Source: Halobacterium sp. R2-5 (GTDB lineage: Archaea; Halobacteriota; Halobacteria; Halobacteriales; Halobacteriaceae). Taken from it: a stretch of 64,000 nucleotides of DNA. Shown in pieces: positions 1 through 64,000 of this stretch (its first letter is position 1; every line of letters begins with the position of its first letter). The stretch spans positions 186,001 through 250,000 of the forward strand of contig NZ_JAANTH010000001.1 of NCBI RefSeq assembly GCF_011734195.1, given 5' to 3'. The notes beneath the pieces are model-generated. The model searched no databases and had not been told where the DNA came from. It was given only the letters and a program-made list of their open reading frames with translations. The position numbers and the translations under genes were made by a program.

Positions 1-216
1 AAGGACGCGCTGCTCGTGGAGGCAGTCGAGGAGCCGACGCTCGTCGCGACCTACGAGAAAGACGCTCCGGAGCCGATCGGCTTCGAGGCCGAGTCCGCGA
101 GCGAGGCCGCCGAGGAGGCGTACAGCGCGGCGTTCGAGCACGCGGTCTGCGCGGTCGGCGTCGTGCGGGACGGCGACGGCTACGCGACGGCAGTCGAGAA
201 CGGGCCGGAGAACTAA
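1..216 (+). CDS. C-terminal end of an unrecognised protein (5' truncated)
   Basis: The frame is open from the first base and ends at TAA 214-216, giving 71 residues of a protein that starts before the window. The visible part is acidic and Ala/Glu-rich with no motif I recognise, ending in ENGPEN. A metallophosphoesterase starts 25 nt downstream on the same strand, so the two could be co-transcribed. Function unknown. Confidence 0.6.
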   Translation, partial: KDALLVEAVEEPTLVATYEKDAPEPIGFEAESASEAAEEAYSAAFEHAVCAVGVVRDGDGYATAVENGPEN

Positions 217-241
217 GGGCGAGCGCGACCCACGGGAGGGC

Positions 242-901
242 ATGAAGGTCGCCGTCCTCTCCGACATCCACTCGAACCTCGTGGCGCTGGAGACGGTGCT
301 CGACGATATGCCGGACGTGGATGCGCTCGTCTGCGCGGGCGACGTGGTCGGGTACAACGCGTGGCCCGCGGAGTGCGTGGACGCGGTGCGCGAGCGCGAC
401 GTGCCCACGGTGATGGGGAACCACGACCGGATGGTGGCGACCGACGGGAACTTCGGCGCGAACGGGATGGCGCAGGCGGGCGTCAGGCACGCCAAGCGAG
501 AGCTGAACGACGTCCAGCTCGAGTGGGTGAAGCGGCTCCCCCGCGAGCGCACGCTGTTCGACGGCCGCGTGAAGGTCGTCCACGACCACCCGGAGGTGCA
601 GGACCGGTACACGTACCCGGACGCGTTCGGCCCCCACTTGCTCGGCGACGAGGACGCCCTGATTCTCGGGCACACGCACGTCCAGCACCACGAGGTCTAC
701 GACGACGGCGTCGTGTTGAACCCGGGGAGCGTCGGCCAGCCGCGTGACCGCGACCCGCGCGCGGCGTACGCGGTGCTGGACGTCGAAGAGCTGACCGTCG
801 AGGAGCGCCGCGTCGAGTACGACATCGAGCGGGTCGCCGAGGCCGTGCGGGAGGCGGGGCTGCCGGACAACACCGCCTCGCGGCTCGCAGACGGCCGGTG
901 A
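242..901 (+). CDS. Calcineurin-like metallophosphoesterase (YfcE/MJ0936-like)
   Basis: A 219-residue single-domain phosphoesterase. The di-metal ligands are visible in order: DIH at 8-10, GD at 33-34, GNHD at 59-62, VVH near 112-114 and GHTH at 143-146. The N-terminal MKVAVLSDIHSN and the late GHTHVQ segment are typical of small archaeal and bacterial phosphodiesterases. The substrate cannot be read from sequence. It follows the partial upstream gene by 25 nt. A second enzyme of the same superfamily lies at 32928-33440 on the other strand. Confidence 0.9.
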   Translation: MKVAVLSDIHSNLVALETVLDDMPDVDALVCAGDVVGYNAWPAECVDAVRERDVPTVMGNHDRMVATDGNFGANGMAQAGVRHAKRELNDVQLEWVKRLPRERTLFDGRVKVVHDHPEVQDRYTYPDAFGPHLLGDEDALILGHTHVQHHEVYDDGVVLNPGSVGQPRDRDPRAAYAVLDVEELTVEERRVEYDIERVAEAVREAGLPDNTASRLADGR

Positions 902-1065
902 ACGTCACCGTAGAACTGTCCGAGGACGGAGAACGCCCAGACGAGGACGTGCGCGCCGACGACGGGAGCGAGCGTTCGGCGGCGGAGGTAGACGGCCGTG
1001 AACACCGCCGGGACTGCGGTGAGCCGGGAGCCCGAGTGCTGGCGGTCCGCGCCCATTGTCGCCAC
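902..1065 (-). pseudogene. Possible remnant of a CPBP-type membrane protease
   Basis: Read from GTG 1065, this strand encodes a short hydrophobic stretch containing AVYLRRRTLAPVVGAHVL followed by VWAFSVLGQFYG. It resembles the last transmembrane segment of CPBP (Abi) membrane proteases. Past about 902 the frame runs into the antisense of the phosphoesterase gene, with no homology-like sequence. A TATA-like CTTATATGC (near 1081-1090) lies about 29 nt before an in-frame ATG (1056). I read it as the decayed tail of a lost gene. The homology is by eye only. Confidence 0.35.
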
Positions 1066-1152
1066 AATGTCGACACGACCGCATATAAGTCGCGTCGCGG
1101 TTGCTCCGCCTGCAAATCGGCGGTGCGCCGGAAGCCGGAGCGGGACGAGTCG

Positions 1153-2526
1153 CTACTGCGGAGACGTCGGCTCGCGGGCCGGGTCGACCGGCCGGAGCTC
1201 CGCGGAGAAGTGCCGGAGTTCGGGCATCGGCGGCTCGGAGACGACCTCGTACCCGGTGACCGCTTCGCCCTTCTCGCAGACCGCGGCGGCGGTGTCGGCG
1301 ACGTGTTCGAGGTGGTCGGGCCCGTACGTGCGTCGCGGGACGGCGAGCCGCACGAGGTCGTCGCGCTCGGTCTCGGGGAACGCGAACCGCCCGAGTTCGA
1401 CGGCGCGAACGCCGCCCTCGCGGTAGAGCTCGCAGACGAACGCCTGGCCGGGGAACGCCTCGCGTGGGAGGTGCGGGAGCGCCTCGTTGGCGTTCACGTA
1501 GACCGCGTGGCCGCCGGCGGGCTGATAGACGGGGATGCCGCGGTCGGCGAGCGCCTCGCAGAGCGCTTCCACTTGCGCGACGCGCTCCGCGACGTACGGG
1601 GGTTCGACGGCCTCACGGAGTCCGACGGCGAACGCCGCGAGGTCCCGTCCCGACATGCCGCCGTACGTGGAGAACCCCTCGTAGAGGATGCCGCGCTGGC
1701 GGCACTGCTGGTAGAGTTCTCCATCGTCCCGGAGCCCGACGAACCCGCCGACGTTCACGAGGCCGTCCTTCTTCCCGCTCATCACGCAGGCGTCGGCGTA
1801 CGAGAGCTGCTCGCGGGCGACGGCAGCGACGGACTCGTCGGCGAACTCGGGCTCGCGGCGCTGCACGAAGTGGGCGTTCTCCGCGAACCGGCAGGCGTCG
1901 ACGACGAACGTGGCGTCGATCTCCTGGGCGAACGCCGCGACCTCGCGCGTGTTCTGCACGCTGACGGGCTGGCCGGCCATCGAGTTGTTCGTGATCGTGA
2001 GCACGACCACGGGGACGTTCTCGGCGCCGACGTCGTCGACGACGCGGCGCGCGGTCTCGACGTCGAAGTTCCCCTTGAACGGGTGGTCGCTGTCGCCGTC
2101 GCGAGCCTCCGGGACCGGGCAGTCCACGGGGTCGCCGCCGTTCGCCGCGACGTGAGCACGCGTCGTGTCGAAGTGCGCGTTGTTCAGGACGACGTCGCCG
2201 TCGTCGACGAGCGCGCCGTAGAGCACGTTCTCCGCGCCGCGGCCCTGGTGGGCGGGGACGATCCGCTCGAACCCCATGACGTCGCGGACGGCGGCCTCGA
2301 GTTCGCGGAAGCTATCGCTGCCGGCGTACGCCTCGTCGCCAGTGAACATCGCCGCCCACTGCTCGTTGCTCATCGTGCCGGTGCCGGAGTCCGTCAGGAG
2401 GTCGACGAACACGTCCGCGCTGTCGAGGGCGAAGACGTTGAAGCCGGCGTCGCGCAGCGCGGCCTCGCGGTCCTCGCGGTCGAGCAGTCGGATCGGTTCG
2501 ACCATCGTCGTCTTGTACGAGCGCAC
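1153..2526 (-). CDS. tnaA: Tryptophanase (tryptophan indole-lyase)
   Basis: A 457-residue fold-type I PLP enzyme that splits L-tryptophan into indole, pyruvate and ammonia. Recognisable blocks include LLTDSGTG (43-50), GDEAYAGS, PAHQGRGAE, FKGNFD, SGKKDG with the PLP lysine at about K253 (E. coli K270), and FSTYGGMSGRD. The length fits the family. I chose GTG 2526 over ATG 2505 because the residues before MVEP align with the segment before IEP in bacterial tryptophanase. Tyrosine phenol-lyase is the main alternative. Three phased CGTGTAC repeats lie 45-75 nt upstream, just past the lysC stop codon. Confidence 0.93.
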   Translation of the reverse strand: MRSYKTTMVEPIRLLDREDREAALRDAGFNVFALDSADVFVDLLTDSGTGTMSNEQWAAMFTGDEAYAGSDSFRELEAAVRDVMGFERIVPAHQGRGAENVLYGALVDDGDVVLNNAHFDTTRAHVAANGGDPVDCPVPEARDGDSDHPFKGNFDVETARRVVDDVGAENVPVVVLTITNNSMAGQPVSVQNTREVAAFAQEIDATFVVDACRFAENAHFVQRREPEFADESVAAVAREQLSYADACVMSGKKDGLVNVGGFVGLRDDGELYQQCRQRGILYEGFSTYGGMSGRDLAAFAVGLREAVEPPYVAERVAQVEALCEALADRGIPVYQPAGGHAVYVNANEALPHLPREAFPGQAFVCELYREGGVRAVELGRFAFPETERDDLVRLAVPRRTYGPDHLEHVADTAAAVCEKGEAVTGYEVVSEPPMPELRHFSAELRPVDPAREPTSPQ

Positions 2527-2571
2527 ACCGCAGTAGTGGGCGCGCGCCGTGAAGAATCCCGCCGGAGAAGA

Positions 2572-2601
2572 CGTGTACGGCCGTGTACAGGCGTGTACGG
2601 T
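2572..2601 (-). promoter_or_regulatory. Three phased CGTGTAC repeats upstream of tnaA (candidate Trp operator)
   Basis: CGTGTAC occurs at 2572-2578, 2582-2588 and 2592-2598, exactly one helical turn (10 bp) apart. The middle copy contains a perfect TGTACA palindrome (2584-2589). TGTACA is the TRP-box consensus of TrpY in Methanothermobacter, and tnaA promoters in Haloferax are tryptophan-inducible. Use as a tryptophan-responsive operator is inference. Confidence 0.5.
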
Positions 2602-2620
2602 AGCGGCCGGTCTCGTGCGG

Positions 2621-3805
2621 TCAGGAGCTGAAGTGCTCCTGGACGATCTCGAGGGTGTCCTCTCGGTCCTCCCAGTCGACGAAGACGGCCACGGAGGTGG
2701 CGCTGGAGATGATGTCGATGACGTTGATGCCGGCGTCCGCGATGGGGTCGACGATGCGCCGGAGCACCCCGGGCTGGTTCGGGAGTTCCCCGCCGAGCAC
2801 GCGGATGACGGCGACGTCCTCGCGGACGGTGACCGAGGAGAGCTCGCCGACCTCGATGACTTCGCTGTGGAGGACGTTCTCGGCGCGCTCGGCGACGTCC
2901 TGGTCGACGTAGAACGTCATCGAGTCCATCCCCGAGGCGACCGCGTCGACGTTGATGTCGCTGTCGTACAGTGCAGTCGACAGCGTCGACATGATGCCGG
3001 GGCGGTTGCGGATGGCGCGCCCGGCGACCGTGAGACACGACAGCGGCGTGTCCCGCATGTCGATCATGTTCTCGAACTGACCCTCGATCTTCGTGCCGCC
3101 GGACAGCAGGTCGCCGTGCTGGTAGTGGATGACGCGGACGTCGAGTTCGTCGTCCTTGAAGGATAGCGCGGACGGCGCGACCACTTCCGCGCCGCGGAAG
3201 GATAGGTTCCGGAGTTCGTCGACGGTGATCTCGCCGACGTTGCGCGCGCCCTCGACGACGTGCGGGTCGCCGGTCATGACGCCCTCGACGTCGGTGACGA
3301 TGACGACCTCGTCGGCGTCCGCGTACCGGCCGAGCATCACGGCCGTGGTGTCGGAGCCGCCGCGGCCGAGCGTCGTCACGTTCCCGTCGAGGTCCTCCGC
3401 GAGGAAGCCCGTGATGACGGGGACGACGTCGTCGAGGTCCGCCGCGAGCGCCTCCACGCGCCGCTGGGTCTCCTCGGCGTCGACCTCGCCGCGGTCGTTC
3501 GCGACGACGGGCCAGTCTGGGTGGCCGGGTTCGAGGAAGACGGCGTTCACGCCGCGGGCGGCCAGCGCCGCCTTCAGCATCCGCACGGAGGTGCGTTCGC
3601 CCATCGAGACGATCTCCGCGCGGTCGGCCTCCTCGGCGTCGAACGTGATGTCGTCGAGTAGTTCGTCGGTCGTGTTCCCCATCGCGGACGCCACTACCGC
3701 GATTTCGTGGCCGGCGGCGACAGCGTCGGCGATGGAGTCGGCGGCCCGCTCGATGCGGTCGCCGCTGCCGAGGCTGGTGCCGCCGAACTTCGCGACTACG
3801 CGCAT
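2621..3805 (-). CDS. lysC: Aspartate kinase
   Basis: A 394-residue kinase that phosphorylates L-aspartate, the first step to threonine, methionine, lysine and isoleucine. The N-terminal kinase domain (about 1-240) carries KFGGTS (6-11), VASAMGNTTDELL, SMGER, and the GRGGSDTTA and TDVEGV nucleotide/substrate segments. The C-terminal third (about 255-394) holds two ACT domains, marked by NRPGIMS and NQPGVLRRI, so feedback control by an end-product amino acid is expected. thrC, metX and two metY genes elsewhere in the window continue the pathway. A 13-codon out-of-frame ORF overlaps its start. Confidence 0.95.
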   Translation of the reverse strand: MRVVAKFGGTSLGSGDRIERAADSIADAVAAGHEIAVVASAMGNTTDELLDDITFDAEEADRAEIVSMGERTSVRMLKAALAARGVNAVFLEPGHPDWPVVANDRGEVDAEETQRRVEALAADLDDVVPVITGFLAEDLDGNVTTLGRGGSDTTAVMLGRYADADEVVIVTDVEGVMTGDPHVVEGARNVGEITVDELRNLSFRGAEVVAPSALSFKDDELDVRVIHYQHGDLLSGGTKIEGQFENMIDMRDTPLSCLTVAGRAIRNRPGIMSTLSTALYDSDINVDAVASGMDSMTFYVDQDVAERAENVLHSEVIEVGELSSVTVREDVAVIRVLGGELPNQPGVLRRIVDPIADAGINVIDIISSATSVAVFVDWEDREDTLEIVQEHFSS

Positions 3806-3837
3806 CGCGTCCCACCGGTCGTCGGAGCCGTGCTCAT
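3796..3837 (-). other. Thr-rich overlapping upstream ORF of lysC
   Basis: A GTTAAC TATA-like hexamer (3864-3869) lies about 29 nt before ATG 3837, the spacing of a leaderless start. That ATG opens MSTAPTTGGTRCA and stops at TAG 3796-3798, overlapping the lysC ATG (3803-3805) out of frame. Four of its 13 residues are Thr, an end product of the pathway. It may be a chance ORF. Confidence 0.3.
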
Positions 3838-3973
3838 TGCCGGGTCGTAGGGACGGGGGTGGTGTTAACTGCTTCCATGCGCGAAACGGTTGCCGACCCC
3901 GACGACGGGAGTCGCGCGCCCCGTTGACCGGGCGGCCGCGGGATTAAGGTTGGTCCCCCGCGTACGCGGCGGC

Positions 3974-4354
3974 ATGCACGTACGGGACGCGACGGCGGAC
4001 GACGCGGCCGCCCTCGACCGCGTAGCCGACGACGACCTCGACGCGGCGCGCCTCGTCAGAGACCGCACGGTCCGTGTCGCGGACGACGGCGACGGCGACC
4101 TGGTCGGGTTCGTCGCGTTCGACACGTGGCGGGGCGCCGTCCACGTCACGCGGCTGGACGGCGATCCGGACGTCGTCGAGCGGCTGCTGGACGCGCCGCG
4201 GGAGTTCGCCGCCCACGAGGACCTCGCCGTGGAGGTCGTACTCGTCGAAGGCGATTCGCTCGCGGACGTCCTGCTCGACGTCGGGTTCGAGGACGCGGGG
4301 CCGGGGCCGCGGTTCGACGGGGAGAAGACGAGGCGGTTCCGCTGCGAGCCCTAG
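3974..4354 (+). CDS. GNAT-family N-acetyltransferase-like protein
   Basis: A short (126 residue) protein beginning MHVRDATADDAAAL, the usual N-terminal strand-helix of GNAT acetyltransferases, followed by a central sheet (DLVGFVAFDTWRGAVHV) and a late FEDAG segment. The Q/RxxGxG/A acetyl-CoA loop is not clear, so activity is uncertain. I chose ATG 3974 because a TTAAG TATA-like element near 3943-3948 sits about 28 nt upstream and the family begins here; the 28 codons before it look non-coding. It overlaps the convergent permease gene by 4 nt. Confidence 0.6.
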   Translation: MHVRDATADDAAALDRVADDDLDAARLVRDRTVRVADDGDGDLVGFVAFDTWRGAVHVTRLDGDPDVVERLLDAPREFAAHEDLAVEVVLVEGDSLADVLLDVGFEDAGPGPRFDGEKTRRFRCEP

Positions 4355-5196
4355 AGGTCCGCGCGCTCGAAGACGGCGTAGCCGAGTACGGGAACGACGA
4401 CGAGCCACAGCAGCATCGTCGCGAGCGCCGCCCACTCGGTGAGGAAGACGGGCGGGTTCTGCGGGAACAGCGCCGCGACGAGCGTGGAGTTCCCGGGGAG
4501 GAACTGCAGGACGGCACTGGTGAACGCCTCCGATGGCGGGATGCGGGTCAACAGGATGTACCACTCGGGCGGCTGTCCGGCCATTCTGGGGCCGAACGAG
4601 CCGTTCAGCACGTAGTAGACGCCCGCGGGGACGAGCTGCCACGCGAGCTCGAAGACGACGAAGAACCCGGCAGCGATGATGGTGGCGCGGCCGGTGCTCT
4701 TCGTGGTGGCGGAGAGGCCGACGCCGATGGCGGTGTACAGCACGCCGAGCAGCACGGTAAGCGCGGAGAAGCCGACGTACGCGCCGAAGTCGAAGGTGTC
4801 GTACAGCACGAACGTGACGACTGCGGCGACGACGAGGCCGACGACGATGGAGACGGTCATCACCGCGCTGCGGCCGACGACCTTCCCGACGACGGCGTCC
4901 CGGCGGGAGTGGGGAAGCGACAGCAGGAACTTCGCGCTGCCGGACTCGACTTCGCCGGCGATGGCCTTGTGTGACATCACGAGCGCGGTCAGCGGGATGA
5001 GCCACGTGACCGGGGTGAGCAGCAAGAAGATGAGGCCGAGCGCCTCCAGCTCCCCGCCCTGCCCGCCGCTCTGGAGGAGCGTGTAGACGTAGGCCGCGCC
5101 CGCCATGAACAGCACGAACAGCGCGGTGAGCGCCCACAGCGCCTTCGAGCGCGCGGCGTCCTGGAAGTCCTTCTTCGCGATGGCCGCCCAGCTCAT
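4351..5196 (-). CDS. ABC-2 type transporter permease
   Basis: A 281-residue integral membrane protein. A cytoplasmic start (MSWAAIAKKDFQDAARSK) leads into about six hydrophobic segments, with the ABC-2 feature AGEVESGSAKFLLSLPHSR between TM2 and TM3 around residues 75-95. It is the last gene of a three-gene set (6973 to 4351), and its ATG overlaps the ATPase stop by 4 nt, so translation is probably coupled. Together they should form an exporter. The substrate is not evident. Confidence 0.88.
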   Translation of the reverse strand: MSWAAIAKKDFQDAARSKALWALTALFVLFMAGAAYVYTLLQSGGQGGELEALGLIFLLLTPVTWLIPLTALVMSHKAIAGEVESGSAKFLLSLPHSRRDAVVGKVVGRSAVMTVSIVVGLVVAAVVTFVLYDTFDFGAYVGFSALTVLLGVLYTAIGVGLSATTKSTGRATIIAAGFFVVFELAWQLVPAGVYYVLNGSFGPRMAGQPPEWYILLTRIPPSEAFTSAVLQFLPGNSTLVAALFPQNPPVFLTEWAALATMLLWLVVVPVLGYAVFERADL

Positions 5197-6116
5197 GCCG
5201 ACACCCCCTCGTCGCGGTCGTCGGTGTACGCGGCGAACACGTCGTCCAGCGACGCCTCGCGGGTGGAGAAGTCGACGACTTCGCCGCCGGCGCCCTCGGC
5301 GGCGTCGAGGATGTCGGTCTTCGCGGCGCTGTCCGCGCTCACGGTGAGCGTGTCGCCGTCCGTGGTGACGCCCGTGACGCCGGGAACGTCCTCGACGGCG
5401 TCGACGATTGCGGGCGTGAGCTCCGCGACGGTGACCGACAGCGACGACCCGGTGCCGGCTGCGTCACGCAGCCCGCGGATGGTGTCCTGGGCGACGAGCT
5501 CGCCGGCCTGGAGGATGCCGACGCGGTCGCAGACCGCCTCGACCTGTTCGAGGATGTGACTGGAGAAGAACACCGTGGCGCCGCGGGCGGCCTCCTCCTT
5601 GATGATTTCGCGCATCTCGCGGGCGCCGTTCGGGTCCAGCCCCGTCGAGGGCTCGTCGAGGATGAGGAGGTCGGGGTCGCCGACGAGCGCGATGGCCAGC
5701 GCGAGCCGCTGCTGCATCCCCTTCGAGAACCCGCCGGCCTTCCGGTCGGCGGCGTCCGGGATGCCGACGCGCTCCAGGAGTTCGTCGACGTCGTCGTCGG
5801 CGTTCTTCGACTCGATGGCGAACTCGAGGTGCTGGCGGGCGGTGAGGCGCTCGTAGACGTTGAACCCCTCGGGGAGGACGCCGATGCGCCGGCGGATGGC
5901 CAGGGACTCGTCGTGGGCGTCGTGGCCGAGCACCGTCGCGGTGCCGGAGGTCGGTCGGACGAAGTCCAGGATGATGTCGATGGTCGTCGACTTCCCGGCG
6001 CCGTTCGGCCCGAGGAAGCCGTATATCTCGCCGTCCTGGACCCGCAGGTCGAGGTCTCGGAGGGCGGTGACGTCACCGTACCGCTTGGTGACGCCGGAGA
6101 GTTCGATTGCTGCCAT
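5193..6116 (-). CDS. ABC-2 type transporter ATP-binding protein
   Basis: A 307-residue ATPase: Walker A GPNGAGKST at 36-44, signature FSKGMQQR near 130-137, Walker B LLILDEP at 150-156, then a C-terminal regulatory extension of about 80 residues. The start is set at ATG 6116, giving MAAIELSGVTKRYG, the canonical beginning; the upstream open codons are Arg-rich and look non-coding. It lies between two ABC-2 permeases and overlaps the downstream one by 4 nt, so it probably powers a heterodimeric exporter. Confidence 0.92.
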   Translation of the reverse strand: MAAIELSGVTKRYGDVTALRDLDLRVQDGEIYGFLGPNGAGKSTTIDIILDFVRPTSGTATVLGHDAHDESLAIRRRIGVLPEGFNVYERLTARQHLEFAIESKNADDDVDELLERVGIPDAADRKAGGFSKGMQQRLALAIALVGDPDLLILDEPSTGLDPNGAREMREIIKEEAARGATVFFSSHILEQVEAVCDRVGILQAGELVAQDTIRGLRDAAGTGSSLSVTVAELTPAIVDAVEDVPGVTGVTTDGDTLTVSADSAAKTDILDAAEGAGGEVVDFSTREASLDDVFAAYTDDRDEGVSA

Positions 6117-6190
6117 GGCGGGGAGGTGTCCCCGCGGTCGTAAATCCATTGTGGTGGTTCGCAGCGCGAGCGAGCGCGCGAGCAGTCGCC

Positions 6191-6973
6191 TCAGAGTTCG
6201 ACGCGGCCGAATCGCCGCTCGGCGAGCGCGAAACCGCCGACCGTCCACGCGAGCAGGACGGCGGCGCCGATGCCGTCGGGGACGGAGCCGGCCGTCGCGA
6301 CGCCGTCGACGCCGACGACGGTGAGCGTGTTCGCGTACGCGTACAGCGGGCTAGCGACGACCAGCGCGTCCGTGAGACCGCTGCTCACCCGGACGCCGAA
6401 GGTGCCGCCGAGGACGACGCGGCCGAGGCTCAGCGCGATCGGCCAGAACAGCGCGAGCGCGAAGAAGCCGTACGTGGTCGCGGCGGAGAGCGTCGTCGAC
6501 GTCGACCCTGCGGTGAGCGCGAGCGTCGCGGCGACGAACGCGACTGCGAGGAGCGCGGCGAGCGCGACGACAGCGAGCACGCGGACGGGCGACAGCGCCG
6601 CGCCGCGGGCTGCGTAGACAACGCTCGCGGTGACGACGGCGGCGACGACGGCGACGACCGTAATCGCGAGTCGGGCGGCGCCGGCGCCCGCGAGGAACGT
6701 CGAGCGGTCGTGCGGGAGCGCGAGCGTGAGGCGGACGCGGCCGGTGTCGACGGCGCTCGGGACCGCTTCGTGGGTGAGCGTGCCGGCGGCCAGCGGGACG
6801 GCGAACATGAACAACAGCGCGAGCACTGCGGGCAGCGGCGTCGCGATGGCGCCGTTCGTGGCGCCGTACGCGGCGGCGGCGGCGACGAACGCGAAGAGGC
6901 CGCCGAACACGAGCAGTGAGTTGTCCGCGCGGAGCGTTCGGAGGTCGCGGCGCGCGACGACGGGCCACGTCAC
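6191..6973 (-). CDS. ABC-2 type transporter permease (second subunit)
   Basis: A 260-residue protein with about six Ala/Val/Leu-rich transmembrane segments and the ABC-2 loop LTHEAVPSAVDTGRVRLTL near residues 65-85. It begins MTWPVVARRDLRTLRAD, parallel to the start of the other permease. It is first in the set, 74 nt before the ATPase. The two permeases share little sequence but are about the same size, consistent with a heterodimeric pore. Confidence 0.85.
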   Translation of the reverse strand: MTWPVVARRDLRTLRADNSLLVFGGLFAFVAAAAAYGATNGAIATPLPAVLALLFMFAVPLAAGTLTHEAVPSAVDTGRVRLTLALPHDRSTFLAGAGAARLAITVVAVVAAVVTASVVYAARGAALSPVRVLAVVALAALLAVAFVAATLALTAGSTSTTLSAATTYGFFALALFWPIALSLGRVVLGGTFGVRVSSGLTDALVVASPLYAYANTLTVVGVDGVATAGSVPDGIGAAVLLAWTVGGFALAERRFGRVEL

Positions 6974-7068
6974 GGCGCCGCCACCACCGGGTAGAGGGCT
7001 GACTGCATAGGCGAGCGATGACGGCGGGGGGCAAGTGTCTTGCTTCCGACTGCAGCCGCTGTGAACGC

Positions 7069-7323
7069 CTACACGCGGTCGTCGGGGTCGTGGGAGTCCC
7101 GCATCCGACTGGCCTCCTGCCCGTAGCGCTCGCGGTCCTCGCTGTCCTCGACGGGTTCGAGGTCGTCGACGTCGGCGTCGACGGCGGCGGTCGGGTCGCC
7201 GGCGTTCAGCGAGCGCTGCTTGCGGAGCACGCGCTCGCCGTCGGGCGTCGCGTACACGAGGTTGAGCAGGCCCTTGTCGGTGTACTCGCGGAAGACCAGC
7301 CAGACGCGCTCGGTTTCGGGCAT
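7069..7323 (-). CDS. Small conserved-looking haloarchaeal protein, function unknown
   Basis: Eighty-four residues starting MPETERVWLVFREYTDKGL. The first half reads like a small beta-rich fold (WLVFREYTDKGLLNLVYATP, then GERVLRKQRSLN) and the second half is an acidic, charged tail. ATG 7323 was preferred over an upstream start because the preceding 22 codons are Arg-rich and a weak A/T-rich element lies about 27 nt before it. I recognise no domain. Confidence 0.6.
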   Translation of the reverse strand: MPETERVWLVFREYTDKGLLNLVYATPDGERVLRKQRSLNAGDPTAAVDADVDDLEPVEDSEDRERYGQEASRMRDSHDPDDRV

Positions 7324-7385
7324 GCGAGTTGGTTCGACGGCCCGTGATTCAAGTGTGGCGGTTCGACGCCCCGCCAGCCGGGTGG

Positions 7386-8072
7386 TCACCCCGCGATGAG
7401 GCCGGCGACGAGTCCGCCGACCGCGGCGAGCACCACGTCGACGACGAGGTAGACGAGCATCGCGAGGAGGACGAGGACGGCGACGGAGCCGTAGCCGGCG
7501 GCGAGCGTGCCGGCGACCGCCGCCAGCCAGACGACGTAGCCGGGCGCGCCGAACACCACGCCGGCGAGCGCGCCGTCGAGGGTCGCACTGCGGTCGGAGA
7601 GGGAGCCGGCGGCGCCGCCGCCGAGCACCTGGACGAACGGCACGAACACCAGCGCGGTCGCGAGCAGGCCGCCGAGCAGCGGCGCGTGCCAGCGTGGAGC
7701 CTGGCGTCCCTCGGCGAGGCGGTCGCGGACGCCGTTGCGGTACCGCCGGAACCAGATGCAGGCGGCGACCGTGAGGAGGCCGGCGACGACCAGGCCGCCG
7801 GCGGACCAGGTGGCGACCGTGTAGACGGCGTCGGCGAGCTCGGGCTCCGTCAGCGGGAACTCCGCCGCGTCCGGGCCCGTGAGGAACTCGGCGGCGAACT
7901 CCTCGGCGAGCGCGCGGTCGAAGTCGTTCACGAGAGTGACGCCGAGCCAGGCGGCGAGGACGCCGCCGATAGCGAGCAGGCCGACGATCAGCCAGTCCAG
8001 CCAGGTGTCGTAGAACAGCGACAGGCTCTCCGGGCCCGCGTGGTCGTCGGGCGCGTCTGCAGTGGCAGCCAT
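7386..8072 (-). CDS. Uncharacterised multi-pass membrane protein
   Basis: A 228-residue protein with an acidic start (MAATADAPDDHAGPESLSL), then about five hydrophobic segments (near 28-48, 85-108, 133-152, 172-195 and 200-225) with short Gly/Ala-rich loops. The C-terminal half (GGLLATALVFVPFVQVLGGG) resembles DUF5518-like haloarchaeal membrane proteins, but I cannot confirm that. It diverges from uvrC across a 108-nt gap holding both promoters. Confidence 0.65.
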   Translation of the reverse strand: MAATADAPDDHAGPESLSLFYDTWLDWLIVGLLAIGGVLAAWLGVTLVNDFDRALAEEFAAEFLTGPDAAEFPLTEPELADAVYTVATWSAGGLVVAGLLTVAACIWFRRYRNGVRDRLAEGRQAPRWHAPLLGGLLATALVFVPFVQVLGGGAAGSLSDRSATLDGALAGVVFGAPGYVVWLAAVAGTLAAGYGSVAVLVLLAMLVYLVVDVVLAAVGGLVAGLIAG

Positions 8073-8180
8073 ACGAGTGAGGGTCTCTCGACGGGCGGGT
8101 AAGGCTACCGACCGTTCGCAGGCGCCGAGAGGCCGCCGGGACCGCGTGGTTGAAAGCCGCGAAACACCTACCCGTGGCCG

Positions 8181-9923
8181 ATGGACGCCGACGAGGTCAG
8201 GGAGCGCGCGAACGACCTGCCGACGGAGCCCGGCGTCTACCAGTTCCTCGAACGGAGCGGCGAGGCCGACACCGTCCTCTACGTCGGGAAGGCCGTCGAC
8301 GTGCGGGACCGCGTGCGCTCCTATGCTGACCCCCGGAGCAGGCGCATCGCGCGGATGGTCGAGCGCGCGGACGCTGTCGACTTCGCGGTGACGGACACGG
8401 AGACGCAGGCGCTGTTGCTGGAGGCGAACCTCGTGAAGCGCCACCAGCCGCGGTACAACGTCCGCCTCAAGGACGACAAGTCCTACCCGCTGGTGCAGTT
8501 CACCGACCACGTCGTCCCCCGCATCGAGGTGACCCGCGACCCCGAAGAGGGCGCGGCGGCGTACGGTCCGTACACGGACAAGGGCGAGGTCGAGACGGTG
8601 GTGAAGGCGATTCGCGAGGTGTACGGCGTTCGGGGGTGTTCGGACCACAAGTACAGCGGCCGCGACCGCCCGTGCCTGGACTACGAGATGGGGCTGTGTA
8701 CGGCGCCGTGCACGGGCGAAATCAGCGAGTCGGACTACGCCGCGGACGTGGAGTCCGCGCGCCGGTTCTTCGAGGGGGAGACGGGCGCGCTCGCGGATCC
8801 CATCGAGCGCGAGATGGAGCGCGCCGCACAGGAGCAGAACTTCGAGCGCGCGGCGAACCTCCGGGACCGCCTCGATGCAGTCGAGGCGTTCCACGGCGGC
8901 GCGGGCGCGGCGGTCGCGAACAGCGACGACGCCGCGACGACGGACGTACTCGGCGTAGCTGTCGAGGGCGAGGACGCGACGGTCGCGCGGCTACACGCCG
9001 AGCGCGGCCAGCTCGTCGAGCGCGACCAGCACCACCTAGATGCGCCGGACGGTGAGAATCCGGCCGACGTACTGGCGGCGTTCCTCGTGCAGTTCTACGC
9101 GGAGCGGGACCTCCCGGACCGCCTGCTGTTGCCCGAGCACCACGGCGACGACGACGTGGCGGCGTGGCTCGATGAGGCGGGCGTCGAGGTCCGCGTGCCG
9201 GGCGCGGGCCGGGACGCGACGCTCGTCGACCTGGCGCTGAAGAACGCCCACCGGCGGTCGGGCGACCGCGACGAGCTGGGCGCGCTCGCGGACGCCCTCG
9301 GCATCGACCGCCCGACCCGCATCGAGGGGTTCGACGTGAGCCACGCGCAGGGGAAGTCCGCGGTCGGCAGCGACGTCTGTTTCGTCGACGGGAGCGCGGA
9401 GAAGGCCGACTACCGCCGGAAGAAGCTCGACGACGAGAACGACGACTACGCGAACATGTACCGGCTGGTGCGGTGGCGCGCGGACCGCGCGGTCGAGGGT
9501 CGCGACGACCGCCCGGAACCCGACCTCCTGCTCATCGACGGCGGCGAAGGGCAGCTAGACGCCGCCCGCGACGCCCTCGCGGACGCGGGCTGGGACGTGC
9601 CCGCGGTCGCGCTCGCGAAGGACGCGGAACTCGTGATAACCGAGCGGCGGACGTACGACTGGCCGGGCGACGCACCGCAGCTCCACGTCCTCCAGCGCGT
9701 GCGCGACGAGGCCCACCGGTTCGCGGTCGCGTACCACCAGACGCTCCGGGACGACGTCGGGACCGCCCTCGACAACGTCGACGGGGTCGGCCCCGAACTC
9801 CGCAAGCGCCTGCTGCGGCGGTTCGGCAGCGTCGAGGGCGTCCGCGAGGCCTCCGCCGACGACCTCCGCGACGTCGACGGCGTGGGCGAGGCGACCGCGG
9901 AGACCATCGCGAGCCGGCTGTAA
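8181..9923 (+). CDS. uvrC: UvrABC excinuclease subunit C
   Basis: A 580-residue repair nuclease that makes the dual incisions in bacterial-type nucleotide excision repair. In order: GIY-YIG nuclease domain (PGVYQFLE ... [17 protein letters not shown]), a cysteine cluster ([22 protein letters not shown]), a UVR motif around 205-240 ([14 protein letters not shown]), the RNase H-like second nuclease ([25 protein letters not shown]), and C-terminal tandem helix-hairpin-helix ([26 protein letters not shown]). It is the partner of uvrB at 12254-14317. uvrA is not in the window. Confidence 0.97.
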
Positions 9924-9980
9924 CTAACCTTCGAGAACGTCCATGACATTCATTGGCAGGGGGAAGTATGTCCGCCCGTA

Positions 9981-10151
9981 ATGAGCTACGACAACGGGCG
10001 TCGAGGGCGCATCGACGACGAGACCGGCCGCGCCAGCGACGAGACACCGCCGGCAGGGCCGCTCCGCACCGTCGTCGCGCGTCTCCGGCGCCACGTACGA
10101 GAGTGGCCGAGCCGGTACGTCGACCAGCAGGCAGAACTGTACGAGCGGTAG
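9981..10151 (+). CDS. Arg-rich 56-residue microprotein, unknown function
   Basis: ATG 9981 to TAG 10149-10151 encodes 56 residues: an N-terminal SYDNGRRGRIDDETGRA segment, then an amphipathic, basic helix-like part (PLRTVVARLRRHVREWPSRY) ending VDQQAELYER. The composition is unlike neighbouring out-of-frame translations and looks protein-like. It ends exactly where the UspA remnant ends on the other strand. No family recognised. Confidence 0.45.
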   Translation: MSYDNGRRGRIDDETGRASDETPPAGPLRTVVARLRRHVREWPSRYVDQQAELYER

Positions 10152-10402
10152 CTACGACTCGACTCGGACTGTCATCACCGGCACCGGCGACGTGCGCACG
10201 ACTTTCTCCGTGACGCTCCCGACGAGGTAGTGGTCGAGGCCCGTACGACCGTGGGCCCCATCACGACGGCGTCGATCCCCTCGTTCTCGACGTAAGCGAC
10301 GATGGCCTCGTGGGGGACGCCCTCGACGACGGCGCGCTCGACGGCCGCGTCGTCCGGGAGGGAAGCGACGGTTTCGTCGGCGTCGCGCTCCGCGCGCTCG
10401 CG
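10152..10402 (-). pseudogene. Broken UspA (universal stress protein) gene
   Basis: The minus strand encodes the C-terminal half of a UspA domain in two frames: RERAERDADETVASLPDD ... VPHEAIVAYVENEGIDAVVMG, then, after a shift of one base near 10256, the usual RTGLDHYLVGSVTEK with the tail VPVMTVRVES. Restoring one G in the ATGGGGCCC run would rejoin the frames as VVMGAHGRTGLDHYL. An in-frame TAG (10403-10405) replaces the N-terminal half, and no MYDRILVPTDGS-like start is found upstream. So it is both truncated and frameshifted. It sits directly before the nhaC antiporter gene. Confidence 0.75.
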
Positions 10403-10414
10403 CTAAATTCCGCA

Positions 10415-10474
10415 GCGAGCGGCTGCCAGGCGCGCGTTTGTGGAGGTATCACAGGGTCTGTGTGAGCCGCTCGC
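10415..10474. repeat. 10-bp inverted repeat at the UspA break
   Basis: GCGAGCGGCT (10415-10424) is matched by AGCCGCTCGC (10465-10474) with a 40-nt spacer. It begins about 10 nt beyond the point where UspA homology ends. It may mark the deletion or insertion that truncated the gene, or may be a chance structure. Confidence 0.4.
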
Positions 10475-10582
10475 CAGCGGGCCACCCCGGCTCCGACCGC
10501 CGGAAAGAAAGGGAGCCGACGACTAGCGGGCTAGCGGCCGAGATGCCGGAGCGGTCGTTCTACCTCGTAAACGCCAAATACC

Positions 10583-12241
10583 ATGGCAATTAATGGCACG
10601 GACATGGCAACGTCGTTCGGCGCAATATCGCTCGTACCACCGCTGCTCGCGATCGCTCTGGCAATCATCACGAGGCGCGCGATGCTGTCGCTGTTCCTCG
10701 GCGTCTGGGTCGGCGGCGCCATCGTCGCCGCCGACACCGCCGACAGCGCGCTCGAACTGGTCGCAGTGCCGTTCTCTGGCGTCATCGAGGCGTTCGACTG
10801 GGTCATCAGTGCGGTCGGCGAGAGCACGTTCAACGCGAAAATCATCATCTTCACGTTCCTGCTCGGCGCGGGCATCGCGTTGCTGTGGCGGCTCGGCGGC
10901 TCGCTCGCCGTCGCGCAGTTCGCGCGCTCGAAAGTCGACTCCCACCGGCGCGTCGGCATCGTCACGTGGCTGTTCGGGATGGTGTGGTTCTTCGACGACT
11001 ACGCCAACACCGCCATCGTCGGGTCGGCGATGAAGGACATGGCCGACAACATGCAGATGTCCCGGGAGAAGCTGGCGTACATCCTCGACTCGACGGCCGC
11101 GCCCGTCGCGACGTTCGGCATCTCCTCGTGGGTGGCGTTCCAGATCGGGCTCGTCCAGACCGCCTACGAGAACCTCGGCATCCAGGGGGAGACGCCGTCG
11201 GCGACGCTGACCTTCCTCTGGTCGATTCCGTTCAACGTCTACTGCCTGTTCGCCATCCTCATGGTCGGCATCGTCGTCGTCACCCAGCGGGACTTCGGCG
11301 AGATGCTCGACGCCGAGACGCGGTCCCAGCGGACGGGCAACGTCACGCGCGAGAACGCCAACCCCCTCCAGAGCATGAAAGAAGACCTCGGCGACCCCGT
11401 CACGGACGACCCCCGGCTGCGGACGTTCGTCCTCCCGGTGCTCGTCCTCGTCACCGTCGTCATCGGCGGCGCGGCCTGGAGCGGCTACGCGCCCGGCCGT
11501 GACGTCCTCGGCGTCGTCGAGAACGCCGACTTCACCGCCGCGCTCGTCTGGGGGTCGTTCAGCATGGTGGCGACCGCGCTCACCCTCGGCGTCTACGACG
11601 GCCACATCGACGTCGCGGAGGGCATGGAGACCGTCCTCGACGGGTTCGGCATCATGCTCCACGCGGTCAGCATCCTCGTGCTCGCGTGGTCGATCGGCTC
11701 CGTCGCGTCCGCGCTCGGCACCGGCACCTACGTCACCAACGTCGCCGAGGGCTTCGTCTCGCCGACGCTGCTACCCGTCGTCATCCTGTTCACGGCGGCG
11801 GTCATCTCGTTCTCCATCGGCACCTCCTGGGGGACGATGTCGCTGGTGACGCCCGTCGCCGTGCCGCTGGCGTGGTCCGTCGGCAGCCAGGACCCCCAGA
11901 TGGTTGCGGTCGCGGTCGGCGCGGTGTTCAGCGGCTCCATCTTCGGCGACCACTGCTCGCCCATCTCCGACACGACCATCCTCTCGTCGACGTTCGCCGG
12001 CTCCGACCACATCGACCACGTCCGCACGCAGATGTACTACGCGGTCACCGTCATCGTGGTCGCGACGCTGGCGTACCTCGTCTACGGCATCACCGGCCTC
12101 GGCCCGGTCGTCTTCCTGCCGCTCGGCGCGGCCGTGCTCTTCGGCGTCGTCTACGTGCTCTCCGAGTTCGACGCGAACCGCAAGGACGTCCACGCCAAGC
12201 CGTTCGAGCGCGCGGGCGCCGGCACGAGCGACGACGACTGA
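10583..12241 (+). CDS. nhaC: NhaC-family Na+/H+ antiporter
   Basis: A 552-residue membrane protein with about eleven transmembrane segments. Family-like stretches include SLFLGVWVGGA, TWLFGMVWFFDDYANTAIVG near 130-150, DSTAAPVATFGISSWVAFQ and the late IGTSWGTMSLVTPVAVPLAW with GSIFGDHCSPISDTTILSS. It should exchange protons for sodium to hold low internal Na+, important for a halophile. The start is ATG 10583; ATG 10604 is an alternative. The C-terminus is charged and cytoplasmic. It converges on uvrB with only 12 nt between the stops. Confidence 0.9.
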   Translation: MAINGTDMATSFGAISLVPPLLAIALAIITRRAMLSLFLGVWVGGAIVAADTADSALELVAVPFSGVIEAFDWVISAVGESTFNAKIIIFTFLLGAGIALLWRLGGSLAVAQFARSKVDSHRRVGIVTWLFGMVWFFDDYANTAIVGSAMKDMADNMQMSREKLAYILDSTAAPVATFGISSWVAFQIGLVQTAYENLGIQGETPSATLTFLWSIPFNVYCLFAILMVGIVVVTQRDFGEMLDAETRSQRTGNVTRENANPLQSMKEDLGDPVTDDPRLRTFVLPVLVLVTVVIGGAAWSGYAPGRDVLGVVENADFTAALVWGSFSMVATALTLGVYDGHIDVAEGMETVLDGFGIMLHAVSILVLAWSIGSVASALGTGTYVTNVAEGFVSPTLLPVVILFTAAVISFSIGTSWGTMSLVTPVAVPLAWSVGSQDPQMVAVAVGAVFSGSIFGDHCSPISDTTILSSTFAGSDHIDHVRTQMYYAVTVIVVATLAYLVYGITGLGPVVFLPLGAAVLFGVVYVLSEFDANRKDVHAKPFERAGAGTSDDD

Positions 12242-12253
12242 CCCGCTCGGCGC

Positions 12254-14317
12254 TCAGAACTCGGGGTCGATTTCGGGCGCGACGCCGTCGTCTCCTTCCT
12301 CGCCGGCGAGGTCGTACTCCTCGCGGAGCTCCCGGATGCGGTCGCGGATGTCCGCCGCGAGCTCGAACTCCAGGTTGTTCGCGGCCGCGTCCATCCGTTC
12401 TTCTAGCTCCTCGACGAGGACGGCGGCCTCCTGCTCGTCGCTCGGCCCGTCGCCCGCGACGTCGGACGTGTCGGTCTCCGCGCCGGGGAGGTTCATCTCG
12501 CTGACGTCCTTGTCGATGGTCGTCGGCGTCGTGCCGTGTTCCTCGTTGTACTCGCGCTGGATGCGGCGGCGGCGCTGGGTCTCCTCGATTGCGTCCCGCA
12601 TCGCGTCCGTGCGCTCGTCGGCGTACAGCACGACCTCGCCGTTGACGTTGCGGGCGGCCCGGCCCATCGTCTGGACGAGGCTGGTCTCCGAGCGCAGGAA
12701 CCCCTCCTGGTCGGCGTCCAGAATCGCGACCAGCGAGACCTCGGGGATGTCCAGGCCCTCCCGGAGGAGGTTGATGCCGACGAGCACGTCGAACTCGCCG
12801 AGGCGCAGTCCCCGCACGAGTTCGTGGCGTTCGAGCGTGTCCGTCTCGTCGTGCATGTACTCGACGGCGACCCCGGCTTCTTCGAGGTACTCCGTGAGGT
12901 CCTCGGCCATGCGCTTGGTGAGCGTCGTGACGAGCACGCGCTCGTCGTTCTCGACGCGGCCGTCGATGCGGTCCATCAGGTCCTCGACCTGCCCCGTCGC
13001 GTCCGCCACGGAGATCTCGGGGTCGACGAGGTGGGTCGGGCGGACGATCTGCTCGACGACCTGCGCGGAGTGCTCGCGCTCGTAGTCCCCCGGGGTCGCG
13101 GAGACGTACAGCGTGCGGTCGGTCTTCTCCTCGAACTCCTCGAACGTCAGCGGGCGGTTGTCGTACGCCGTCGGGAGCCGGAAGCCGTTCTCCACGAGGC
13201 TGTCTTTCCGGGACTTGTCGCCCGCGTACTGGCCCTTGATCTGGGGGACGGTGCGGTGGGACTCGTCGATGACGGTGAGGAAGTCGTCCGGGAAGTAGTC
13301 CAGCAGCGTGTAGGGCGCGTCTCCGGGTTCGCGGTCCGAGAGGTAGACGGAGTAGTTCTCGATGCCGGAACAGTAGCCCGCCTCGGCCATCATCTCGAGG
13401 TCGAACGTGGTGCGTTCCTCGATGCGCTGGGCGGCGACCATGTCGCCGTCGCGCTCGAAGTGCCGGACGCGCTCGTGCATGTCGTCGCGGATCCGCTCGA
13501 TGGCCTGTTCCATCTCGCTCTCGGGCACCGAGTAGTGCTCCGCCGGGTGGAACAGGACAGCGGGCTCCTCGCTCTCGACGGTGCCCTCCAGCGGGTCGAG
13601 TTTCGCCATCCGGTCGACCTCGTCGCCCCAGAACTCCACGCGCACGGGGTAGCGGCCGTACATCGGGAACACCTCGACGGTGTCCCCCCTGACGCGGAAC
13701 GTGCCCTGCGTGAAGTCGACGTCGTTGCGCTCGTAGTTGAGGTCTACGAGCCGCCCCAGGAGCTCGTCGCGCTCGATCTCCTGGCCGACTTCGAGGCGGA
13801 GGCTCATGTCCTCGTAGTTCCGCGGGTCACCGAGCCCGTAGATGGCGGAGACGGAGGCGACGACGATGACGTCGTCCCGCGTCAAAAGCGAGCGCGTCGC
13901 GGAGTGGCGCAGGCGGTCGATCTCGTCGTTGATGGAGGCGTCCTTCTCGATGTACTTGTCCGTCTGCTCGACGTACGCCTCGGGCTGGTAGTAGTCGTAG
14001 TAGGAGACGAAGTACTCGACGGCGTTGTCCGGGAAGAGGTTCCGGAGCTCCTCGTAGAGCTGGGCCGCGAGCGTCTTGTTGTGCGCGATGACGAGCGTCG
14101 GCTGCTGGAGCTCCTCGACCACCCACGAGACGGTGTTCGTCTTCCCGGAGCCAGTCACCCCGAGCAGCGTCTGCTTCTCCGCGCCGCTCTCGTACCCCTC
14201 CGCCAGCTCCTCGATGGCGTCGGGCTGGTCGCCCGCAGGGTCGAACGGCGCGTCGACGCGGAACGGCTTCTCGGCCTCGGGTCGGTCCGGCTGGAGTGGA
14301 CCGCTGGCGTCGCTCAT
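12254..14317 (-). CDS. uvrB: UvrABC excinuclease subunit B
   Basis: A 687-residue DNA-damage verification helicase. Walker A is GVTGSGKT (53-60); the beta-hairpin segment [10 protein letters not shown], the DEAH-like DESHRT, helicase motifs VSATPGDYE and QTMGRAARN, and a C-terminal UVR motif ([18 protein letters not shown]) that contacts UvrC are all present. Slightly longer than bacterial UvrB because of an acidic linker before the UVR domain and a tail. Bacterial-type excision repair is common in haloarchaea and is thought to have been acquired from bacteria. Confidence 0.97.
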
Positions 14318-14376
14318 TGTCTGGTTTTAGGTGCGAGGACACTTCAGGGGAGCGGCAGCGTAGCGGGCCGTCGGCG

Positions 14377-14468
14377 CACCACGTGCTGGCGAACGCGGAG
14401 CGCAGCGACGCGCTCCGAGACGTGCGCGAGCGCGTGACAGCGTGGCGGATGCGCTCGACCACGTGGTG
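14377..14468. repeat. 9-bp inverted repeat in the 225-nt uvrB upstream gap
   Basis: CACCACGTG (14377-14385) and CACGTGGTG (14460-14468) are exact inverted copies 74 nt apart between the divergent uvrB and 14543 genes. The sequence between is protein-like in places but has no clear start. It could be a paired regulator site or a gene remnant. Nothing else was seen in this gap. Confidence 0.35.
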
Positions 14469-14542
14469 AGCGTGCAGGACGCGGTCGGCGAGGGGTCGCG
14501 GTAGCGCCCACCTATTTCCCGGGCGCGCCCCTCACTCCGAGT

Positions 14543-14815
14543 ATGGTACGCGAAGACCTGCGTTCAGCGAGCGACCACCTTCGAGCAGCAGCGGTCGCCG
14601 CCGCGGACAGCGAGCACGAGGAACGGCTCTACGACCAGTCCGACACGCTGGCGGAACTCGCGACGGCCGACAACGGCCCCGACCACGGGCGGCTCGCGCG
14701 TATCCAGCAGAAACTCGCCGGCATCGCCAGCGAGGCGAACGACGACGCGGCCGCGAACATCCAGGACGCCAAGGACAGCATCCGAGACTACCGGGAGACC
14801 GTCGAGGGCGTCTAG
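14543..14815 (+). CDS. Small helical haloarchaeal protein, function unknown
   Basis: Ninety residues, almost wholly predicted helix: [77 protein letters not shown]. It looks like a helical hairpin or short coiled coil, of a kind I have seen as a conserved haloarchaeal unknown. A possible TATA (CCTATTTCC) lies about 28-30 nt upstream. The gene is followed within 4 nt by a hairpin-array terminator element. Confidence 0.7.
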   Translation: MVREDLRSASDHLRAAAVAAADSEHEERLYDQSDTLAELATADNGPDHGRLARIQQKLAGIASEANDDAAANIQDAKDSIRDYRETVEGV

Positions 14816-14818
14816 CGA

Positions 14819-15004
14819 GCACTTTTTGCGCTACGGGGCGCCTGCGGCGCCCCTTGTCTGCTCACGGGCGCTTCGCGCCCGTTCGCACGGCCAGCGAGAC
14901 CTCCGGTCTCGCTCGGGCAAAAACTCGCGGGAAAAGCACTCCTCGTCGTTCGAAAGACGGCTCCGTCGTCTTTCGTGATGCCGAAAGGCGCTTCGCGCCT
15001 TTCG
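14819..15004 (+). terminator. T5 tract plus array of five perfect hairpins (element copy A)
   Basis: GCACTTTTTGCG begins 4 nt after the stop of the upstream gene (T5 at 14823-14827). Five hairpins follow: 14835-14853 (GGGGCGCC, loop TGC), 14865-14881 (CGGGCGC, loop TTC), 14894-14912 (GCGAGACC, loop TCC), 14951-14975 (CGAAAGACG) and 14982-15004 (CGAAAGGCGC, loop TTC). Archaeal transcription stops at oligo-T, so the leading tract is a likely terminator; the role of the array is unknown. The rest of this non-coding stretch (15005-15244) shows only further GC-rich partial palindromes. Confidence 0.6.
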
Positions 15005-15244
15005 AACCACTCCCGACGGTCGCTCGTCGGCCCGCGCTCGCTCGTTACGCGCGTTCGCGCAGTGAATCGCTTCGTCCTCGTGAGCGAAGCGAACGAGGGA
15101 CAGACAGACCGGGGGTGTGCTCAGTCTCGGATCCTTCGGACCACTCGCTCGCGGATGCTTGCGGCGGGGAATCGGGTAGCAGAAACGGGGCCGCTGTCGC
15201 TTTTCGCGAAACAGCGTCGAAGGTCGGTAGCAGAGGGAGCGCGG

Positions 15245-15670
15245 TTACTCGTCGTCCTCGGTGGACGTCTGGTCCACGTCGGCTTCGCCCTCGTAGATTT
15301 TCGCGCCGTCCTGGACGACCTTCTCGGAGAGCACCGCGCACTTCACGCGCATCGGCGTCACTTCCACGCCGAGCATGTCGAGGACGTCGTCGGTGTCCAT
15401 CTCCTCCACCTCGTCGAGAGTCATCCCCGGGAGTTCCTGCGTGAGCATGCTCGCGGAGGCCTGACTGATGGCGCAGCCGTCACCGCGGAACGCCACGCGC
15501 TCGATAGTCTCCCCGTCGTCTTCGAGCTTCACGTCGAACTCCAGCTCGTCCCCGCAGGAGGGGTTGTACCCCTCGTGAGAGAACGTCGCCTCGCCGAGTT
15601 CGCCGTGGTTCCGGGGGTTGCGATAGTGGTCGAGAATCTGCTGCCGGTACATGTCCGAGCCCATGCTCAT
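15245..15670 (-). CDS. sufU: SufU/IscU-like Fe-S cluster assembly scaffold
   Basis: A 141-residue scaffold protein. The three cluster/zinc cysteines are C39 (NPSCGDEL), C66 (GDGCAISQ) and C111 (RVKCAVL), with D41 also conserved. The start MSMGSDMYRQQILDHYRNPRN at ATG 15670 is supported by a TTTTTACG TATA-like element about 30 nt upstream; upstream codons look non-coding. It lies downstream of sufS on the same strand, 223 nt away with a hairpin-array element between. In SufU systems the cysteine desulfurase passes sulfur to this protein. Confidence 0.92.
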   Translation of the reverse strand: MSMGSDMYRQQILDHYRNPRNHGELGEATFSHEGYNPSCGDELEFDVKLEDDGETIERVAFRGDGCAISQASASMLTQELPGMTLDEVEEMDTDDVLDMLGVEVTPMRVKCAVLSEKVVQDGAKIYEGEADVDQTSTEDDE

Positions 15671-15743
15671 ATTGGGCGTTCGTAGGGTAGAACGCCGTAA
15701 AAACGTTCCGCGGAACGACACGCTAACTCTCGAAAGTAGCATT

Positions 15744-15885
15744 CGCGCGGCGAAGCCGCGCGATTCACCGAGCGCGAACGCAGTGAGCGCTCGGGCGCCG
15801 AGGACCCCCGGAGCGGGGTCCGACGGCGCTTTTTCCGCGAGTTTTTGCCAGCGAGCGGCGCGTAGCGCCGCGAGCGCAGCAAAAA
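15744..15885 (-). terminator. T5 tract plus hairpin array after sufS (element copy B)
   Basis: Read on the minus strand, GCACTTTTTGCTGCGC starts 4 nt after the sufS stop codon (A5 on the plus strand at 15881-15885). Hairpins follow at 15855-15871 (GCGGCGC, 3-nt loop), 15795-15829 (GCGCCG enclosing GGACCCC) and 15744-15762 (CGCGCGGC, loop GAA). It shares the phrases GCAAAAACTCGCGG with copy A and GCTCACTGCGTTCGC with copy C. Confidence 0.6.
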
Positions 15886-15893
15886 GTGCGTGG

Positions 15894-17138
15894 CTAGGCG
15901 AAGATTTCCCGAGCGGCGTCGAGGGAGTCGACGAGCGCGTCGACTTCCGCTTTGGTGTTGTAGAGGTAGAAGGACGCGCGGACGGACGCCGCGACGTCGA
16001 GTTTCTGGTGGAGCGGCTGGGTGCAGTGGTCGCCGGCGCGGATGGCGATGCCGTAATCGTTGATGATGGACGCGAGGTCGTGGGCGTGGATGCCGTCGAC
16101 GTTGAACGCGACGACGGCGCCGCGGTCGTCGCCGGGCGGGCCGTAGATCTCGACGTCGTCGAACTCGTCGAGGCGCTCGTAGGCGTACTCGGTGATTCGC
16201 TCCTCGTGGGCCTGGATGGCTTCCATGCCGACGTCGTCGAGGTAGTCGGCGGCCTCCGCGAGCGCGATGCCCTGCGCGATGAGCGGCGTGCCCGCCTCGT
16301 ACTTCCACGGGAGGTCGTTCCACGTCGTCTCCTCGAAAGAGACGCGCCGGATCATGTCGCCGCCGTAGAGGAACGGCTCCATGTCCTCGAGAATCTCCTG
16401 TTTGCCGTAGAGGCCGCCGATTCCCGTGGGGCCGGCCATCTTGTGCCCGGAGAAGACGTAGAAGTCGACGTCGAGTTCCTTCACGTCGACCGGGCGGTTC
16501 GGGACGGCCTGCGCGCCGTCGCCGAGAATGAGCGCGTCCTGCTCGTGGGCGAGGTCCGCGAGTTCGCGCATCGGGTTGACGGTGCCGAGGACGTTCGACG
16601 CGTGCACCACGGAGACCATCTCGACGTCGTCGTCGATGAGCTCGGCGGCGTGGTCCATGTCGAGGCGGCCGTCCTCGTCGACGCGGATGTAACGCACCTC
16701 GGCGCCGACCTTCTCCGCGATCTGCTGCCACGTGACGAACGACGAGTGGTGCTCCATCTCCGAGAGCACGACCGCGTCGCCCTCCGAGAGCTCGTTGAGC
16801 CCCCACGAGTACGCCACGAGGTTGATGGACTCCGTGGTGTTCTTCGTGAAGATCATCTCCTCGCGGCCGTCCGCCCCCACGAACTCCGCGAGGCGGTCGT
16901 GGGCCTCCTCGTACGCGATGGAGGCCTCCTGGCTGAGCTGGTGGATGCCGCGGTGGACGTTCGCGTTGTAGCCGCGGTAGTAGTCCGAGAAGACGTCGAC
17001 GACCCGGTCGGGGGTCTGCGTGGTCGCCGCGTTGTCGAGGTAGACCAGCGACTGGCCGTCGCCGACCTCCCGTTCGAGAATCGGGAAGTCCGCCCGGATG
17101 GCGTCGACGTCCAGCGAGTCCTGTTCGGTGGCTTCCAT
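15894..17138 (-). CDS. sufS: SufS-type cysteine desulfurase
   Basis: A 414-residue fold-type I PLP enzyme that removes sulfur from L-cysteine for Fe-S cluster synthesis. YLDNAATTQTP (33-43), the EHHSS segment near 129-133, the PLP lysine K233 in SGHKMAGPTG, and the catalytic cysteine C372 in RAGDHCTQPL are present; the RxGxHC form marks group II (SufS/CsdA). Upstream of sufU on the same strand. A hairpin array lies directly after its stop codon, so separate transcripts are possible. Confidence 0.95.
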   Translation of the reverse strand: MEATEQDSLDVDAIRADFPILEREVGDGQSLVYLDNAATTQTPDRVVDVFSDYYRGYNANVHRGIHQLSQEASIAYEEAHDRLAEFVGADGREEMIFTKNTTESINLVAYSWGLNELSEGDAVVLSEMEHHSSFVTWQQIAEKVGAEVRYIRVDEDGRLDMDHAAELIDDDVEMVSVVHASNVLGTVNPMRELADLAHEQDALILGDGAQAVPNRPVDVKELDVDFYVFSGHKMAGPTGIGGLYGKQEILEDMEPFLYGGDMIRRVSFEETTWNDLPWKYEAGTPLIAQGIALAEAADYLDDVGMEAIQAHEERITEYAYERLDEFDDVEIYGPPGDDRGAVVAFNVDGIHAHDLASIINDYGIAIRAGDHCTQPLHQKLDVAASVRASFYLYNTKAEVDALVDSLDAAREIFA

Positions 17139-17208
17139 TGCCCGCTCGTAGGGTTCGCGGGCACTACTGTTCTTCGGTGCCGGGAGAACTGCCGGAAGCG
17201 CGGACGCG

Positions 17209-17499
17209 CTACAGCCGCAGGAACTGCGCGTGGACGGTGCCGTCGAGGTCGAGGACGTTCGCCGCCTCGACGTGGCCTTCCTCGATCGCGAGGTCGACGA
17301 CGTCGGCGCCGACGAGGTTCCCGATGTCGGCGCGAGCGAGCGACTCGCGGACCGCCTCGGCGGACGCCTCCTCGCCGCCGTAGAACTCCTCGGAGACGGT
17401 GAACTCCGTCTCGCCGTTCGCGAACGTCTCCCCGAGCACGTCGGGGTCGCAGGCGGTCACCAGCAGGCCGCGCTCGGTCTGTCGCTCGCTGACGATCAT
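17209..17499 (-). CDS. DUF424 domain protein
   Basis: Ninety-six residues: MIVSERQTERGLLVTACDPD, then LGETFANGETEFTVSEEFYGGEEAS, and a C-terminal helix pair with IGNLVGADVVDLAIEEG. This matches the archaeal DUF424 family (about 100 residues, function unknown). Its ATG overlaps the upstream TPR gene's stop as TGATG, so the two are translationally coupled. Confidence 0.8.
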   Translation of the reverse strand: MIVSERQTERGLLVTACDPDVLGETFANGETEFTVSEEFYGGEEASAEAVRESLARADIGNLVGADVVDLAIEEGHVEAANVLDLDGTVHAQFLRL

Positions 17500-18263
17500 C
17501 ACTCGCGTTCGACGAGGTCCTGCTCCTGGGCCTCGCGGATCTCCTCGGCCTGCTCGGCGACGGCCTGGGCCTCCTCGTCGCGGCCGAGCGCCTCCAGCGC
17601 GCGCTGTTTCTCCTCGTAGACGTCGGCCTGCTGGAAGCCCAGCCGGATGGCGTTGTCCAGCGCGTCGAGGGCCTGCTCGTGGCGCTCGCGCTCGTTTTCG
17701 ATGAACCCGAGGTTGTACCACGCCTGGGGCAGGCGGTCGTTCGACCGGACGGCCTTCTCGGCGTGGTAGTAGGCCTCCTCGTCCTCGCCGAACTCCCACA
17801 GCGAGTACGCGAGGTTGGTGTGCGCCTCGGCCTCGAAGTCGCCGTCCTCCGCGACGAAGATGGCCTCGCGGTGGGCGCCGACGGCCTCGTCCCACTCCTC
17901 CATCTGGCCGTGCGCGATGCCCTTGTTCACCCACGCCTCCTGTTCGAGGTCCTCGTCGTCGGTGAAGCGGGCGGCGCGCTCGAACGCGTCGGCGGCCTGC
18001 TCGTGGCGGTTGATGCCGAGGTAGCTGAGGCCGACGTCGACGAGTTCGTCGGCGTCGACGTCCTCGTTCTGGACGACGCGCTCGTCCAGCGAGTCGCTGA
18101 CGACGCGGCTGTCGACGGGGTCGACGCTCGACGGGTCGTCGACGGAGAGCTCCGGCGGGTCGAGGTCGAACGCCTCGTAGGGCTCGTCGAAGCCCTCCCC
18201 CTCGGAGAACTGGTGGTCCGCGACCGGGTCCTCGGGCGGCTCGGGCTCCTCTCGGTCAGTCAT
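17499..18263 (-). CDS. Tetratricopeptide repeat protein
   Basis: A 254-residue acidic protein. Residues 1-75 are a Pro/Glu/Asp-rich disordered region (MTDREEPEPPEDPVAD); from about 80 there are four to five TPR units, for example DVGLSYLGINRHEQAADAFERA, KGIAHGQMEEWDEAVGAH, NLAYSLWEFGEDEEAYYHAE and NLGFIENERERHEQALDALD. The tail is a charged helix. ATG 18263 is set by a CCTTAAC TATA-like element 27 nt upstream. The partner is unknown; coupling with the DUF424 gene suggests a shared function. Confidence 0.85.
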   Translation of the reverse strand: MTDREEPEPPEDPVADHQFSEGEGFDEPYEAFDLDPPELSVDDPSSVDPVDSRVVSDSLDERVVQNEDVDADELVDVGLSYLGINRHEQAADAFERAARFTDDEDLEQEAWVNKGIAHGQMEEWDEAVGAHREAIFVAEDGDFEAEAHTNLAYSLWEFGEDEEAYYHAEKAVRSNDRLPQAWYNLGFIENERERHEQALDALDNAIRLGFQQADVYEEKQRALEALGRDEEAQAVAEQAEEIREAQEQDLVERE

Positions 18264-18288
18264 ACCGTCGCCTAGCGCGGCCGAGAGG

Positions 18289-18292
18289 TTAA
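18289..18292. promoter_or_regulatory. Shared symmetric TATA-like core between divergent starts
   Basis: A single TTAA palindrome within GAGGTTAAGGGC is the only A/T-rich block between the TPR gene and thpR. Its centre is 27.5 nt from each start codon (18263 on minus, 18318 on plus), the spacing expected for leaderless transcripts in both directions. Confidence 0.5.
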
Positions 18293-18317
18293 GGGCAACG
18301 CACCGAGAACGCCCGCT

Positions 18318-18887
18318 ATGCGGCTGTTCGTCAGCGTCGACCTCCCGGATCGCCTCGCCGACGATGTCGCGGACGTGCAGGCGGAGTTCGCGGACGCCGA
18401 CGGCCTCGACTTCGTGGACCCCGAGCAGGCCCACCTCACGCTGAAGTTCCTCGGCGACGTCCCGGAATCCCGCGAGGGCGAGCTAATCGACGCCCTCGAG
18501 TCGGCCGTCGCGGCCAGCGGTGTGGCGCCGTTCGACGCCGAGCTCCGCGGCCTCGGCGTGTTCCCGAGCCTCGACTACATCTCCGTGCTGTGGCTCGGCG
18601 TCGAGGAGGGCGGCGACGAGCTCGCGCGCCTGCACGAGGCAATCGAGGAGCAGTTCGTCGAGGAGCACGGTTTCGACCCGGAGGACCACGAGTTCACGCC
18701 GCACGTCACGCTCGCGCGGATGAAGCACGCCGGCGGCAAGGAACTCGTTCAAGATCTCGTGCGTGAACGCGACCCCGAGGTCGGAACGATGCGCGTCTCC
18801 GAAGTGCGGCTCACGGAGAGCACGCTCACCCCGGAGGGCCCCGAGTACGAGACCGTCCGCGCCGTGGACCTGGCGAGGCGGGCCTGA
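18318..18887 (+). CDS. thpR: RNA 2',3'-cyclic phosphodiesterase (2H superfamily)
   Basis: A 189-residue LigT/ThpR enzyme. Two catalytic HxT motifs, H39-L-T41 ([10 protein letters not shown]) and H129-V-T131 ([10 protein letters not shown]), define the 2H fold. The start [13 protein letters not shown] is the family's usual beginning. Such enzymes open 2',3'-cyclic phosphates on RNA, for example after tRNA intron cleavage. It is upstream of rpl39e on the same strand. A more divergent 2H protein is encoded at 38368-38895. Confidence 0.9.
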
Positions 18888-18940
18888 GCCCGCCGCAGAA
18901 GAACAAGGTTTTAACGCCGGCGGTGGTAGCGGCGAACACT

Positions 18941-19093
18941 ATGGGCAAGAAATCGAAGGCGCAGAAGAAGCGACTGGCGAAGCTCGAACGCCAGAACAGC
19001 CGCGTGCCCGCGTGGGTCATGATGAAGACGAACCGGGACGTCCAGCGCAACCCGAAGCGCCGCAACTGGCGGCGTAACGACACCGACGAATAA
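18941..19093 (+). CDS. rpl39e: Ribosomal protein L39e
   Basis: A 50-residue basic large-subunit protein near the peptide exit tunnel: [19 protein letters not shown], then [20 protein letters not shown] and NWRRNDTDE. The size and the NPKRRNWRR end are diagnostic. TTTTAAC about 30 nt upstream of ATG 18941 is a good TATA-like element. Its TAA overlaps the rpl31e ATG (TAATG), starting an operon with rpl31e and tif6. Confidence 0.97.
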
Positions 19094-19371
19094 TGTCCGC
19101 CAGCGACTTCGAGGAGCGCATCGTCACCGTGCCGCTCCGCGACGTGACGAAGGTGCCGAACCACGAACAGGCCGGACAGGCGATGACCATCATCCGCGAA
19201 CACCTCGCGAAGCACTTCGCGGTCGAGGAGGACGAGGTCCGCCTCGACCCCTCCATCAACGAGGCCATCTGGTCGGAAGGCCAGAAGAACCCGCCGCGGA
19301 AGGTCCGCGTGCACGCCGCGCGCTTCGTCGAGGACGGCGAGACGGTCGTCGAAGCCGAGTACGAAGAGTAA
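19093..19371 (+). CDS. rpl31e: Ribosomal protein L31e
   Basis: Ninety-two residues: [20 protein letters not shown] ... [19 protein letters not shown] ... [20 protein letters not shown]. These are the standard L31e blocks of archaea and eukaryotes. The protein sits at the rim of the exit tunnel. Start overlaps the rpl39e stop by one base; the stop is followed after 4 nt by the TTG start of tif6. Confidence 0.97.
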
Positions 19372-19375
19372 GAAC

Positions 19376-20041
19376 TTGTTACGCGCTGCCTTCCTCGGCT
19401 CTCCGTACGTCGGCGTCTTCGCTCGCGCGACGAGCGACTGCGTCGTCGTCCGCCCGGACCTCTCCGAGGAGCAGACCGACGCCGTCGCCGAGGAGCTCGG
19501 CGTCCCCGCGGTACCGACGACCGTCGGCGGGTCGTCGACGGTCGGCTCGCTGGTCGCCGGGAACTCGAACGGCCTGCTCGTCAGCGGGCGCATCCGGCAG
19601 CGCGAGCGCGACCGCATCGAGGACGCTGTCGACGTCTCCGTCGGCGAGCTCCCCGGCCGCGTGAACGCCGCGGGGAACGTCGTCGTCGCGAACGACAACG
19701 GCGCGTACGTCCACTCGGAGCTCTCCCGGGAGGCCGTCCAGGCCGTCGAGGACGCGCTCGACGTGCCCGTGACTCGCGGCCGGCTCGCCGGCGTGAACAC
19801 GGTCGGCACCGCCGCGGTCGCGACGAACGACGGCGTGCTCTGCCACCCCAAGTCCACGGACGGCGAGCTCGACGATATCGAGGACGCGCTGGACGTGCGC
19901 GCGGACGTCGGCACCGTGAACTACGGCGCTCCTCTCGTGGGCTCCGGGCTCGTCGCCAACGACGACGGCTACGTCGTCGGCGAGGACACCACCGGCCCCG
20001 AGCTCGGGCGCATCGACGACGCGCTCGGCTACATCGACTGA
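19376..20041 (+). CDS. tif6: Translation initiation factor aIF6
   Basis: A 221-residue ribosome anti-association factor with five quasi-identical repeats (pentein fold): for example [78 protein letters not shown]. It uses a TTG start (19376), fixed by family alignment because [18 protein letters not shown] is the true N-terminus and no ATG is available. Only 4 nt separate it from rpl31e. Confidence 0.95.
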
Positions 20042-20170
20042 CGGCTGTTTTCTCACTGCGCCTCTCGCTTCGATTCGACGAGGGCTGATACCCCCGGGGA
20101 CGGCGGTTTTACCGCCCCGCCGAGTTCCCGAGTAGGAAGATACTTCCCCGTCGCTCCCGGAATTTTGGGT

Positions 20171-20638
20171 ATGAGTCTTGGAGGCGGCGGCGGTCAACAG
20201 CAGCTTCAGCAGCTTTCACAGGAAATTCAGGCCCTCGAAGAGGAGAAAGAGGAACTCGAGGAGGAAGTCGAGGACCTCGAGGCCGAGAAGGTCGAGATCG
20301 ACGAGGCCCAGGAGGCCCTCGACGTGCTCGAAACCGGCTCGACCGTGCAGGTCCCGCTCGGCGGCGACACGTACGTCCGCGCCGAGGTCGAGGACATCGA
20401 CGAGGTCGTCGTCAGCCTCGGCGGCGGCTACGCGGCCGAGCAGGACGCCGACGACGCGGCGGACGTGCTCGACGAGAAGCGCGAGGCGGTCGACGAGCGC
20501 ATCGAGGACGTCCGCTCGGAGATCGCGGAGGTCGAAGAGGAGCAGGAGGCCCTCGAACAGCAGGCACAGCAGGCCCAGCAGCAGATGATGCAGCAGCAGA
20601 TGCAGGCCCAGCAGCAACAGCAGCAGGACGGCGAGTAA
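20171..20638 (+). CDS. pfdA: Prefoldin subunit alpha
   Basis: A 155-residue chaperone subunit. A Gly/Gln N-terminus (MSLGGGGGQQQ) leads to two long coiled coils flanking a beta-hairpin (LETGSTVQVPLGGDTYVRAE, VVVSLGGGYAAEQD), ending in an unusual Gln/Met-rich tail (QQMMQQQMQAQQQQQQ). Prefoldin passes unfolded proteins to the thermosome. The start is ATG 20171; a TTG two codons earlier is less likely. It lies 4 nt before ftsY. Confidence 0.93.
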   Translation: MSLGGGGGQQQLQQLSQEIQALEEEKEELEEEVEDLEAEKVEIDEAQEALDVLETGSTVQVPLGGDTYVRAEVEDIDEVVVSLGGGYAAEQDADDAADVLDEKREAVDERIEDVRSEIAEVEEEQEALEQQAQQAQQQMMQQQMQAQQQQQQDGE

Positions 20639-20642
20639 GGGC

Positions 20643-21884
20643 ATGTTCGACGGGCTGAAGGACAAGCTCTCGAACTTCCGCGAGGACGCCGAGGAGGTCG
20701 CCGAGGAAAACGCCGAGGAGCTCGACGACCCGGAGGCGGAAGCGGTCGAGGGCGACGAGGCGGCGGCAGCGGAGTCCGAAGAAGCGGGAGCAGCCGACGC
20801 AGCAGCGGTCGAAGCGGAGCCGGACGAGGCGGCCGAAGCGGCAGCGGAGCCCGCGGAGGCCGAGGCTCCGGAACCGGATTCTCTCGACGAGGAAGACGCC
20901 GGAGCGGAGGCTGAAGTCGAGCCGGCCGAGGAGTCCGAGGCCGAAGCCGAGGACGAATCCGGCGAGGAAGCGGAGGACGACAGCTCTGGCGGCGGGTTCG
21001 TGAGCAAGGCGACGTCGTTCGCTCGCGGGCGCGTCGTCATCGAGGAGGAGGACCTCGAGGAGCCGTTGCGCGAGCTGGAGTTCGCGCTGCTGGAGAGCGA
21101 CGTGGAGATGAGCGTCGCCGAGGAGATTCTCGACCAGATTCGGTCGGACCTCGTCGGCGAGGAGCGGAAGTTCACCGAGAGCACCGGCGCGCTCGTCGAG
21201 GACGCGCTCCGGGACGCGCTGCTGTCGGTCATCGACGTGAACGGCTTCGACTTCGAGGAGGCCATCGCGGCGGCCGAGAAGCCGGTGACGGTCGTGTTCA
21301 CGGGCGTCAACGGCGTCGGGAAGACGACAACCATCGCGAAGCTCTCGAAGCGCCTCGAGGACCAAGGGTACTCGGTCGTGCTGGCGAACGGCGACACGTA
21401 CCGCGCCGGCGCGAACGAGCAGCTCCAGGAGCACGCCGACAACCTCGGCGTGAAGCTCATCAGCCACGAGCAGGGCGGCGACCCGACCGCGGTGGTGTAC
21501 GACGCCGTCGAGTACGCGGAGGCCAACGACATTGATGTCGTGCTCGGCGACACCGCCGGCCGGCTGCACACCTCCGACGACCTGATGTCGCAACTGGAGA
21601 AGCTCGACCGCGTCGTCGACCCGGACTACACGGTGTTCGTCGACGAGGCGGTCGCGGGCCAGGACGCAGTCAACCGCGCCAGCGAGTTCGACAGCGCGGC
21701 CGCCATCGACGGCACGATTCTGACGATGGCGGACGCCGACAGCCAGGGCGGCGCCGCCATCTCCGTCGCCCGCGTCACCGGGAAGCCGATCCTGTTCCTC
21801 GGCACCGGCCAGGGGTACGACGACCTCCGGAAGTTCGACCCGGAGGCGCTCGTCGACGACCTGCTCGAAGAGGACGAAGAGTAG
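20643..21884 (+). CDS. ftsY: Signal recognition particle receptor FtsY, with an altered G4 motif
   Basis: A 413-residue SRP receptor GTPase. Residues 1-120 are an acidic Ala/Glu-rich A domain (EAEAVEGDEAAAAESEEAGA) with no hydrophobic segment; the N domain spans about 125-210; the G domain has Walker A GVNGVGKT (221-228), DTYRAGA and G3 DTAGR. The G4 motif, normally TKxD, reads TMAD (361-364), with M362 in place of the lysine that packs on guanine. SRP54 in the same window keeps TKLD. It follows pfdA by 4 nt and completes a ribosome/targeting operon. Confidence 0.93.
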   Translation: MFDGLKDKLSNFREDAEEVAEENAEELDDPEAEAVEGDEAAAAESEEAGAADAAAVEAEPDEAAEAAAEPAEAEAPEPDSLDEEDAGAEAEVEPAEESEAEAEDESGEEAEDDSSGGGFVSKATSFARGRVVIEEEDLEEPLRELEFALLESDVEMSVAEEILDQIRSDLVGEERKFTESTGALVEDALRDALLSVIDVNGFDFEEAIAAAEKPVTVVFTGVNGVGKTTTIAKLSKRLEDQGYSVVLANGDTYRAGANEQLQEHADNLGVKLISHEQGGDPTAVVYDAVEYAEANDIDVVLGDTAGRLHTSDDLMSQLEKLDRVVDPDYTVFVDEAVAGQDAVNRASEFDSAAAIDGTILTMADADSQGGAAISVARVTGKPILFLGTGQGYDDLRKFDPEALVDDLLEEDEE

Positions 21885-21920
21885 CCTCTCGATTCTACGG
21901 TTTTCCCGTTTACCGACCGC

Positions 21921-22352
21921 TCAGACTGGCGTGTCGGGTTCGGTCGTCTCCGCGTCGACGAGTACGAAGTCGAGTCGCCGGTCGTCGCGGTCGTACGCGC
22001 GCACGTCCTCGACGTTCCACGGCGGCACCGCAACGAGCACGGTCGCGTGGAGGTCGTCGGTGACGGAGACCGTCGGGTCGCCGTCCGGATGCGAGACGAA
22101 CCGGCCGGCGGTCTGGCCGGTCGGCGTCGCGAGGTCCACGCCGAAGACGCCCGCCAGCGAGCTGCCGGCGTCCGGGAAGTAGAAGTCCGAGAGCACCGGC
22201 GTCTCCGCGTCCAGCCCCGTCAGCGGGCCGTCCGTCGGCCGCAGGTCGCCAGCGCGCGTCGCGGCGAGCCGCACCGAGAGTTCGCCCGGGTCGGCGTCCG
22301 CCGCGAGCTCACAGAGCACTGAGACGAGCGCTCTCGTAGCGTACGTAGGCAC
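21921..22352 (-). CDS. Uncharacterised haloarchaeal protein
   Basis: A 143-residue protein, [20 protein letters not shown] ... [27 protein letters not shown] ... [18 protein letters not shown]. It seems a mixed alpha/beta fold without signal peptide or membrane segment. It sits convergent to ftsY and divergent from srp54, a place where haloarchaeal genomes commonly have an uncharacterised gene. No domain recognised. Confidence 0.65.
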
Positions 22353-22411
22353 GAGCGGACGTACGGCGTCACCCGGGTTGAACGTATCGACTGTCGTGAA
22401 CGAAGGCGCTG

Positions 22412-22504
22412 CTCACGGTTCGCTGCGCTCGCCGCTCGCGTTAACGTGGCGCGTCGGCGACGCGACTCACGGCTCGCTACGCTCGCCGTTCGTCATAACG
22501 TGGC
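22412..22504 (+). repeat. Tandem pair of 39-nt imperfect direct repeats before srp54
   Basis: Copies at 22412-22450 and 22466-22504 match at 33 of 39 positions, both starting CTCACGG and ending AACGTGGC, with internal palindromes (TCGCTGCGCTCG). The starting phrase resembles the CTGCTCACGG linker of the hairpin arrays elsewhere in the window. They lie in the 220-nt gap before srp54. Confidence 0.6.
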
Positions 22505-22572
22505 CTCCCTCCGGTCGGCCACGCTCCGCAGAAAAAGGCTCTTACGCCCCCACCGCCTATCAGTTGGTAATA

Positions 22573-23964
22573 ATGGTACTCGACGACCTCGGGAGTTCCC
22601 TGCGGGGGACCCTCGACAAGCTCCGCGGGAAGTCCCGCATCTCCGAGGAGGACGTCGACGAAATCGTCAAGGAGATTCAGCGGTCGCTGCTCCAGGCGGA
22701 CGTCGACGTGAGCCTCGTGATGGAGCTATCGGACTCCATCGAAGAGCGCGCCCTGGAGGAGGAGCCGCCGGGCGGGACGTCCGCCCGCGACCACGTCCTC
22801 CGCATCGTCTACGAGGAGCTCGTCGACCTGGTCGGCGACTCCACGGAGATCCCCCTGGAGAACCAGACCATCCTGCTGGCGGGCCTGCAGGGCTCCGGGA
22901 AGACGACGACCGCCGCGAAGATGGCGTGGTGGTTCTCGAAGAAGGGGCTCCGGCCCGCGGTCATCCAGACGGACACGTTCCGGCCCGGCGCGTACGACCA
23001 AGCCGAGCAGATGACCGAGCGCGCGGAGGTCGCGTTCTACGGCGACCCCGACGAGGACGACCCCGTGAAGATCGCCCGCGACGGCCTCGAAGCCACCGAG
23101 GACGCCGACGTCCACATCGTGGACACGGCGGGCCGCCACGCGCTCGAAGACGACCTCATCAGCGAGATCGAGGACATCGAGTCCGCGGTCGAGCCCGACC
23201 GCAGCCTGCTCGTGCTCGACGCCGCCATCGGCCAGGGCGCGAAAGACCAGGCCCGCGAGTTCGACGACTCCATCGGCATCGACGGCGTCGCCATCACGAA
23301 GCTCGACGGGACGGCGAAGGGTGGCGGTGCGCTGACGGCCGTCGACGAGACGGGCTCGACCATCGCGTTCCTCGGGACCGGGGAGACGGTCCAGGACATC
23401 GAGCGCTTCGAGCCGGACAGCTTCATCTCGCGGCTGCTCGGGATGGGCGACCTCAAGCAGCTCACCGAGCGCGTCGAGCGCGCGATGGAGGAGACCGGGC
23501 TCGAGGAGGACGACGACTGGGACCCCGAGGACATGATGAAGGGGGAGTTCACCCTGAAGGACATGCGCAAGCAGATGGAGGCCATGGACAACATGGGTCC
23601 CCTCGACCAGGTGATGGACATGATTCCGGGGATGGGCGGCGGCATGATGGACCAGCTCCCGGACGACGCGATGGACGTCACCCAGGAGCGCATGCGGAAC
23701 TTCGAGGTCATCATGGACTCGATGACCGAGGAGGAACTGGAGAACCCCCGCTCCATCGGCGCCTCGCAGGTCCGGCGCATCGCGAAGGGCTCCGGGAAGA
23801 GCGAGGACACCATCCGGGAGTTGCTCGACCAGCACAAGATGATGTCCCAGACGATGAAGCAGTTCCAGGGGATGGGCGACGGGGACATGCAGCGCATGAT
23901 GAAGCAGATGCAGCAGGGCGGCGGCGGTGGCGGCGGAGGCGGCGGCTTCGGCGGGATGTTCTGA
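22573..23964 (+). CDS. srp54: Signal recognition particle protein SRP54 (Ffh)
   Basis: A 463-residue GTPase that binds signal sequences and 7S RNA. N domain 1-85; G domain with GLQGSGKTT near 108-116, [10 protein letters not shown] and an intact G4 [10 protein letters not shown]; a Met-rich M domain from about 320 ([27 protein letters not shown]), ending in a glycine run followed by FGGMF. ATG 22573 is chosen because [17 protein letters not shown] is the family start and the codons before it come from direct repeats. Confidence 0.96.
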
Positions 23965-24012
23965 CCGGGCCGACCAGTACTGTTTTGACGCTGGCCGCGG
24001 ACGTCGGCGTGA

Positions 24013-24951
24013 ATGACCGCCATAGGGCCGGCAGCGCGGCGCGCTCGGGTGCGGCGAGTGACGCGCGTGCCGGCCGACGAGGTGCCGGACGCGTACCCGC
24101 TGGACGCGGCTGCGAGCCATGCGCTCGAACTCGTCGTCGAACGCGAGCGCGGCGACGGCGAGCCGCGGACCGACGGCGCGGGCGAGCCGGTCCGCGTCTA
24201 CGAGGCGTGGCCGAGCGGCGGCCACGCGGGCAGCCGGTTGGCGCGGCTCCTGGACGCCGTCGGCGAGCCCTCGGGGAACCCGGGCGCGCTCGACGGCGAG
24301 CGCGTCGTCCTCGAACCGGTCGAGGGCGCCCATCGCGTGGACGTGGACGCGACGCGCGCGCTCCACCAGCGGGCCGCGCCGGCGAGCGTGGACACGCACT
24401 CGCTGGCGGAAGTAGCGATCGCCGCGGGCGCGCTCGCGGGCCTGCTCGCGTTCTCACTCGTGGGAGTGTCGGGGCGTGCGGCCGTCGCACTCGCGGCGCT
24501 CGCGGCGGTCGTGCTGCCGCTCTCGCTGGGCTACGACGCGTGGCGGACCCGGGACGCGACGTGGACGCCGCGCCCGCTCCCGTGGGCCACCGCCGGCGTC
24601 GTCCCCGCCCTGAACGTGGCCGTCGCAGCCGCGTACCTCGTCCGGAAGTCGGTCGCCATCGACGACCCCGAGGTCGCCGAGGACGTCTGGCGGGACCTGC
24701 TCGCGGGCGCGGTCGTCGCGTTCGCGGCGGGGCTCGTGCTCGCGGCGTTCGACCCGACGTTCCCCGTCGGTGCGACCGTTTTCGCTCACGCGTGGGCGCT
24801 CGCCCCCGTCGCCGTCTACCTCGACGGCCGGTCGTCGCGCCACGGCGACAGCCCGCCGAACCGCGCGCCGTGGGTCGCGGCCGCGGCCGTCCTCGGCGGC
24901 GCCGGCGGGCTCGTCTACCTCCTGCGGACGGACGGCATCGAGCTACAGTAA
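24013..24951 (+). CDS. Uncharacterised membrane protein with a soluble N-terminal domain
   Basis: A 312-residue protein. Residues 1-130 form a soluble region (RVTRVPADEVPDAYPLDAAA ... GERVVLEPVEGAHRVDV) that may bind a ligand; residues 138-305 contain five to six hydrophobic segments separated by YDAWRTRDATWTPRPLPW and DPEVAEDVWRDLL. I recognise no family. It overlaps the convergent Nudix gene by 9 nt. Confidence 0.65.
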   Translation: MTAIGPAARRARVRRVTRVPADEVPDAYPLDAAASHALELVVERERGDGEPRTDGAGEPVRVYEAWPSGGHAGSRLARLLDAVGEPSGNPGALDGERVVLEPVEGAHRVDVDATRALHQRAAPASVDTHSLAEVAIAAGALAGLLAFSLVGVSGRAAVALAALAAVVLPLSLGYDAWRTRDATWTPRPLPWATAGVVPALNVAVAAAYLVRKSVAIDDPEVAEDVWRDLLAGAVVAFAAGLVLAAFDPTFPVGATVFAHAWALAPVAVYLDGRSSRHGDSPPNRAPWVAAAAVLGGAGGLVYLLRTDGIELQ

Positions 24952-25521
24952 CGGGAGAATCCGCTCGCGGTCGCGGAAGTTCTCGGGAAGGCCCGCGGCG
25001 TCGAACCACCGCACGTCCTCGATTTCGGGCTCTCCGGAGGAGACGCGGACGAGCGGCGCCGCACGGCGGCCGCCGACGCGCCGGCCCGTGAACACGACCA
25101 GCGGGACGTGGACGCGCTCGGGCCCGCCGTAGTCGACGGCGAAGTCCCGCGCGTACAGCACGCCCGTCACTTCCGCCTCGATGTTCGTCTCCTCGCGGGT
25201 CTCCCGGACGGCCGTCTCCGCGAGCGACTCGCCGGGGTCCTGCGCGCCGCCGGGGTTCGTCCAGCCGTCCCGGTAGCCCTGCCGGACGCCGAGCACGCGG
25301 CCGTCCTCGACGACCACGAGCCCGCCGACGCCCGGCAGCCGGTCGAGTTGCTCGTCGACGGATGACGGGAACGGGTCCTCGGTGGCGTGTGGCGGCGGGT
25401 CGACGGGCTGCGGGTCGAGCATCGGGGCGTCTCCGTCGGCGTGCTCGGCGACCGCTTCCTCGCGGAGCCGTCCGGTGCGCTCGCGGAGCCACTCGGCGAC
25501 CGCCTCGGGGTCCTCGGTCAC
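24943..25521 (-). CDS. Nudix hydrolase
   Basis: A 192-residue protein with a complete Nudix box, G92-x5-E98-x7-R106-E107-x2-E110-E111 (GGAQDPGESLAETAVRETREE), which binds Mg and cleaves nucleoside diphosphates linked to another group. Residues 1-60 form a helical, acidic N-terminal extension. I set the start at GTG 25521 because CTTTTTGC (near 25545-25552) is about 28 nt upstream; an ATG at 25608 is possible but would overlap the divergent gene and add a basic stretch. Substrate unknown. Confidence 0.85.
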   Translation of the reverse strand: MTEDPEAVAEWLRERTGRLREEAVAEHADGDAPMLDPQPVDPPPHATEDPFPSSVDEQLDRLPGVGGLVVVEDGRVLGVRQGYRDGWTNPGGAQDPGESLAETAVRETREETNIEAEVTGVLYARDFAVDYGGPERVHVPLVVFTGRRVGGRRAAPLVRVSSGEPEIEDVRWFDAAGLPENFRDRERILPLL

Positions 25522-25600
25522 GGCCGGGAGTTCGCGCGCGTTCCGCAAAAAGCCACGCCCGCCGGCGGGTTTTTTCCCACGCGACTGCGTGCAGTCCGGC

Positions 25601-26179
25601 ATGACCATCCGCGCGGTCGCCGGGGACGCCTACCGGGAGGCGTTCGGCATCCTCGTCCTGTCGGCCGCCGCGAGCGTCTTCTCCGGGGTCGTGCTCGGCG
25701 GGATGGAGCGCGAGCTCACCGTCGTCCCCGGCCTGCTCACCATCGTCCCCGCGCTGCTGGCGACCCGCGGGAGCGTCTACGGCTCGCTCGGCGCGCGGCT
25801 CGCGACCGGGCTCCACCAGGGGCTCGTCGACCCCGAGCTCGGCGTGCCGAGCCGACGCGTGCGCTCGGCGGTCGTCGCGGCGATGCTGAACGGCGTCGTC
25901 ATCTCCGCTATCGCCGCCGTCGCCGGCTACGGCATCCGGTACGCGCTCGACCTCGCGGTCGCGCCGCTGGCCGCGCTCGTCGTCGTCGCGCTCGTCGCGG
26001 GCGTGCTCTCCGGCGCGGGGCTGACGCTCGTCGTCATCGTCACGGTGTTCGTCGGCTACCGCCGCGGCCTCAACCCGGACGCGCTCGCCGGCCCCGTCGT
26101 CACCACGACCGGCGACGTCATCGGCATCGCGACGATGCTCGCCGGCGCGCGCCTCGCTATCGCCGCCGGGGTGGTGTGA
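25601..26179 (+). CDS. MgtE/SLC41-like divalent cation transporter, first membrane half
   Basis: A 192-residue protein consisting only of an SLC41/MgtE-type five-helix membrane domain: ILVLSAAASVFSGVVLGGME, LLTIVPALLATRGSVYGSLGARL, and the closing VVTTTGDVIGIATMLAGARL. The PALLATRGSVYGSLG and TTTGDVIG signatures line the ion pathway. There is no cytoplasmic N or CBS domain. The next gene starts immediately after its TGA and encodes a second half, so the pair probably forms a pseudo-symmetric pore. Confidence 0.85.
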   Translation: MTIRAVAGDAYREAFGILVLSAAASVFSGVVLGGMERELTVVPGLLTIVPALLATRGSVYGSLGARLATGLHQGLVDPELGVPSRRVRSAVVAAMLNGVVISAIAAVAGYGIRYALDLAVAPLAALVVVALVAGVLSGAGLTLVVIVTVFVGYRRGLNPDALAGPVVTTTGDVIGIATMLAGARLAIAAGVV

Positions 26180-26737
26180 GTGCCCGAGGAGTGGTCCGTC
26201 CGCGGCATCGTCGCGGCGACGTTCCCGCTGCTCGTCGCGCTCACTGTCGCCGAACTCTGGGGCGGCCTCGTCCTCGACGGCGGCCGCGCGGTGCTCACCC
26301 GGTACCCGACGCTGCTGACGCTCGTTCCCGGCATCATCGCCGTCGCCGGCAACCTCGGGAGCGTGCTCGCCAGCCGGCTCTCCACGGCGTTCCACCTCGG
26401 CACGCTCGCCTTCGACCCGGAGAACGACGCGCTCGCGGGCAACGCCGCCGCGACGCTCGCGCTCGCCGCGACGCTGTTCCCCGCGGTCGGCGCGGCCGCG
26501 TGGGTCGCGCGGTACGCGCTCGGCGACGTCTCGCTCGCGCTCGCGACCGTCGTCTTCATCGCGGCCGCCTCCGGTCTGTTGCTCGCCGTCGTCGCCGTCG
26601 CCGTCGCGACCACCGCGACGTACGCCGCGTTCCAGCTCCAACTCGACCCCGACGACGTCGTCGTCCCCGTCGTCACCACGACCTGCGACGTGCTCGGCGT
26701 CGTCGTCTTCCTGCTGATCGTCGGCGCCACCGTCTGA
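26180..26737 (+). CDS. MgtE/SLC41-like divalent cation transporter, second membrane half
   Basis: A 185-residue membrane protein starting at GTG 26180, directly abutting the previous stop. It has the same layout as its neighbour: TLVPGIIAVAGNLGSVLASRLSTAFHLG corresponds to the first signature and VVTTTCDVLGVVVFLLI to the second. The two genes look like an old duplication that has diverged, each carrying one membrane domain. Mg2+ or another divalent metal is the probable substrate. Confidence 0.83.
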   Translation: MPEEWSVRGIVAATFPLLVALTVAELWGGLVLDGGRAVLTRYPTLLTLVPGIIAVAGNLGSVLASRLSTAFHLGTLAFDPENDALAGNAAATLALAATLFPAVGAAAWVARYALGDVSLALATVVFIAAASGLLLAVVAVAVATTATYAAFQLQLDPDDVVVPVVTTTCDVLGVVVFLLIVGATV

Positions 26738-26781
26738 CCGAGACCGACACCGGTAATCCGCCCGCGTCCGAAGGGGCGGGC

Positions 26782-27735
26782 GTGCAACTCGCGGCGCTGC
26801 TCGCGGACGTGCTCCCCCGCGTAGCGGCGGTGTCGGTCGCCATCGCCGTGGGGCTGACGCTCGCGAACCTCGCGGTCGCGTTCGGCGCAGTGCGGTACGT
26901 CGCGCGCTTCGCGAAACCGCTCACCGGGCCCGCGAACCTCCCGGACGAGGTCGGCACCGCCATCCTCGCGACCACCGCGTCCCCGACCGCCGGCTACGGG
27001 ATGCTCAAGGAGTACCGGGACGCCGGCGTGCTCGACGACCGCGCGACGCTCGTCGCCGTCACTATCAACACGTTCTTCGGGTTCGTCCAGCACATCTTCA
27101 CGTTCTACGCGCCCGTCCTCGTCCCGATTCTCGGGCTGAAAGTCGGGCTCACGTACGTCGGCGCGCGGGCGGGCGTCAGCCTCGCCATCACGCTCGCCGG
27201 CGTGCTCGCGGGCGCGCTCCTGCTCACGGAGCGCAACGTCGCGCCTGCCACCGACGCGGACGTCGACCTCCCCGGCGACGACGACCAGACCCGCGGCGAG
27301 GCGATTCGGGACGCGCTCGCGAAGACGAAGGACAAACTGTTCGGCATCGTGCCGCGGCTCGCCGTCGTCTACACCGCGGTCGTCTACCTCACGACCGCCT
27401 ACGACGTCACCGAGTACACGTCGGCCGCGGCGCCGCTCACCGAGCTAATCGGGCTCCCCTCGGCGAGCGTGCCAGCCATCGCGACGTTCGCCGTCGACAC
27501 CACCACCGGTGCCATCTTCATCGCGCCCCAGATTCCCGGGACGTTCACCGTCCGCGAGGCCGTCGCGACGATGCTCGTCGGCGGCATCGTCTCGTTCGCC
27601 GTCTCCACGTTCAAGCGGTCGATTCCCTTCCAGTACGGCATCTGGGGCGCGCGCTTCGGGTCGAAGGTCATCGCCGTCAACGTCGCCGCGAAAGTCGTCT
27701 TCATCGCGGTCGCGATCGCCGTCCTGCTCGCGTAG
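26782..27735 (+). CDS. Nucleoside-recognition (Gate) domain membrane protein
   Basis: A 317-residue membrane protein with about eight segments; TAILATTASPTAGYGMLKEYR and VTINTFFGFVQHIFTFYAPV are characteristic of the nucleoside-recognition/Gate family, and a second copy of the pattern appears at FAVDTTTGAIFIAPQIPGTF. GTG 26782 is chosen since VQLAALLADVLPRV matches the family start and a GGTAATCC element lies about 28 nt upstream. The transported compound is unknown. It follows the MgtE-like pair by 44 nt. Confidence 0.8.
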   Translation: MQLAALLADVLPRVAAVSVAIAVGLTLANLAVAFGAVRYVARFAKPLTGPANLPDEVGTAILATTASPTAGYGMLKEYRDAGVLDDRATLVAVTINTFFGFVQHIFTFYAPVLVPILGLKVGLTYVGARAGVSLAITLAGVLAGALLLTERNVAPATDADVDLPGDDDQTRGEAIRDALAKTKDKLFGIVPRLAVVYTAVVYLTTAYDVTEYTSAAAPLTELIGLPSASVPAIATFAVDTTTGAIFIAPQIPGTFTVREAVATMLVGGIVSFAVSTFKRSIPFQYGIWGARFGSKVIAVNVAAKVVFIAVAIAVLLA

Positions 27736-28167
27736 CTACTCGTCGGCTTCGACGGGCTCGCCGCCCTCCGTCTTGGGCGCGAGATACGAGATGAAGGATT
27801 CGACGTCCGGCTCCCGGACCGTCACCTCGACGTGGAGGTCGCCGAGTTCGTCCGGGCTCCCCACGGAGAAGTTCACCTTCCCGACGTACGCCGCCTGCTT
27901 CTTCAGGTCGAAGCTGAACCCCTCCTCGGTGCTGTTCCGGAGGAACTCCTTGCGCGCGGTGTCGAGGATGCGCTGCTCGAACAGCTGTTCGCGGAACTGC
28001 TCGACGTCGTGCGTCTCCCCGACCACTCGGTCCCCGTGTGTCTCGACGTCGGCAGAGGGGAACAGCTCGGTAATCGTCTCGGCGACGCGGTCGGTGACCT
28101 CCGTCGGCTCGACGGGCGCGGAGAGTTGTACGTCCACGCTGTAGAGGACGCTCTGCTCGTCGCTCAC
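27736..28167 (-). CDS. RNA-binding protein (DUF54/PF01877-like)
   Basis: A 143-residue protein matching the archaeal RNA-binding family once called DUF54: LYSVDVQLSAPVEPTEVTDRV, DTARKEFLRN, FSFDLKKQAAYVGKVNFSV and the late DLHVEVTVREPDVESFI. It starts at GTG 28167, overlapping the TGA of the upstream P-loop gene (GTGA), so the pair is co-translated. Its RNA target is not known. Confidence 0.82.
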   Translation of the reverse strand: MSDEQSVLYSVDVQLSAPVEPTEVTDRVAETITELFPSADVETHGDRVVGETHDVEQFREQLFEQRILDTARKEFLRNSTEEGFSFDLKKQAAYVGKVNFSVGSPDELGDLHVEVTVREPDVESFISYLAPKTEGGEPVEADE

Positions 28168-28739
28168 GACTCCTCCACCCCCGCTTGCGCCGGCTCGTCG
28201 TCCGCCTCGGTGAGCAGGTCCTCCACGCGCTCGTGGAACTCCTCGAGCGTGCCGGTGTTCTCGATGCGGACATCGGCGGCCTCGACGGCCTCGTCCATCC
28301 CGAACCCGCGCTCGCGCTCCTCGCGTTCCGCGAGCGACTCGCCGTCGGCGTCCCCGGGCCGGTCCCGGCTCTCGATGCGCTCGCGGCGCGTCTCGTACGG
28401 CGCGTACACCTCCACGAGCGTGAACGCGTCGCCGAACGCCGCCCGGAACTGCTCGACCTCCACGCCGGAGCGGATGCCGTCGACGAGCACCACGTCGCTG
28501 TCCTCCAGGTGGTCGCGGATAATCGGCAGCGAACGCTCCGCGATGGCGCCCGGGCCGTTCTCCTCGCGGAGCTTCTGCGCGATGCGCCCGTGGTGTTCCG
28601 CCGGGTCGAGGCCGCGGTCCCGGCACTTCTGCCGGATGACGTCCCCCATGATGACCACGGGAACGCCGAGGTCCTCCGCGACCGTGGCAGCCTCGCTCTT
28701 CCCGCTGCCCGGCATCCCCACGGTACCGATGACTCTCAT
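28164..28739 (-). CDS. UPF0200-family P-loop kinase-like protein
   Basis: A 191-residue nucleotide-binding protein: Walker A GMPGSGKS near 8-15, VIMGDVIRQKCRDRGLD (adenylate-kinase-like lid/NMP region), DVVLVDGIRSGVEVEQFR (Walker B-like) and RRERIESRDRPGD. This is the archaeal UPF0200 (MJ1399-like) family, resembling dephospho-CoA kinase, but the reaction is unproven. ATG 28739 gives MRVIGTVGMPGSG. Coupled to the RNA-binding gene downstream; tRNA-Arg lies 98 nt upstream, divergently. Confidence 0.85.
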   Translation of the reverse strand: MRVIGTVGMPGSGKSEAATVAEDLGVPVVIMGDVIRQKCRDRGLDPAEHHGRIAQKLREENGPGAIAERSLPIIRDHLEDSDVVLVDGIRSGVEVEQFRAAFGDAFTLVEVYAPYETRRERIESRDRPGDADGESLAEREERERGFGMDEAVEAADVRIENTGTLEEFHERVEDLLTEADDEPAQAGVEES

Positions 28740-28837
28740 TGCCGGGCCGTAGACGCCGCCCGTACCTGTGTGCTTCGACTCTTCGCGAGCACCGAACCCG
28801 TCGGTTTTTACTCGCAGTGCCACTACGTCCGGAGTGA

Positions 28838-28912
28838 GGGCACGTAGCTCAGTTCGGACAGAGCGTTCGGCTTCTAACCGAAATGCCGGGGGTTCGAATC
28901 CCCTCGTGCCCG
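28838..28912 (+). tRNA. tRNA-Arg (anticodon TCT)
   Basis: Seventy-five bases fold as a full cloverleaf: acceptor GGGCACG (28838-28844) pairs with CGTGCCC (28905-28911), the D arm includes TAGCTCAG, the anticodon loop is CTTCTAA with TCT at 28873-28875, and the T loop is GTTCGAA. The discriminator base is G28912; CCA is not encoded. It reads AGA codons. Its 3' 22 bases plus two more are repeated downstream. Confidence 0.97.
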
Positions 28913-29020
28913 TGCAGGGAGGAGCGAAGCGACGACCGAACCCGCACAGGGGTTCGAACCCTGGAAGTCGCAACCGCGAGCGGTCCGTCTTCCACCGGTT
29001 CGAATCCCCTCGTGCCCGTG
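28891..29020 (+). repeat. Direct repeat of the tRNA-Arg 3' end (att-site-like footprint)
   Basis: The 24 bases at 28891-28914 (T loop to just past the tRNA end) recur without a mismatch at 28997-29020, leaving 82 nt between. The intervening sequence holds another T-arm-like hairpin, CAGGG-GTTCGAA-CCCTG (28947-28963). Archaeal integrases use tRNA 3' halves as attachment sites, so this looks like the scar of an element now lost or a nested att array. No integrase gene is in the window. Confidence 0.75.
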
Positions 29021-29024
29021 TACC

Positions 29025-29140
29025 TTTTTACTGCGGGGGGTGCGCCGCAGGCGCACCCCCGCTTGCAAAAAGCTACGCTAAAAACTCCCCACTCGCTCAC
29101 TGCGTTCGCTCGTGGTGAAACGCGCGACGGAGCCGCGCGT
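29025..29140 (+). terminator. T5 tract plus hairpins after tRNA-Arg (element copy C)
   Basis: ACCTTTTTACTGCGG (T5 at 29025-29029) begins 4 nt after the repeated tRNA end, followed by a perfect 11-bp hairpin at 29036-29060 (arm GGGGGTGCGCC, loop GCA), then GCTCACTGCGTTCGC and a 7-bp ACGCGCG hairpin (29120-29140). The later part matches copy B after sufS. It is likely the tRNA transcript's terminator. 29141-29242 shows nothing else. Confidence 0.55.
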
Positions 29141-29242
29141 ATGCTCGTCAGCCAGAATTCTCTCCCGAGAAGTACGAACGACTAGCGGTCACTGACGCCA
29201 GCGTCGTGGTCGTGCCCGCGGGTCACGCCGAACGGCCGGGAG

Positions 29243-29392
29243 TCACATCAGCTGAGCGACTTCCTCGAAGTCCGCGCGGCAGAACGGGCAGCGGTAGCTC
29301 GTCTCGAATCCCGTGGTCTGGGCGACTGTTCGCGTTTCGAGTTCGTGCATCGCGATGTCGCGACCACAGTCGGGGCAGTCGAGCTTTGGCAC
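29243..29392 (-). CDS. Zinc-ribbon microprotein
   Basis: GTG 29392 to TGA 29243-29245 encodes 49 residues with two CxxC knuckles: LDCPDCGRDIAMHE (C6, C9) and RCPFCRADFEEV (C35, C38), a compact zinc ribbon ending AQLM. A strong TTTTAAGT element about 28 nt upstream supports a leaderless start. Haloarchaea make many such small CxxC proteins; the function is unknown. The 280 nt upstream to the M29 gene is comparatively A/T-rich with no gene I can support. Confidence 0.8.
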   Translation of the reverse strand: MPKLDCPDCGRDIAMHELETRTVAQTTGFETSYRCPFCRADFEEVAQLM

Positions 29393-29672
29393 GAGTCACG
29401 CTTACACACCGCACTGACTTAAAACGACGGTTGGTAAATGATAGCATTCCAGTACGGGAGACGGCCGCTTCGCCCCGAAAGCGCCAGTTCCGTCCGCCGC
29501 ACTCGAACGGAAAACCAAACAAACGTCTTGTGGCAGCGCTCGTCCCGGCGCGCTCACTCGGTTCATCCGAAAAATCTACGCTAAGATCACAATCAATCGC
29601 CACAGTTCGGTCCCCACGCTCACCCCCTTCGCCGTTCGTCGTTGCCGAGCGCCTCACTCGTTCCGACACTCG

Positions 29673-30782
29673 CTACTCTTCGAAGCCGTCTTCGAACCGG
29701 AAGGTTCCGTTCCGCTGGACGATTTCGCCGTCGACCTCGATGTACGAGTCCTCGCTCATGTCGACGATCATGTCGACGTGCTTCGCGGAGTCGTTCTGCT
29801 CGACGTCCTCGCCGACCGTGTCCGGGTACGCGCGGCCGAGCGCCATGTGGACGGTGTCGCCCATCTTCTCGTCGAACAGCATGTTGTACGTGAACCGGTC
29901 GATGTCGCGGTTCATCCCGATACCCAGTTCGCCGAGCCGTCGCGCGCCGTCGTCCGTGTTCAGGATGCCCTCCAGAACGTCCTCGTTCTGGTCGGCAGCG
30001 AAGTCCACGACCTCGCCGTCCTCGAACTGCAGCCACGCGCCCTGAATCTCGCGGGCCTGGTGGTAGACCGGCTTGTCGAAGAGGACTTCGCCCTCCACGC
30101 TGTCCGGAACGGGCGCGGTGAACACCTCGCCCGCGGGGAGGTTGTTCGTCCCGCAGTCGTTCAGTGTCGTCATCTCCGCCACGCTCATCGTGACGTCCGT
30201 CGTGTCCCCGGAGACGATGCGGACCTCGTCGGCGGGGTCGAGGATCTCGACCATCTGCTCCTGGTGGGCCTCGACCTCGTCCCAGTCTTTGAGCATCGCG
30301 TCGTAGACGAAATCCTCGTAGGCCGCCGTGGACATCTCCGCGAGCTGGGCGTCCGCGGGCGCCGGGTAGTGCGTGAGACACCACTTCGTGTCGAGGCGGG
30401 CGTTCAGCACGTCGCGGTAAGCAGCGGCGAACGCGGAGCCGACCTCCGTGCTGACGTCGCTCTGCTCGCTGACGTTCTCGTGGGGGCGGCCGACGACGGC
30501 GGCGTCCGTGTGCTCGAACAGCTTCAGGAGGTGCTCGGGCTCGGAGATGTCGTCGGCGTCGACCTCGCGGAGGTACGCGCGCGCGGCGCGGTCCGTGCCG
30601 ATGCCGCGGTCCCCGCGGGAGAGCATCACGGGGTTGGCGCCCACCTTCCCGATCTCCTCGTAGAGCGCGACGGCGAGGTCCTCCGCGACCGGCGGCAGGC
30701 TCACCACGACGTTCTCGTCGGGCTGCAGGTCGATAGCGCGGTCGACGATGATTTCGGCGTGGCGGTGAATGCGGGAGTCCAT
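29673..30782 (-). CDS. M29-family metallo-aminopeptidase
   Basis: A 369-residue enzyme of the thermophilic aminopeptidase (AmpS/AmpT) family. Features in order: N-terminal HAEIIVDRAIDLQPDENVVV, RPHENVSEQSDV, the central NLPAGEVFTAPV, LGELGIGMN, and the metal-binding MGDTVHMALGRAYPDT and KHVDMIVDM segments; ligands should be the Glu of GEVF, the Glu of LGELG, and the later His and Asp. The start is ATG 30782 (MDSRIHRHAEIIVD). It probably removes N-terminal residues from peptides in the cytoplasm. Confidence 0.9.
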   Translation of the reverse strand: MDSRIHRHAEIIVDRAIDLQPDENVVVSLPPVAEDLAVALYEEIGKVGANPVMLSRGDRGIGTDRAARAYLREVDADDISEPEHLLKLFEHTDAAVVGRPHENVSEQSDVSTEVGSAFAAAYRDVLNARLDTKWCLTHYPAPADAQLAEMSTAAYEDFVYDAMLKDWDEVEAHQEQMVEILDPADEVRIVSGDTTDVTMSVAEMTTLNDCGTNNLPAGEVFTAPVPDSVEGEVLFDKPVYHQAREIQGAWLQFEDGEVVDFAADQNEDVLEGILNTDDGARRLGELGIGMNRDIDRFTYNMLFDEKMGDTVHMALGRAYPDTVGEDVEQNDSAKHVDMIVDMSEDSYIEVDGEIVQRNGTFRFEDGFEE

Positions 30783-30880
30783 ACCGAACGTTTGGCGCGA
30801 ACGCGTGGAAGGACTTTTCGAATCGAAAACTTGGGTCGCTAGACAACTCACTTTTGCCGCTGGGCGGCCGAGCAGTCACC

Positions 30881-31893
<1,013 letters not shown>

Positions 31894-31897
<4 letters not shown>

Positions 31898-32031
31898 CCG
31901 TTGCCGCCCTTCCCGCTCTGGAATCCCTCCTTGAAGCCCGCGAGCGTCCGGCGGACGAACATGAACAGGAAGAACACGAACAACAGGAAGGCGGCGGCGA
32001 GGACGTAGAACGCGGGGCCGAGTTCCACCAT
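31894..32031 (-). CDS. 45-residue single-span membrane microprotein
   Basis: ATG 32031 to TAG 31894-31896: MVELGPAFYVLAAAFLLFVF continues as FLFMFVRRTLAGFKEGFQSG and ends KGGNG. One hydrophobic helix (residues 6-26) is followed by a basic cytoplasmic tail. GACTAATG lies about 27 nt upstream. Such proteins are conserved among haloarchaea but uncharacterised. Confidence 0.8.
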
Positions 32032-32174
32032 ACCACGGGGTTCGGGCCGCGGGCATTAGTCGTTTCCCCCGCGAGCGTGGGCCGGAGGGAGAGCGGGGCG
32101 AACGACCGAGACCACGGACACGGCGAGCGCCGGAGTCAGGAAAACTGATTGCACTCCAACGTGAATCGGGGAGC

Positions 32175-32807
32175 ATGTCCGGCCTGCTGCCCTCCCGCTC
32201 GGAGGCCGAGGCGCCCGACGGCGAGCCCCGCGTCGTCGGCGTCGCCTCCGAGGACGCCGACCGCCTGCTGTCGGCGCTGTCCTCGGGGACCGCCCGGGAC
32301 CTGTACGCCGCCATCCACGACACCCCGGCGACGCCGTCCGAGCTCGCCGAGGAGTGCGACACTTCCCTGCAGAACGCCCAGTACCACCTGGAGAAGCTGG
32401 AGGACGCCGAGCTCATCGACGAGTGCGACACGCGCTACTCCGCGAAGGGGCGCGAGATGAGCGTGTACGCGCCCTCGGACGCGCCCGTGGTGCTGTTCGC
32501 GGGCGACGAGGAGGAGAGCAAGTCGGTGCGCTCGGCGCTCGCGAACCTGCTCGGCGCAGTGGGCGTGCTCGGCGTCGCGAGCCTGCTCGTCCAGCGGTTC
32601 GTCGGCACCGGCCTGCAGGCGCCGGGGGCAGAGACGGGGAGCAGCGGCGTGGAGACGACCAGCGAGCTCTCGGGGCTGGTCGCGGAGAGCGAGCAGGCGA
32701 CGGGGTCGGCCGTCGACGCCGCCGCGTCGCTGCCCGCGGGCGTGCTGTTCTTCCTCGGCGGCCTGCTCGCGCTCGCGCTCGTCGCCGGCGCGTGGTACGC
32801 CCGGTAG
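32175..32807 (+). CDS. ArsR-like winged-helix regulator with a C-terminal membrane anchor
   Basis: A 210-residue protein. Residues 30-95 form a winged helix: LLSALSSGTARDLYAAIHDT, SELAEECDTSLQNAQYHLEK (recognition helix), LEDAELIDECDTRYSAKGRE. After a linker there are two hydrophobic segments, near 125-140 and at the C-terminus (LFFLGGLLALALVAGAWYAR). A membrane-bound regulator could sense envelope or ionic change. The operator is unknown. Upstream, AAAACTGATTGC may be its promoter. Confidence 0.85.
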   Translation: MSGLLPSRSEAEAPDGEPRVVGVASEDADRLLSALSSGTARDLYAAIHDTPATPSELAEECDTSLQNAQYHLEKLEDAELIDECDTRYSAKGREMSVYAPSDAPVVLFAGDEEESKSVRSALANLLGAVGVLGVASLLVQRFVGTGLQAPGAETGSSGVETTSELSGLVAESEQATGSAVDAAASLPAGVLFFLGGLLALALVAGAWYAR

Positions 32808-32927
32808 TGGCTAAAATCGCGGTTTGAGTCTGCGTCGGCTACTTGATACCTCCCGTGGTAGAAGGTGGTACAGGCTCCCCTCGGCCTGGTAACGGCGGGC
32901 GCGCCCCCTCGCCCGTCCCCGCTGATT

Positions 32928-33440
32928 CTACCGGCCCTCCACCCGGAACTCCCGCAGCACGTCCCCGCTGCGGTCTCGAATCTCGCCGCGAACGCCGCCG
33001 TCCTCGGGGTGGAGTTCGGCGTGCGCCGCGGGGTTGCCCCGCGGGTCGGCGTGGCTGCCCGGATTCAGCAGCGTGACGTCCTCCGTCTCGGTCACGGACG
33101 GCTGGTGGGTGTGCCCGGAGACGACGAGGTCGGCGCCGCGCTCCCGGCCGAAGAACGCCAGCCCCGTCGTCCCGCCGCGCTGGCGGTGCGTCACCGCGAC
33201 TGTCAAGCCCGCCGCGTCGAGCGTGCGGGCCTCGGGGAGGCGGTCGGAGACGGCTGGCTCGTCGGCGTTCCCGTGGACCGCGAACAGCTGCTCGCTCGCG
33301 TCGTAGAACGCCTCTAGCGCTGACTCGGTCGTGAAGTCGCCGGCGTGCACGACGGTGTCGGCCTCGCGGACGGCGTCCAGCGCGCGCCCCCGCAAGTCGT
33401 GGCCGTCCGTGCTGTGGGTGTCGGACAGAACGGCGATCAT
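32928..33440 (-). CDS. YfcE-type metallophosphoesterase
   Basis: A 170-residue phosphodiesterase with the standard di-metal ligands: SDTHS (6-10), HAGDF near 32-36, VHGNAD near 54-59, VTHRQRGG and SGHTH near 108-112, and the closing LLNPGSHADPRGN. It is the short YfcE/MJ0936 form, smaller than the enzyme at 242-901. ATG 33440 is the only start consistent with MIAVLSDTHS. The 120 nt between it and the HTH gene is featureless. Confidence 0.9.
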   Translation of the reverse strand: MIAVLSDTHSTDGHDLRGRALDAVREADTVVHAGDFTTESALEAFYDASEQLFAVHGNADEPAVSDRLPEARTLDAAGLTVAVTHRQRGGTTGLAFFGRERGADLVVSGHTHQPSVTETEDVTLLNPGSHADPRGNPAAHAELHPEDGGVRGEIRDRSGDVLREFRVEGR

Positions 33441-33472
33441 GGCCGGGCGTACCGGCCGCGCGGCCGTGACTG

Positions 33473-33859
33473 TTACGAGACGGCTCGGGCGACGAGGTAG
33501 AGTGCGAGCGCGGCCGCGGTCGCGAGCGCGAGCGCCTGCACCGGGAGCACGATGGCGCGCTTGCGGTCGGCGCGCTGGCCGGCTTCGGGCGCAGTGTGGC
33601 GGTTCCCGCCGTCGTCGCTGACGTCGTAGACGCCCGCCATCGCGAAGCCGACGCAGAAGCCCGCGCGGGCCTGCAGCACGCCGAGGAAGCCGACGAACAG
33701 CGGCGCGACGGTCGCGAGCAGCCACACCGGGGGTGTCTGGAGGGTGGCGACCGCCGCGACGAGGAGCGCGGTGGCGGCGAACCCGATGACGCCGGTGAGG
33801 TAGCGTCTGCGTCGCTCCGCGTGACCGATGTTGCACGCGCCGGGTTGGTACTCTGGCAC
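33473..33859 (-). CDS. Small membrane protein with paired cysteines, unknown
   Basis: A 128-residue protein starting VPEYQPGACNIGHAERRRRY, then three hydrophobic helices (about 25-42, 50-65, 100-122) and a conserved-looking ARAGFCVGFAMAGVYDVSD segment. Two cysteines (ACNIG and GFCVG) could form a metal or redox site. GTG 33859 was preferred to a TTG at 33883 because a TAGGTATTGG element sits about 27 nt upstream; that element also overlaps the divergent promoter of the CDF gene. Confidence 0.65.
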   Translation of the reverse strand: MPEYQPGACNIGHAERRRRYLTGVIGFAATALLVAAVATLQTPPVWLLATVAPLFVGFLGVLQARAGFCVGFAMAGVYDVSDDGGNRHTAPEAGQRADRKRAIVLPVQALALATAAALALYLVARAVS

Positions 33860-33916
33860 ATCCGCGTCTTGGGTCCGGGCCAATACCTATGTGTCGGCGG
33901 ACTGAATCACGACGAA

Positions 33917-34864
33917 ATGGCCGGAAGCAAGTCGGTTGTGCTCGCTGCGCTGTTCGCGAACGGCGCGATTGCCGTGCTGAAGTTCCTCGCGTTTCTCGTC
34001 ACCGGGAGCCCGGCGATGCTCTCGGAGGTGTACCACTCCATCTCGGACACCGGCAACCAGGTGTTCCTGCTCATCGGCATCCGGTACGGCGCGCGGGACG
34101 CGACGCGCTCGCACCCGTTCGGGTACGGGAAGGCGCAGTTCTTCTACTCCTTCCTCGTGAGCGTGATGCTGTTCGGCATCGCGGGCTGGGAGTCCGCCTC
34201 ACACGGCTACGAGGCGCTCACCGGCCACGGGCGCGTGCTCGGCCGCCAGGCGAACCTGCTCGGCTACGAGTTCCCGGGCGTGTGGGCGAGCTACGCGGTG
34301 CTGCTCGGCGGCATCGGCTTCGAGACGTACGCGTTCGTGAAGGCCTACCAGGAGATGCAGCGACAGATTTCTCGCCACGGCTGGAGCGGGCTCCGTGAGG
34401 CGTTCCGCCGCACCAGCGACACGACGACGCTGACCGCGCTCACGGAGGACACGGTGGCGCTGCTCGGCCTCGGGCTGGCGCTGGTGGGCATCTTCCTCAC
34501 CGAGCAGACCGGGAACCACGTCTACGACGCGGGAGCGGCGCTGCTCATCGGTATCCTGCTGATGGCGTTCGCGGTGGCGCTGGCGTGGGAGAACAAGCGC
34601 CTGCTGCTCGGGGAGAGCCTGCCGAAGGCCGACGAGAACGAGCTCGAGCGCATCATCGAGGACCACGCGGACGTCGACGAGATCGTGGGGTTCCGGACGG
34701 TGTACTTCGGGCCGAACGACGTGCTGCTGACCGCTGACGTGGCGTTCGTCGAGGGGCTCGCAACCACCGAGATCGAGGCCGCGATCCGGGACGTCGAGAC
34801 CGCCTTGGAGGAGGCGAATCCGGCGCTGTCGAAGGTGTACGTCGAGCCCGCGAACGGCGACTGA
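33917..34864 (+). CDS. Cation diffusion facilitator (Zn/Fe/Mn efflux)
   Basis: A 315-residue transporter with about six transmembrane helices. The metal site is carried by H40 and D44 (SEVYHSISDTGNQ) and by TEDTVALLGLGLAL in TM5; SHPFGYGKAQFF follows TM2. The C-terminal cytoplasmic domain (IIEDHADVDEIVGFRTVYFG ... DVAFVEGL) has the usual ferredoxin-like fold. It resembles the ZnT9-like branch. A CCTATGTG element lies about 27 nt before ATG 33917. The dpsA gene is next downstream. Confidence 0.9.
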   Translation: MAGSKSVVLAALFANGAIAVLKFLAFLVTGSPAMLSEVYHSISDTGNQVFLLIGIRYGARDATRSHPFGYGKAQFFYSFLVSVMLFGIAGWESASHGYEALTGHGRVLGRQANLLGYEFPGVWASYAVLLGGIGFETYAFVKAYQEMQRQISRHGWSGLREAFRRTSDTTTLTALTEDTVALLGLGLALVGIFLTEQTGNHVYDAGAALLIGILLMAFAVALAWENKRLLLGESLPKADENELERIIEDHADVDEIVGFRTVYFGPNDVLLTADVAFVEGLATTEIEAAIRDVETALEEANPALSKVYVEPANGD

Positions 34865-34899
34865 GAAACGACAATCGGTAACTCTGCTTTCGCATCTAC

Positions 34900-34911
34900 A
34901 AAATATATTTT
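34900..34911 (+). promoter_or_regulatory. AAAATATATTTT palindrome upstream of dpsA (operator candidate)
   Basis: A perfect 12-bp A/T palindrome stands in otherwise GC-rich DNA, about 15 nt before the dpsA TATA-like CCTTTAAG (34925-34932). Iron-dependent DtxR-family repressors control dps-type genes in related haloarchaea, so this may be a metalloregulator site. Which protein binds is unknown. Confidence 0.45.
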
Positions 34912-34959
34912 CTGACCTGGTAAACCTTTAAGTGGGTGGGCGGTGTACGTAGAAATACA

Positions 34960-35511
34960 ATGAGCACTCAGAAGCACGTGCTACAGCACGCCGGCGACGT
35001 GGAAGGCTCCGACGGACTCCGCATCGGCGAGGAGAAGGCCGAACAGATCATCGACGCGCTGAACACCGACCTGGCGGCGACGTACGTCCTCTACCACCAG
35101 ATCAAGAAGCACCACTGGAACGTCGAGGGCGCGGAGTTCCGCGACCTCCACCTCTTCCTCGACGAGGCCGCCGAGCACGCCGAGGACTTCGCGGACATCC
35201 TCGCGGAGCGCGTGCAGGCCCTCGGCGGCGTCCCGCACGCCAGCCCCGTCACGCTCCAGGAGGCGTCGCCGGTGGAGCCCGAGGACGAGGACGTCTACGA
35301 CATCCGGACGTCCCTCGAACACGACCTCGAGATGTACGGCGACATCATCGAGACGCTGCGCGAGCACGTCGAACTCGCGGGGAACCTCGGCGACCACGCG
35401 ACCGCCGAAATCCTCCGCGAGAACCTCGTGCAGGTCGAGGAAGACGCTCACCACGTCGAGCACTACCTCGAGGACGACACGCTGGTCACGCCGGACGCGA
35501 TCGAGAAGTAG
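34960..35511 (+). CDS. dpsA: DPS-family ferritin-like protein DpsA
   Basis: A 183-residue protein of the DNA-protecting, iron-storing Dps class, very like Halobacterium DpsA. Shared blocks: YVLYHQIKKHHWNVEGAEF, the ferroxidase ligands in HHWNVEG and DEAAEHAED, QALGGVPHASPVTLQ, DVYDIRTSLEHDL, and the C-terminal HYLEDDTLVTP. Dodecamers oxidise Fe(II) with peroxide and store iron. ATG 34960 follows CCTTTAAG by about 30 nt. An A/T palindrome just upstream suggests metal or redox control. Confidence 0.96.
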   Translation: MSTQKHVLQHAGDVEGSDGLRIGEEKAEQIIDALNTDLAATYVLYHQIKKHHWNVEGAEFRDLHLFLDEAAEHAEDFADILAERVQALGGVPHASPVTLQEASPVEPEDEDVYDIRTSLEHDLEMYGDIIETLREHVELAGNLGDHATAEILRENLVQVEEDAHHVEHYLEDDTLVTPDAIEK

Positions 35512-35547
35512 CGCTCCGGTAGCTGCCGTCTCAGTTCTTGCTGCGAG

Positions 35548-35700
35548 TCAGCGTTCGACGTCGACGGTGTAGTCCGTGGAGAGCCAGCCGTCGGGGTTGT
35601 CCGATTCGGTGAACACCGTGCGGTTTGGCGAGGACTGGAACGCCGCGACGCCCTCGCCGACGGTCGATGCGTCGTCCTCGCGGTCCTGCGAGACTGCCAT
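35548..35700 (-). CDS. 50-residue haloarchaeal microprotein (DUF7331-like)
   Basis: ATG 35700 to TGA 35548-35550. MAVSQDREDDASTVGEGVAA is followed by FQSSPNRTVFTESDNPDGWL and the end STDYTVDVER. The NPDGWLSTD tail and size match a small haloarchaeal family (I believe DUF7331). A clear ACGTATATTCG TATA lies about 30 nt upstream. Acidic and soluble; function unknown. Confidence 0.8.
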   Translation of the reverse strand: MAVSQDREDDASTVGEGVAAFQSSPNRTVFTESDNPDGWLSTDYTVDVER

Positions 35701-35846
35701 TACTACCCCGTAGGGACCCACCCACGAATATACGTTTTGGTGTGCCTAAACCGTGCGGGGCCGGGCGGCGGAGCCCCGCTACCGCCGCGACCACTTCCGC
35801 TGGGAGCCGGACGTTTATACGCCGTCGCGCCGAAAGCCGCCCCAAC

Positions 35847-38054
35847 GTGGCCGCGAGCAACTCCCCGGAGTACATGCAGTTCTTCCCGAAGCCGTCGCCG
35901 TACGACAACCAGCGGGAGGCGATGGACGGCATCCGCGACGCCCTCGACGGCGGCCGGGACGTCCTCTTCGAGGGCGCCTGCGGCACCGGGAAGACCCTCG
36001 CCGCGCTCGCGCCGGCGCTCTCGCACGCCCGCGAGACGAACAAGACGGTCGTCATCACGACGAACGTCCACCAGCAGATGCGCCAGTTCGTCCGCGAGGC
36101 CCGCGAGATTCACGACGCCGCCCCGCTGCGCGCGGTCGTCTTCAAGGGGAAGGGGTCGATGTGCCACATCGACGTCGACTACGAGGAGTGCCAGGTGCTC
36201 CGCGACAACACCCACGAGGTCGTGGACGCCGAGCGCGACAAGCGCCAGCTCGAGGAGCGCCAGCAGGCCTTGCTGGAGGAGAGCCAGGACGGCGACAGCG
36301 AGGCCGCGGAAGCCCGCGAAGCGGTCTTGGAGGAGCTCGACTCCGTCGAAGACGAACTCGAGGACCTCCGGGAGGGCAACGTCTGCGAGCGCTACTACGA
36401 GAACCTCGTCGGGGACAACGACGAGTTCTACGAGTGGCTCTACGACGGCGTCCGCACCCCCGAGGACATCTACGACTACGCCGAAGAGCAGGGGCTCTGC
36501 GGGTACGAGCTCCTGAAGGACGGCATCGAGGGCGTCGACCTCGCGGTCTGCAACTACCACCACCTGCTCGACCCCGGGATCCGAGCGCAGTTCTTCCGCT
36601 GGCTGGGCCGCGACCCCGAGGACGTGGTGGTGGTGTTCGACGAGGCGCACAACGTCGAGGACGCCGCGCGCGACCACGCCGCGGAGACGCTCACGGAGAA
36701 CAGCCTCGACAGCGCGCTCTCCGAGCTGGAGGAAGTCACCGACGACCGCGGTGCCGCCGCCGAGCGCGTGCTGTCGGCGTTCCGGGACGCGCTCGTGGAG
36801 ACGTACGAAGACGCGTTCGGCCCGGGCGGCGACCAGTCGCTCGCGCGCTCGGAAGTCGACGGGAACTGGACGGACGTCCCCGTCGCGAACGAGGACCGCC
36901 GCGATGACCTGACGCTGGCGTTCCTCCAGCAGTACACGGGTCCCGGCATCAAGGAAGACGTCGACGACGCGCTCGCGCTCGGCGAGTACCTCGACGACGA
37001 GTACGACGAGGCCTACCGGAACGGCGAGACGACCACCCGCCGGGAGTGTTTCGTGCTGCAGGCGGCCGAATTCGTGGAGACGTACGTCGAGGACGGCGGC
37101 GAGCTCGGCCAGTACCCGACTGCGGCGGTACGCCGCGACGAGGGCACCGACGACGTCTACGGCCGCGCGGAGCTGTACACGTGCATCCCGCGGGACGTCA
37201 CGACGGACCTCTTCGACGCGGTGCACGCGAGCGTCCTGATGAGCGCGACGCTCCGGCCGTTCGACGTCACCGCCGACGTGCTCGGGCTCGACGACCCCGA
37301 GACGATGGCGTTCGGCCTCCAGTTCCCCGAGGAGCGCCGCCGGACGTTCGCGGTGGACACGGAGCCGCTGTTCTCCTCGAACCGCGACGACCCCGACACC
37401 CAGCGCGAGGTCGCGGGCGCGCTCCGCGACGCCGTCGAGTTCACGCCCGGGAACTGCCTGTTCTTCTTCCCGAGCTACGCGGAAGCCGAACGCTACCACG
37501 ATTTACTGGGAGACGTGAGCGCCGCGCGCTACCTCGACGAACCCGGCACGAGCGCCGAGGAGCTCCGCCAGACGTTCACCGACGACCGCAACGGCGTCCT
37601 GTTCACGTCGCTGTGGGGGACGCTCGCGGAGGGCGTGAGCTTCGACGGCGACGACGCCCGCACCGTCGCGGTCGTCGGCGTCCCCTACCCCCACCTCGAC
37701 GCGCGCGCCGAAGCCGTCCAGGACGCCTACGGCCGCGTGTTCGGCGACCGCGAGGACCGCCGCAACGAGGACGCCGGCTGGCGGTACGCCGTCGAGATTC
37801 CCACCGTTCGGAAGACCCGGCAGGCGATGGGCCGCGTGATTCGCTCCCCCGACGACTTCGGCGTGCGCATGCTCGTCGACCGCCGGTACACCAAGGAGAG
37901 CCGCACCGCGATGCGGAAGTACAGCGTGAACCCGACGTTCCCGCCGGAGGAGCGCCGCGAACTCGTCGACATCGACCCCGAGAAGCTCCGCGTGTCGATG
38001 CTGAACTTCTACACCGACCTCGACGCCTACGACGGCCAGCCACCTCGCCCATAG
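35847..38054 (+). CDS. XPD/Rad3-type Fe-S DNA helicase
   Basis: A 735-residue superfamily 2 helicase. Walker A is GACGTGKT (44-50), DEAH is at 265-268 (VVFDEAHNVED), and four cysteines for the 4Fe-4S cluster lie at C106, C115, C180 and C218. Between C115 and C180 is a long charged coiled-coil insertion (DAERDKRQLEERQQALLEES). C-terminal motifs: NCLFFFPSY, LFTSLWGTLAEGVSF, RKTRQAMGRVIRSPDD. GTG 35847 is preceded by TTTATAC at 30 nt. The role may be repair or recombination; it coexists with UvrB/UvrC. Confidence 0.93.
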   Translation: MAASNSPEYMQFFPKPSPYDNQREAMDGIRDALDGGRDVLFEGACGTGKTLAALAPALSHARETNKTVVITTNVHQQMRQFVREAREIHDAAPLRAVVFKGKGSMCHIDVDYEECQVLRDNTHEVVDAERDKRQLEERQQALLEESQDGDSEAAEAREAVLEELDSVEDELEDLREGNVCERYYENLVGDNDEFYEWLYDGVRTPEDIYDYAEEQGLCGYELLKDGIEGVDLAVCNYHHLLDPGIRAQFFRWLGRDPEDVVVVFDEAHNVEDAARDHAAETLTENSLDSALSELEEVTDDRGAAAERVLSAFRDALVETYEDAFGPGGDQSLARSEVDGNWTDVPVANEDRRDDLTLAFLQQYTGPGIKEDVDDALALGEYLDDEYDEAYRNGETTTRRECFVLQAAEFVETYVEDGGELGQYPTAAVRRDEGTDDVYGRAELYTCIPRDVTTDLFDAVHASVLMSATLRPFDVTADVLGLDDPETMAFGLQFPEERRRTFAVDTEPLFSSNRDDPDTQREVAGALRDAVEFTPGNCLFFFPSYAEAERYHDLLGDVSAARYLDEPGTSAEELRQTFTDDRNGVLFTSLWGTLAEGVSFDGDDARTVAVVGVPYPHLDARAEAVQDAYGRVFGDREDRRNEDAGWRYAVEIPTVRKTRQAMGRVIRSPDDFGVRMLVDRRYTKESRTAMRKYSVNPTFPPEERRELVDIDPEKLRVSMLNFYTDLDAYDGQPPRP

Positions 38055-38146
38055 CCTCCGTAGCGGGAGATAGCGCCCTCAGCAAGTCCAACAACACCTC
38101 GAAAGCCCCCGCGCCGTCGACTCCCGGGACTCGCTGCGCGCGCTCG

Positions 38147-38305
38147 CTGCTCACGGGTCGCTTCGCTCCCCGTTCGCGCAAACCGAGGCACTTCGCGCCT
38201 CGCTCCGCTCGCGTGCTTGCGTCGTCCGGGTTCGCCGACGGCACGGCCCCTTTCAGTCCCACCCGTAGCGGTTTGTCAGCCGGTAGCGGGCGGACCGAAA
38301 GGGGC
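38147..38305. repeat. Hairpin-rich convergent intergenic region (element copy E)
   Basis: The 313 nt between the XPD stop and the 2H gene hold no gene. 38147-38215 repeats the CTGCTCACGG ... CCGTTCGC ... hairpin phrase of the other arrays. GCCCCTTTCAGTCCCACCCG (38246-38265) is a near-perfect inverted copy of CGGGCGGACCGAAAGGGGC (38287-38305), a motif I recall as very common between haloarchaeal genes. A bidirectional terminator is plausible. Confidence 0.5.
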
Positions 38306-38367
38306 ACAGCCTCGGGGATCTCGAGGCGTCGAACTCGGGGACGGAACCGACAGCAGAATCGGCTGAC

Positions 38368-38895
38368 TCAAGCGGGAAGGGAGAGCGTGTCGACGCGTTC
38401 GCCGTACTCGGCGTCGTAGAGGTAGAGTTCGTCGATGGTCCACGTGACGGGGCCGACGTCGCGGCCGACGACGTTCTCGACGGCGCGGCGGCCGCGGAAG
38501 CCGTCGGCGTCCCGCGCGAGCGTGACGTGGGGGTCGTAGTCGTCGCCGCCCTCCATGACGGGGACGGGGTCGAACACCTGACAGAGGCGCTGGTGGATGC
38601 CGTGGAGGCCGGGGCTCTCGACGGCGAGATAGACGACCGGGCTGGAGCCGTTCGGCGGGTTCTCGAAGGACTGGACTTCGGAGACGCGCGCCTCGACGAC
38701 GGGCGCGCCGTCGAGGGCGTCTTTCGCGGTCTGCCACGCGGTGCGGAGCTGTTTGCGGTCGTCGGCGGGGACGCGCTTGACGAGCAGCGTCTGCTCGTGG
38801 CGCTCGCGGATGCGGTCGAACCCCGTCAGCGCCGGGCGGAGGTCGGCGGCGACCTCGTTGAGTTCGGCCGGCACCGGAGCGTTCACGCTGTACAC
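38368..38895 (-). CDS. 2'-5' RNA ligase-like 2H phosphoesterase
   Basis: A 175-residue 2H-fold protein. The second motif is intact (YDPHVTLARDADGF), but the first is degenerate (RHEQTLLVKRV instead of HxTx in the usual context), so activity on 2',3'-cyclic ends is uncertain. GTG 38895 opens MYSVNAPVPAEL, matching the family start. It is more divergent than thpR at 18318. Confidence 0.75.
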   Translation of the reverse strand: MYSVNAPVPAELNEVAADLRPALTGFDRIRERHEQTLLVKRVPADDRKQLRTAWQTAKDALDGAPVVEARVSEVQSFENPPNGSSPVVYLAVESPGLHGIHQRLCQVFDPVPVMEGGDDYDPHVTLARDADGFRGRRAVENVVGRDVGPVTWTIDELYLYDAEYGERVDTLSLPA

Positions 38896-38932
38896 GCGCC
38901 CTAGTCGGGAGTCGAGCGGGAAAGCGCTGACG

Positions 38933-39127
38933 TTAGATCTTGTCGAGCAGCCACAGCACGACCAACACGACGATGACGGCGCCGATGAGCGGTGGCGCGA
39001 GCCCGAGGAGGCCGCCGAGCACGCCGATGACGGCCTCCAGGATTTCGAGGGCGATCCAGACGACGACGAGCACGAGCACGATCTTGAGCAGGTCCTCGAC
39101 GTCGAGGCTACCGCGCGGGGAGGTCAT
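38933..39127 (-). CDS. 64-residue two-span membrane protein
   Basis: MTSPRGSLDVEDLLKIVLVL leads into one helix (about 14-40), a Gly/Pro turn (GGLLGLAPP) and a second helix (about 45-62) ending LLDKI. It resembles a conserved small haloarchaeal membrane family without known function. It lies upstream of the 2H gene on the same strand by 37 nt and could be co-transcribed. Confidence 0.75.
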   Translation of the reverse strand: MTSPRGSLDVEDLLKIVLVLVVVWIALEILEAVIGVLGGLLGLAPPLIGAVIVVLVVLWLLDKI

Positions 39128-39200
39128 GTGCGGTGGTTAGCAAACCACCGGGAAAAGCGTTCAGGCTCGCGTGTGGTGTGGTAGCGTGGATTCAGGAACG

Positions 39201-39206
39201 CTTATG
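39201..39206 (+). promoter_or_regulatory. Putative promoter of argGH with a long leader
   Basis: CTTATG in AACGCTTATGCCG is the best TATA-like element before argG. It is 28 nt before ATG 39232 but 215 nt before the argG ATG. The 25-35 nt window before argG has no A/T-rich element, so the argG transcript may carry a leader of about 190 nt. The remaining 39128-39200 sequence shows nothing else. Confidence 0.4.
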
Positions 39207-39231
39207 CCGCCGGAGCCAATTCTGGGAAGTA

Positions 39232-39339
39232 ATGACGCAGCCGCCGGTTCACGCCCGCCGCTCGCCCTCGGTGAGCCGCGGGGCCGCCGGCTGTCCGGCG
39301 TCCTCCCGTCGCGTGCCGCGACGACCGGGGTCCTTCTGA
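39232..39339 (+). other. Arg-rich leader ORF with a stop-codon hairpin before argG
   Basis: ATG 39232 to TGA 39337-39339 encodes 35 residues, seven of them Arg, including three RR pairs (HARRSPSVSR, SSRRVPRRPGSF). A perfect GGGGTC/GACCCC hairpin (39327-39332/39338-39343, loop CTTCT) contains the stop codon. A second hairpin, CGACG/CGTCG, lies at 39378-39393. The layout resembles a leader-peptide attenuator for arginine, but Arg codons are common by chance in GC-rich DNA. Confidence 0.35.
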
Positions 39340-39420
39340 CCCCACTACAGCTACATCCCTCGTTCTCGGTCTCGTATCGACGCTCGAACGTCGCGGCACA
39401 CACTACACACGGAACACACA

Positions 39421-40653
39421 ATGACGGAAGGAACGGTCGCGCTCGCCTTCTCGGGCGGGCTCGACACGACGGTCTGCGTACCGCTGCTGAAAGAGGAGTA
39501 CGGCTACGACGACGTCATCGGCGTCACGGTCGACGTCGGTCAGCCCGACGCCGAGTTCGCGGAGGCCCGCGAGACGGCCGACGCGCTCGGCGTCGAGCAC
39601 TACGTCGTGGACGCGAAGGCGGAGTTCGCCGACCTCTGCTTCGACGCGGTGCAGGCGAACGCCACCTACCAGGGCTACCCGCTGGGCACCGCGCTCGCGC
39701 GCCCGGTCATCGCAGAGGCGATTCTCGGAGTCGCCGAAGAGCACGACTGCGCGGCGCTCGCGCACGGCTGCACCGGGAAGGGCAACGACCAGCTGCGTTT
39801 CGAGGCCGTCTGGCGCGCCAGCGACCTCGAGGTCATCGCGCCGGTCCGCGAACTCGGCCTCACGCGCGAGTGGGAGATCGACTACGCCGCCGAGAAGGGG
39901 CTGCCGGTGGAGGCGGGCAACGACGGCGAGTGGAGCATCGACACGAACCTCTGGAGCCGCTCGGTCGAGGGCGGCCAGCTCGAGGACCCCGGCTACGAGC
40001 CGCCGGCGGACATCTACGACTGGACGGACGCTCCGGGCGACGAGACGGAGACCATCGACATCTCCTTCGAGAGCGGCGTCCCGGTCGCGGTGAACGGGAA
40101 CGAGATGGAGCCGGTGCCGCTCATCGAGTACCTGAACGACCTCGCCGGGAGCTACGGCGTCGGCCGCACGGACATGATGGAGGACCGCATGCTCGGCCTG
40201 AAGGTCCGCGAGAACTACGAGCACCCGGCGGCGACGACGCTGCTGACCGCTCACGAGGCGCTCGAACAGCTCGTGTTCACGAAGGACGAGCGCGAGTTCA
40301 GCCAGCAGATCAGCCAGCAGTGGTCCGAGAAGGCCTACGAGGGCCTCGTCGACCACCCGCTGATGGACGCGCTGAACGGCTTCCTCGCGGAGACCCAGCA
40401 GAAGGTCACCGGCACGGTCACCGTGAAGTTCGAGGGCGGGCAGGCCCGCCCGGTCGCCCGCGACAGCGAGTACGCGGTGTACTCCGCTGACGCCGCGAGC
40501 TTCGACACGGAGACGGTCAACGGCATCGAGCAGGGCGACGCGACGGGCGTGGCGAAGTACCACGGCTTCCAGTCGCGTCTCGCGAACGCGAGCAAGCCCG
40601 AAATCGCGCCGGACGGCGGCGCCGCGGGGTCGACGGACGGGGACGAGGAATGA
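39421..40653 (+). CDS. argG: Argininosuccinate synthase
   Basis: A 410-residue enzyme joining citrulline and aspartate with ATP. The PP-loop LAFSGGLDTTV is at residues 8-18; YVVDAKAEF, GYPLGTALARPVIA, HGCTGKGNDQ and NLWSRSVEGG are family signatures. ATG 39421 gives MTEGTVALAFSGG. Its end overlaps argH by 4 nt. It opens the arginine cluster, and its leader contains an Arg-rich small ORF. Confidence 0.97.
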   Translation: MTEGTVALAFSGGLDTTVCVPLLKEEYGYDDVIGVTVDVGQPDAEFAEARETADALGVEHYVVDAKAEFADLCFDAVQANATYQGYPLGTALARPVIAEAILGVAEEHDCAALAHGCTGKGNDQLRFEAVWRASDLEVIAPVRELGLTREWEIDYAAEKGLPVEAGNDGEWSIDTNLWSRSVEGGQLEDPGYEPPADIYDWTDAPGDETETIDISFESGVPVAVNGNEMEPVPLIEYLNDLAGSYGVGRTDMMEDRMLGLKVRENYEHPAATTLLTAHEALEQLVFTKDEREFSQQISQQWSEKAYEGLVDHPLMDALNGFLAETQQKVTGTVTVKFEGGQARPVARDSEYAVYSADAASFDTETVNGIEQGDATGVAKYHGFQSRLANASKPEIAPDGGAAGSTDGDEE

Positions 40654-42152
40654 GCGGGGAGGGCGACGGCACGGTGGTGCGCCGCGACCGCTTCAGCGGC
40701 GGCCCCGCGCGGTCGTTCCTCTCCTCGATGGACGCCGACGACCGCATCTTCGCGGCGGACCTCGCGGTCGACCGCGCGCACGTCGTGATGCTCGCCGAGC
40801 AGGGCATCGTCGACGACGGCGAGGCGGCGGCGATTCTGGGCGCGCTCGACGACGTCGAGGACGCCGGCTTCGACGCATTGCCGGACGGCGAGGACGTCCA
40901 CGAGGCCATCGAGACGGCGGTCGTCGAGCGCGTCGGCCCGGTCGGCGGGAAGATGCACACGGCGCGCTCGCGCAACGACGAGGTCGCGACCTGCATCCGC
41001 TGTCGCCTGCGCGAGGACCTGCTGGAAGCGCTCGACGCGGTGCTCGCGCTCCGCGGCGCACTCGCGGACGTCGCCGACGCGGAGGCAGAGACGGTGATGC
41101 CGGGGTACACGCACCTCCAGCCCGCCCAACCGACGACGGTCGCGCACTGGGCGCTCTCCTACGAGGGGACGCTCGCCCGCGACACCGGCCGGCTGCTGGA
41201 CGCGTTCGACCGCGCGAACCAGTCACCGCTGGGCGGCGCGGCGTTCGCGGGTACCACGTTCGACGTGGACCGCGAGCGCACCGCCGACCTCCTGGGCTTC
41301 GACGGCGTCGTGACGAACGCCACGGACGCGGCCGCGAGCCGCGACTTCCTGCTGGAGGCGGTGGCGGCGCTGTCCTCGGTCGCGGTGACGTGCTCGGGGC
41401 TCGCGGAGGACGTCGTGCTGTTCGCGAACCGCGGGTTCGTGGAGCTGAGCGACGACTACTCGTCGACGTCCTCGATCATGCCACAGAAGAAGAACCCGGA
41501 CACGCTGGAGCTGGTTCGCGCGACCGCGGGCGACGCGGTGGGCGCGTACACGAGCCTCGCGACGACGCTGAAGGGGCTGCCGCGGGCGTACAACCGCGAC
41601 CTGCAGCGCGCGACGCCGCACGCGTGGGGCGCCGCCGACGACATGACCGACGCGGTCGAGGTGGCCGCGGGCGCCGTCGCGACCGCGGAGTGGCCCGCCG
41701 AAGAACTGGAAGCCGCGGCCGGCGAGGGGTTCTCGACGGCGACCGGCGTCGCGGACGCGCTCGCGGCGGCGGGGATGCCGTTCCGTACGGCACACGAGAT
41801 AGTCGCGCTCGCTTCAGAGCAGAGCGAGACGCAACGCGCCTCGGAACACGCGAGCGGCGATAGCCGCGAGCAGGGCGCGGACCTCGACGCGGTGGACGCG
41901 GCGGCCCGCGAGGTGACCGGGAAGCCGCTGTCGGAGCTCGCCGACGCGGAGGTCGTGGCGGCGGCACTGGACCCCGCGACGAACGTCGCGCAGCGCGACT
42001 CGACGGGCGGCCCCGCGCCCGCGGCGGTGCGGGAAGCGCTCGCGGACGTGCGCGAGGAGATCACACTGGACGAGGAGACGGTCGAGAACCGCGAGTCGGC
42101 GCTGTCGGCGGCCGCCGACGACCTGGCCGCGGAGGTGGCGACGTATGAGTGA
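40650..42152 (+). CDS. argH: Argininosuccinate lyase
   Basis: A 500-residue fumarase/aspartase-superfamily enzyme releasing arginine and fumarate. Signature blocks: DVHEAIETAVVERVGPVGGK, HTARSRNDEVAT, YTHLQPAQPTTVAHW, and the flexible loop SSIMPQKKNPDTLEL with the catalytic serine. It starts within the argG stop (ATGA overlap). A 52-codon Arg-rich ORF begins within its last codons. Confidence 0.97.
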   Translation: MSGEGDGTVVRRDRFSGGPARSFLSSMDADDRIFAADLAVDRAHVVMLAEQGIVDDGEAAAILGALDDVEDAGFDALPDGEDVHEAIETAVVERVGPVGGKMHTARSRNDEVATCIRCRLREDLLEALDAVLALRGALADVADAEAETVMPGYTHLQPAQPTTVAHWALSYEGTLARDTGRLLDAFDRANQSPLGGAAFAGTTFDVDRERTADLLGFDGVVTNATDAAASRDFLLEAVAALSSVAVTCSGLAEDVVLFANRGFVELSDDYSSTSSIMPQKKNPDTLELVRATAGDAVGAYTSLATTLKGLPRAYNRDLQRATPHAWGAADDMTDAVEVAAGAVATAEWPAEELEAAAGEGFSTATGVADALAAAGMPFRTAHEIVALASEQSETQRASEHASGDSREQGADLDAVDAAAREVTGKPLSELADAEVVAAALDPATNVAQRDSTGGPAPAAVREALADVREEITLDEETVENRESALSAAADDLAAEVATYE

Positions 42153-42303
42153 CGCGGTGGCCGCGAGCAGCGAGCGCCACGCCGCGCCCGCAGCGGCCGC
42201 GCCGCGACGACCGCGACCGCCCCGACAGGGGCGAATAAACACTTCACTTACTATGGGTTCGGTTACGGTTGTTCTCCTCTCCTCGGCGTTTTCGCGCCGT
42301 TAG
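42145..42303 (+). other. Arg-rich small ORF between argH and argW
   Basis: ATG 42145, overlapping the argH stop region by 8 nt, opens 52 codons to TAG 42301-42303, with an Arg/Pro-rich part (APRRPRPPRQGR) and a C-terminal AFSRR. It lies in the leader of the argW operon, as the ORF at 39232 does for argG. It could be non-coding sequence that happens to be open. Confidence 0.25.
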
Positions 42304-42352
42304 TCGTTTCTTCAGTTCGTTTTATTTGTTTGACAGGTTCGGTTAGCTTAAG
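42256..42352 (+). promoter_or_regulatory. Promoter region of argWXCBDEF with a repeated 10-mer
   Basis: GGTTCGGTTA occurs at 42256-42265 and 42336-42345. The second copy abuts the TATA-like CTTAAG (42347-42352), 28 nt before argW ATG 42380. The region is A/T-rich (TTTTATTTGTTTG) in GC-rich surroundings. This indicates a second promoter within the arginine cluster, and the repeats may bind a regulator or activator. Confidence 0.55.
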
Positions 42353-42379
42353 TGTGTGTAGTGAGAAGGGGGAGTTGCT

Positions 42380-42544
42380 ATGAGCACGTGTCCCGAGTGC
42401 GGGTCGGAGCTGACCCTGCACGACGACCTGGAGGTCGGCGAGATCGTCGACTGTGGTACCTGCGGAACCGAGCTGGAAGTCATCGAAACCGACCCCGCGG
42501 TCCTCGACAAAGCCCCAGAGCTCTCCGAGGACTGGGGGGAGTAA
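42380..42544 (+). CDS. lysW: Amino-group carrier protein ArgW (LysW)
   Basis: A 54-residue acidic zinc-ribbon protein, MSTCPECGSELTLHDDLEVG, with zinc cysteines at C4, C7, C25 and C28. The C-terminus SEDWGE is the diagnostic EDWGE tail whose last Glu gamma-carboxyl receives the substrate amino acid. The carrier protects the amino group during ornithine synthesis, replacing N-acetylation. It is followed after one nucleotide by argX. Confidence 0.95.
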   Translation: MSTCPECGSELTLHDDLEVGEIVDCGTCGTELEVIETDPAVLDKAPELSEDWGE

Positions 42545-42545
42545 G

Positions 42546-43412
42546 TTGCGCGTCGGCATCCTGTACTCCCGGATTCGGAAGGACGAGAAGCTGCTGCTCG
42601 CCGAGCTCCGCGAGCGCGGCCACGACGTCGAGAAGATCGACGTGCGCAAGCACGGCTTCGGCCTCGACGGCACCGACGCCGCTATCGAGGACTGCGACAT
42701 CGTGGTCGACCGCTGCCTGGCGACCAGTCGCAGCAAGTACACCACGGAGTTCTGCGAGCACTACGGCGTCCCCGTCGTGAACAGCCCCGACACCGCGGCC
42801 GTCTGCGCGGACAAAGTGCGGACGAGTCTCGCGCTCTCGGAGGCGGGGCTCCCCACGCCCGACACCACGGTCGCGTACACCACCGAGAGCGCGCTCGACG
42901 TCGTCGAGGAGTACGGCTACCCGTGCGTGCTGAAGCCCGTCGTGGGCTCGTGGGGCCGCCTGATGGCGAAACTCGACTCGCGGAACGCCGCCGAGGCCGT
43001 CCTCGAACACAAGGCGACCCTCGGCCACTACGAGCACAAGGTGTTCTACGTCCAGGACTTCGTGGCGAAGCCGGGACGGGACATCCGCGTGGTCGCGCTC
43101 GACGGCGAGCCCGTCGCCGCGATGACGCGCTCGGGCGACCACTGGCTGACGAACGCCGCGAAGGGCGCCGAGACCGAGTCCTTCGAGGTGACCGACGAGG
43201 TCGCGGAACTCGTCGAGAAAGCCAGCGACGCGGTCGGCGGCGGCCTGCTCGGCGTCGACCTGATGGAGACCGGGGACGGCTACACCGTCCACGAGGTCAA
43301 CCACACGGTCGAGTTCAAGGCGCTGAACGACGCCAGCGACGTCGACGTGCCCGCCGCGGTCGTCGACTGGCTGGAGGCGAAAGCCGAGGCCGGCGTGGAG
43401 GTGGCGCCGTAA
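42546..43412 (+). CDS. argX: Glutamate--[LysW] ligase ArgX
   Basis: A 288-residue ATP-grasp ligase joining glutamate to the ArgW C-terminus. RVGILYSRIRKDEKLL (N-terminal domain), VNSPDTAAVCADK, YPCVLKPVVGSWGRLMAKLD, DIRVVALDGEPVAAM and VDLMETGDGYTVHEVNHTVEF are present; GSWGR and VEFKALN are typical of the LysX/ArgX group. It uses TTG 42546, one base after the argW stop; no nearer ATG or GTG fits. Since the surrounding genes make ornithine, glutamate is the expected substrate rather than alpha-aminoadipate. Confidence 0.9.
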   Translation: MRVGILYSRIRKDEKLLLAELRERGHDVEKIDVRKHGFGLDGTDAAIEDCDIVVDRCLATSRSKYTTEFCEHYGVPVVNSPDTAAVCADKVRTSLALSEAGLPTPDTTVAYTTESALDVVEEYGYPCVLKPVVGSWGRLMAKLDSRNAAEAVLEHKATLGHYEHKVFYVQDFVAKPGRDIRVVALDGEPVAAMTRSGDHWLTNAAKGAETESFEVTDEVAELVEKASDAVGGGLLGVDLMETGDGYTVHEVNHTVEFKALNDASDVDVPAAVVDWLEAKAEAGVEVAP

Positions 43413-44479
43413 TGGCCGTCGCGGAAGCCGACGACGGCGACGAGGCGAACGCCACCGCGACAGTCGTGGGCGCGAGCGGGTTCGCGGGCGGCGAGCTCCT
43501 GCGCCTGCTCGCCGGCCACCCCGAGTTCGCGGTGGCGCAGGCGACCAGCCGCGAGTACGCGAACAAGACCGTCGGCAGCGTCCACCCGAACCTCCGCGGG
43601 CTCGATTTGCGCTTCACGGAGCCGTCGGACCTCGACTCCGTGGACGTCCTGTTCGCGGCGGCGCCCCACGGCGTCTCCATGGAGCACGTCGACGAGTGGC
43701 GCGAGGTGGCGGACACCGTCATCGACCTGAGCGCGGACTTCCGCCTCGACACCGAGGCGCAGTACGACGACTGGTACGACGGCCACAGCGCGCCCGAACA
43801 CCTCGACGACGCGGTGTACGCGCTCCCGGAGCTCTCCCGCGACGACCTCTACGGCGCGGACCTGATCGCGAGCGGCGGCTGCAACGCCACCGCGACGATA
43901 CTCGGCCTGCTCCCGCTCGCGGAGGCCGGCGTCCTCGACGGCGCGGACGTCGTCGTGGACGTGAAAGTCGGCTCCTCGGAGGGCGGCGCGGGCGGCGGCC
44001 CGGCGTCCTCGCACCCCGAGCGCTCGGGCGTCGTGCGCCCGTACGCGCCGACCGGCCACCGCCACGAGGCCGAAATCGAGCAGTTCCTCGGGCTCTCCGT
44101 CTCGTTCACCGCGCACGCCGTGGACATGGTCCGCGGCGCGAGCGCGACCTGCCACGTGTTCCCCGACGGCCCCGTCTCGAAGGGCGACCTCTGGGGCGCG
44201 TACCGCGAGACGTACGACGACGAGCCGTTCGTGGAGACGGTCGCGGGCGGCAGCGGCGTCTACCGCTACCCCGAGCCGAAGGCCGTCGCCGGCACGAACA
44301 AGGCCGAGGTCGGCTTCGAGCTCGACCCGGGGAACGAGCGCGTCGTGACGTTCTCGGCCATCGACAACGTGATGAAGGGCTCCGCGGGGCAGGCCGTGCA
44401 CGCGGCGAACGTCGCGCTCGGCTTCGAGGAGACCGCGGGCCTCGACCAGCTCGGGTTACACCCGGTGGGAAGCCCATGA
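43412..44479 (+). CDS. argC: [LysW]-glutamyl phosphate reductase
   Basis: A 355-residue dehydrogenase. Nucleotide-binding loop TVVGASGFAGGELLRLL near 17-33; active-site cysteine C157 in ASGGCNATAT; GTNKAEVGFELDP and NVMKGSAGQAVHAANV near the end. It reduces carrier-bound glutamyl phosphate to the semialdehyde. Its ATG overlaps the argX TAA by one base and its stop overlaps argB by 4 nt. Confidence 0.95.
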   Translation: MAVAEADDGDEANATATVVGASGFAGGELLRLLAGHPEFAVAQATSREYANKTVGSVHPNLRGLDLRFTEPSDLDSVDVLFAAAPHGVSMEHVDEWREVADTVIDLSADFRLDTEAQYDDWYDGHSAPEHLDDAVYALPELSRDDLYGADLIASGGCNATATILGLLPLAEAGVLDGADVVVDVKVGSSEGGAGGGPASSHPERSGVVRPYAPTGHRHEAEIEQFLGLSVSFTAHAVDMVRGASATCHVFPDGPVSKGDLWGAYRETYDDEPFVETVAGGSGVYRYPEPKAVAGTNKAEVGFELDPGNERVVTFSAIDNVMKGSAGQAVHAANVALGFEETAGLDQLGLHPVGSP

Positions 44480-45312
44480 CTGTAGTCGTCAAGATCGGCG
44501 GCGCGCGCGCCGTCGACCCGGAGGGCGCGGTGACGGACGTCGCGCACCTCGCGGTCAACGACGAGGACGTCGTGGTCGTCCACGGCGGGTCGACGGCGGT
44601 CGACGACGCGCTCGAACAGATGGGGAAGGAGCCGGAGTACGTGGAGACGCCGTCGGGCGTCACCGGCCGGTTCACGGACGCGGAGACGATGGACGTCTTC
44701 GAGATGGCGATGGGGAAGGTGAACACCGACCTCGTCGCGGCGTTCGAGAACGCGGGCGTGCCGGCGGTCGGCCTGAACGGCGTCGACGGGAAGCTCCTGT
44801 CGGGCCCGCGGAAGTCCGCGGTGCGCGTCGTCGAGGACGGCAAGAAGAAGATTCGCCGCGGCGAGCACTCCGGCACCATCGAGGAGGTCAACACCGACCT
44901 GCTGGAGACCCAGCTGGACGCGGGCTACGTGCCCGTGGTGTCGGTGCCGATGTTCGCGGCGGAGAGCGGCGACGCCGAGGAGTGGACGCCCGTGAACGCG
45001 GACGCGGACCGCGCGGCGGCGGCCGTCGCGGGCGCGCTCGACGCCACGCTCGTCGTGCTGACGGACGTCGAGGGCGTCTACGCGGACCCCGACGACCCGG
45101 ACTCGCTCATCGACGAGGTGGTGACCCCCGCGGACCTCGACGGCGCGAAGGACGCCGCGGAGGGGTTCATGACGAAGAAGGTGATGGCGGCGACCGAAGC
45201 CCTCGAAGACGGCGCCGAAGAGGTCGTGGTGGCGGACGCGAACCGCCGCGACCCCATCGTCGCCGCGCTGGAGGGCGGGGGCACGCACTTCCGCCCGGAG
45301 GCGCTCTCATGA
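44476..45312 (+). CDS. argB: [LysW]-glutamate kinase
   Basis: A 278-residue amino-acid kinase: VVKIGGARAVDPEGAVTDV (ATP loop), VVVVHGGSTAVDD, VTGRFTDAETMDVFEM, GLNGVDGKLL, PVNADADRAAAAVAGAL, VLTDVEGVYADPDD and MTKKVMAATEAL. It phosphorylates the glutamate side chain on ArgW. Located between argC and argD with 4-nt overlaps on both sides. Confidence 0.95.
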   Translation: MTVVVKIGGARAVDPEGAVTDVAHLAVNDEDVVVVHGGSTAVDDALEQMGKEPEYVETPSGVTGRFTDAETMDVFEMAMGKVNTDLVAAFENAGVPAVGLNGVDGKLLSGPRKSAVRVVEDGKKKIRRGEHSGTIEEVNTDLLETQLDAGYVPVVSVPMFAAESGDAEEWTPVNADADRAAAAVAGALDATLVVLTDVEGVYADPDDPDSLIDEVVTPADLDGAKDAAEGFMTKKVMAATEALEDGAEEVVVADANRRDPIVAALEGGGTHFRPEALS

Positions 45313-46421
45313 GCGGGTTCGTCTTCGGCGAGAAGCCCATCCAGATCGAGTCCGGCGAGGGGCCGTACGTCTACGACGACGGCGGGAACGAGTACCTCGA
45401 CGTGGGCGCGTCGTACGCGTGCGCACCGGTCGGCCACTGCCACCCCGACGTGGTCGAGGCCGTCGAATCCCAGGCCAGCGACCTGCTGTTCGTGCAGGGC
45501 TCGTACCCGACCGAGACGCGGACCGCGCTGTACGACCGCCTCGGCGAGTTGGCGCCCGGCGCGATGGACAACGTCTGGCTCTGTAACTCGGGGACGGAGG
45601 CCAACGAGGCGGCGCTGAAGTTCGCGCGCCACGCGACCGGCCGCGAGAAGGTGGTCGCCGCCAAGCGCGCGTTCCACGGCCGCACGCTCGGGTCGCTGGC
45701 GGCGACGTGGAAGCAGAAGTACCGCGAGGGGTTCGCGGTCCCCGACAACGTCGAGTTCGTCGACTACGGGGACAGCGAGGCGCTCGCCGACGCCGTCGAC
45801 GAGGAGACGGCCGCGGTCCTGCTGGAACCGGTGCAGGGCGAGGGCGGCGTCCACCCCGCGCCAGAGGGCTACCTGCAGGCCGCCCGGGACGCCTGCGACG
45901 ACGCGGGCGCGGCGCTGGTCTTCGACGAGATTCAGACCGGGCTCGGACGCACGGGCACGCTGTGGGCGTGCGAGCAGGCGGGCGTCGTGCCGGACGCGCT
46001 CACCGTCGCGAAGGGGCTGGGCAGCGGCCTCCCCGTCGGCGCGACGCTGGTCGCGGACTGGCTCGCCGAGGACAGCGGCGACCACGGCTCGACGTTCTCC
46101 GGCGGGCCCGTGCCCTGTGCCGCGGCGCTCGCGACACTCGACGTGCTGGAGGACGACGACCTCGCGGCGAACGCGGCGAGCGTCGGCGGCTACCTCCAGG
46201 AACAGCTCGCGGAGCTCCCCGTTCGGGACGTCCGCGGCGAGGGGCTCATGATCGGCGTCGAGGTGAAACGGGGGGCGAACCGGGCGCTGAAGTCGCTGGC
46301 GCTGAACCACGGGATTCTCGCGCTCCCCGCCGGGCGGACCGTAGTGCGGCTCTTACCGCCGCTAACCGTCACCGAGTCACACGCCGACCGCGTGGTCGAC
46401 GCGCTCGCCGAGGAGCTATGA
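45309..46421 (+). CDS. argD: [LysW]-glutamate-semialdehyde aminotransferase
   Basis: A 370-residue class III PLP aminotransferase. YVYDDGGNEYLDVGASYA start, CNSGTEANEAALKFAR (92-107), the pyridine-nitrogen aspartate D206 in VFDEIQTGLGRTG, and the PLP lysine K235 in TVAKGLGSGLP. It converts the carrier-bound semialdehyde to ornithine using glutamate. Slightly short for the family (about 380-400) because of a compact N-terminus. Confidence 0.95.
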   Translation: MSGFVFGEKPIQIESGEGPYVYDDGGNEYLDVGASYACAPVGHCHPDVVEAVESQASDLLFVQGSYPTETRTALYDRLGELAPGAMDNVWLCNSGTEANEAALKFARHATGREKVVAAKRAFHGRTLGSLAATWKQKYREGFAVPDNVEFVDYGDSEALADAVDEETAAVLLEPVQGEGGVHPAPEGYLQAARDACDDAGAALVFDEIQTGLGRTGTLWACEQAGVVPDALTVAKGLGSGLPVGATLVADWLAEDSGDHGSTFSGGPVPCAAALATLDVLEDDDLAANAASVGGYLQEQLAELPVRDVRGEGLMIGVEVKRGANRALKSLALNHGILALPAGRTVVRLLPPLTVTESHADRVVDALAEEL

Positions 46422-47428
46422 CGCCACGGGAGCTCCTCGAAGCGCTCGTCTCGACCCCCTCCGTTTCGGGTGCGGAATCCGAGGCCGCGGCCGTGCTCGT
46501 GGACTACTTCGAGGCCCACGGGCGCGAGGCGCGGATTGACGACGCCGGCAACGTCCGCGCGCCCGGCGACGACAGCGTGCTCCTCACGAGCCACGTCGAC
46601 ACTGTCCCCGGACACGTCGGCGTGCGCGTCGAGGACGGCGAACTCTGGGGACGCGGCAGCGTCGACGCGACCGGGCCGCTGGCCGCGATGGCCGCGGCGA
46701 GCGTCGAGACCGGCGCGTCGTTCGCGGGCGTCGTCGAGGAGGAGACGACCTCGGCGGGCGCGCGCCACCTCGTCGAGGATCGCGCGGAGCCCGACGCCGT
46801 CGTGAACGGCGAGCCCTCTGGCTGGGACGCGCTCACGCTGGGCTACCGCGGGCTGGCGTCCGCGACCTACGAGGTCGCCACCGAGAGCGGGCACTCCTCG
46901 CGCCCGGAGCCGAACGCCGTCCAGCTCGCGACCGCGTGGACCGAGCGCGTGCAGGCGGCGTTCCCCGACGACGAGACCGTCTTCGAGTCGGTGACCGTCA
47001 AGCCCGTCTCCTTCGACGGCGGGCTCGCCGAGGACGGCCAGGCGGTCGAGGCGACCGTCGACGTGCAGTTCCGCCTGCCGCCGGGCACCACCGCTGAAGA
47101 CGTCCGCGAGACGGTCGCGGACTGCACGACCGAAGGGTCGGTCACGTGGACGGAGTCGATTCCGCCCGTGATGTCGAGTCCCCGTACCTCCGTCGCGGGC
47201 GCGCTCCGCGCGGGCATCCGCGAGGCGGGCGGCGACCCGACGCACCTCCGGAAGACCGGCACGAGCGACGCGAACATCTACGCCGGCGCGTGGGACTGCC
47301 CGGTGGCCACGTACGGCCCCGGGGACTCCGCGTTCGACCACGCGCCCGACGAACGCATCGACCTCGCCGCGTTCGACCGCGGCGTCGACGTACTCACCAC
47401 CGCAGCAGACAGGCTATGCACTTCCTGA
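46418..47428 (+). CDS. argE: [LysW]-ornithine hydrolase
   Basis: A 336-residue M20-family metallo-hydrolase. Metal ligands appear at LLTSHVDTVPGHV (His and Asp), WGRGSVDATGPLAAM, VVEEETTSAGARHL and HAPDERIDL. It releases free ornithine from ArgW, the last carrier-dependent step. It starts within the argD stop (ATGA) and its end overlaps argF by 13 nt, the deepest overlap of the operon. Confidence 0.93.
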   Translation: MTPRELLEALVSTPSVSGAESEAAAVLVDYFEAHGREARIDDAGNVRAPGDDSVLLTSHVDTVPGHVGVRVEDGELWGRGSVDATGPLAAMAAASVETGASFAGVVEEETTSAGARHLVEDRAEPDAVVNGEPSGWDALTLGYRGLASATYEVATESGHSSRPEPNAVQLATAWTERVQAAFPDDETVFESVTVKPVSFDGGLAEDGQAVEATVDVQFRLPPGTTAEDVRETVADCTTEGSVTWTESIPPVMSSPRTSVAGALRAGIREAGGDPTHLRKTGTSDANIYAGAWDCPVATYGPGDSAFDHAPDERIDLAAFDRGVDVLTTAADRLCTS

Positions 47429-48297
47429 CAATCGACGACCTCACGACGGAGCAGTTGGCCGGCGTCGTTGACGACGCGGCCGCGTTGAAGCGCGCGCAAG
47501 CCGACGGCATGCCCCACGAGGCCCTCCCCGGGCGCTCGCTGGCGATGCTGTTCGAGAAGCCCTCGACGCGAACCCGGGTGAGCTTCGAGGTGGGGATGAC
47601 CCAGCTCGGCGGCCACGGGGTCTTCCTCGGTGACGACGACATCCAGCTCGGCCGCGGGGAGCCCGTCGCGGACACCGCTCGCGCGCTCGGCCGGTACGTC
47701 GACGCGGTGATGGCGCGGGTCTTCGACCACGGCGACCTCGAAGAGATCGCCGCGCACGCCGACACTCCGGTCGTGAACGGCCTCACTGACGACGCCCACC
47801 CGTGTCAGGCGCTCGCGGACCTCCTGACGCTCCGCGAGGTCGTCGGGGACTCGGGGACGGTGGCGTGGGTCGGCGACGGCAACAACGTCGCGGCGTCGTT
47901 CACGGTCGGCGCCGCGATGATGGGCTACGACGTCAACGTCGCCACGCCCGCCGGGTACGCGCTCGACGACTCCGTGATCGCGCGCACCGAGGAGCACGGC
48001 GACGTGACCGTAACCACGGACCCGGAGGCCGCCGTCGAGGACGCCGAGGTCGTCTACACGGACGTCTGGGTGAGCATGGGTCAGGAGGACGAGCGCGAGC
48101 AGCGCCTCGACGCCTTCGAGGGGTTCCAGGTGGACGAGGGCCTGCTCGGGGACGCCGCCTTCATGCACTGCCTGCCCGCGAACCGCGGCGAGGAGGTCAC
48201 GGCGGACGTCATCGACGGCGAGCAGTCCGTGGTCTGGCAGCAGGCCGAGAACCGCCTGCACGCCCAGAAGGCGCTGCTCGTCGAGCTCGTGGACTGA
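47416..48297 (+). CDS. argF: Ornithine carbamoyltransferase
   Basis: A 293-residue transcarbamoylase. Carbamoyl-phosphate site EKPSTRTRVSFEVGMTQLGG (about 48-67), MARVFDHGDLEEIA, NGLTDDAHPCQALADLLT (HPCQ motif), DGNNVAASF and the ornithine-binding MHCLPANRGEEV near the C-terminus. It makes citrulline, which ArgG and ArgH then turn into arginine. It is the last gene of the arg operon. Confidence 0.97.
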   Translation: MHFLTIDDLTTEQLAGVVDDAAALKRAQADGMPHEALPGRSLAMLFEKPSTRTRVSFEVGMTQLGGHGVFLGDDDIQLGRGEPVADTARALGRYVDAVMARVFDHGDLEEIAAHADTPVVNGLTDDAHPCQALADLLTLREVVGDSGTVAWVGDGNNVAASFTVGAAMMGYDVNVATPAGYALDDSVIARTEEHGDVTVTTDPEAAVEDAEVVYTDVWVSMGQEDEREQRLDAFEGFQVDEGLLGDAAFMHCLPANRGEEVTADVIDGEQSVVWQQAENRLHAQKALLVELVD

Positions 48298-48343
48298 GCC
48301 CGTCGCGACCGGGCTTTATTGTCGCTGCCGTGCAACGTCCGGT

Positions 48344-48814
48344 ATGACCCTCGACGTCTCCATCCCCGACTCGCCGGACCTCTCGAACCGCGGCGCACCC
48401 GAGGAGTTCGAGTGGACCGAGGACACGGGCGGCGCGGAGGACTTCCGCCGCGAGGACATCGAAGCCCTCCTCGAGGAGGGCGCGTGGGCGGAGGGGTTCA
48501 ACGAGTGGGCGGAGTACACGAGCATGAGCGAACAGCAGGTCCGGGCCGTCGACGACCTCGGCCTGTTCCAGGACTTCGACTTCTACTGGGACCCCACGCA
48601 GGACCGCCTGCGCGCGGACCCCCCGGAGCTACCCGAGGACTGGCGCGATCGGGACGCCACGGCGTCCTGGAACTCCAGTACGGTCGCCGCCGTCGAGTCC
48701 GAGCTACAGGACCTCGGCGACGTCGTCTACGAGGCCCTCGAGGACTACCTCGAGGACGACGACGTCTCCGAGCACTACTGGAGCGACCGGGACTACGGCG
48801 ACCGCGGGGAGTGA
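48344..48814 (+). CDS. Acidic uncharacterised haloarchaeal protein
   Basis: A 156-residue highly acidic soluble protein: MTLDVSIPDSPDLSNRGAPE, REDIEALLEEGAWAEGFNEW, DFDFYWDPTQDRLRADPP and a charged helical C-terminus. No motif is recognised. A CTTTATTG element 26-33 nt before ATG 48344 indicates its own promoter, separate from the arg operon. Confidence 0.7.
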   Translation: MTLDVSIPDSPDLSNRGAPEEFEWTEDTGGAEDFRREDIEALLEEGAWAEGFNEWAEYTSMSEQQVRAVDDLGLFQDFDFYWDPTQDRLRADPPELPEDWRDRDATASWNSSTVAAVESELQDLGDVVYEALEDYLEDDDVSEHYWSDRDYGDRGE

Positions 48815-48898
48815 CCGAGACGAGCGTCCGAGCGCGACGCCGAGGCAAGTTCGGTAGAGACCACCCGCTTCTTGTACCGCGAGCCCCGAGTTCGAGGC

Positions 48899-50146
48899 AT
48901 GACTGACCTCTCACTTGGCGGCCCGACGCCGGACGTCGCCGACGACGGCGTCTGGCTGGCGTGCGTCGAGTGCGGCGCGACCCTCGCGCCGTTCGACGAC
49001 GTGGTGTACGAGTGCCCCGACTGCGGCGGCCTGCTGGAAGCCCGCTACGCCGAGTACCCGACGTTCGACGACTTCTCCGGGGCCGGCGTCTGGCGGTACG
49101 CCGCCGGCCTGCCGTTCGAGGAGGGCGTCACGATTCGAGAAGGGAACACACCGCTGTACGACGTGCCCGAAATCGAGGCCGAAGCGGGGGTCGCGGACCT
49201 CCGCGTGAAACACGAGGGCGCGAACCCGACGGGCAGCTTCAAGGACCGCGGGATGACCGTCGGCGTCAAAGTCGCCGACCGGCTCGGCGTCGACCGGCTG
49301 GCGTGCGCCTCGACGGGGAACACGTCCGCGGCGCTGGCGGCGTACGGCGCTCGCGCGAACACGCCCGTGCTCGTGCTCCTCCCGGCCGGGAAGGTCGCCG
49401 CCGGGAAGGTCGCACAGGCGGCGCTGCACGGCGCGCGCATCTGCGAGGTGGACGGCAACTTCGACGACTGCCTCGACGTCGTCGCGGAGCTCGCGGACCG
49501 CGGGGAGGCGTACCTCCTGAACAGCCTGAACCCGTTCCGCCTGGAGGGCCAGAAGACCATCGGCCTCGAAATCTTAGAGCAGTCCCGGGACGCCCACGGC
49601 CACCTCCCGGACCGCATCGTGCTCCCGGTCGGGAACGCGGGGAACACGGCGGCGCTGTACAAGTGCTTCCGCGAGCTCGTCGCGGCGGGCGAGCTCGACG
49701 AGTCCGAGATGCCGAAGCTCACGGGCGTGCAGGCCGAGGGCGCCGCGCCGATGGTCGAGGCCGTCGAGCAGGGCCGGGACTACGTCGAGCGCTGGGACGA
49801 CGTCGAGACCCGGGCGACCGCCATCCGTATCGGGAACCCCGTGAACGCGCCGAAGGCGCTGCCCGGCATCTACGACACGGACGGGACGGCGGTCGCCGTC
49901 TCCGACGAGAAGATCACCGAGGCCCAGCGGATGCTCGCGGAGGACGGCGTCGGCGTCGAGCCGGCGTCCGCGGCGAGCGTCGCGGGCCTCCTGAAGCTCC
50001 GCGAGGCGGGCGAAATCGACGCCGACGAGCGCGTCGTCTGCCTCACCACCGGCCACCTCCTGAAGGACCCCGAGGCGGCCGCTGCGGCCGGCGGCGATCC
50101 GACGCCCGTGCCCGCGGACGCCGACGGCGTACTGGACGCGCTGTAA
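48899..50146 (+). CDS. thrC: Threonine synthase
   Basis: A 415-residue PLP enzyme converting O-phosphohomoserine to threonine. An N-terminal zinc ribbon (C22, C25, C39, C42; LACVECGATLAPFDD) precedes the catalytic domain. The PLP lysine is K115 in TGSFKDRGMT; CASTGNTSAALAAY and PVGNAGNTAALYKCF bind the cofactor phosphate. ATG 48899 gives MTDLSLGGP. The related cysteate and cystathionine beta-synthases are less likely given the ribbon. It converges on the thioesterase gene. Confidence 0.93.
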   Translation: MTDLSLGGPTPDVADDGVWLACVECGATLAPFDDVVYECPDCGGLLEARYAEYPTFDDFSGAGVWRYAAGLPFEEGVTIREGNTPLYDVPEIEAEAGVADLRVKHEGANPTGSFKDRGMTVGVKVADRLGVDRLACASTGNTSAALAAYGARANTPVLVLLPAGKVAAGKVAQAALHGARICEVDGNFDDCLDVVAELADRGEAYLLNSLNPFRLEGQKTIGLEILEQSRDAHGHLPDRIVLPVGNAGNTAALYKCFRELVAAGELDESEMPKLTGVQAEGAAPMVEAVEQGRDYVERWDDVETRATAIRIGNPVNAPKALPGIYDTDGTAVAVSDEKITEAQRMLAEDGVGVEPASAASVAGLLKLREAGEIDADERVVCLTTGHLLKDPEAAAAAGGDPTPVPADADGVLDAL

Positions 50147-50151
50147 CCGCC

Positions 50152-50595
50152 TCAGTCGCCGCCCTCGCTGGCGAGCGCCTCCTGCCTGAGCCGCTGGTCG
50201 CGCTCGGTCTCGACGTCGAGGTCGGGGACCGTCGTGGGCTGCATCTCCTCGTCGACGGCGACGAACACGAAGTGCGAGCTCGTCGTCTGCTCGACGTCGC
50301 TGCTCCGCGGGTCCTCGCGGTACGCGCGCAGCCGGACGCGCACGCTGCTCGTGCCGGCGGCGTACGCGTACGAGTCGATGACGCAGATGTCGCCCTGCGG
50401 AATCGGGCGTTCGAAGTCGAGGCCGCTGATGCGCGCGGTGACACAGGTCGTCCCCGCGAGCCGCATCGCTGACATCGCGCCGACCTCGTCCATCCACTTC
50501 ACGACGTTGCCGCCGTGGGCGGACCCGTAGTTGTTCGTGTCGTCGGGCTGGACGCGCACGCGGTTCTCGATGTACGTGTCGGAGACGCTGGGCAC
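50152..50595 (-). CDS. Acyl-CoA thioesterase (hotdog fold)
   Basis: A 147-residue hotdog enzyme: NRVRVQPDDTNNYGSAHGGNVVKWMDE with the active-site Asn/Asp region, a central helix and ARISGLDFERPIPQGD, then HFVFVAVDEEMQPT. It is of the YciA/BACH type and should hydrolyse acyl-CoA esters. It lies 31 nt downstream of serA on the same strand, so it may be read through from it. Confidence 0.88.
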   Translation of the reverse strand: MPSVSDTYIENRVRVQPDDTNNYGSAHGGNVVKWMDEVGAMSAMRLAGTTCVTARISGLDFERPIPQGDICVIDSYAYAAGTSSVRVRLRAYREDPRSSDVEQTTSSHFVFVAVDEEMQPTTVPDLDVETERDQRLRQEALASEGGD

Positions 50596-50626
50596 ACCGG
50601 GAGAACGGCCGCCGGCCGGAAAAGCG

Positions 50627-52210
50627 CTAGTCGCCGTTGAGCTCGATAGCCTGGACGTCGATGATGCGGTCGTCGGAGAGCAGCTCCTCGACGACGTCCT
50701 TGGAGACGGTGGAGTCGAGGTTGTAGACGGTGAGCGCCTCGCCGCCGATGGTCTCGCGGGCGTTGAACATCCCCGCGATGTTGACGTCGGCGTCCCCGAG
50801 CACGGTGCCGATGAAGCCGATGACGCCGGGTTCGTCCTCGTTGCGCGCGGCGAGCATGTGGCCGTGCGGGACGGCGTCGACGCGGTAGCCGTCGATCTTC
50901 ACGAGCCGCGGGTCGTCGCCCGCGAACAGCGTCCCGGAGACGGTGAGCTCGTCGTCGCGCCCGCCGACGGTGACGGAGACGAGGCTCTGGAAGTCCTCGC
51001 TCTGGCGGGATTTGGACTCCGTGACGTCGATGCCGCGCTCCTCGGCGACCCGGGGGGCGTTGACGGCGTTGACCTGCCACTCCAGGGGCTCGAAGACGCC
51101 CTTCTGGGCGCTCGCCGTGACGAGGTCGAGGTCCTCCTCGGCGATGTCGCCCTCGTAGCTGACTTCGACGCGCTCGATGCGACCGTCGAACAGCTGCGCG
51201 GCGACCTTCCCCGCGGTCTCGGCGAGCCCGATGTACGGCTCGATGCGGCCGAACGCGCTCTCGTCGACGCTCGGCGCGTTCAGCGCGTTCAGCACGGGCT
51301 CGTCGTCGAACGCCGCGACGACCTGGTCGGCGGTGGACGTGGCGACGTGCTCCTGGGCGGCCTGCGTGGACGCGCCGAGGTGCGGCGTGACCGTGATGTC
51401 CTCGACGTCCAGCAGCGGCGAGTCCTCGGGCAGCGGCTCCTCCGCGAACACGTCGAGGGCGGCGCCCGCGAGCACGTCGTCTTCGACGGCTTCGACGAGT
51501 GCGTCCTCGTCGACGACGCCGCCGCGCGCGACGTTCACGACGTAGCCGCCCTCGAGCTGCGCGAACTCCTCCTCGCCGAGCAGCCCCTCGGTCTCGTCGG
51601 TGAGCGGGACGTGGACGGTGACGAAGTCCGCGCGCTCGATGCACTCCTCGAACTCCACGAGGTCGGCGCCGAGCTGTTCGGCGCGCTCCTCGCCGATGTA
51701 GGGGTCGTAGGCGACGAGGTCCATGCCGAGGCCGCCGAGGCGCTTGGCGACCTCCTGGCCGACGCGGCCGAGGCCGACGACGCCGAGGGTCTTCCCGTTG
51801 AGTTCGGTGCCGAGGTAGTCGCCTTTCGCCCACTCGCCGTCCTTGAGGCGGGCGTGGGCCTGCGGGATGGAGCGCGCGGCGGCGAACGACATCGCGACGC
51901 TGTGCTCGGCGGCCGCGCGGACGTTCCCCTCGGGGGCGTTCGCGACGATGACGCCGTGGTCGGTGGCGGCGTCGATGTCGATGTTGTCGACGCCGATGCC
52001 CGCGCGCCCGACGATGACGAGCTCGGGCGCGGCGTCGAACACTTCCTCGGTGACTTCCGTGCCGGAACGGACGATGAGGCCGTGGGCGTCGCTGACGGCG
52101 TCGAGGAGCGCGTCGCCCTCCACGTCGTAGGCGGTCTCGACGTCGTGGCCCGCGTCGCGGAGCCGGTCGAGGCCGGCGTCCGCGATGGGGTCCGTGACGA
52201 GTACCTTCAT
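50627..52210 (-). CDS. serA: D-3-phosphoglycerate dehydrogenase
   Basis: A 527-residue enzyme, the long form with an intervening domain and a C-terminal ACT domain. NAD loop GLGRVGQEVAKRLGGLG near 145-160; catalytic Arg, Glu and His in NVARGGVVDE, FAEEPLPEDSPL and VTPHLGAST. The ACT segment (EPGVIGFIGTVLGDADVNIAG) begins near residue 455 and likely senses serine. A CTTATCC element is about 28 nt before ATG 52210. Divergent from serB, a shared 240-nt control region. Confidence 0.95.
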   Translation of the reverse strand: MKVLVTDPIADAGLDRLRDAGHDVETAYDVEGDALLDAVSDAHGLIVRSGTEVTEEVFDAAPELVIVGRAGIGVDNIDIDAATDHGVIVANAPEGNVRAAAEHSVAMSFAAARSIPQAHARLKDGEWAKGDYLGTELNGKTLGVVGLGRVGQEVAKRLGGLGMDLVAYDPYIGEERAEQLGADLVEFEECIERADFVTVHVPLTDETEGLLGEEEFAQLEGGYVVNVARGGVVDEDALVEAVEDDVLAGAALDVFAEEPLPEDSPLLDVEDITVTPHLGASTQAAQEHVATSTADQVVAAFDDEPVLNALNAPSVDESAFGRIEPYIGLAETAGKVAAQLFDGRIERVEVSYEGDIAEEDLDLVTASAQKGVFEPLEWQVNAVNAPRVAEERGIDVTESKSRQSEDFQSLVSVTVGGRDDELTVSGTLFAGDDPRLVKIDGYRVDAVPHGHMLAARNEDEPGVIGFIGTVLGDADVNIAGMFNARETIGGEALTVYNLDSTVSKDVVEELLSDDRIIDVQAIELNGD

Positions 52211-52450
52211 GAGAAGTCGGTTGGTTCACTCGCGGATAAGCGTTTCCGCACGCACACGAATTGTCAGTGTGGTACACCGCACCAGAATATCCACGAACGC
52301 GTAATTTTCAGCGGTCGGTTCGGGGCGTCTACCCACGCCCGCGTCCGAATCCGGCGGTACTTGCCGGCCCCGGGTGGTCGAATCGAGCAGTCTCGCCAAC
52401 GTCTGCCCGAGCAGCGACGCTTTTCCCTGCCCGCCGTCTACGCCGCGGTG

Positions 52451-53089
52451 ATGACGCTCGTCGCGTTCGACTTCGACGGCACGCTCGCGGACTCGGAGAT
52501 GATGGACCGCCTCGCCGCCCGGCACGGCGTCGGCGACGAGGTCGCGGACATCACCGAGCGCGCGATGCGCGGTGAACTGTCCTACGCCGAGAGCCTCCGG
52601 GAGCGCGCCAGTCTCGTCACCGGGCTCGCGTCCGAAGACGCCGCAGACGTCTACGACGGCGTCCGCCTGCGCGACGGCGCGGGCGACCTCCTGCGGAAGC
52701 TCGCGGACGACGGCGTGCGCGTCGTCGTGCTCACGGGCGGGTTCGGGCGCGGCGTCGAGGCAGCCCTCGACGCCGCGGACGTGACCGTCGACCGCGTCGT
52801 CTCGAACCGCCTGCCGGAGGCCGACGGCGAGCTCACGGGCGACGTGGACGGCCCGCTCATCGAGGGGACGAAAGACGACGCGCTCGTCGACGTCTGCAAG
52901 GACTACGGCGTCGACGTCGGCGAGTCGATCGCGGTCGGAGACGGGGCCAACGACGCGCCGATGCTCGCCGAGGCCGGTCTCGGCGTCGGCTTCCAGCCCA
53001 AGCCCGGCGTCGAGGAGCACTGCGACACGGTCGTGGAGTCGATGAGCGAACTGGAGGCGCTGCTGCGCGAGCGCTCGGTCCTCGAATAA
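52451..53089 (+). CDS. serB: Phosphoserine phosphatase
   Basis: A 212-residue HAD-superfamily phosphatase. Motif I FDFDGTLADSE (D7, D9), motif II LTGGFGRGVE, and motif III/IV GTKDDALVDVCKDYG and VGDGANDAPMLAEAG. It dephosphorylates phosphoserine, the last step to serine. CTTTTCC lies about 28 nt before ATG 52451. The gene ends one base before a strongly structured non-coding element. Confidence 0.93.
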   Translation: MTLVAFDFDGTLADSEMMDRLAARHGVGDEVADITERAMRGELSYAESLRERASLVTGLASEDAADVYDGVRLRDGAGDLLRKLADDGVRVVVLTGGFGRGVEAALDAADVTVDRVVSNRLPEADGELTGDVDGPLIEGTKDDALVDVCKDYGVDVGESIAVGDGANDAPMLAEAGLGVGFQPKPGVEEHCDTVVESMSELEALLRERSVLE

Positions 53090-53232
53090 GGGTGTAGCCC
53101 GCGGTGCGCGGGCGGGGTTCCGTGTTCCAGCGTGTGACGAGAAATCCCGCGGGGGTGGAGCCGCGGGGATTCCCGGGTCGGGCGGCCAGGGCACACTGAG
53201 CGGTACCGACCCGGGCGGCTACCGCTACACCC
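53090..53232 (+). ncRNA. Candidate multi-stem structured RNA or MITE-like element after serB
   Basis: An outer stem GGGTGTAGC (53090-53098) with GCTACACCC (53224-53232) encloses three hairpins: CCGCG/CGCGG around 53099-53111, a 10-bp stem at 53143-53171 with one bulge, and a perfect 10-bp stem CCCGGGTCGG/CCGACCCGGG (53172-53181/53206-53215). GTGTG (53132-53136) could pair with CACAC in the last loop. CTCGAA flanks both ends (53081-53086, 53233-53238). It is not a tRNA, 5S or RNase P RNA that I recognise. Confidence 0.4.
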
Positions 53233-53336
53233 CTCGAACCCTTGCTTAATTGGTCGTTAACGTCGGTTTCCTCACGTGAATCGGGGCGTCGCAGCCAGCG
53301 GAAGGTTGATTGCGCGAACCTGCAAACGGGGGCGTA

Positions 53337-53861
53337 GTGGCCGACGACCCAGACCTCCTCGAAGCGGACATCCACGACGTCCTGCGGAACGACCGCCGTC
53401 GGATGGTCCTCGAACTGCTCGGCGAGGCCGACGAGCCGGTGACCGCGCGGGAGCTCTCGGAGGCCATCGCCGCCCGCGAGACCGGCGAGGACCCGCCGCC
53501 GCGGGACGTCAGGCAGAGCGTCTACATCTCCCTCCAGCAGACCCACCTGCCGAAGCTCTCGAAGCTCGGCATCGTCGCCTACGACGAGCAGACGAAGGAC
53601 GTCCGGCCCGCGGAGAACGCCCCCGAAGTCGGCGTCTACATGGAAGTCGTCCCGAAGTACGGGCTCTCGTACGCCGAGTACACCGCGGGCCTCGCGGTCC
53701 TCGGCGCGCTCCTCGTCGTCGCGGCGGAAGCCGGTGTGCCGCTGTTGAGCGCGGTTGACGCGAGCTGGTGGGCCGTCGCCGTGTTCGCCGTGCTCGTCGT
53801 CTCGGCGGCCTACCACACGTACGGCCGCCGGAGCTCGCTCGTCCACCGGCTGCGGGACTAG
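53337..53861 (+). CDS. DUF7344-like winged-helix protein with two membrane helices
   Basis: A 174-residue protein. Residues 10-90 are a winged-helix domain of the haloarchaeal DUF7344 type (HDVLRNDRRRMVLELLGEAD, RELSEAIAARETGED, RQSVYISLQQTHLPKLSKLG). After DVRPAENAPEVGVY come two hydrophobic helices near 115-132 and 140-160 and a basic tail. GTG 53337 is supported by TTGATTGC about 28 nt upstream. A membrane-linked transcription regulator is likely. It overlaps the convergent metY by 4 nt. Confidence 0.8.
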   Translation: MADDPDLLEADIHDVLRNDRRRMVLELLGEADEPVTARELSEAIAARETGEDPPPRDVRQSVYISLQQTHLPKLSKLGIVAYDEQTKDVRPAENAPEVGVYMEVVPKYGLSYAEYTAGLAVLGALLVVAAEAGVPLLSAVDASWWAVAVFAVLVVSAAYHTYGRRSSLVHRLRD

Positions 53862-55150
53862 TTCGACGCTTCCTCGATCGCGGCTTCGAGGTCCGCGACC
53901 ACGTCCGCGGGGTCCTCGATGCCGACGCTCAGCCGCACGAGGTCGTCGCGGACGCCCGCGGCCTCTTTCTCCTCGTCGGTGAGCTGCTGGTGGGTGGTGC
54001 TCGCGGGGTGGATGACGAGCGTCTTCGCGTCCCCGACGTTCGCCAGCAGGCTCGCGAGGTCGGTGTTCTCGGTGGTCTCTTTGGCGGCCTCGTAGCCGCC
54101 CTCGAGGCCGAACGTGATCATGCCGCCGTAGCCGCCGTCGAGGTACTCAGTCGCGTTGTCGTGGGTCGGGTGGTCGTCCAGACCCGGATACGTGACCCAC
54201 GCGACGTCCTCGTGGTCGACGAGGTACTCGGCGACCTTCTGGGCGTTCTCGCAGTGTTTCTCCATGCGCAGCGGCAGCGACTCCAGCTTCTCGAGGGTCT
54301 GCCACGCGTCGAACGGCGACTGCTGGTTCCCGAGGTCGCGCAGGCCGCGCGCGATGGCGGCGTACGTGAACGCCGCGTCGCCGAACGCCTCCGAGAAGTT
54401 CACGCCGTGGTACGCGGGGTTGTCCTGACCGATCTCGGGGTACTTCTCCGCGTGTTCGGCCCAGTCGAAGTTCCCGCCGTCGACGAGCGCGCCGCCGACC
54501 GTGGTGCCGGCGCCGTGAATCCACTTCGTGGTGGAGTGCCAGACGATGTCCGCGCCGTGCTCGATGGGGTTGCAGAGGTACGGCGTCGCGAACGTGTTGT
54601 CGACGATGAGCGGGACGCCCGCCTCGTCCGTGATTTCGCCGAGGCGCTCGAAGTCCGGCGTCGTGAGGCTGGGGTTGCCGATGGTCTCGACGAGTACGTA
54701 CGCGGTGTCCTCGTCGATGGCCTCCTCGTAGGCGTCGTAGTCGAGCGCGTCGACGAACTTCGTGGAGATGCCGCGGCGCTCGACGCTGTGCGTGAGGTAC
54801 GTGTACGTGCCGCCGTAGAGGTCGCTGGACGCGACGACGTTGTCGCCGGCGCTCGCGAGCACGAACGTCGCGAGGTCGAGGCTCGCCATCCCGGAGGCCG
54901 TCGCGACCGCGCCGACACCGCCTTCGAGCGCGGCGAGGCGCTCCTGGAGCGTCTCCACCGTGGGGTTCATCAGCCGCGAGTAGATGTAGCCCGGCTTCTC
55001 CAGGGCGAACTGCGCGGCGGCGTCGTCGCTGTCCTCGAAGACGTACGACGTGGTCTGGTAGATGGGCGGGGCGCGCGCCCCCGTCTCGCCGACTTCCTGT
55101 CCCGCGTGGACGCTGTTCGTGTCGAAACCGTAGTCGTCTCCGTCTGCCAT
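53858..55150 (-). CDS. metY: O-acetylhomoserine sulfhydrylase (aminocarboxypropyltransferase)
   Basis: A 430-residue PLP enzyme of the Cys/Met metabolism family. TNSVHAGQE start, the [11 protein letters not shown] block, SRLMNPTVETL, ASGMASLDLAT, DNTFATPYLCNP, PLP lysine K209 in HSTTKWIHGAG, and the family's long form. It makes homocysteine from O-acetylhomoserine and sulfide. It has its own CTTAACC promoter element about 28 nt before ATG 55150, although it lies in line with metX. Confidence 0.92.
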   Translation of the reverse strand: MADGDDYGFDTNSVHAGQEVGETGARAPPIYQTTSYVFEDSDDAAAQFALEKPGYIYSRLMNPTVETLQERLAALEGGVGAVATASGMASLDLATFVLASAGDNVVASSDLYGGTYTYLTHSVERRGISTKFVDALDYDAYEEAIDEDTAYVLVETIGNPSLTTPDFERLGEITDEAGVPLIVDNTFATPYLCNPIEHGADIVWHSTTKWIHGAGTTVGGALVDGGNFDWAEHAEKYPEIGQDNPAYHGVNFSEAFGDAAFTYAAIARGLRDLGNQQSPFDAWQTLEKLESLPLRMEKHCENAQKVAEYLVDHEDVAWVTYPGLDDHPTHDNATEYLDGGYGGMITFGLEGGYEAAKETTENTDLASLLANVGDAKTLVIHPASTTHQQLTDEEKEAAGVRDDLVRLSVGIEDPADVVADLEAAIEEASN

Positions 55151-55253
55151 GGGCGTACACTCTCCCCCCGAGTGGTTAAGACGAGGGGGCGTCTGCAGGT
55201 ACTGCCGACGGCGGTGACGCACTCGCGAGGCGGAGTCCCGCAGTAGGACCGCG

Positions 55254-56435
55254 CTACCCGGAGAAGAGGCTGTTGTGGACGGGGGCGTACAGCGTCCGGC
55301 GGTCGTCGTCGTGGTCGACGGTGTCGGTGACGGCGCGGCCGGCGACGCCGTTCGCCAGGAAGTCGCGGACCGGCGGGCCGACGGACTCGGGTTCGACGAG
55401 GAACGCGTCGTGGCCGTGGTCGGACTCGACGACGTGGTGGGAGACGGGGACGTCCTGCGAGCGGAACGCCTCGGCGACCGTCTCGCTCTGCTCGACGGTG
55501 AAGTGCCAGTCGCCCGTGAACGACAGCAACAGCGCCTCGCCGGCGAACGCGCCGATCGCGCCGGCGTCGGAGTCGTAGCCCTCCGAGAGGTCGTAGTCGT
55601 CCATCGCCCGGGTGAGGTAGAGGTAGCTGTTCGCGTCGAAGCGGTCGGTGAACTTCCCGGCCTGGTAGTCGAGGTACGACTCGACGTCCCGGTACGGGAA
55701 GAACGCGCCCGCCTCGTCCACGGGGAACGCCTCTGTGCCGGCGTCCCGACCCGCGGTGCGGCGGCCGAACTTCTGCTCCATGGAGGGCTTCGAGAGGTAC
55801 ATCAGGTGACCGAGCTGTCGGGCGATCGAGAGCCCCTGCTCGGGGAACTCGCCGCCGTAGTAGTCGCCGTTGTTCCAGTTCGGGTCGCCGCGGATGGCGC
55901 GCCGCGCGACCGCGTTCAGGCCCAGACACTGCGCGTCGAGGCGGGGCGCGGCGGCGATGGCGGCGACGCGGCGGGCGTCGTCGGGGTACTGGCGCGCCCA
56001 GTCGAGGGCGTTCATGCCGCCCACACTGCCGCCGAGGACAGCGTGGAGGCGGCCGACGCCGAGGTCGTCGAGGAGGCGGCGCTGGCTGCGCGTCCAGTCG
56101 CCGACCGTCACGGGCGGGAAGTCGGTGCCCCACGGCTCGCCGTCCGGGCCCTCGCTGGCGGGGCCGTCCGTGCCGTAACACGACCCGGGGACGTTCGCGC
56201 AGACGACGTAGTACTCGTTCGTGTCGATGGCCTTCCCGGGGCCGACGACGTCGTGCCACCAGCCGCGTCCCTGGCCGTCGCCGCGGCCGCGGACGTGCTG
56301 GCTCCCGGTGAGCGCGTGACAGACCAGGACGGCGTTGTCGCCCGTGAACTCGCCGTACGTCTCGTACGCGACAGTGAAGTCTTCGATGGTCTGCCCGCTC
56401 TCGAACTCGAACTCGTCGAACGTGGTCTCGGGCAT
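55254..56435 (-). CDS. metX: Homoserine O-acetyltransferase
   Basis: A 393-residue alpha/beta-hydrolase. Nucleophile S137 in [13 protein letters not shown], the acid in [12 protein letters not shown] and the histidine in [13 protein letters not shown]. Other MetX blocks: [34 protein letters not shown]. It activates homoserine for the MetY enzymes on both sides of it. Its ATG overlaps the preceding gene's stop by one base (TGATG), so it is coupled to that second MetY-like gene. Confidence 0.94.
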
Positions 56436-57718
56436 CAGTGCGCCTCCCCGAGCGCGCGCTCGAAGTCCGCGAGCACGTCCTCGGTGTCCTCGATGCCGAC
56501 GGAGACGCGAATCATGTCGGGGCGGACGCCGGCCGCGCGCTGCTCGTCCTCGGAGAGCTGGGCGTGCGTGGTGCTCGCGGGGTGGATGACGAGCGTCTTC
56601 GCGTCCCCGACGTTCGCCGCGAACGACGCGAGCTCGACGCCCTCGCAGACGGCCTTCGCGGCGTCGAAACCGCCCTCGGGGCCGAACGTGAGCATCCCGC
56701 CGTACCCGTCATTCAGATATTCGCTCGCAGCATCGTGCGTGGGGTGGTCGTCGTGCCCGGGGTAGGAGACCCACGCGACGTCCGGGTGGTCCGCGAGGAA
56801 GTCGGCGAGCGCGGCGGCGTTCTCGCAGTGGCGGTCCATCCGCAACGGGAGGGTCTCGACGCCCTGCATCGTCTGCCACGCGTCGAAGGGGCCCTGCCCG
56901 GTGCCGGTGGCGCGGACGGCGCGCTGGCGGACGGCCGCGGCGAGCGCGCGGTCGCCGAAGCGCTCCGTGAAGTCGAAGCCGTACGCGGGGTTCTCGCCCG
57001 ACAGCTCGGGGAAGTCGGCGTCCGCGTGGTCCCACGGGAACGTCCCGCCGTCCACGACGACGCCGCCCAGCGTGGTGCCGGCGCCGTGGAGCCACTTCGT
57101 GGTGGACTCCCAGACGACGTCCGCGCCGTGCTCGATGGGCCGGCAGAGGTGCGGGGTGGCGAATGTGTTGTCCACGACGAGCGGGACGGCGTGGTCGTGG
57201 GCGACGTCCGCGATGGCTTCGAAGTCGGGCGTGACGAGCGACGGGTTCGCGATGGTCTCGACGTGGACGAACGCGGTGTCCTCGTCGATTGCGTCCTCGA
57301 CCGCTGCGGGGTCGAGGGCGTCGACGGTCCGGGTGTCGACGCCGCGCTTGCCCGCGATGTGCGAGAAGTACGTGCCGGTGCCGCCGTACATGTCCTCGCT
57401 GGCGACGACGTTCCGGCCGGCTTCCGCGAGGACGGTGGTGATGCCGTCGATGGCGCCCATGCCGGCGTTCGTGGCGACGGCGCCGACGCCGCCCTCGAGG
57501 CTGGCGAGGCGGTCCTCCAGCGTCGAGACGGTGGGGTTGGAGATGCGCGAGTAGACGTCGGCCTCCGACTCCAGGGCGTACCTGTCGGCCGCGTCGTCGG
57601 CGTCGGGGAAGACGTACGACGTGGTCTGGTAGATGGGCGGGGCGCGCGCCCCTGTCTCGTCGGGGTCCTGTCCCGCGTGGACGCTGCGGGTGTGGCGCCC
57701 GCCGCTCGCGTCGGTCAT
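56435..57718 (-). CDS. O-acetylhomoserine sulfhydrylase paralog (or cystathionine gamma-synthase)
   Basis: A 427-residue PLP protein very similar in layout to met[47 protein letters not shown] lysine K208 in [26 protein letters not shown]. The start is ATG 57718. It is upstream of and translationally coupled to metX, so its substrate is probably O-acetylhomoserine; the sulfur donor could be sulfide or cysteine. CATATTCTAT lies 22-32 nt upstream, with a CTATATTAC block between it and the start. Confidence 0.85.
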
Positions 57719-57862
57719 GTATCGAAGTAATATAGCTCGAATAGAATATGCGTGCCAGTTACGGCAACGCTTGCCCCTGCCGGTCGCATCGGCGGACGGC
57801 GCGACTCCGGCGACCGCGTCGCGTTCCGGCGCGTTCATGACGGGCCGCCGTCAACGCCCGGT

Positions 57863-61193
<3,331 letters not shown>

Positions 61194-61289
61194 CGCCGTC
61201 GCTGTCGCGTAAAATACAGCCGCTCCGCGGGCGCGTCGCTACGCGCGAGGAAAACGGGAAAATACCGCCGTTAGTTCAGAGATCCGGAG

Positions 61290-61484
61290 TTACGCGCGAA
61301 TAACGTTCTTCGCGCGGGGACCCTTGGGAGCCTGTTCGATGTCGAATTCGAGTTCGGTCCCCTCGGTGAGGTCCTCGCCGCCCACGTCTTCCATGTGGAA
61401 GAACACGTCGTCGTCCTCGTCCTCAGTCGCGATGAAACCGTAGCCGCCAGTCTGGTTGAAGAAGTCAACCTTGCCTTCTGCCAT
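61290..61484 (-). CDS. cspA: Cold-shock domain protein
   Basis: A 64-residue OB-fold RNA/DNA-binding protein: MAEGKVDFFNQTGGYGFIAT (RNP1-like) and DVFFHMEDVGGED (RNP2-like), closing PKGPRAKNVIRA. A strong GGTTATACG element lies about 30 nt before ATG 61484. CspA proteins act as nucleic-acid chaperones. It is convergent to ligA. Confidence 0.95.
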   Translation of the reverse strand: MAEGKVDFFNQTGGYGFIATEDEDDDVFFHMEDVGGEDLTEGTELEFDIEQAPKGPRAKNVIRA

Positions 61485-61618
61485 TACAACCATAGAGAGG
61501 GGCGGCACACGTATAACCATTCCGAGAGGAGCGCTAACACGGTTTCGGCCGGCCGAGCGTCCGAAATCCGCCCGCTATAGGGAAGTAGACGGCGACAAGC
61601 ATCCGCGGTCCGAGCGTT

Positions 61619-61763
61619 CGCAAGAGCGAAGCTCTTGCGCAGCCCCTCAGAACGCGGAGCGTTCTGAGGACGGTCCGAAGGTCCCGCTGACCGTGCGAAC
61701 GGCGCTATGCGCCGTGAGCAGACGGGGCGCGCCGAAGGCGCGCCCCCGCAGCGTAAAAAGTGC
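61619..61763 (-). terminator. T5 tract plus hairpin array after polB (element copy D)
   Basis: On the minus strand GCACTTTTTACGCTGCGG follows the polB stop codon directly (A5 on the plus strand at 61755-61759). Hairpins: 61724-61746 (GGGGCGCGCC, 3-nt loop), 61699-61715 (ACGGCGC), 61646-61668 (CTCAGAACGC) and 61619-61639 (CGCAAGAGC). The linkers CTGCTCACGG and CGTTCGCACGG are shared with copy A, while the stem sequences differ and still pair. Confidence 0.6.
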
Positions 61764-63464
61764 TTACGCGAATTTGCGGACCGTCACGTCGAGCGTGTCG
61801 AGGTCGAGAATCGGAGCGGTGGCGACGTCGGGGTCGATGTTGACGGATTTCTGGAATTCGGTCTGGTGCTGCCAGCAGCCCGAGTTCACGAGGCGGACGT
61901 TGTGGTAGCCGCCGACGCCGAGTTTGTGGACGTGGCCGGTGTGGAAGACGTCGGGGGCGTCGTCGACGACGAGGTAGTCCTCTTTCTCGGGGGCGAGGCG
62001 GGTGCGGCCGCCGAACTGCGGGGCGACGTGGCGTTTCTTGAGGAGTTGCTCCATCGCCTTGTGGGGGGCGTCGTAGGAGACGGCTTCGTCGGGGTTCTCG
62101 GCGATGATTTCGTCGATCGAGACGCCGTGGTACATGAGGATGTCGACGCCTTCGAGGGTGACCGTGGAGGGGTTGCCCGTGAAGCGGGCGTCGTGGGCGC
62201 TCATGATCGACCGGAGCTCCTCGTCGAAGGCGGGCTGGGGTTCGGCGAGGCGGACGGCGTCGTGGTTCCCGGGGATCATCACGATGTCGAGGTCGCCGGG
62301 GATGTCCTTGAGGTGCTCCGCGAACGTCTCGTACTGCTCGTAGATGTCGACGATGTCGAGTTCCTCGTCCTGGTCGGGGTAGACGCCGACGCCTTCGACC
62401 ATGTCGCCCGCGACGAGGAGGTACTCGACGGCTTCGGCTTCCTCGGTGTGGAGCCAGTCGGCGAACGCGTCCCAGGCGTCGGCGGCGAACTCCTGGCTGC
62501 CGACGTGGACGTCGGAGACGAGCGCGGCCTGCACGTGGCGGTCCGCGGTGGACGGCCGGTGCGTGCGCGGGATGTCCGGGAAGTGGAGGTCGTCCGCGAA
62601 CAGGATGCCGCCGTCGTCGGAGATGGTCCCCTCGACGGCGATGACCTCGTCCGTGAGCAGTTCGTCGACGTGGGCGGCGATCTCGCGGTCTTTCATCACG
62701 AGCGTCGGGAAGACGCCGTTCGTGTCCTCGACCTCGACGAGCCAGTGGCCGCTGGCGGTCGACCGGATGTCGTTGACCATGCCGACGACCGCGGCCTCGC
62801 TGCCGCCGGGCATCGAGTCGAGGGCGTCCGTCGGCCGGTGGTTGACGCGCCCGCGGAGCTTCTTCGAGAGGCGGTCGTAGCGGTCGCGGAACGTCGCGAC
62901 GAAGTCCGCGTACTCCCCCGTTCCGGTGGACTCGCCGGTGACGTCGCCCTCGATTTCGACGCTCCGCTGGTCCGTGTCGCGGTCGGCGCTTCGGCTCCCG
63001 TTGGCGTCGCTGTCCGAAGCGGTCGAGCCGGTATCTTCGCCAGCCGTCTCTACCCCCTTCGTTTCGACTGGAGACGTCGTTCGTTTCGTCTGTATCTCAT
63101 CGTCTCCGCCTCCAGACGAAGAGGGGGTCTGTCCGGGGTCCGGCGGGGTCGATTCCGTGGACGTCGGTGGGTCCGGTTCGGCCGTCTTCGCGGCTGCCGC
63201 AGTCCCGCCGTCGGTCGCGTCCTCGCTCGGTGCGTCGGCGGGCGTACCGTTCTCGGTCGGCGGTTCGTCGTCGCTATCGTCGAGGACGCCGCGGACGTGC
63301 TCGGTGGTCAGCGTCAGGGCGTCGTCGGGCGCGGTGTCGACCGCGCGCTCGACCGCCGCGGTCGGGTCGGGAGCGCCCGCGAGCAGCGTCACGGCCTCGC
63401 GCTCCGCGTTGTACCCCCGGCTGGTGAGCTCGCGGACGACCCGGACCGGGGGTTCTCGTGGCAC
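61764..63464 (-). CDS. polB: DNA polymerase D (PolII) small subunit, DP1
   Basis: A 566-residue proofreading subunit. Residues 1-60 include the N-terminal helical part (VRVVRELTSRGYNAEREAV); about 65-185 is an acidic Ser/Thr/Pro/Asp-rich linker (ESTPPDPGQTPSSSGGGDDE); an OB fold follows; the phosphoesterase domain has SDVHVGSQ, GDMVEGVG, IPGNHDAVR, YHGVSIDE and HTGHVHKLG, so the 3'-5' exonuclease metal site appears intact. GTG 63464 has a CGTTTTTGC element about 28 nt upstream. The large subunit DP2 is not in the window. Confidence 0.93.
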   Translation of the reverse strand: MPREPPVRVVRELTSRGYNAEREAVTLLAGAPDPTAAVERAVDTAPDDALTLTTEHVRGVLDDSDDEPPTENGTPADAPSEDATDGGTAAAAKTAEPDPPTSTESTPPDPGQTPSSSGGGDDEIQTKRTTSPVETKGVETAGEDTGSTASDSDANGSRSADRDTDQRSVEIEGDVTGESTGTGEYADFVATFRDRYDRLSKKLRGRVNHRPTDALDSMPGGSEAAVVGMVNDIRSTASGHWLVEVEDTNGVFPTLVMKDREIAAHVDELLTDEVIAVEGTISDDGGILFADDLHFPDIPRTHRPSTADRHVQAALVSDVHVGSQEFAADAWDAFADWLHTEEAEAVEYLLVAGDMVEGVGVYPDQDEELDIVDIYEQYETFAEHLKDIPGDLDIVMIPGNHDAVRLAEPQPAFDEELRSIMSAHDARFTGNPSTVTLEGVDILMYHGVSIDEIIAENPDEAVSYDAPHKAMEQLLKKRHVAPQFGGRTRLAPEKEDYLVVDDAPDVFHTGHVHKLGVGGYHNVRLVNSGCWQHQTEFQKSVNIDPDVATAPILDLDTLDVTVRKFA

Positions 63465-63548
63465 ACCACGTCCGCACGCCGAGCGCGAGCAAAAACGTGG
63501 CGGTCCGGAGGGGAAAGTTGAAACGCGGGAGCGTCGAAGTCCGAGTAG

Positions 63549-64000
63549 ATGACCAACGGCGACGACGTGCCCGACCCGCGGGGCGGCCCGCGGGACGCGG
63601 TCGTCTGGTTCCTCCGCACCGACAACGGCGCCGTGCTGTTCGTCCGCGAGGCCGGCAGCAGCGCGCTCACCGTCGCCATGGTCGGCCTGCTGCTGTTCGC
63701 GGTCAGCGGCGTCTGGCCGCCGCTGGTCGCCGTCGAGAGCGGCAGCATGCAGCCGAACATGGAGCGCGGCGACCTCGTCTTCGTCATGGAAGAGCAGCGG
63801 TTCGCCCCCGAGTACGCGACCGGGGACACCGGCGTCGTCACGCGAGAAGTGGCCGCCGAGCACGACTACCGGCAGTTCGGCGGGACCGGGGACGTCGTCG
63901 TCTACCAGCCGTACGGCAGCGCCGCCCAGACGCCCGTGATACACCGCGTGCACTTCTGGGTCGAGGACGGCGAGAACTGGTACTCGAAGGCCGACCCCGA
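63549..64000 (+). CDS. Sec11-type signal peptidase I (3' truncated by window)
   Basis: At least 150 residues to the window end. A cytoplasmic N-terminus (MTNGDDVPDPRGGPRDAVVW) precedes one transmembrane helix (about 40-60). Catalytic S66 is in VESGSMQPNM, followed by RGDLVFV, DVVVYQPYG, IHRVHFW with H132, and SKADP. Archaeal Sec11 enzymes use Ser-His rather than the bacterial Ser-Lys pair. It cleaves Sec signal peptides at the outer membrane face. Divergent from polB. Confidence 0.92.
   Translation, partial: MTNGDDVPDPRGGPRDAVVWFLRTDNGAVLFVREAGSSALTVAMVGLLLFAVSGVWPPLVAVESGSMQPNMERGDLVFVMEEQRFAPEYATGDTGVVTREVAAEHDYRQFGGTGDVVVYQPYGSAAQTPVIHRVHFWVEDGENWYSKADP

Follow-up and report, generated by a model that had tools for sequence, protein, structure and literature searches.

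Arginine-rich leader ORFs ending at a conserved hairpin precede argG in Halobacteria and resemble bacterial attenuators

Results

The arg genes of Halobacterium sp. R2-5 and their upstream regions

The window, by which we mean the whole 64,000-nucleotide stretch of Halobacterium sp. R2-5 DNA that was analysed, contains argG and argH and, downstream of these, an arg cluster that begins with argW and argX. The features that concern us are as follows:

39201-39206, + strand: TATA-like promoter box CTTATG of the leader transcript, 31 nt upstream of the leader ATG
39232-39339, + strand: Arg-rich leader ORF, probably leaderless, 35 codons, ending CGA CGA CCG GGG TCC TTC TGA
39307-39326, + strand: putative Arg control-codon stretch CGT CGC GTG CCG CGA CGA CC, directly 5' of the hairpin
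39313-39323, + strand: 5' strand (GTGCCGCGACG) of a possible 11-bp outer stem, overlapping the Arg codons (minimum-energy and centroid fold)
39327-39343, + strand: stop-codon hairpin GGGGTC (39327-39332)-CTTCT-GACCCC (39338-39343), its stem covarying between genera
39344-39360, + strand: pyrimidine/A-rich tract 3' of the hairpin, nearly G-free across species, with one G in the window
39389-39399, + strand: 3' strand (CGTCGCGGCAC) of the possible outer stem, just upstream of argG (fold and duplex tests)
39421-40653, + strand: argG, argininosuccinate synthase (NCBIfam TIGR00032 / NF010392)
40650-42152, + strand: argH, argininosuccinate lyase (NCBIfam TIGR00838)
42145-42303, + strand: second Arg-rich leader ORF, 52 aa, its ATG overlapping the argH stop; CGA-rich in relatives
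42218-42233, + strand: hairpin CGCCCC-GACA-GGGGCG within the second leader ORF
42347-42352, + strand: TATA-like box CTTAAG, 33 nt upstream of the argW ATG
42380-42544, + strand: argW/lysW carrier protein gene, first of the downstream arg cluster, followed by argX (NCBIfam TIGR01206)

Direct reading of the sequence bore out what the first-pass annotation had described ahead of argG: a 35-codon ORF at promoter spacing from the box, whose peptide (MTQPPVHARRSPSVSRGAAGCPASSRRVPRRPGSF) has seven Arg residues including three RR pairs, and a stop codon (TGA, 39337-39339) within a perfect 6-bp hairpin. The annotation had also placed another hairpin before argG, and there is indeed more hairpin potential downstream of the one at the stop. 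Because the ATG lies 31 nt after the box, leaderless translation of the leader is likely; its last 12 codons hold CGT, CGC, CGA and CGA for Arg. We screened roughly 785 short ORFs of 15-60 codons, taken from both strands of the window, for three features: an AT-rich box, four or more Arg among the final 12 codons, and a hairpin of 5 bp or longer enclosing the stop. Apart from the argG leader, whose stop position is represented by two nested starts, one ORF alone has all three. Adjoining the leader is a divergent hydrophobic ORF of 64 aa (MTSPRGSLDVEDLLKIVLVLVVVWIALEILEA..., 38933-39127, - strand), with similar sequence at the same place in congeners and no NCBIfam match.

The layout is conserved across the order

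Conservation of the leader ORF had been named beforehand as a test by which the proposal could fall. Besides the window, whose argG is 90-93% identical to that of several Halobacterium species, the 127 argG loci that we compared came from 12 congeners, 13 genomes elsewhere in the family and 101 more from across the order. The layout of box, short ORF, Arg-rich end and stop at a hairpin was present in 118 of the 127, from 13 families: ORF, Arg codons and stop hairpin are thus kept across most Halobacteria, with Halobacterium, Haloferax, Halorussus, Natrinema, Halogeometricum, Halobaculum, Halarchaeum and Natrialba among the carriers. Leaders start with ATG (116 loci) or GTG (two), run to 18-76 codons and mostly have a box (homologous forms TTTAAG/TTTAATA) 29-33 nt ahead of the start. 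The stop lies inside the hairpin in 107 carriers and just after it in 11, counts that carry some selection because about 20 hairpins were placed by eye where the script missed them. This placement is reached with differing stop codons and loop lengths (locus L010, for example, uses TAG with one extra base); in several Haloferax species (the copies read were from species other than H. volcanii) the leader is MATRSTFATFAPLRAAAVRPRRRAL and its stop falls within GGCCCTTTAGGGCC.

The element is absent from all five argG loci of families f2, f10 and f12. Two loci have kept the hairpin and lost the stop within it, by a change of TGA to CGA (L068) or by a shift out of frame (L078); L075 retains a degenerate trace, and L102 was not counted as a carrier. 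In Halobacterium salinarum (L013/L295), the leader is retained but its stop has shifted past the hairpin, and no argW was found in the vicinity of argH; control in this species may thus be relaxed.

We built a covariance model of the Arg tail and hairpin from 41 sequences, including the window, and searched 59 whole genomes with it. The window site is the best match in its own 3-Mb genome (E=6e-5, the window being among the model's 41 sequences), and the argG leader is the best site in most genomes that have a clear match, other matches being weak. Rfam covariance models, including T-box, riboswitch and attenuator-leader families, gave no match up to E=1 in positions 38000-48000 of the window.

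The Arg codons, and not the peptide, are conserved

Arg accounts for 36.5% of the last 12 leader codons and for 3.6% of argG codons (118 loci). The codon chosen is itself unusual: CGA supplies 67% of the Arg codons in the leader tail, 16% of those further up the leader and 1.7% of those in argG, and among the 110 Arg codons of six arg genes in the window there is no CGA at all (two further coordinate sets with frame errors were left out of this count). We regard the earlier caution that Arg codons arise by chance in DNA so rich in GC as answered. Assuming that a ribosome reaches 12 nt from its A site, about three Arg codons per leader are, on average, placed so that a ribosome stalled there reaches the hairpin arm.

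The stem of the hairpin varies among loci (GGGGTC, GGGCC, GGCCC, GGGGC, CGGGC), each form with a matching 3' arm; its covariation score is 0.235 against 0.100+/-0.021 in shuffled alignments, none of 500 shuffles scored as high, and the signal drops when the pairing partner is slid along. A hairpin so conserved could be a binding site for a protein or an RNA. The ORF would then be incidental, since DNA this rich in GC contains many CGN triplets by chance, and some Arg is also found when the tail is read in its other two frames (2.1 and 1.1 per 12 codons). However, the ORF frame holds 4.4, the distance from promoter to ATG is fixed, the stop falls in the hairpin by way of different stop codons and loop lengths, and both the CGA enrichment and the cognate Ile/Val, Phe and Trp leaders that precede other genes (see below) speak against an incidental ORF; we regard a mere binding site as highly improbable.

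The phase of the hairpin arm relative to the ORF is 2, 1 or 0 in 75, 37 and 6 loci, respectively, and in all of them the Arg codons keep to the frame of the ORF, which indicates that codons rather than a peptide are conserved. With the phase, the ending of the leader changes from RPGL to RRAF, RRAR or RRRAL. This bears on a further reading, in which the nascent Arg-rich chain stalls the ribosome at the stop when arginine is present, as in the fungal arginine attenuator peptide. An Arg-rich C-terminus is indeed universal, and many leaders end in RPG plus one or two residues, but the RPG stems from the hairpin arm and is lost in the other frames, the peptide varies widely in sequence and in length (18-76 aa), and the preference for a rare codon is left unexplained, all of which makes arrest by the peptide very unlikely.

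Outside the Arg run, no residue is conserved. Comparison of five close relatives places variable sites at codon positions 1, 2 and 3 in the ratio 7/4/5, without synonymous bias, and on this ground selection on the leader at the peptide level was rejected. The ORF has its own promoter, and haloarchaea have many small leaderless genes, as would befit an independent small-protein gene that merely happens to lie upstream of argG, but the lack of conserved residues and of synonymous bias, together with the tight linkage of the ORF to argG, leaves us giving that idea almost no credence.

Sequences downstream of the stop-codon hairpin

The leader RNA of the window folds more stably than its dinucleotide shuffles (z=-3.4), and the 17 nt after the hairpin are free of any G in 81 of the 118 loci. 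Runs of five or more T after the hairpin are not in excess (0 of 26 loci in family f1, with 0.3 expected, and 8 of 92 elsewhere, with 6.8 expected); a classical archaeal U-tract terminator is therefore not seen. Within f1, the Arg-codon stretch pairs with the region downstream beyond what shuffles yield (mean z -1.8), and only 4 of 301 permutations with swapped partners reach this level; outside f1, such pairing is weak (mean z -0.74), and no alternative, antiterminator-like pairing stands out. In consensus folding of f1 leaders from the hairpin to argG, no more than three pairs of the stop hairpin survive, owing to poor alignment of the downstream part. We therefore rate the outer stem as possible only, its basis being the single-sequence fold and the duplex tests, with modest backing at the family level in f1.

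These observations are relevant to the idea that the leader senses Arg-tRNA post-transcriptionally, a stalled or terminating ribosome affecting how fast the mRNA decays or how accessible the argG start is, instead of transcription termination. The missing T-run signature, the f1 pairing and the position of the outer stem's 3' strand just before argG in the window are in its favor. However, the layout of ORF and hairpin persists outside f1, where the pairing is weak; many genomes there seem able to start argG at a promoter of its own; and ilvB has the same layout, with hairpin and pyrimidine tract far upstream of the gene. We consider such a route unlikely, although less so than the readings dismissed above.

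Outside f1, argG itself is often preceded, at the distance expected of a promoter, by an AT-rich box; in the many genomes with this promoter-like box, the leader would govern only part of the argG transcripts. A common motif, GTTAGC followed by a TTTAAG/TTTAAT box, precedes this proximal promoter in many non-f1 genomes (L032-L125). It also stands before argW (window 42301-42352) and is possibly a shared operator.

A second Arg-rich ORF precedes argW

An exception to the rule that the covariance model matches best at the argG leader pointed to a further element, an ORF whose ATG overlaps the argH stop. It occurs in the window and was found in 71 of the 77 loci that have argH ahead of argW. CGA makes up 55% of its Arg codons, compared with 4% in argH; its Arg content by itself does not single out the frame (0.233, against 0.225 in frame +1), and the case for this ORF therefore lies in its CGA bias. 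In Halobacterium, the ORF passes one hairpin and ends in AFSRR after another (loci L163-L182, L291-L370). A CGA-rich ORF thus seems to stand at the head of each of the two arginine-synthesis transcription units.

Cognate leaders before other amino-acid genes

We surveyed other amino-acid genes in 24 genomes. Upstream of ilvB, a leaderless ORF occurs in about 20 of the 24, mostly ending in LIIVGV, IIVGA or GIVGA (set L207-L229, with endings such as IVGIVGA; the leader of the R2-5 genome itself is L226, near G000:C2:315544-317199), and its stop is usually in or at a strong hairpin of the TGTAGGGGTCTAGCCCCTACA type; hairpin and pyrimidine tract lie well upstream of the gene. Here too the codons are skewed, Ile being encoded by ATT in 71% of cases (6% in ilvB) and Val by GTA in 42% (0% in ilvB), although GTA is partly fixed by the hairpin. 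About 15 of the 24 genomes have a leaderless ORF of 25-29 aa upstream of pheS that ends in GFGFFFA or a like sequence; a strong hairpin at the stop is mostly lacking, and GGCGGA..GAAACC recurs after the stop (set L184-L206; own genome L196, near G000:C1:285467). At 10 of 11 loci of the second trpS, there is an upstream leaderless ORF with WRW or similar and a recurrent ADS (L238-L247), and many of these have their Trp codons flanked by the complementary stretches TCCGCTC and GAGCGGA.

No cognate leader was found before hisG, argS or the archaeal trpS, and no Trp leader within 1.5 kb before trpE, where the first gene of the operon may lie further upstream. In a cross-tabulation over the 24 genomes, an Arg-rich leader with hairpin precedes argG at 19 of 24 loci, and each of the other gene sets has 0-2 such loci.

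Discussion

Taken together, these comparisons make it reasonably probable that the element ahead of argGH is a ribosome-mediated attenuator that senses the charging of the tRNA-Arg reading the rare codon CGA. By sequence comparison, the role of the leader as a sensor is well supported: an ORF at promoter spacing, a stop set in a covarying hairpin, CGA control codons, wide conservation and cognate leaders before other genes all emerge from that comparison. Translation of the ORF, termination, and which way the system responds to arginine are what we infer from this arrangement.

RNA polymerase would start just past the box at 39201, and a ribosome would load straight onto the leaderless ATG. 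With ample arginine, it would pass the CGA codons, reach the TGA, where it would cover the hairpin, and depart, after which the hairpin could form, in f1 perhaps along with the outer stem that includes the Arg codons; hairpin and pyrimidine tract would then lead to early termination and little argGH. Were Arg-tRNA short, the ribosome would stall at CGA and mask the 5' arm of the hairpin, and transcription would enter argGH. In f1, pairing of the Arg-codon stretch with the region before argG would add a translational layer. Termination could be intrinsic or act through FttA/aCPSF1 on untranslated RNA: both routes are conceivable, since in Haloferax volcanii 59% of transcripts ended in vivo at one natural hairpin sequence (PMC7237163) and since termination by FttA/aCPSF1 is proposed to compete with coupled ribosomes (PMC8116511, PMC11616081).

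In our view, Halobacteria are likely to own a family of leader-peptide attenuators serving Arg (argG, argW), Ile/Val (ilvB), Phe (pheS) and Trp (second trpS). These would rest on leaderless ORFs, often with rare control codons, and amino-acid control through leader translation would then occur in Archaea and be broadly used there. If so, archaeal ribosomes gate gene expression in an amino-acid-specific manner, and the leaders offer a natural way to assay, in haloarchaea amenable to genetic work, both the coupling of transcription to translation and the termination that depends on FttA. Because named Haloferax species carry the arginine element, the existing dRNA-seq and ribosome-profiling data of that genus could bear on it directly. 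The first-pass annotation knew of no described arginine attenuator in haloarchaea, and the open-access literature yielded none; nor did that literature, to which our search was confined, contain a precedent for an archaeal leader-peptide attenuator, although an earlier report may exist in subscription papers.

The annotation had likened the leader to two kinds of system, of which the bacterial one is the better fit. In the fungal arginine attenuator peptide (the arg-2/CPA1 uORF), a conserved peptide arrests ribosomes at high arginine. Although both are upstream ORFs serving arginine synthesis genes, the haloarchaeal leader is not of the fungal type because no peptide is conserved; what is conserved are Arg codons, mostly CGA.

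Leader-peptide attenuation is textbook regulation in bacteria, where ribosome-mediated attenuators include the trpL, hisL, leuL, pheST and ilv leaders. The likeness to these stands: there is a short leader ORF with clustered cognate codons, often rare, and a hairpin before biosynthetic genes that a stalled ribosome would alter, and in part even the amino acids and genes agree (Ile/Val for ilvB, Phe for pheS). However, the haloarchaeal case is archaeal, its ORF is probably leaderless, its stop lies inside the hairpin and the amino acid sensed would be arginine; moreover, neither a conserved antiterminator hairpin nor a U-tract was seen. The element shares the ORF, the control codons and the hairpin of attenuators and lacks their U-tract, and folding of the hairpin would depend on the ribosome; with its response to starvation likewise conjectural, we call it attenuator-like and not a proven member of the class.

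Some attenuators of Actinobacteria have no classical antiterminator. These organisms, unlike haloarchaea, are bacteria with bacterial termination machinery, but they resemble our case in that leader peptides regulate amino-acid genes by attenuation in GC-rich genomes (PMC1262725). For the long 5'-UTRs of Haloferax volcanii, a 2016 study lists uORFs of 23-26 aa before a tryptophan-tRNA ligase gene and pheS, to which it assigns no role (PMC4983044, Table 2). The list does not include argG, and the section that contains it proposes no amino-acid sensing, attenuation or hairpin; the two uORFs are consistent with the Trp- and Phe-rich leaders found here.
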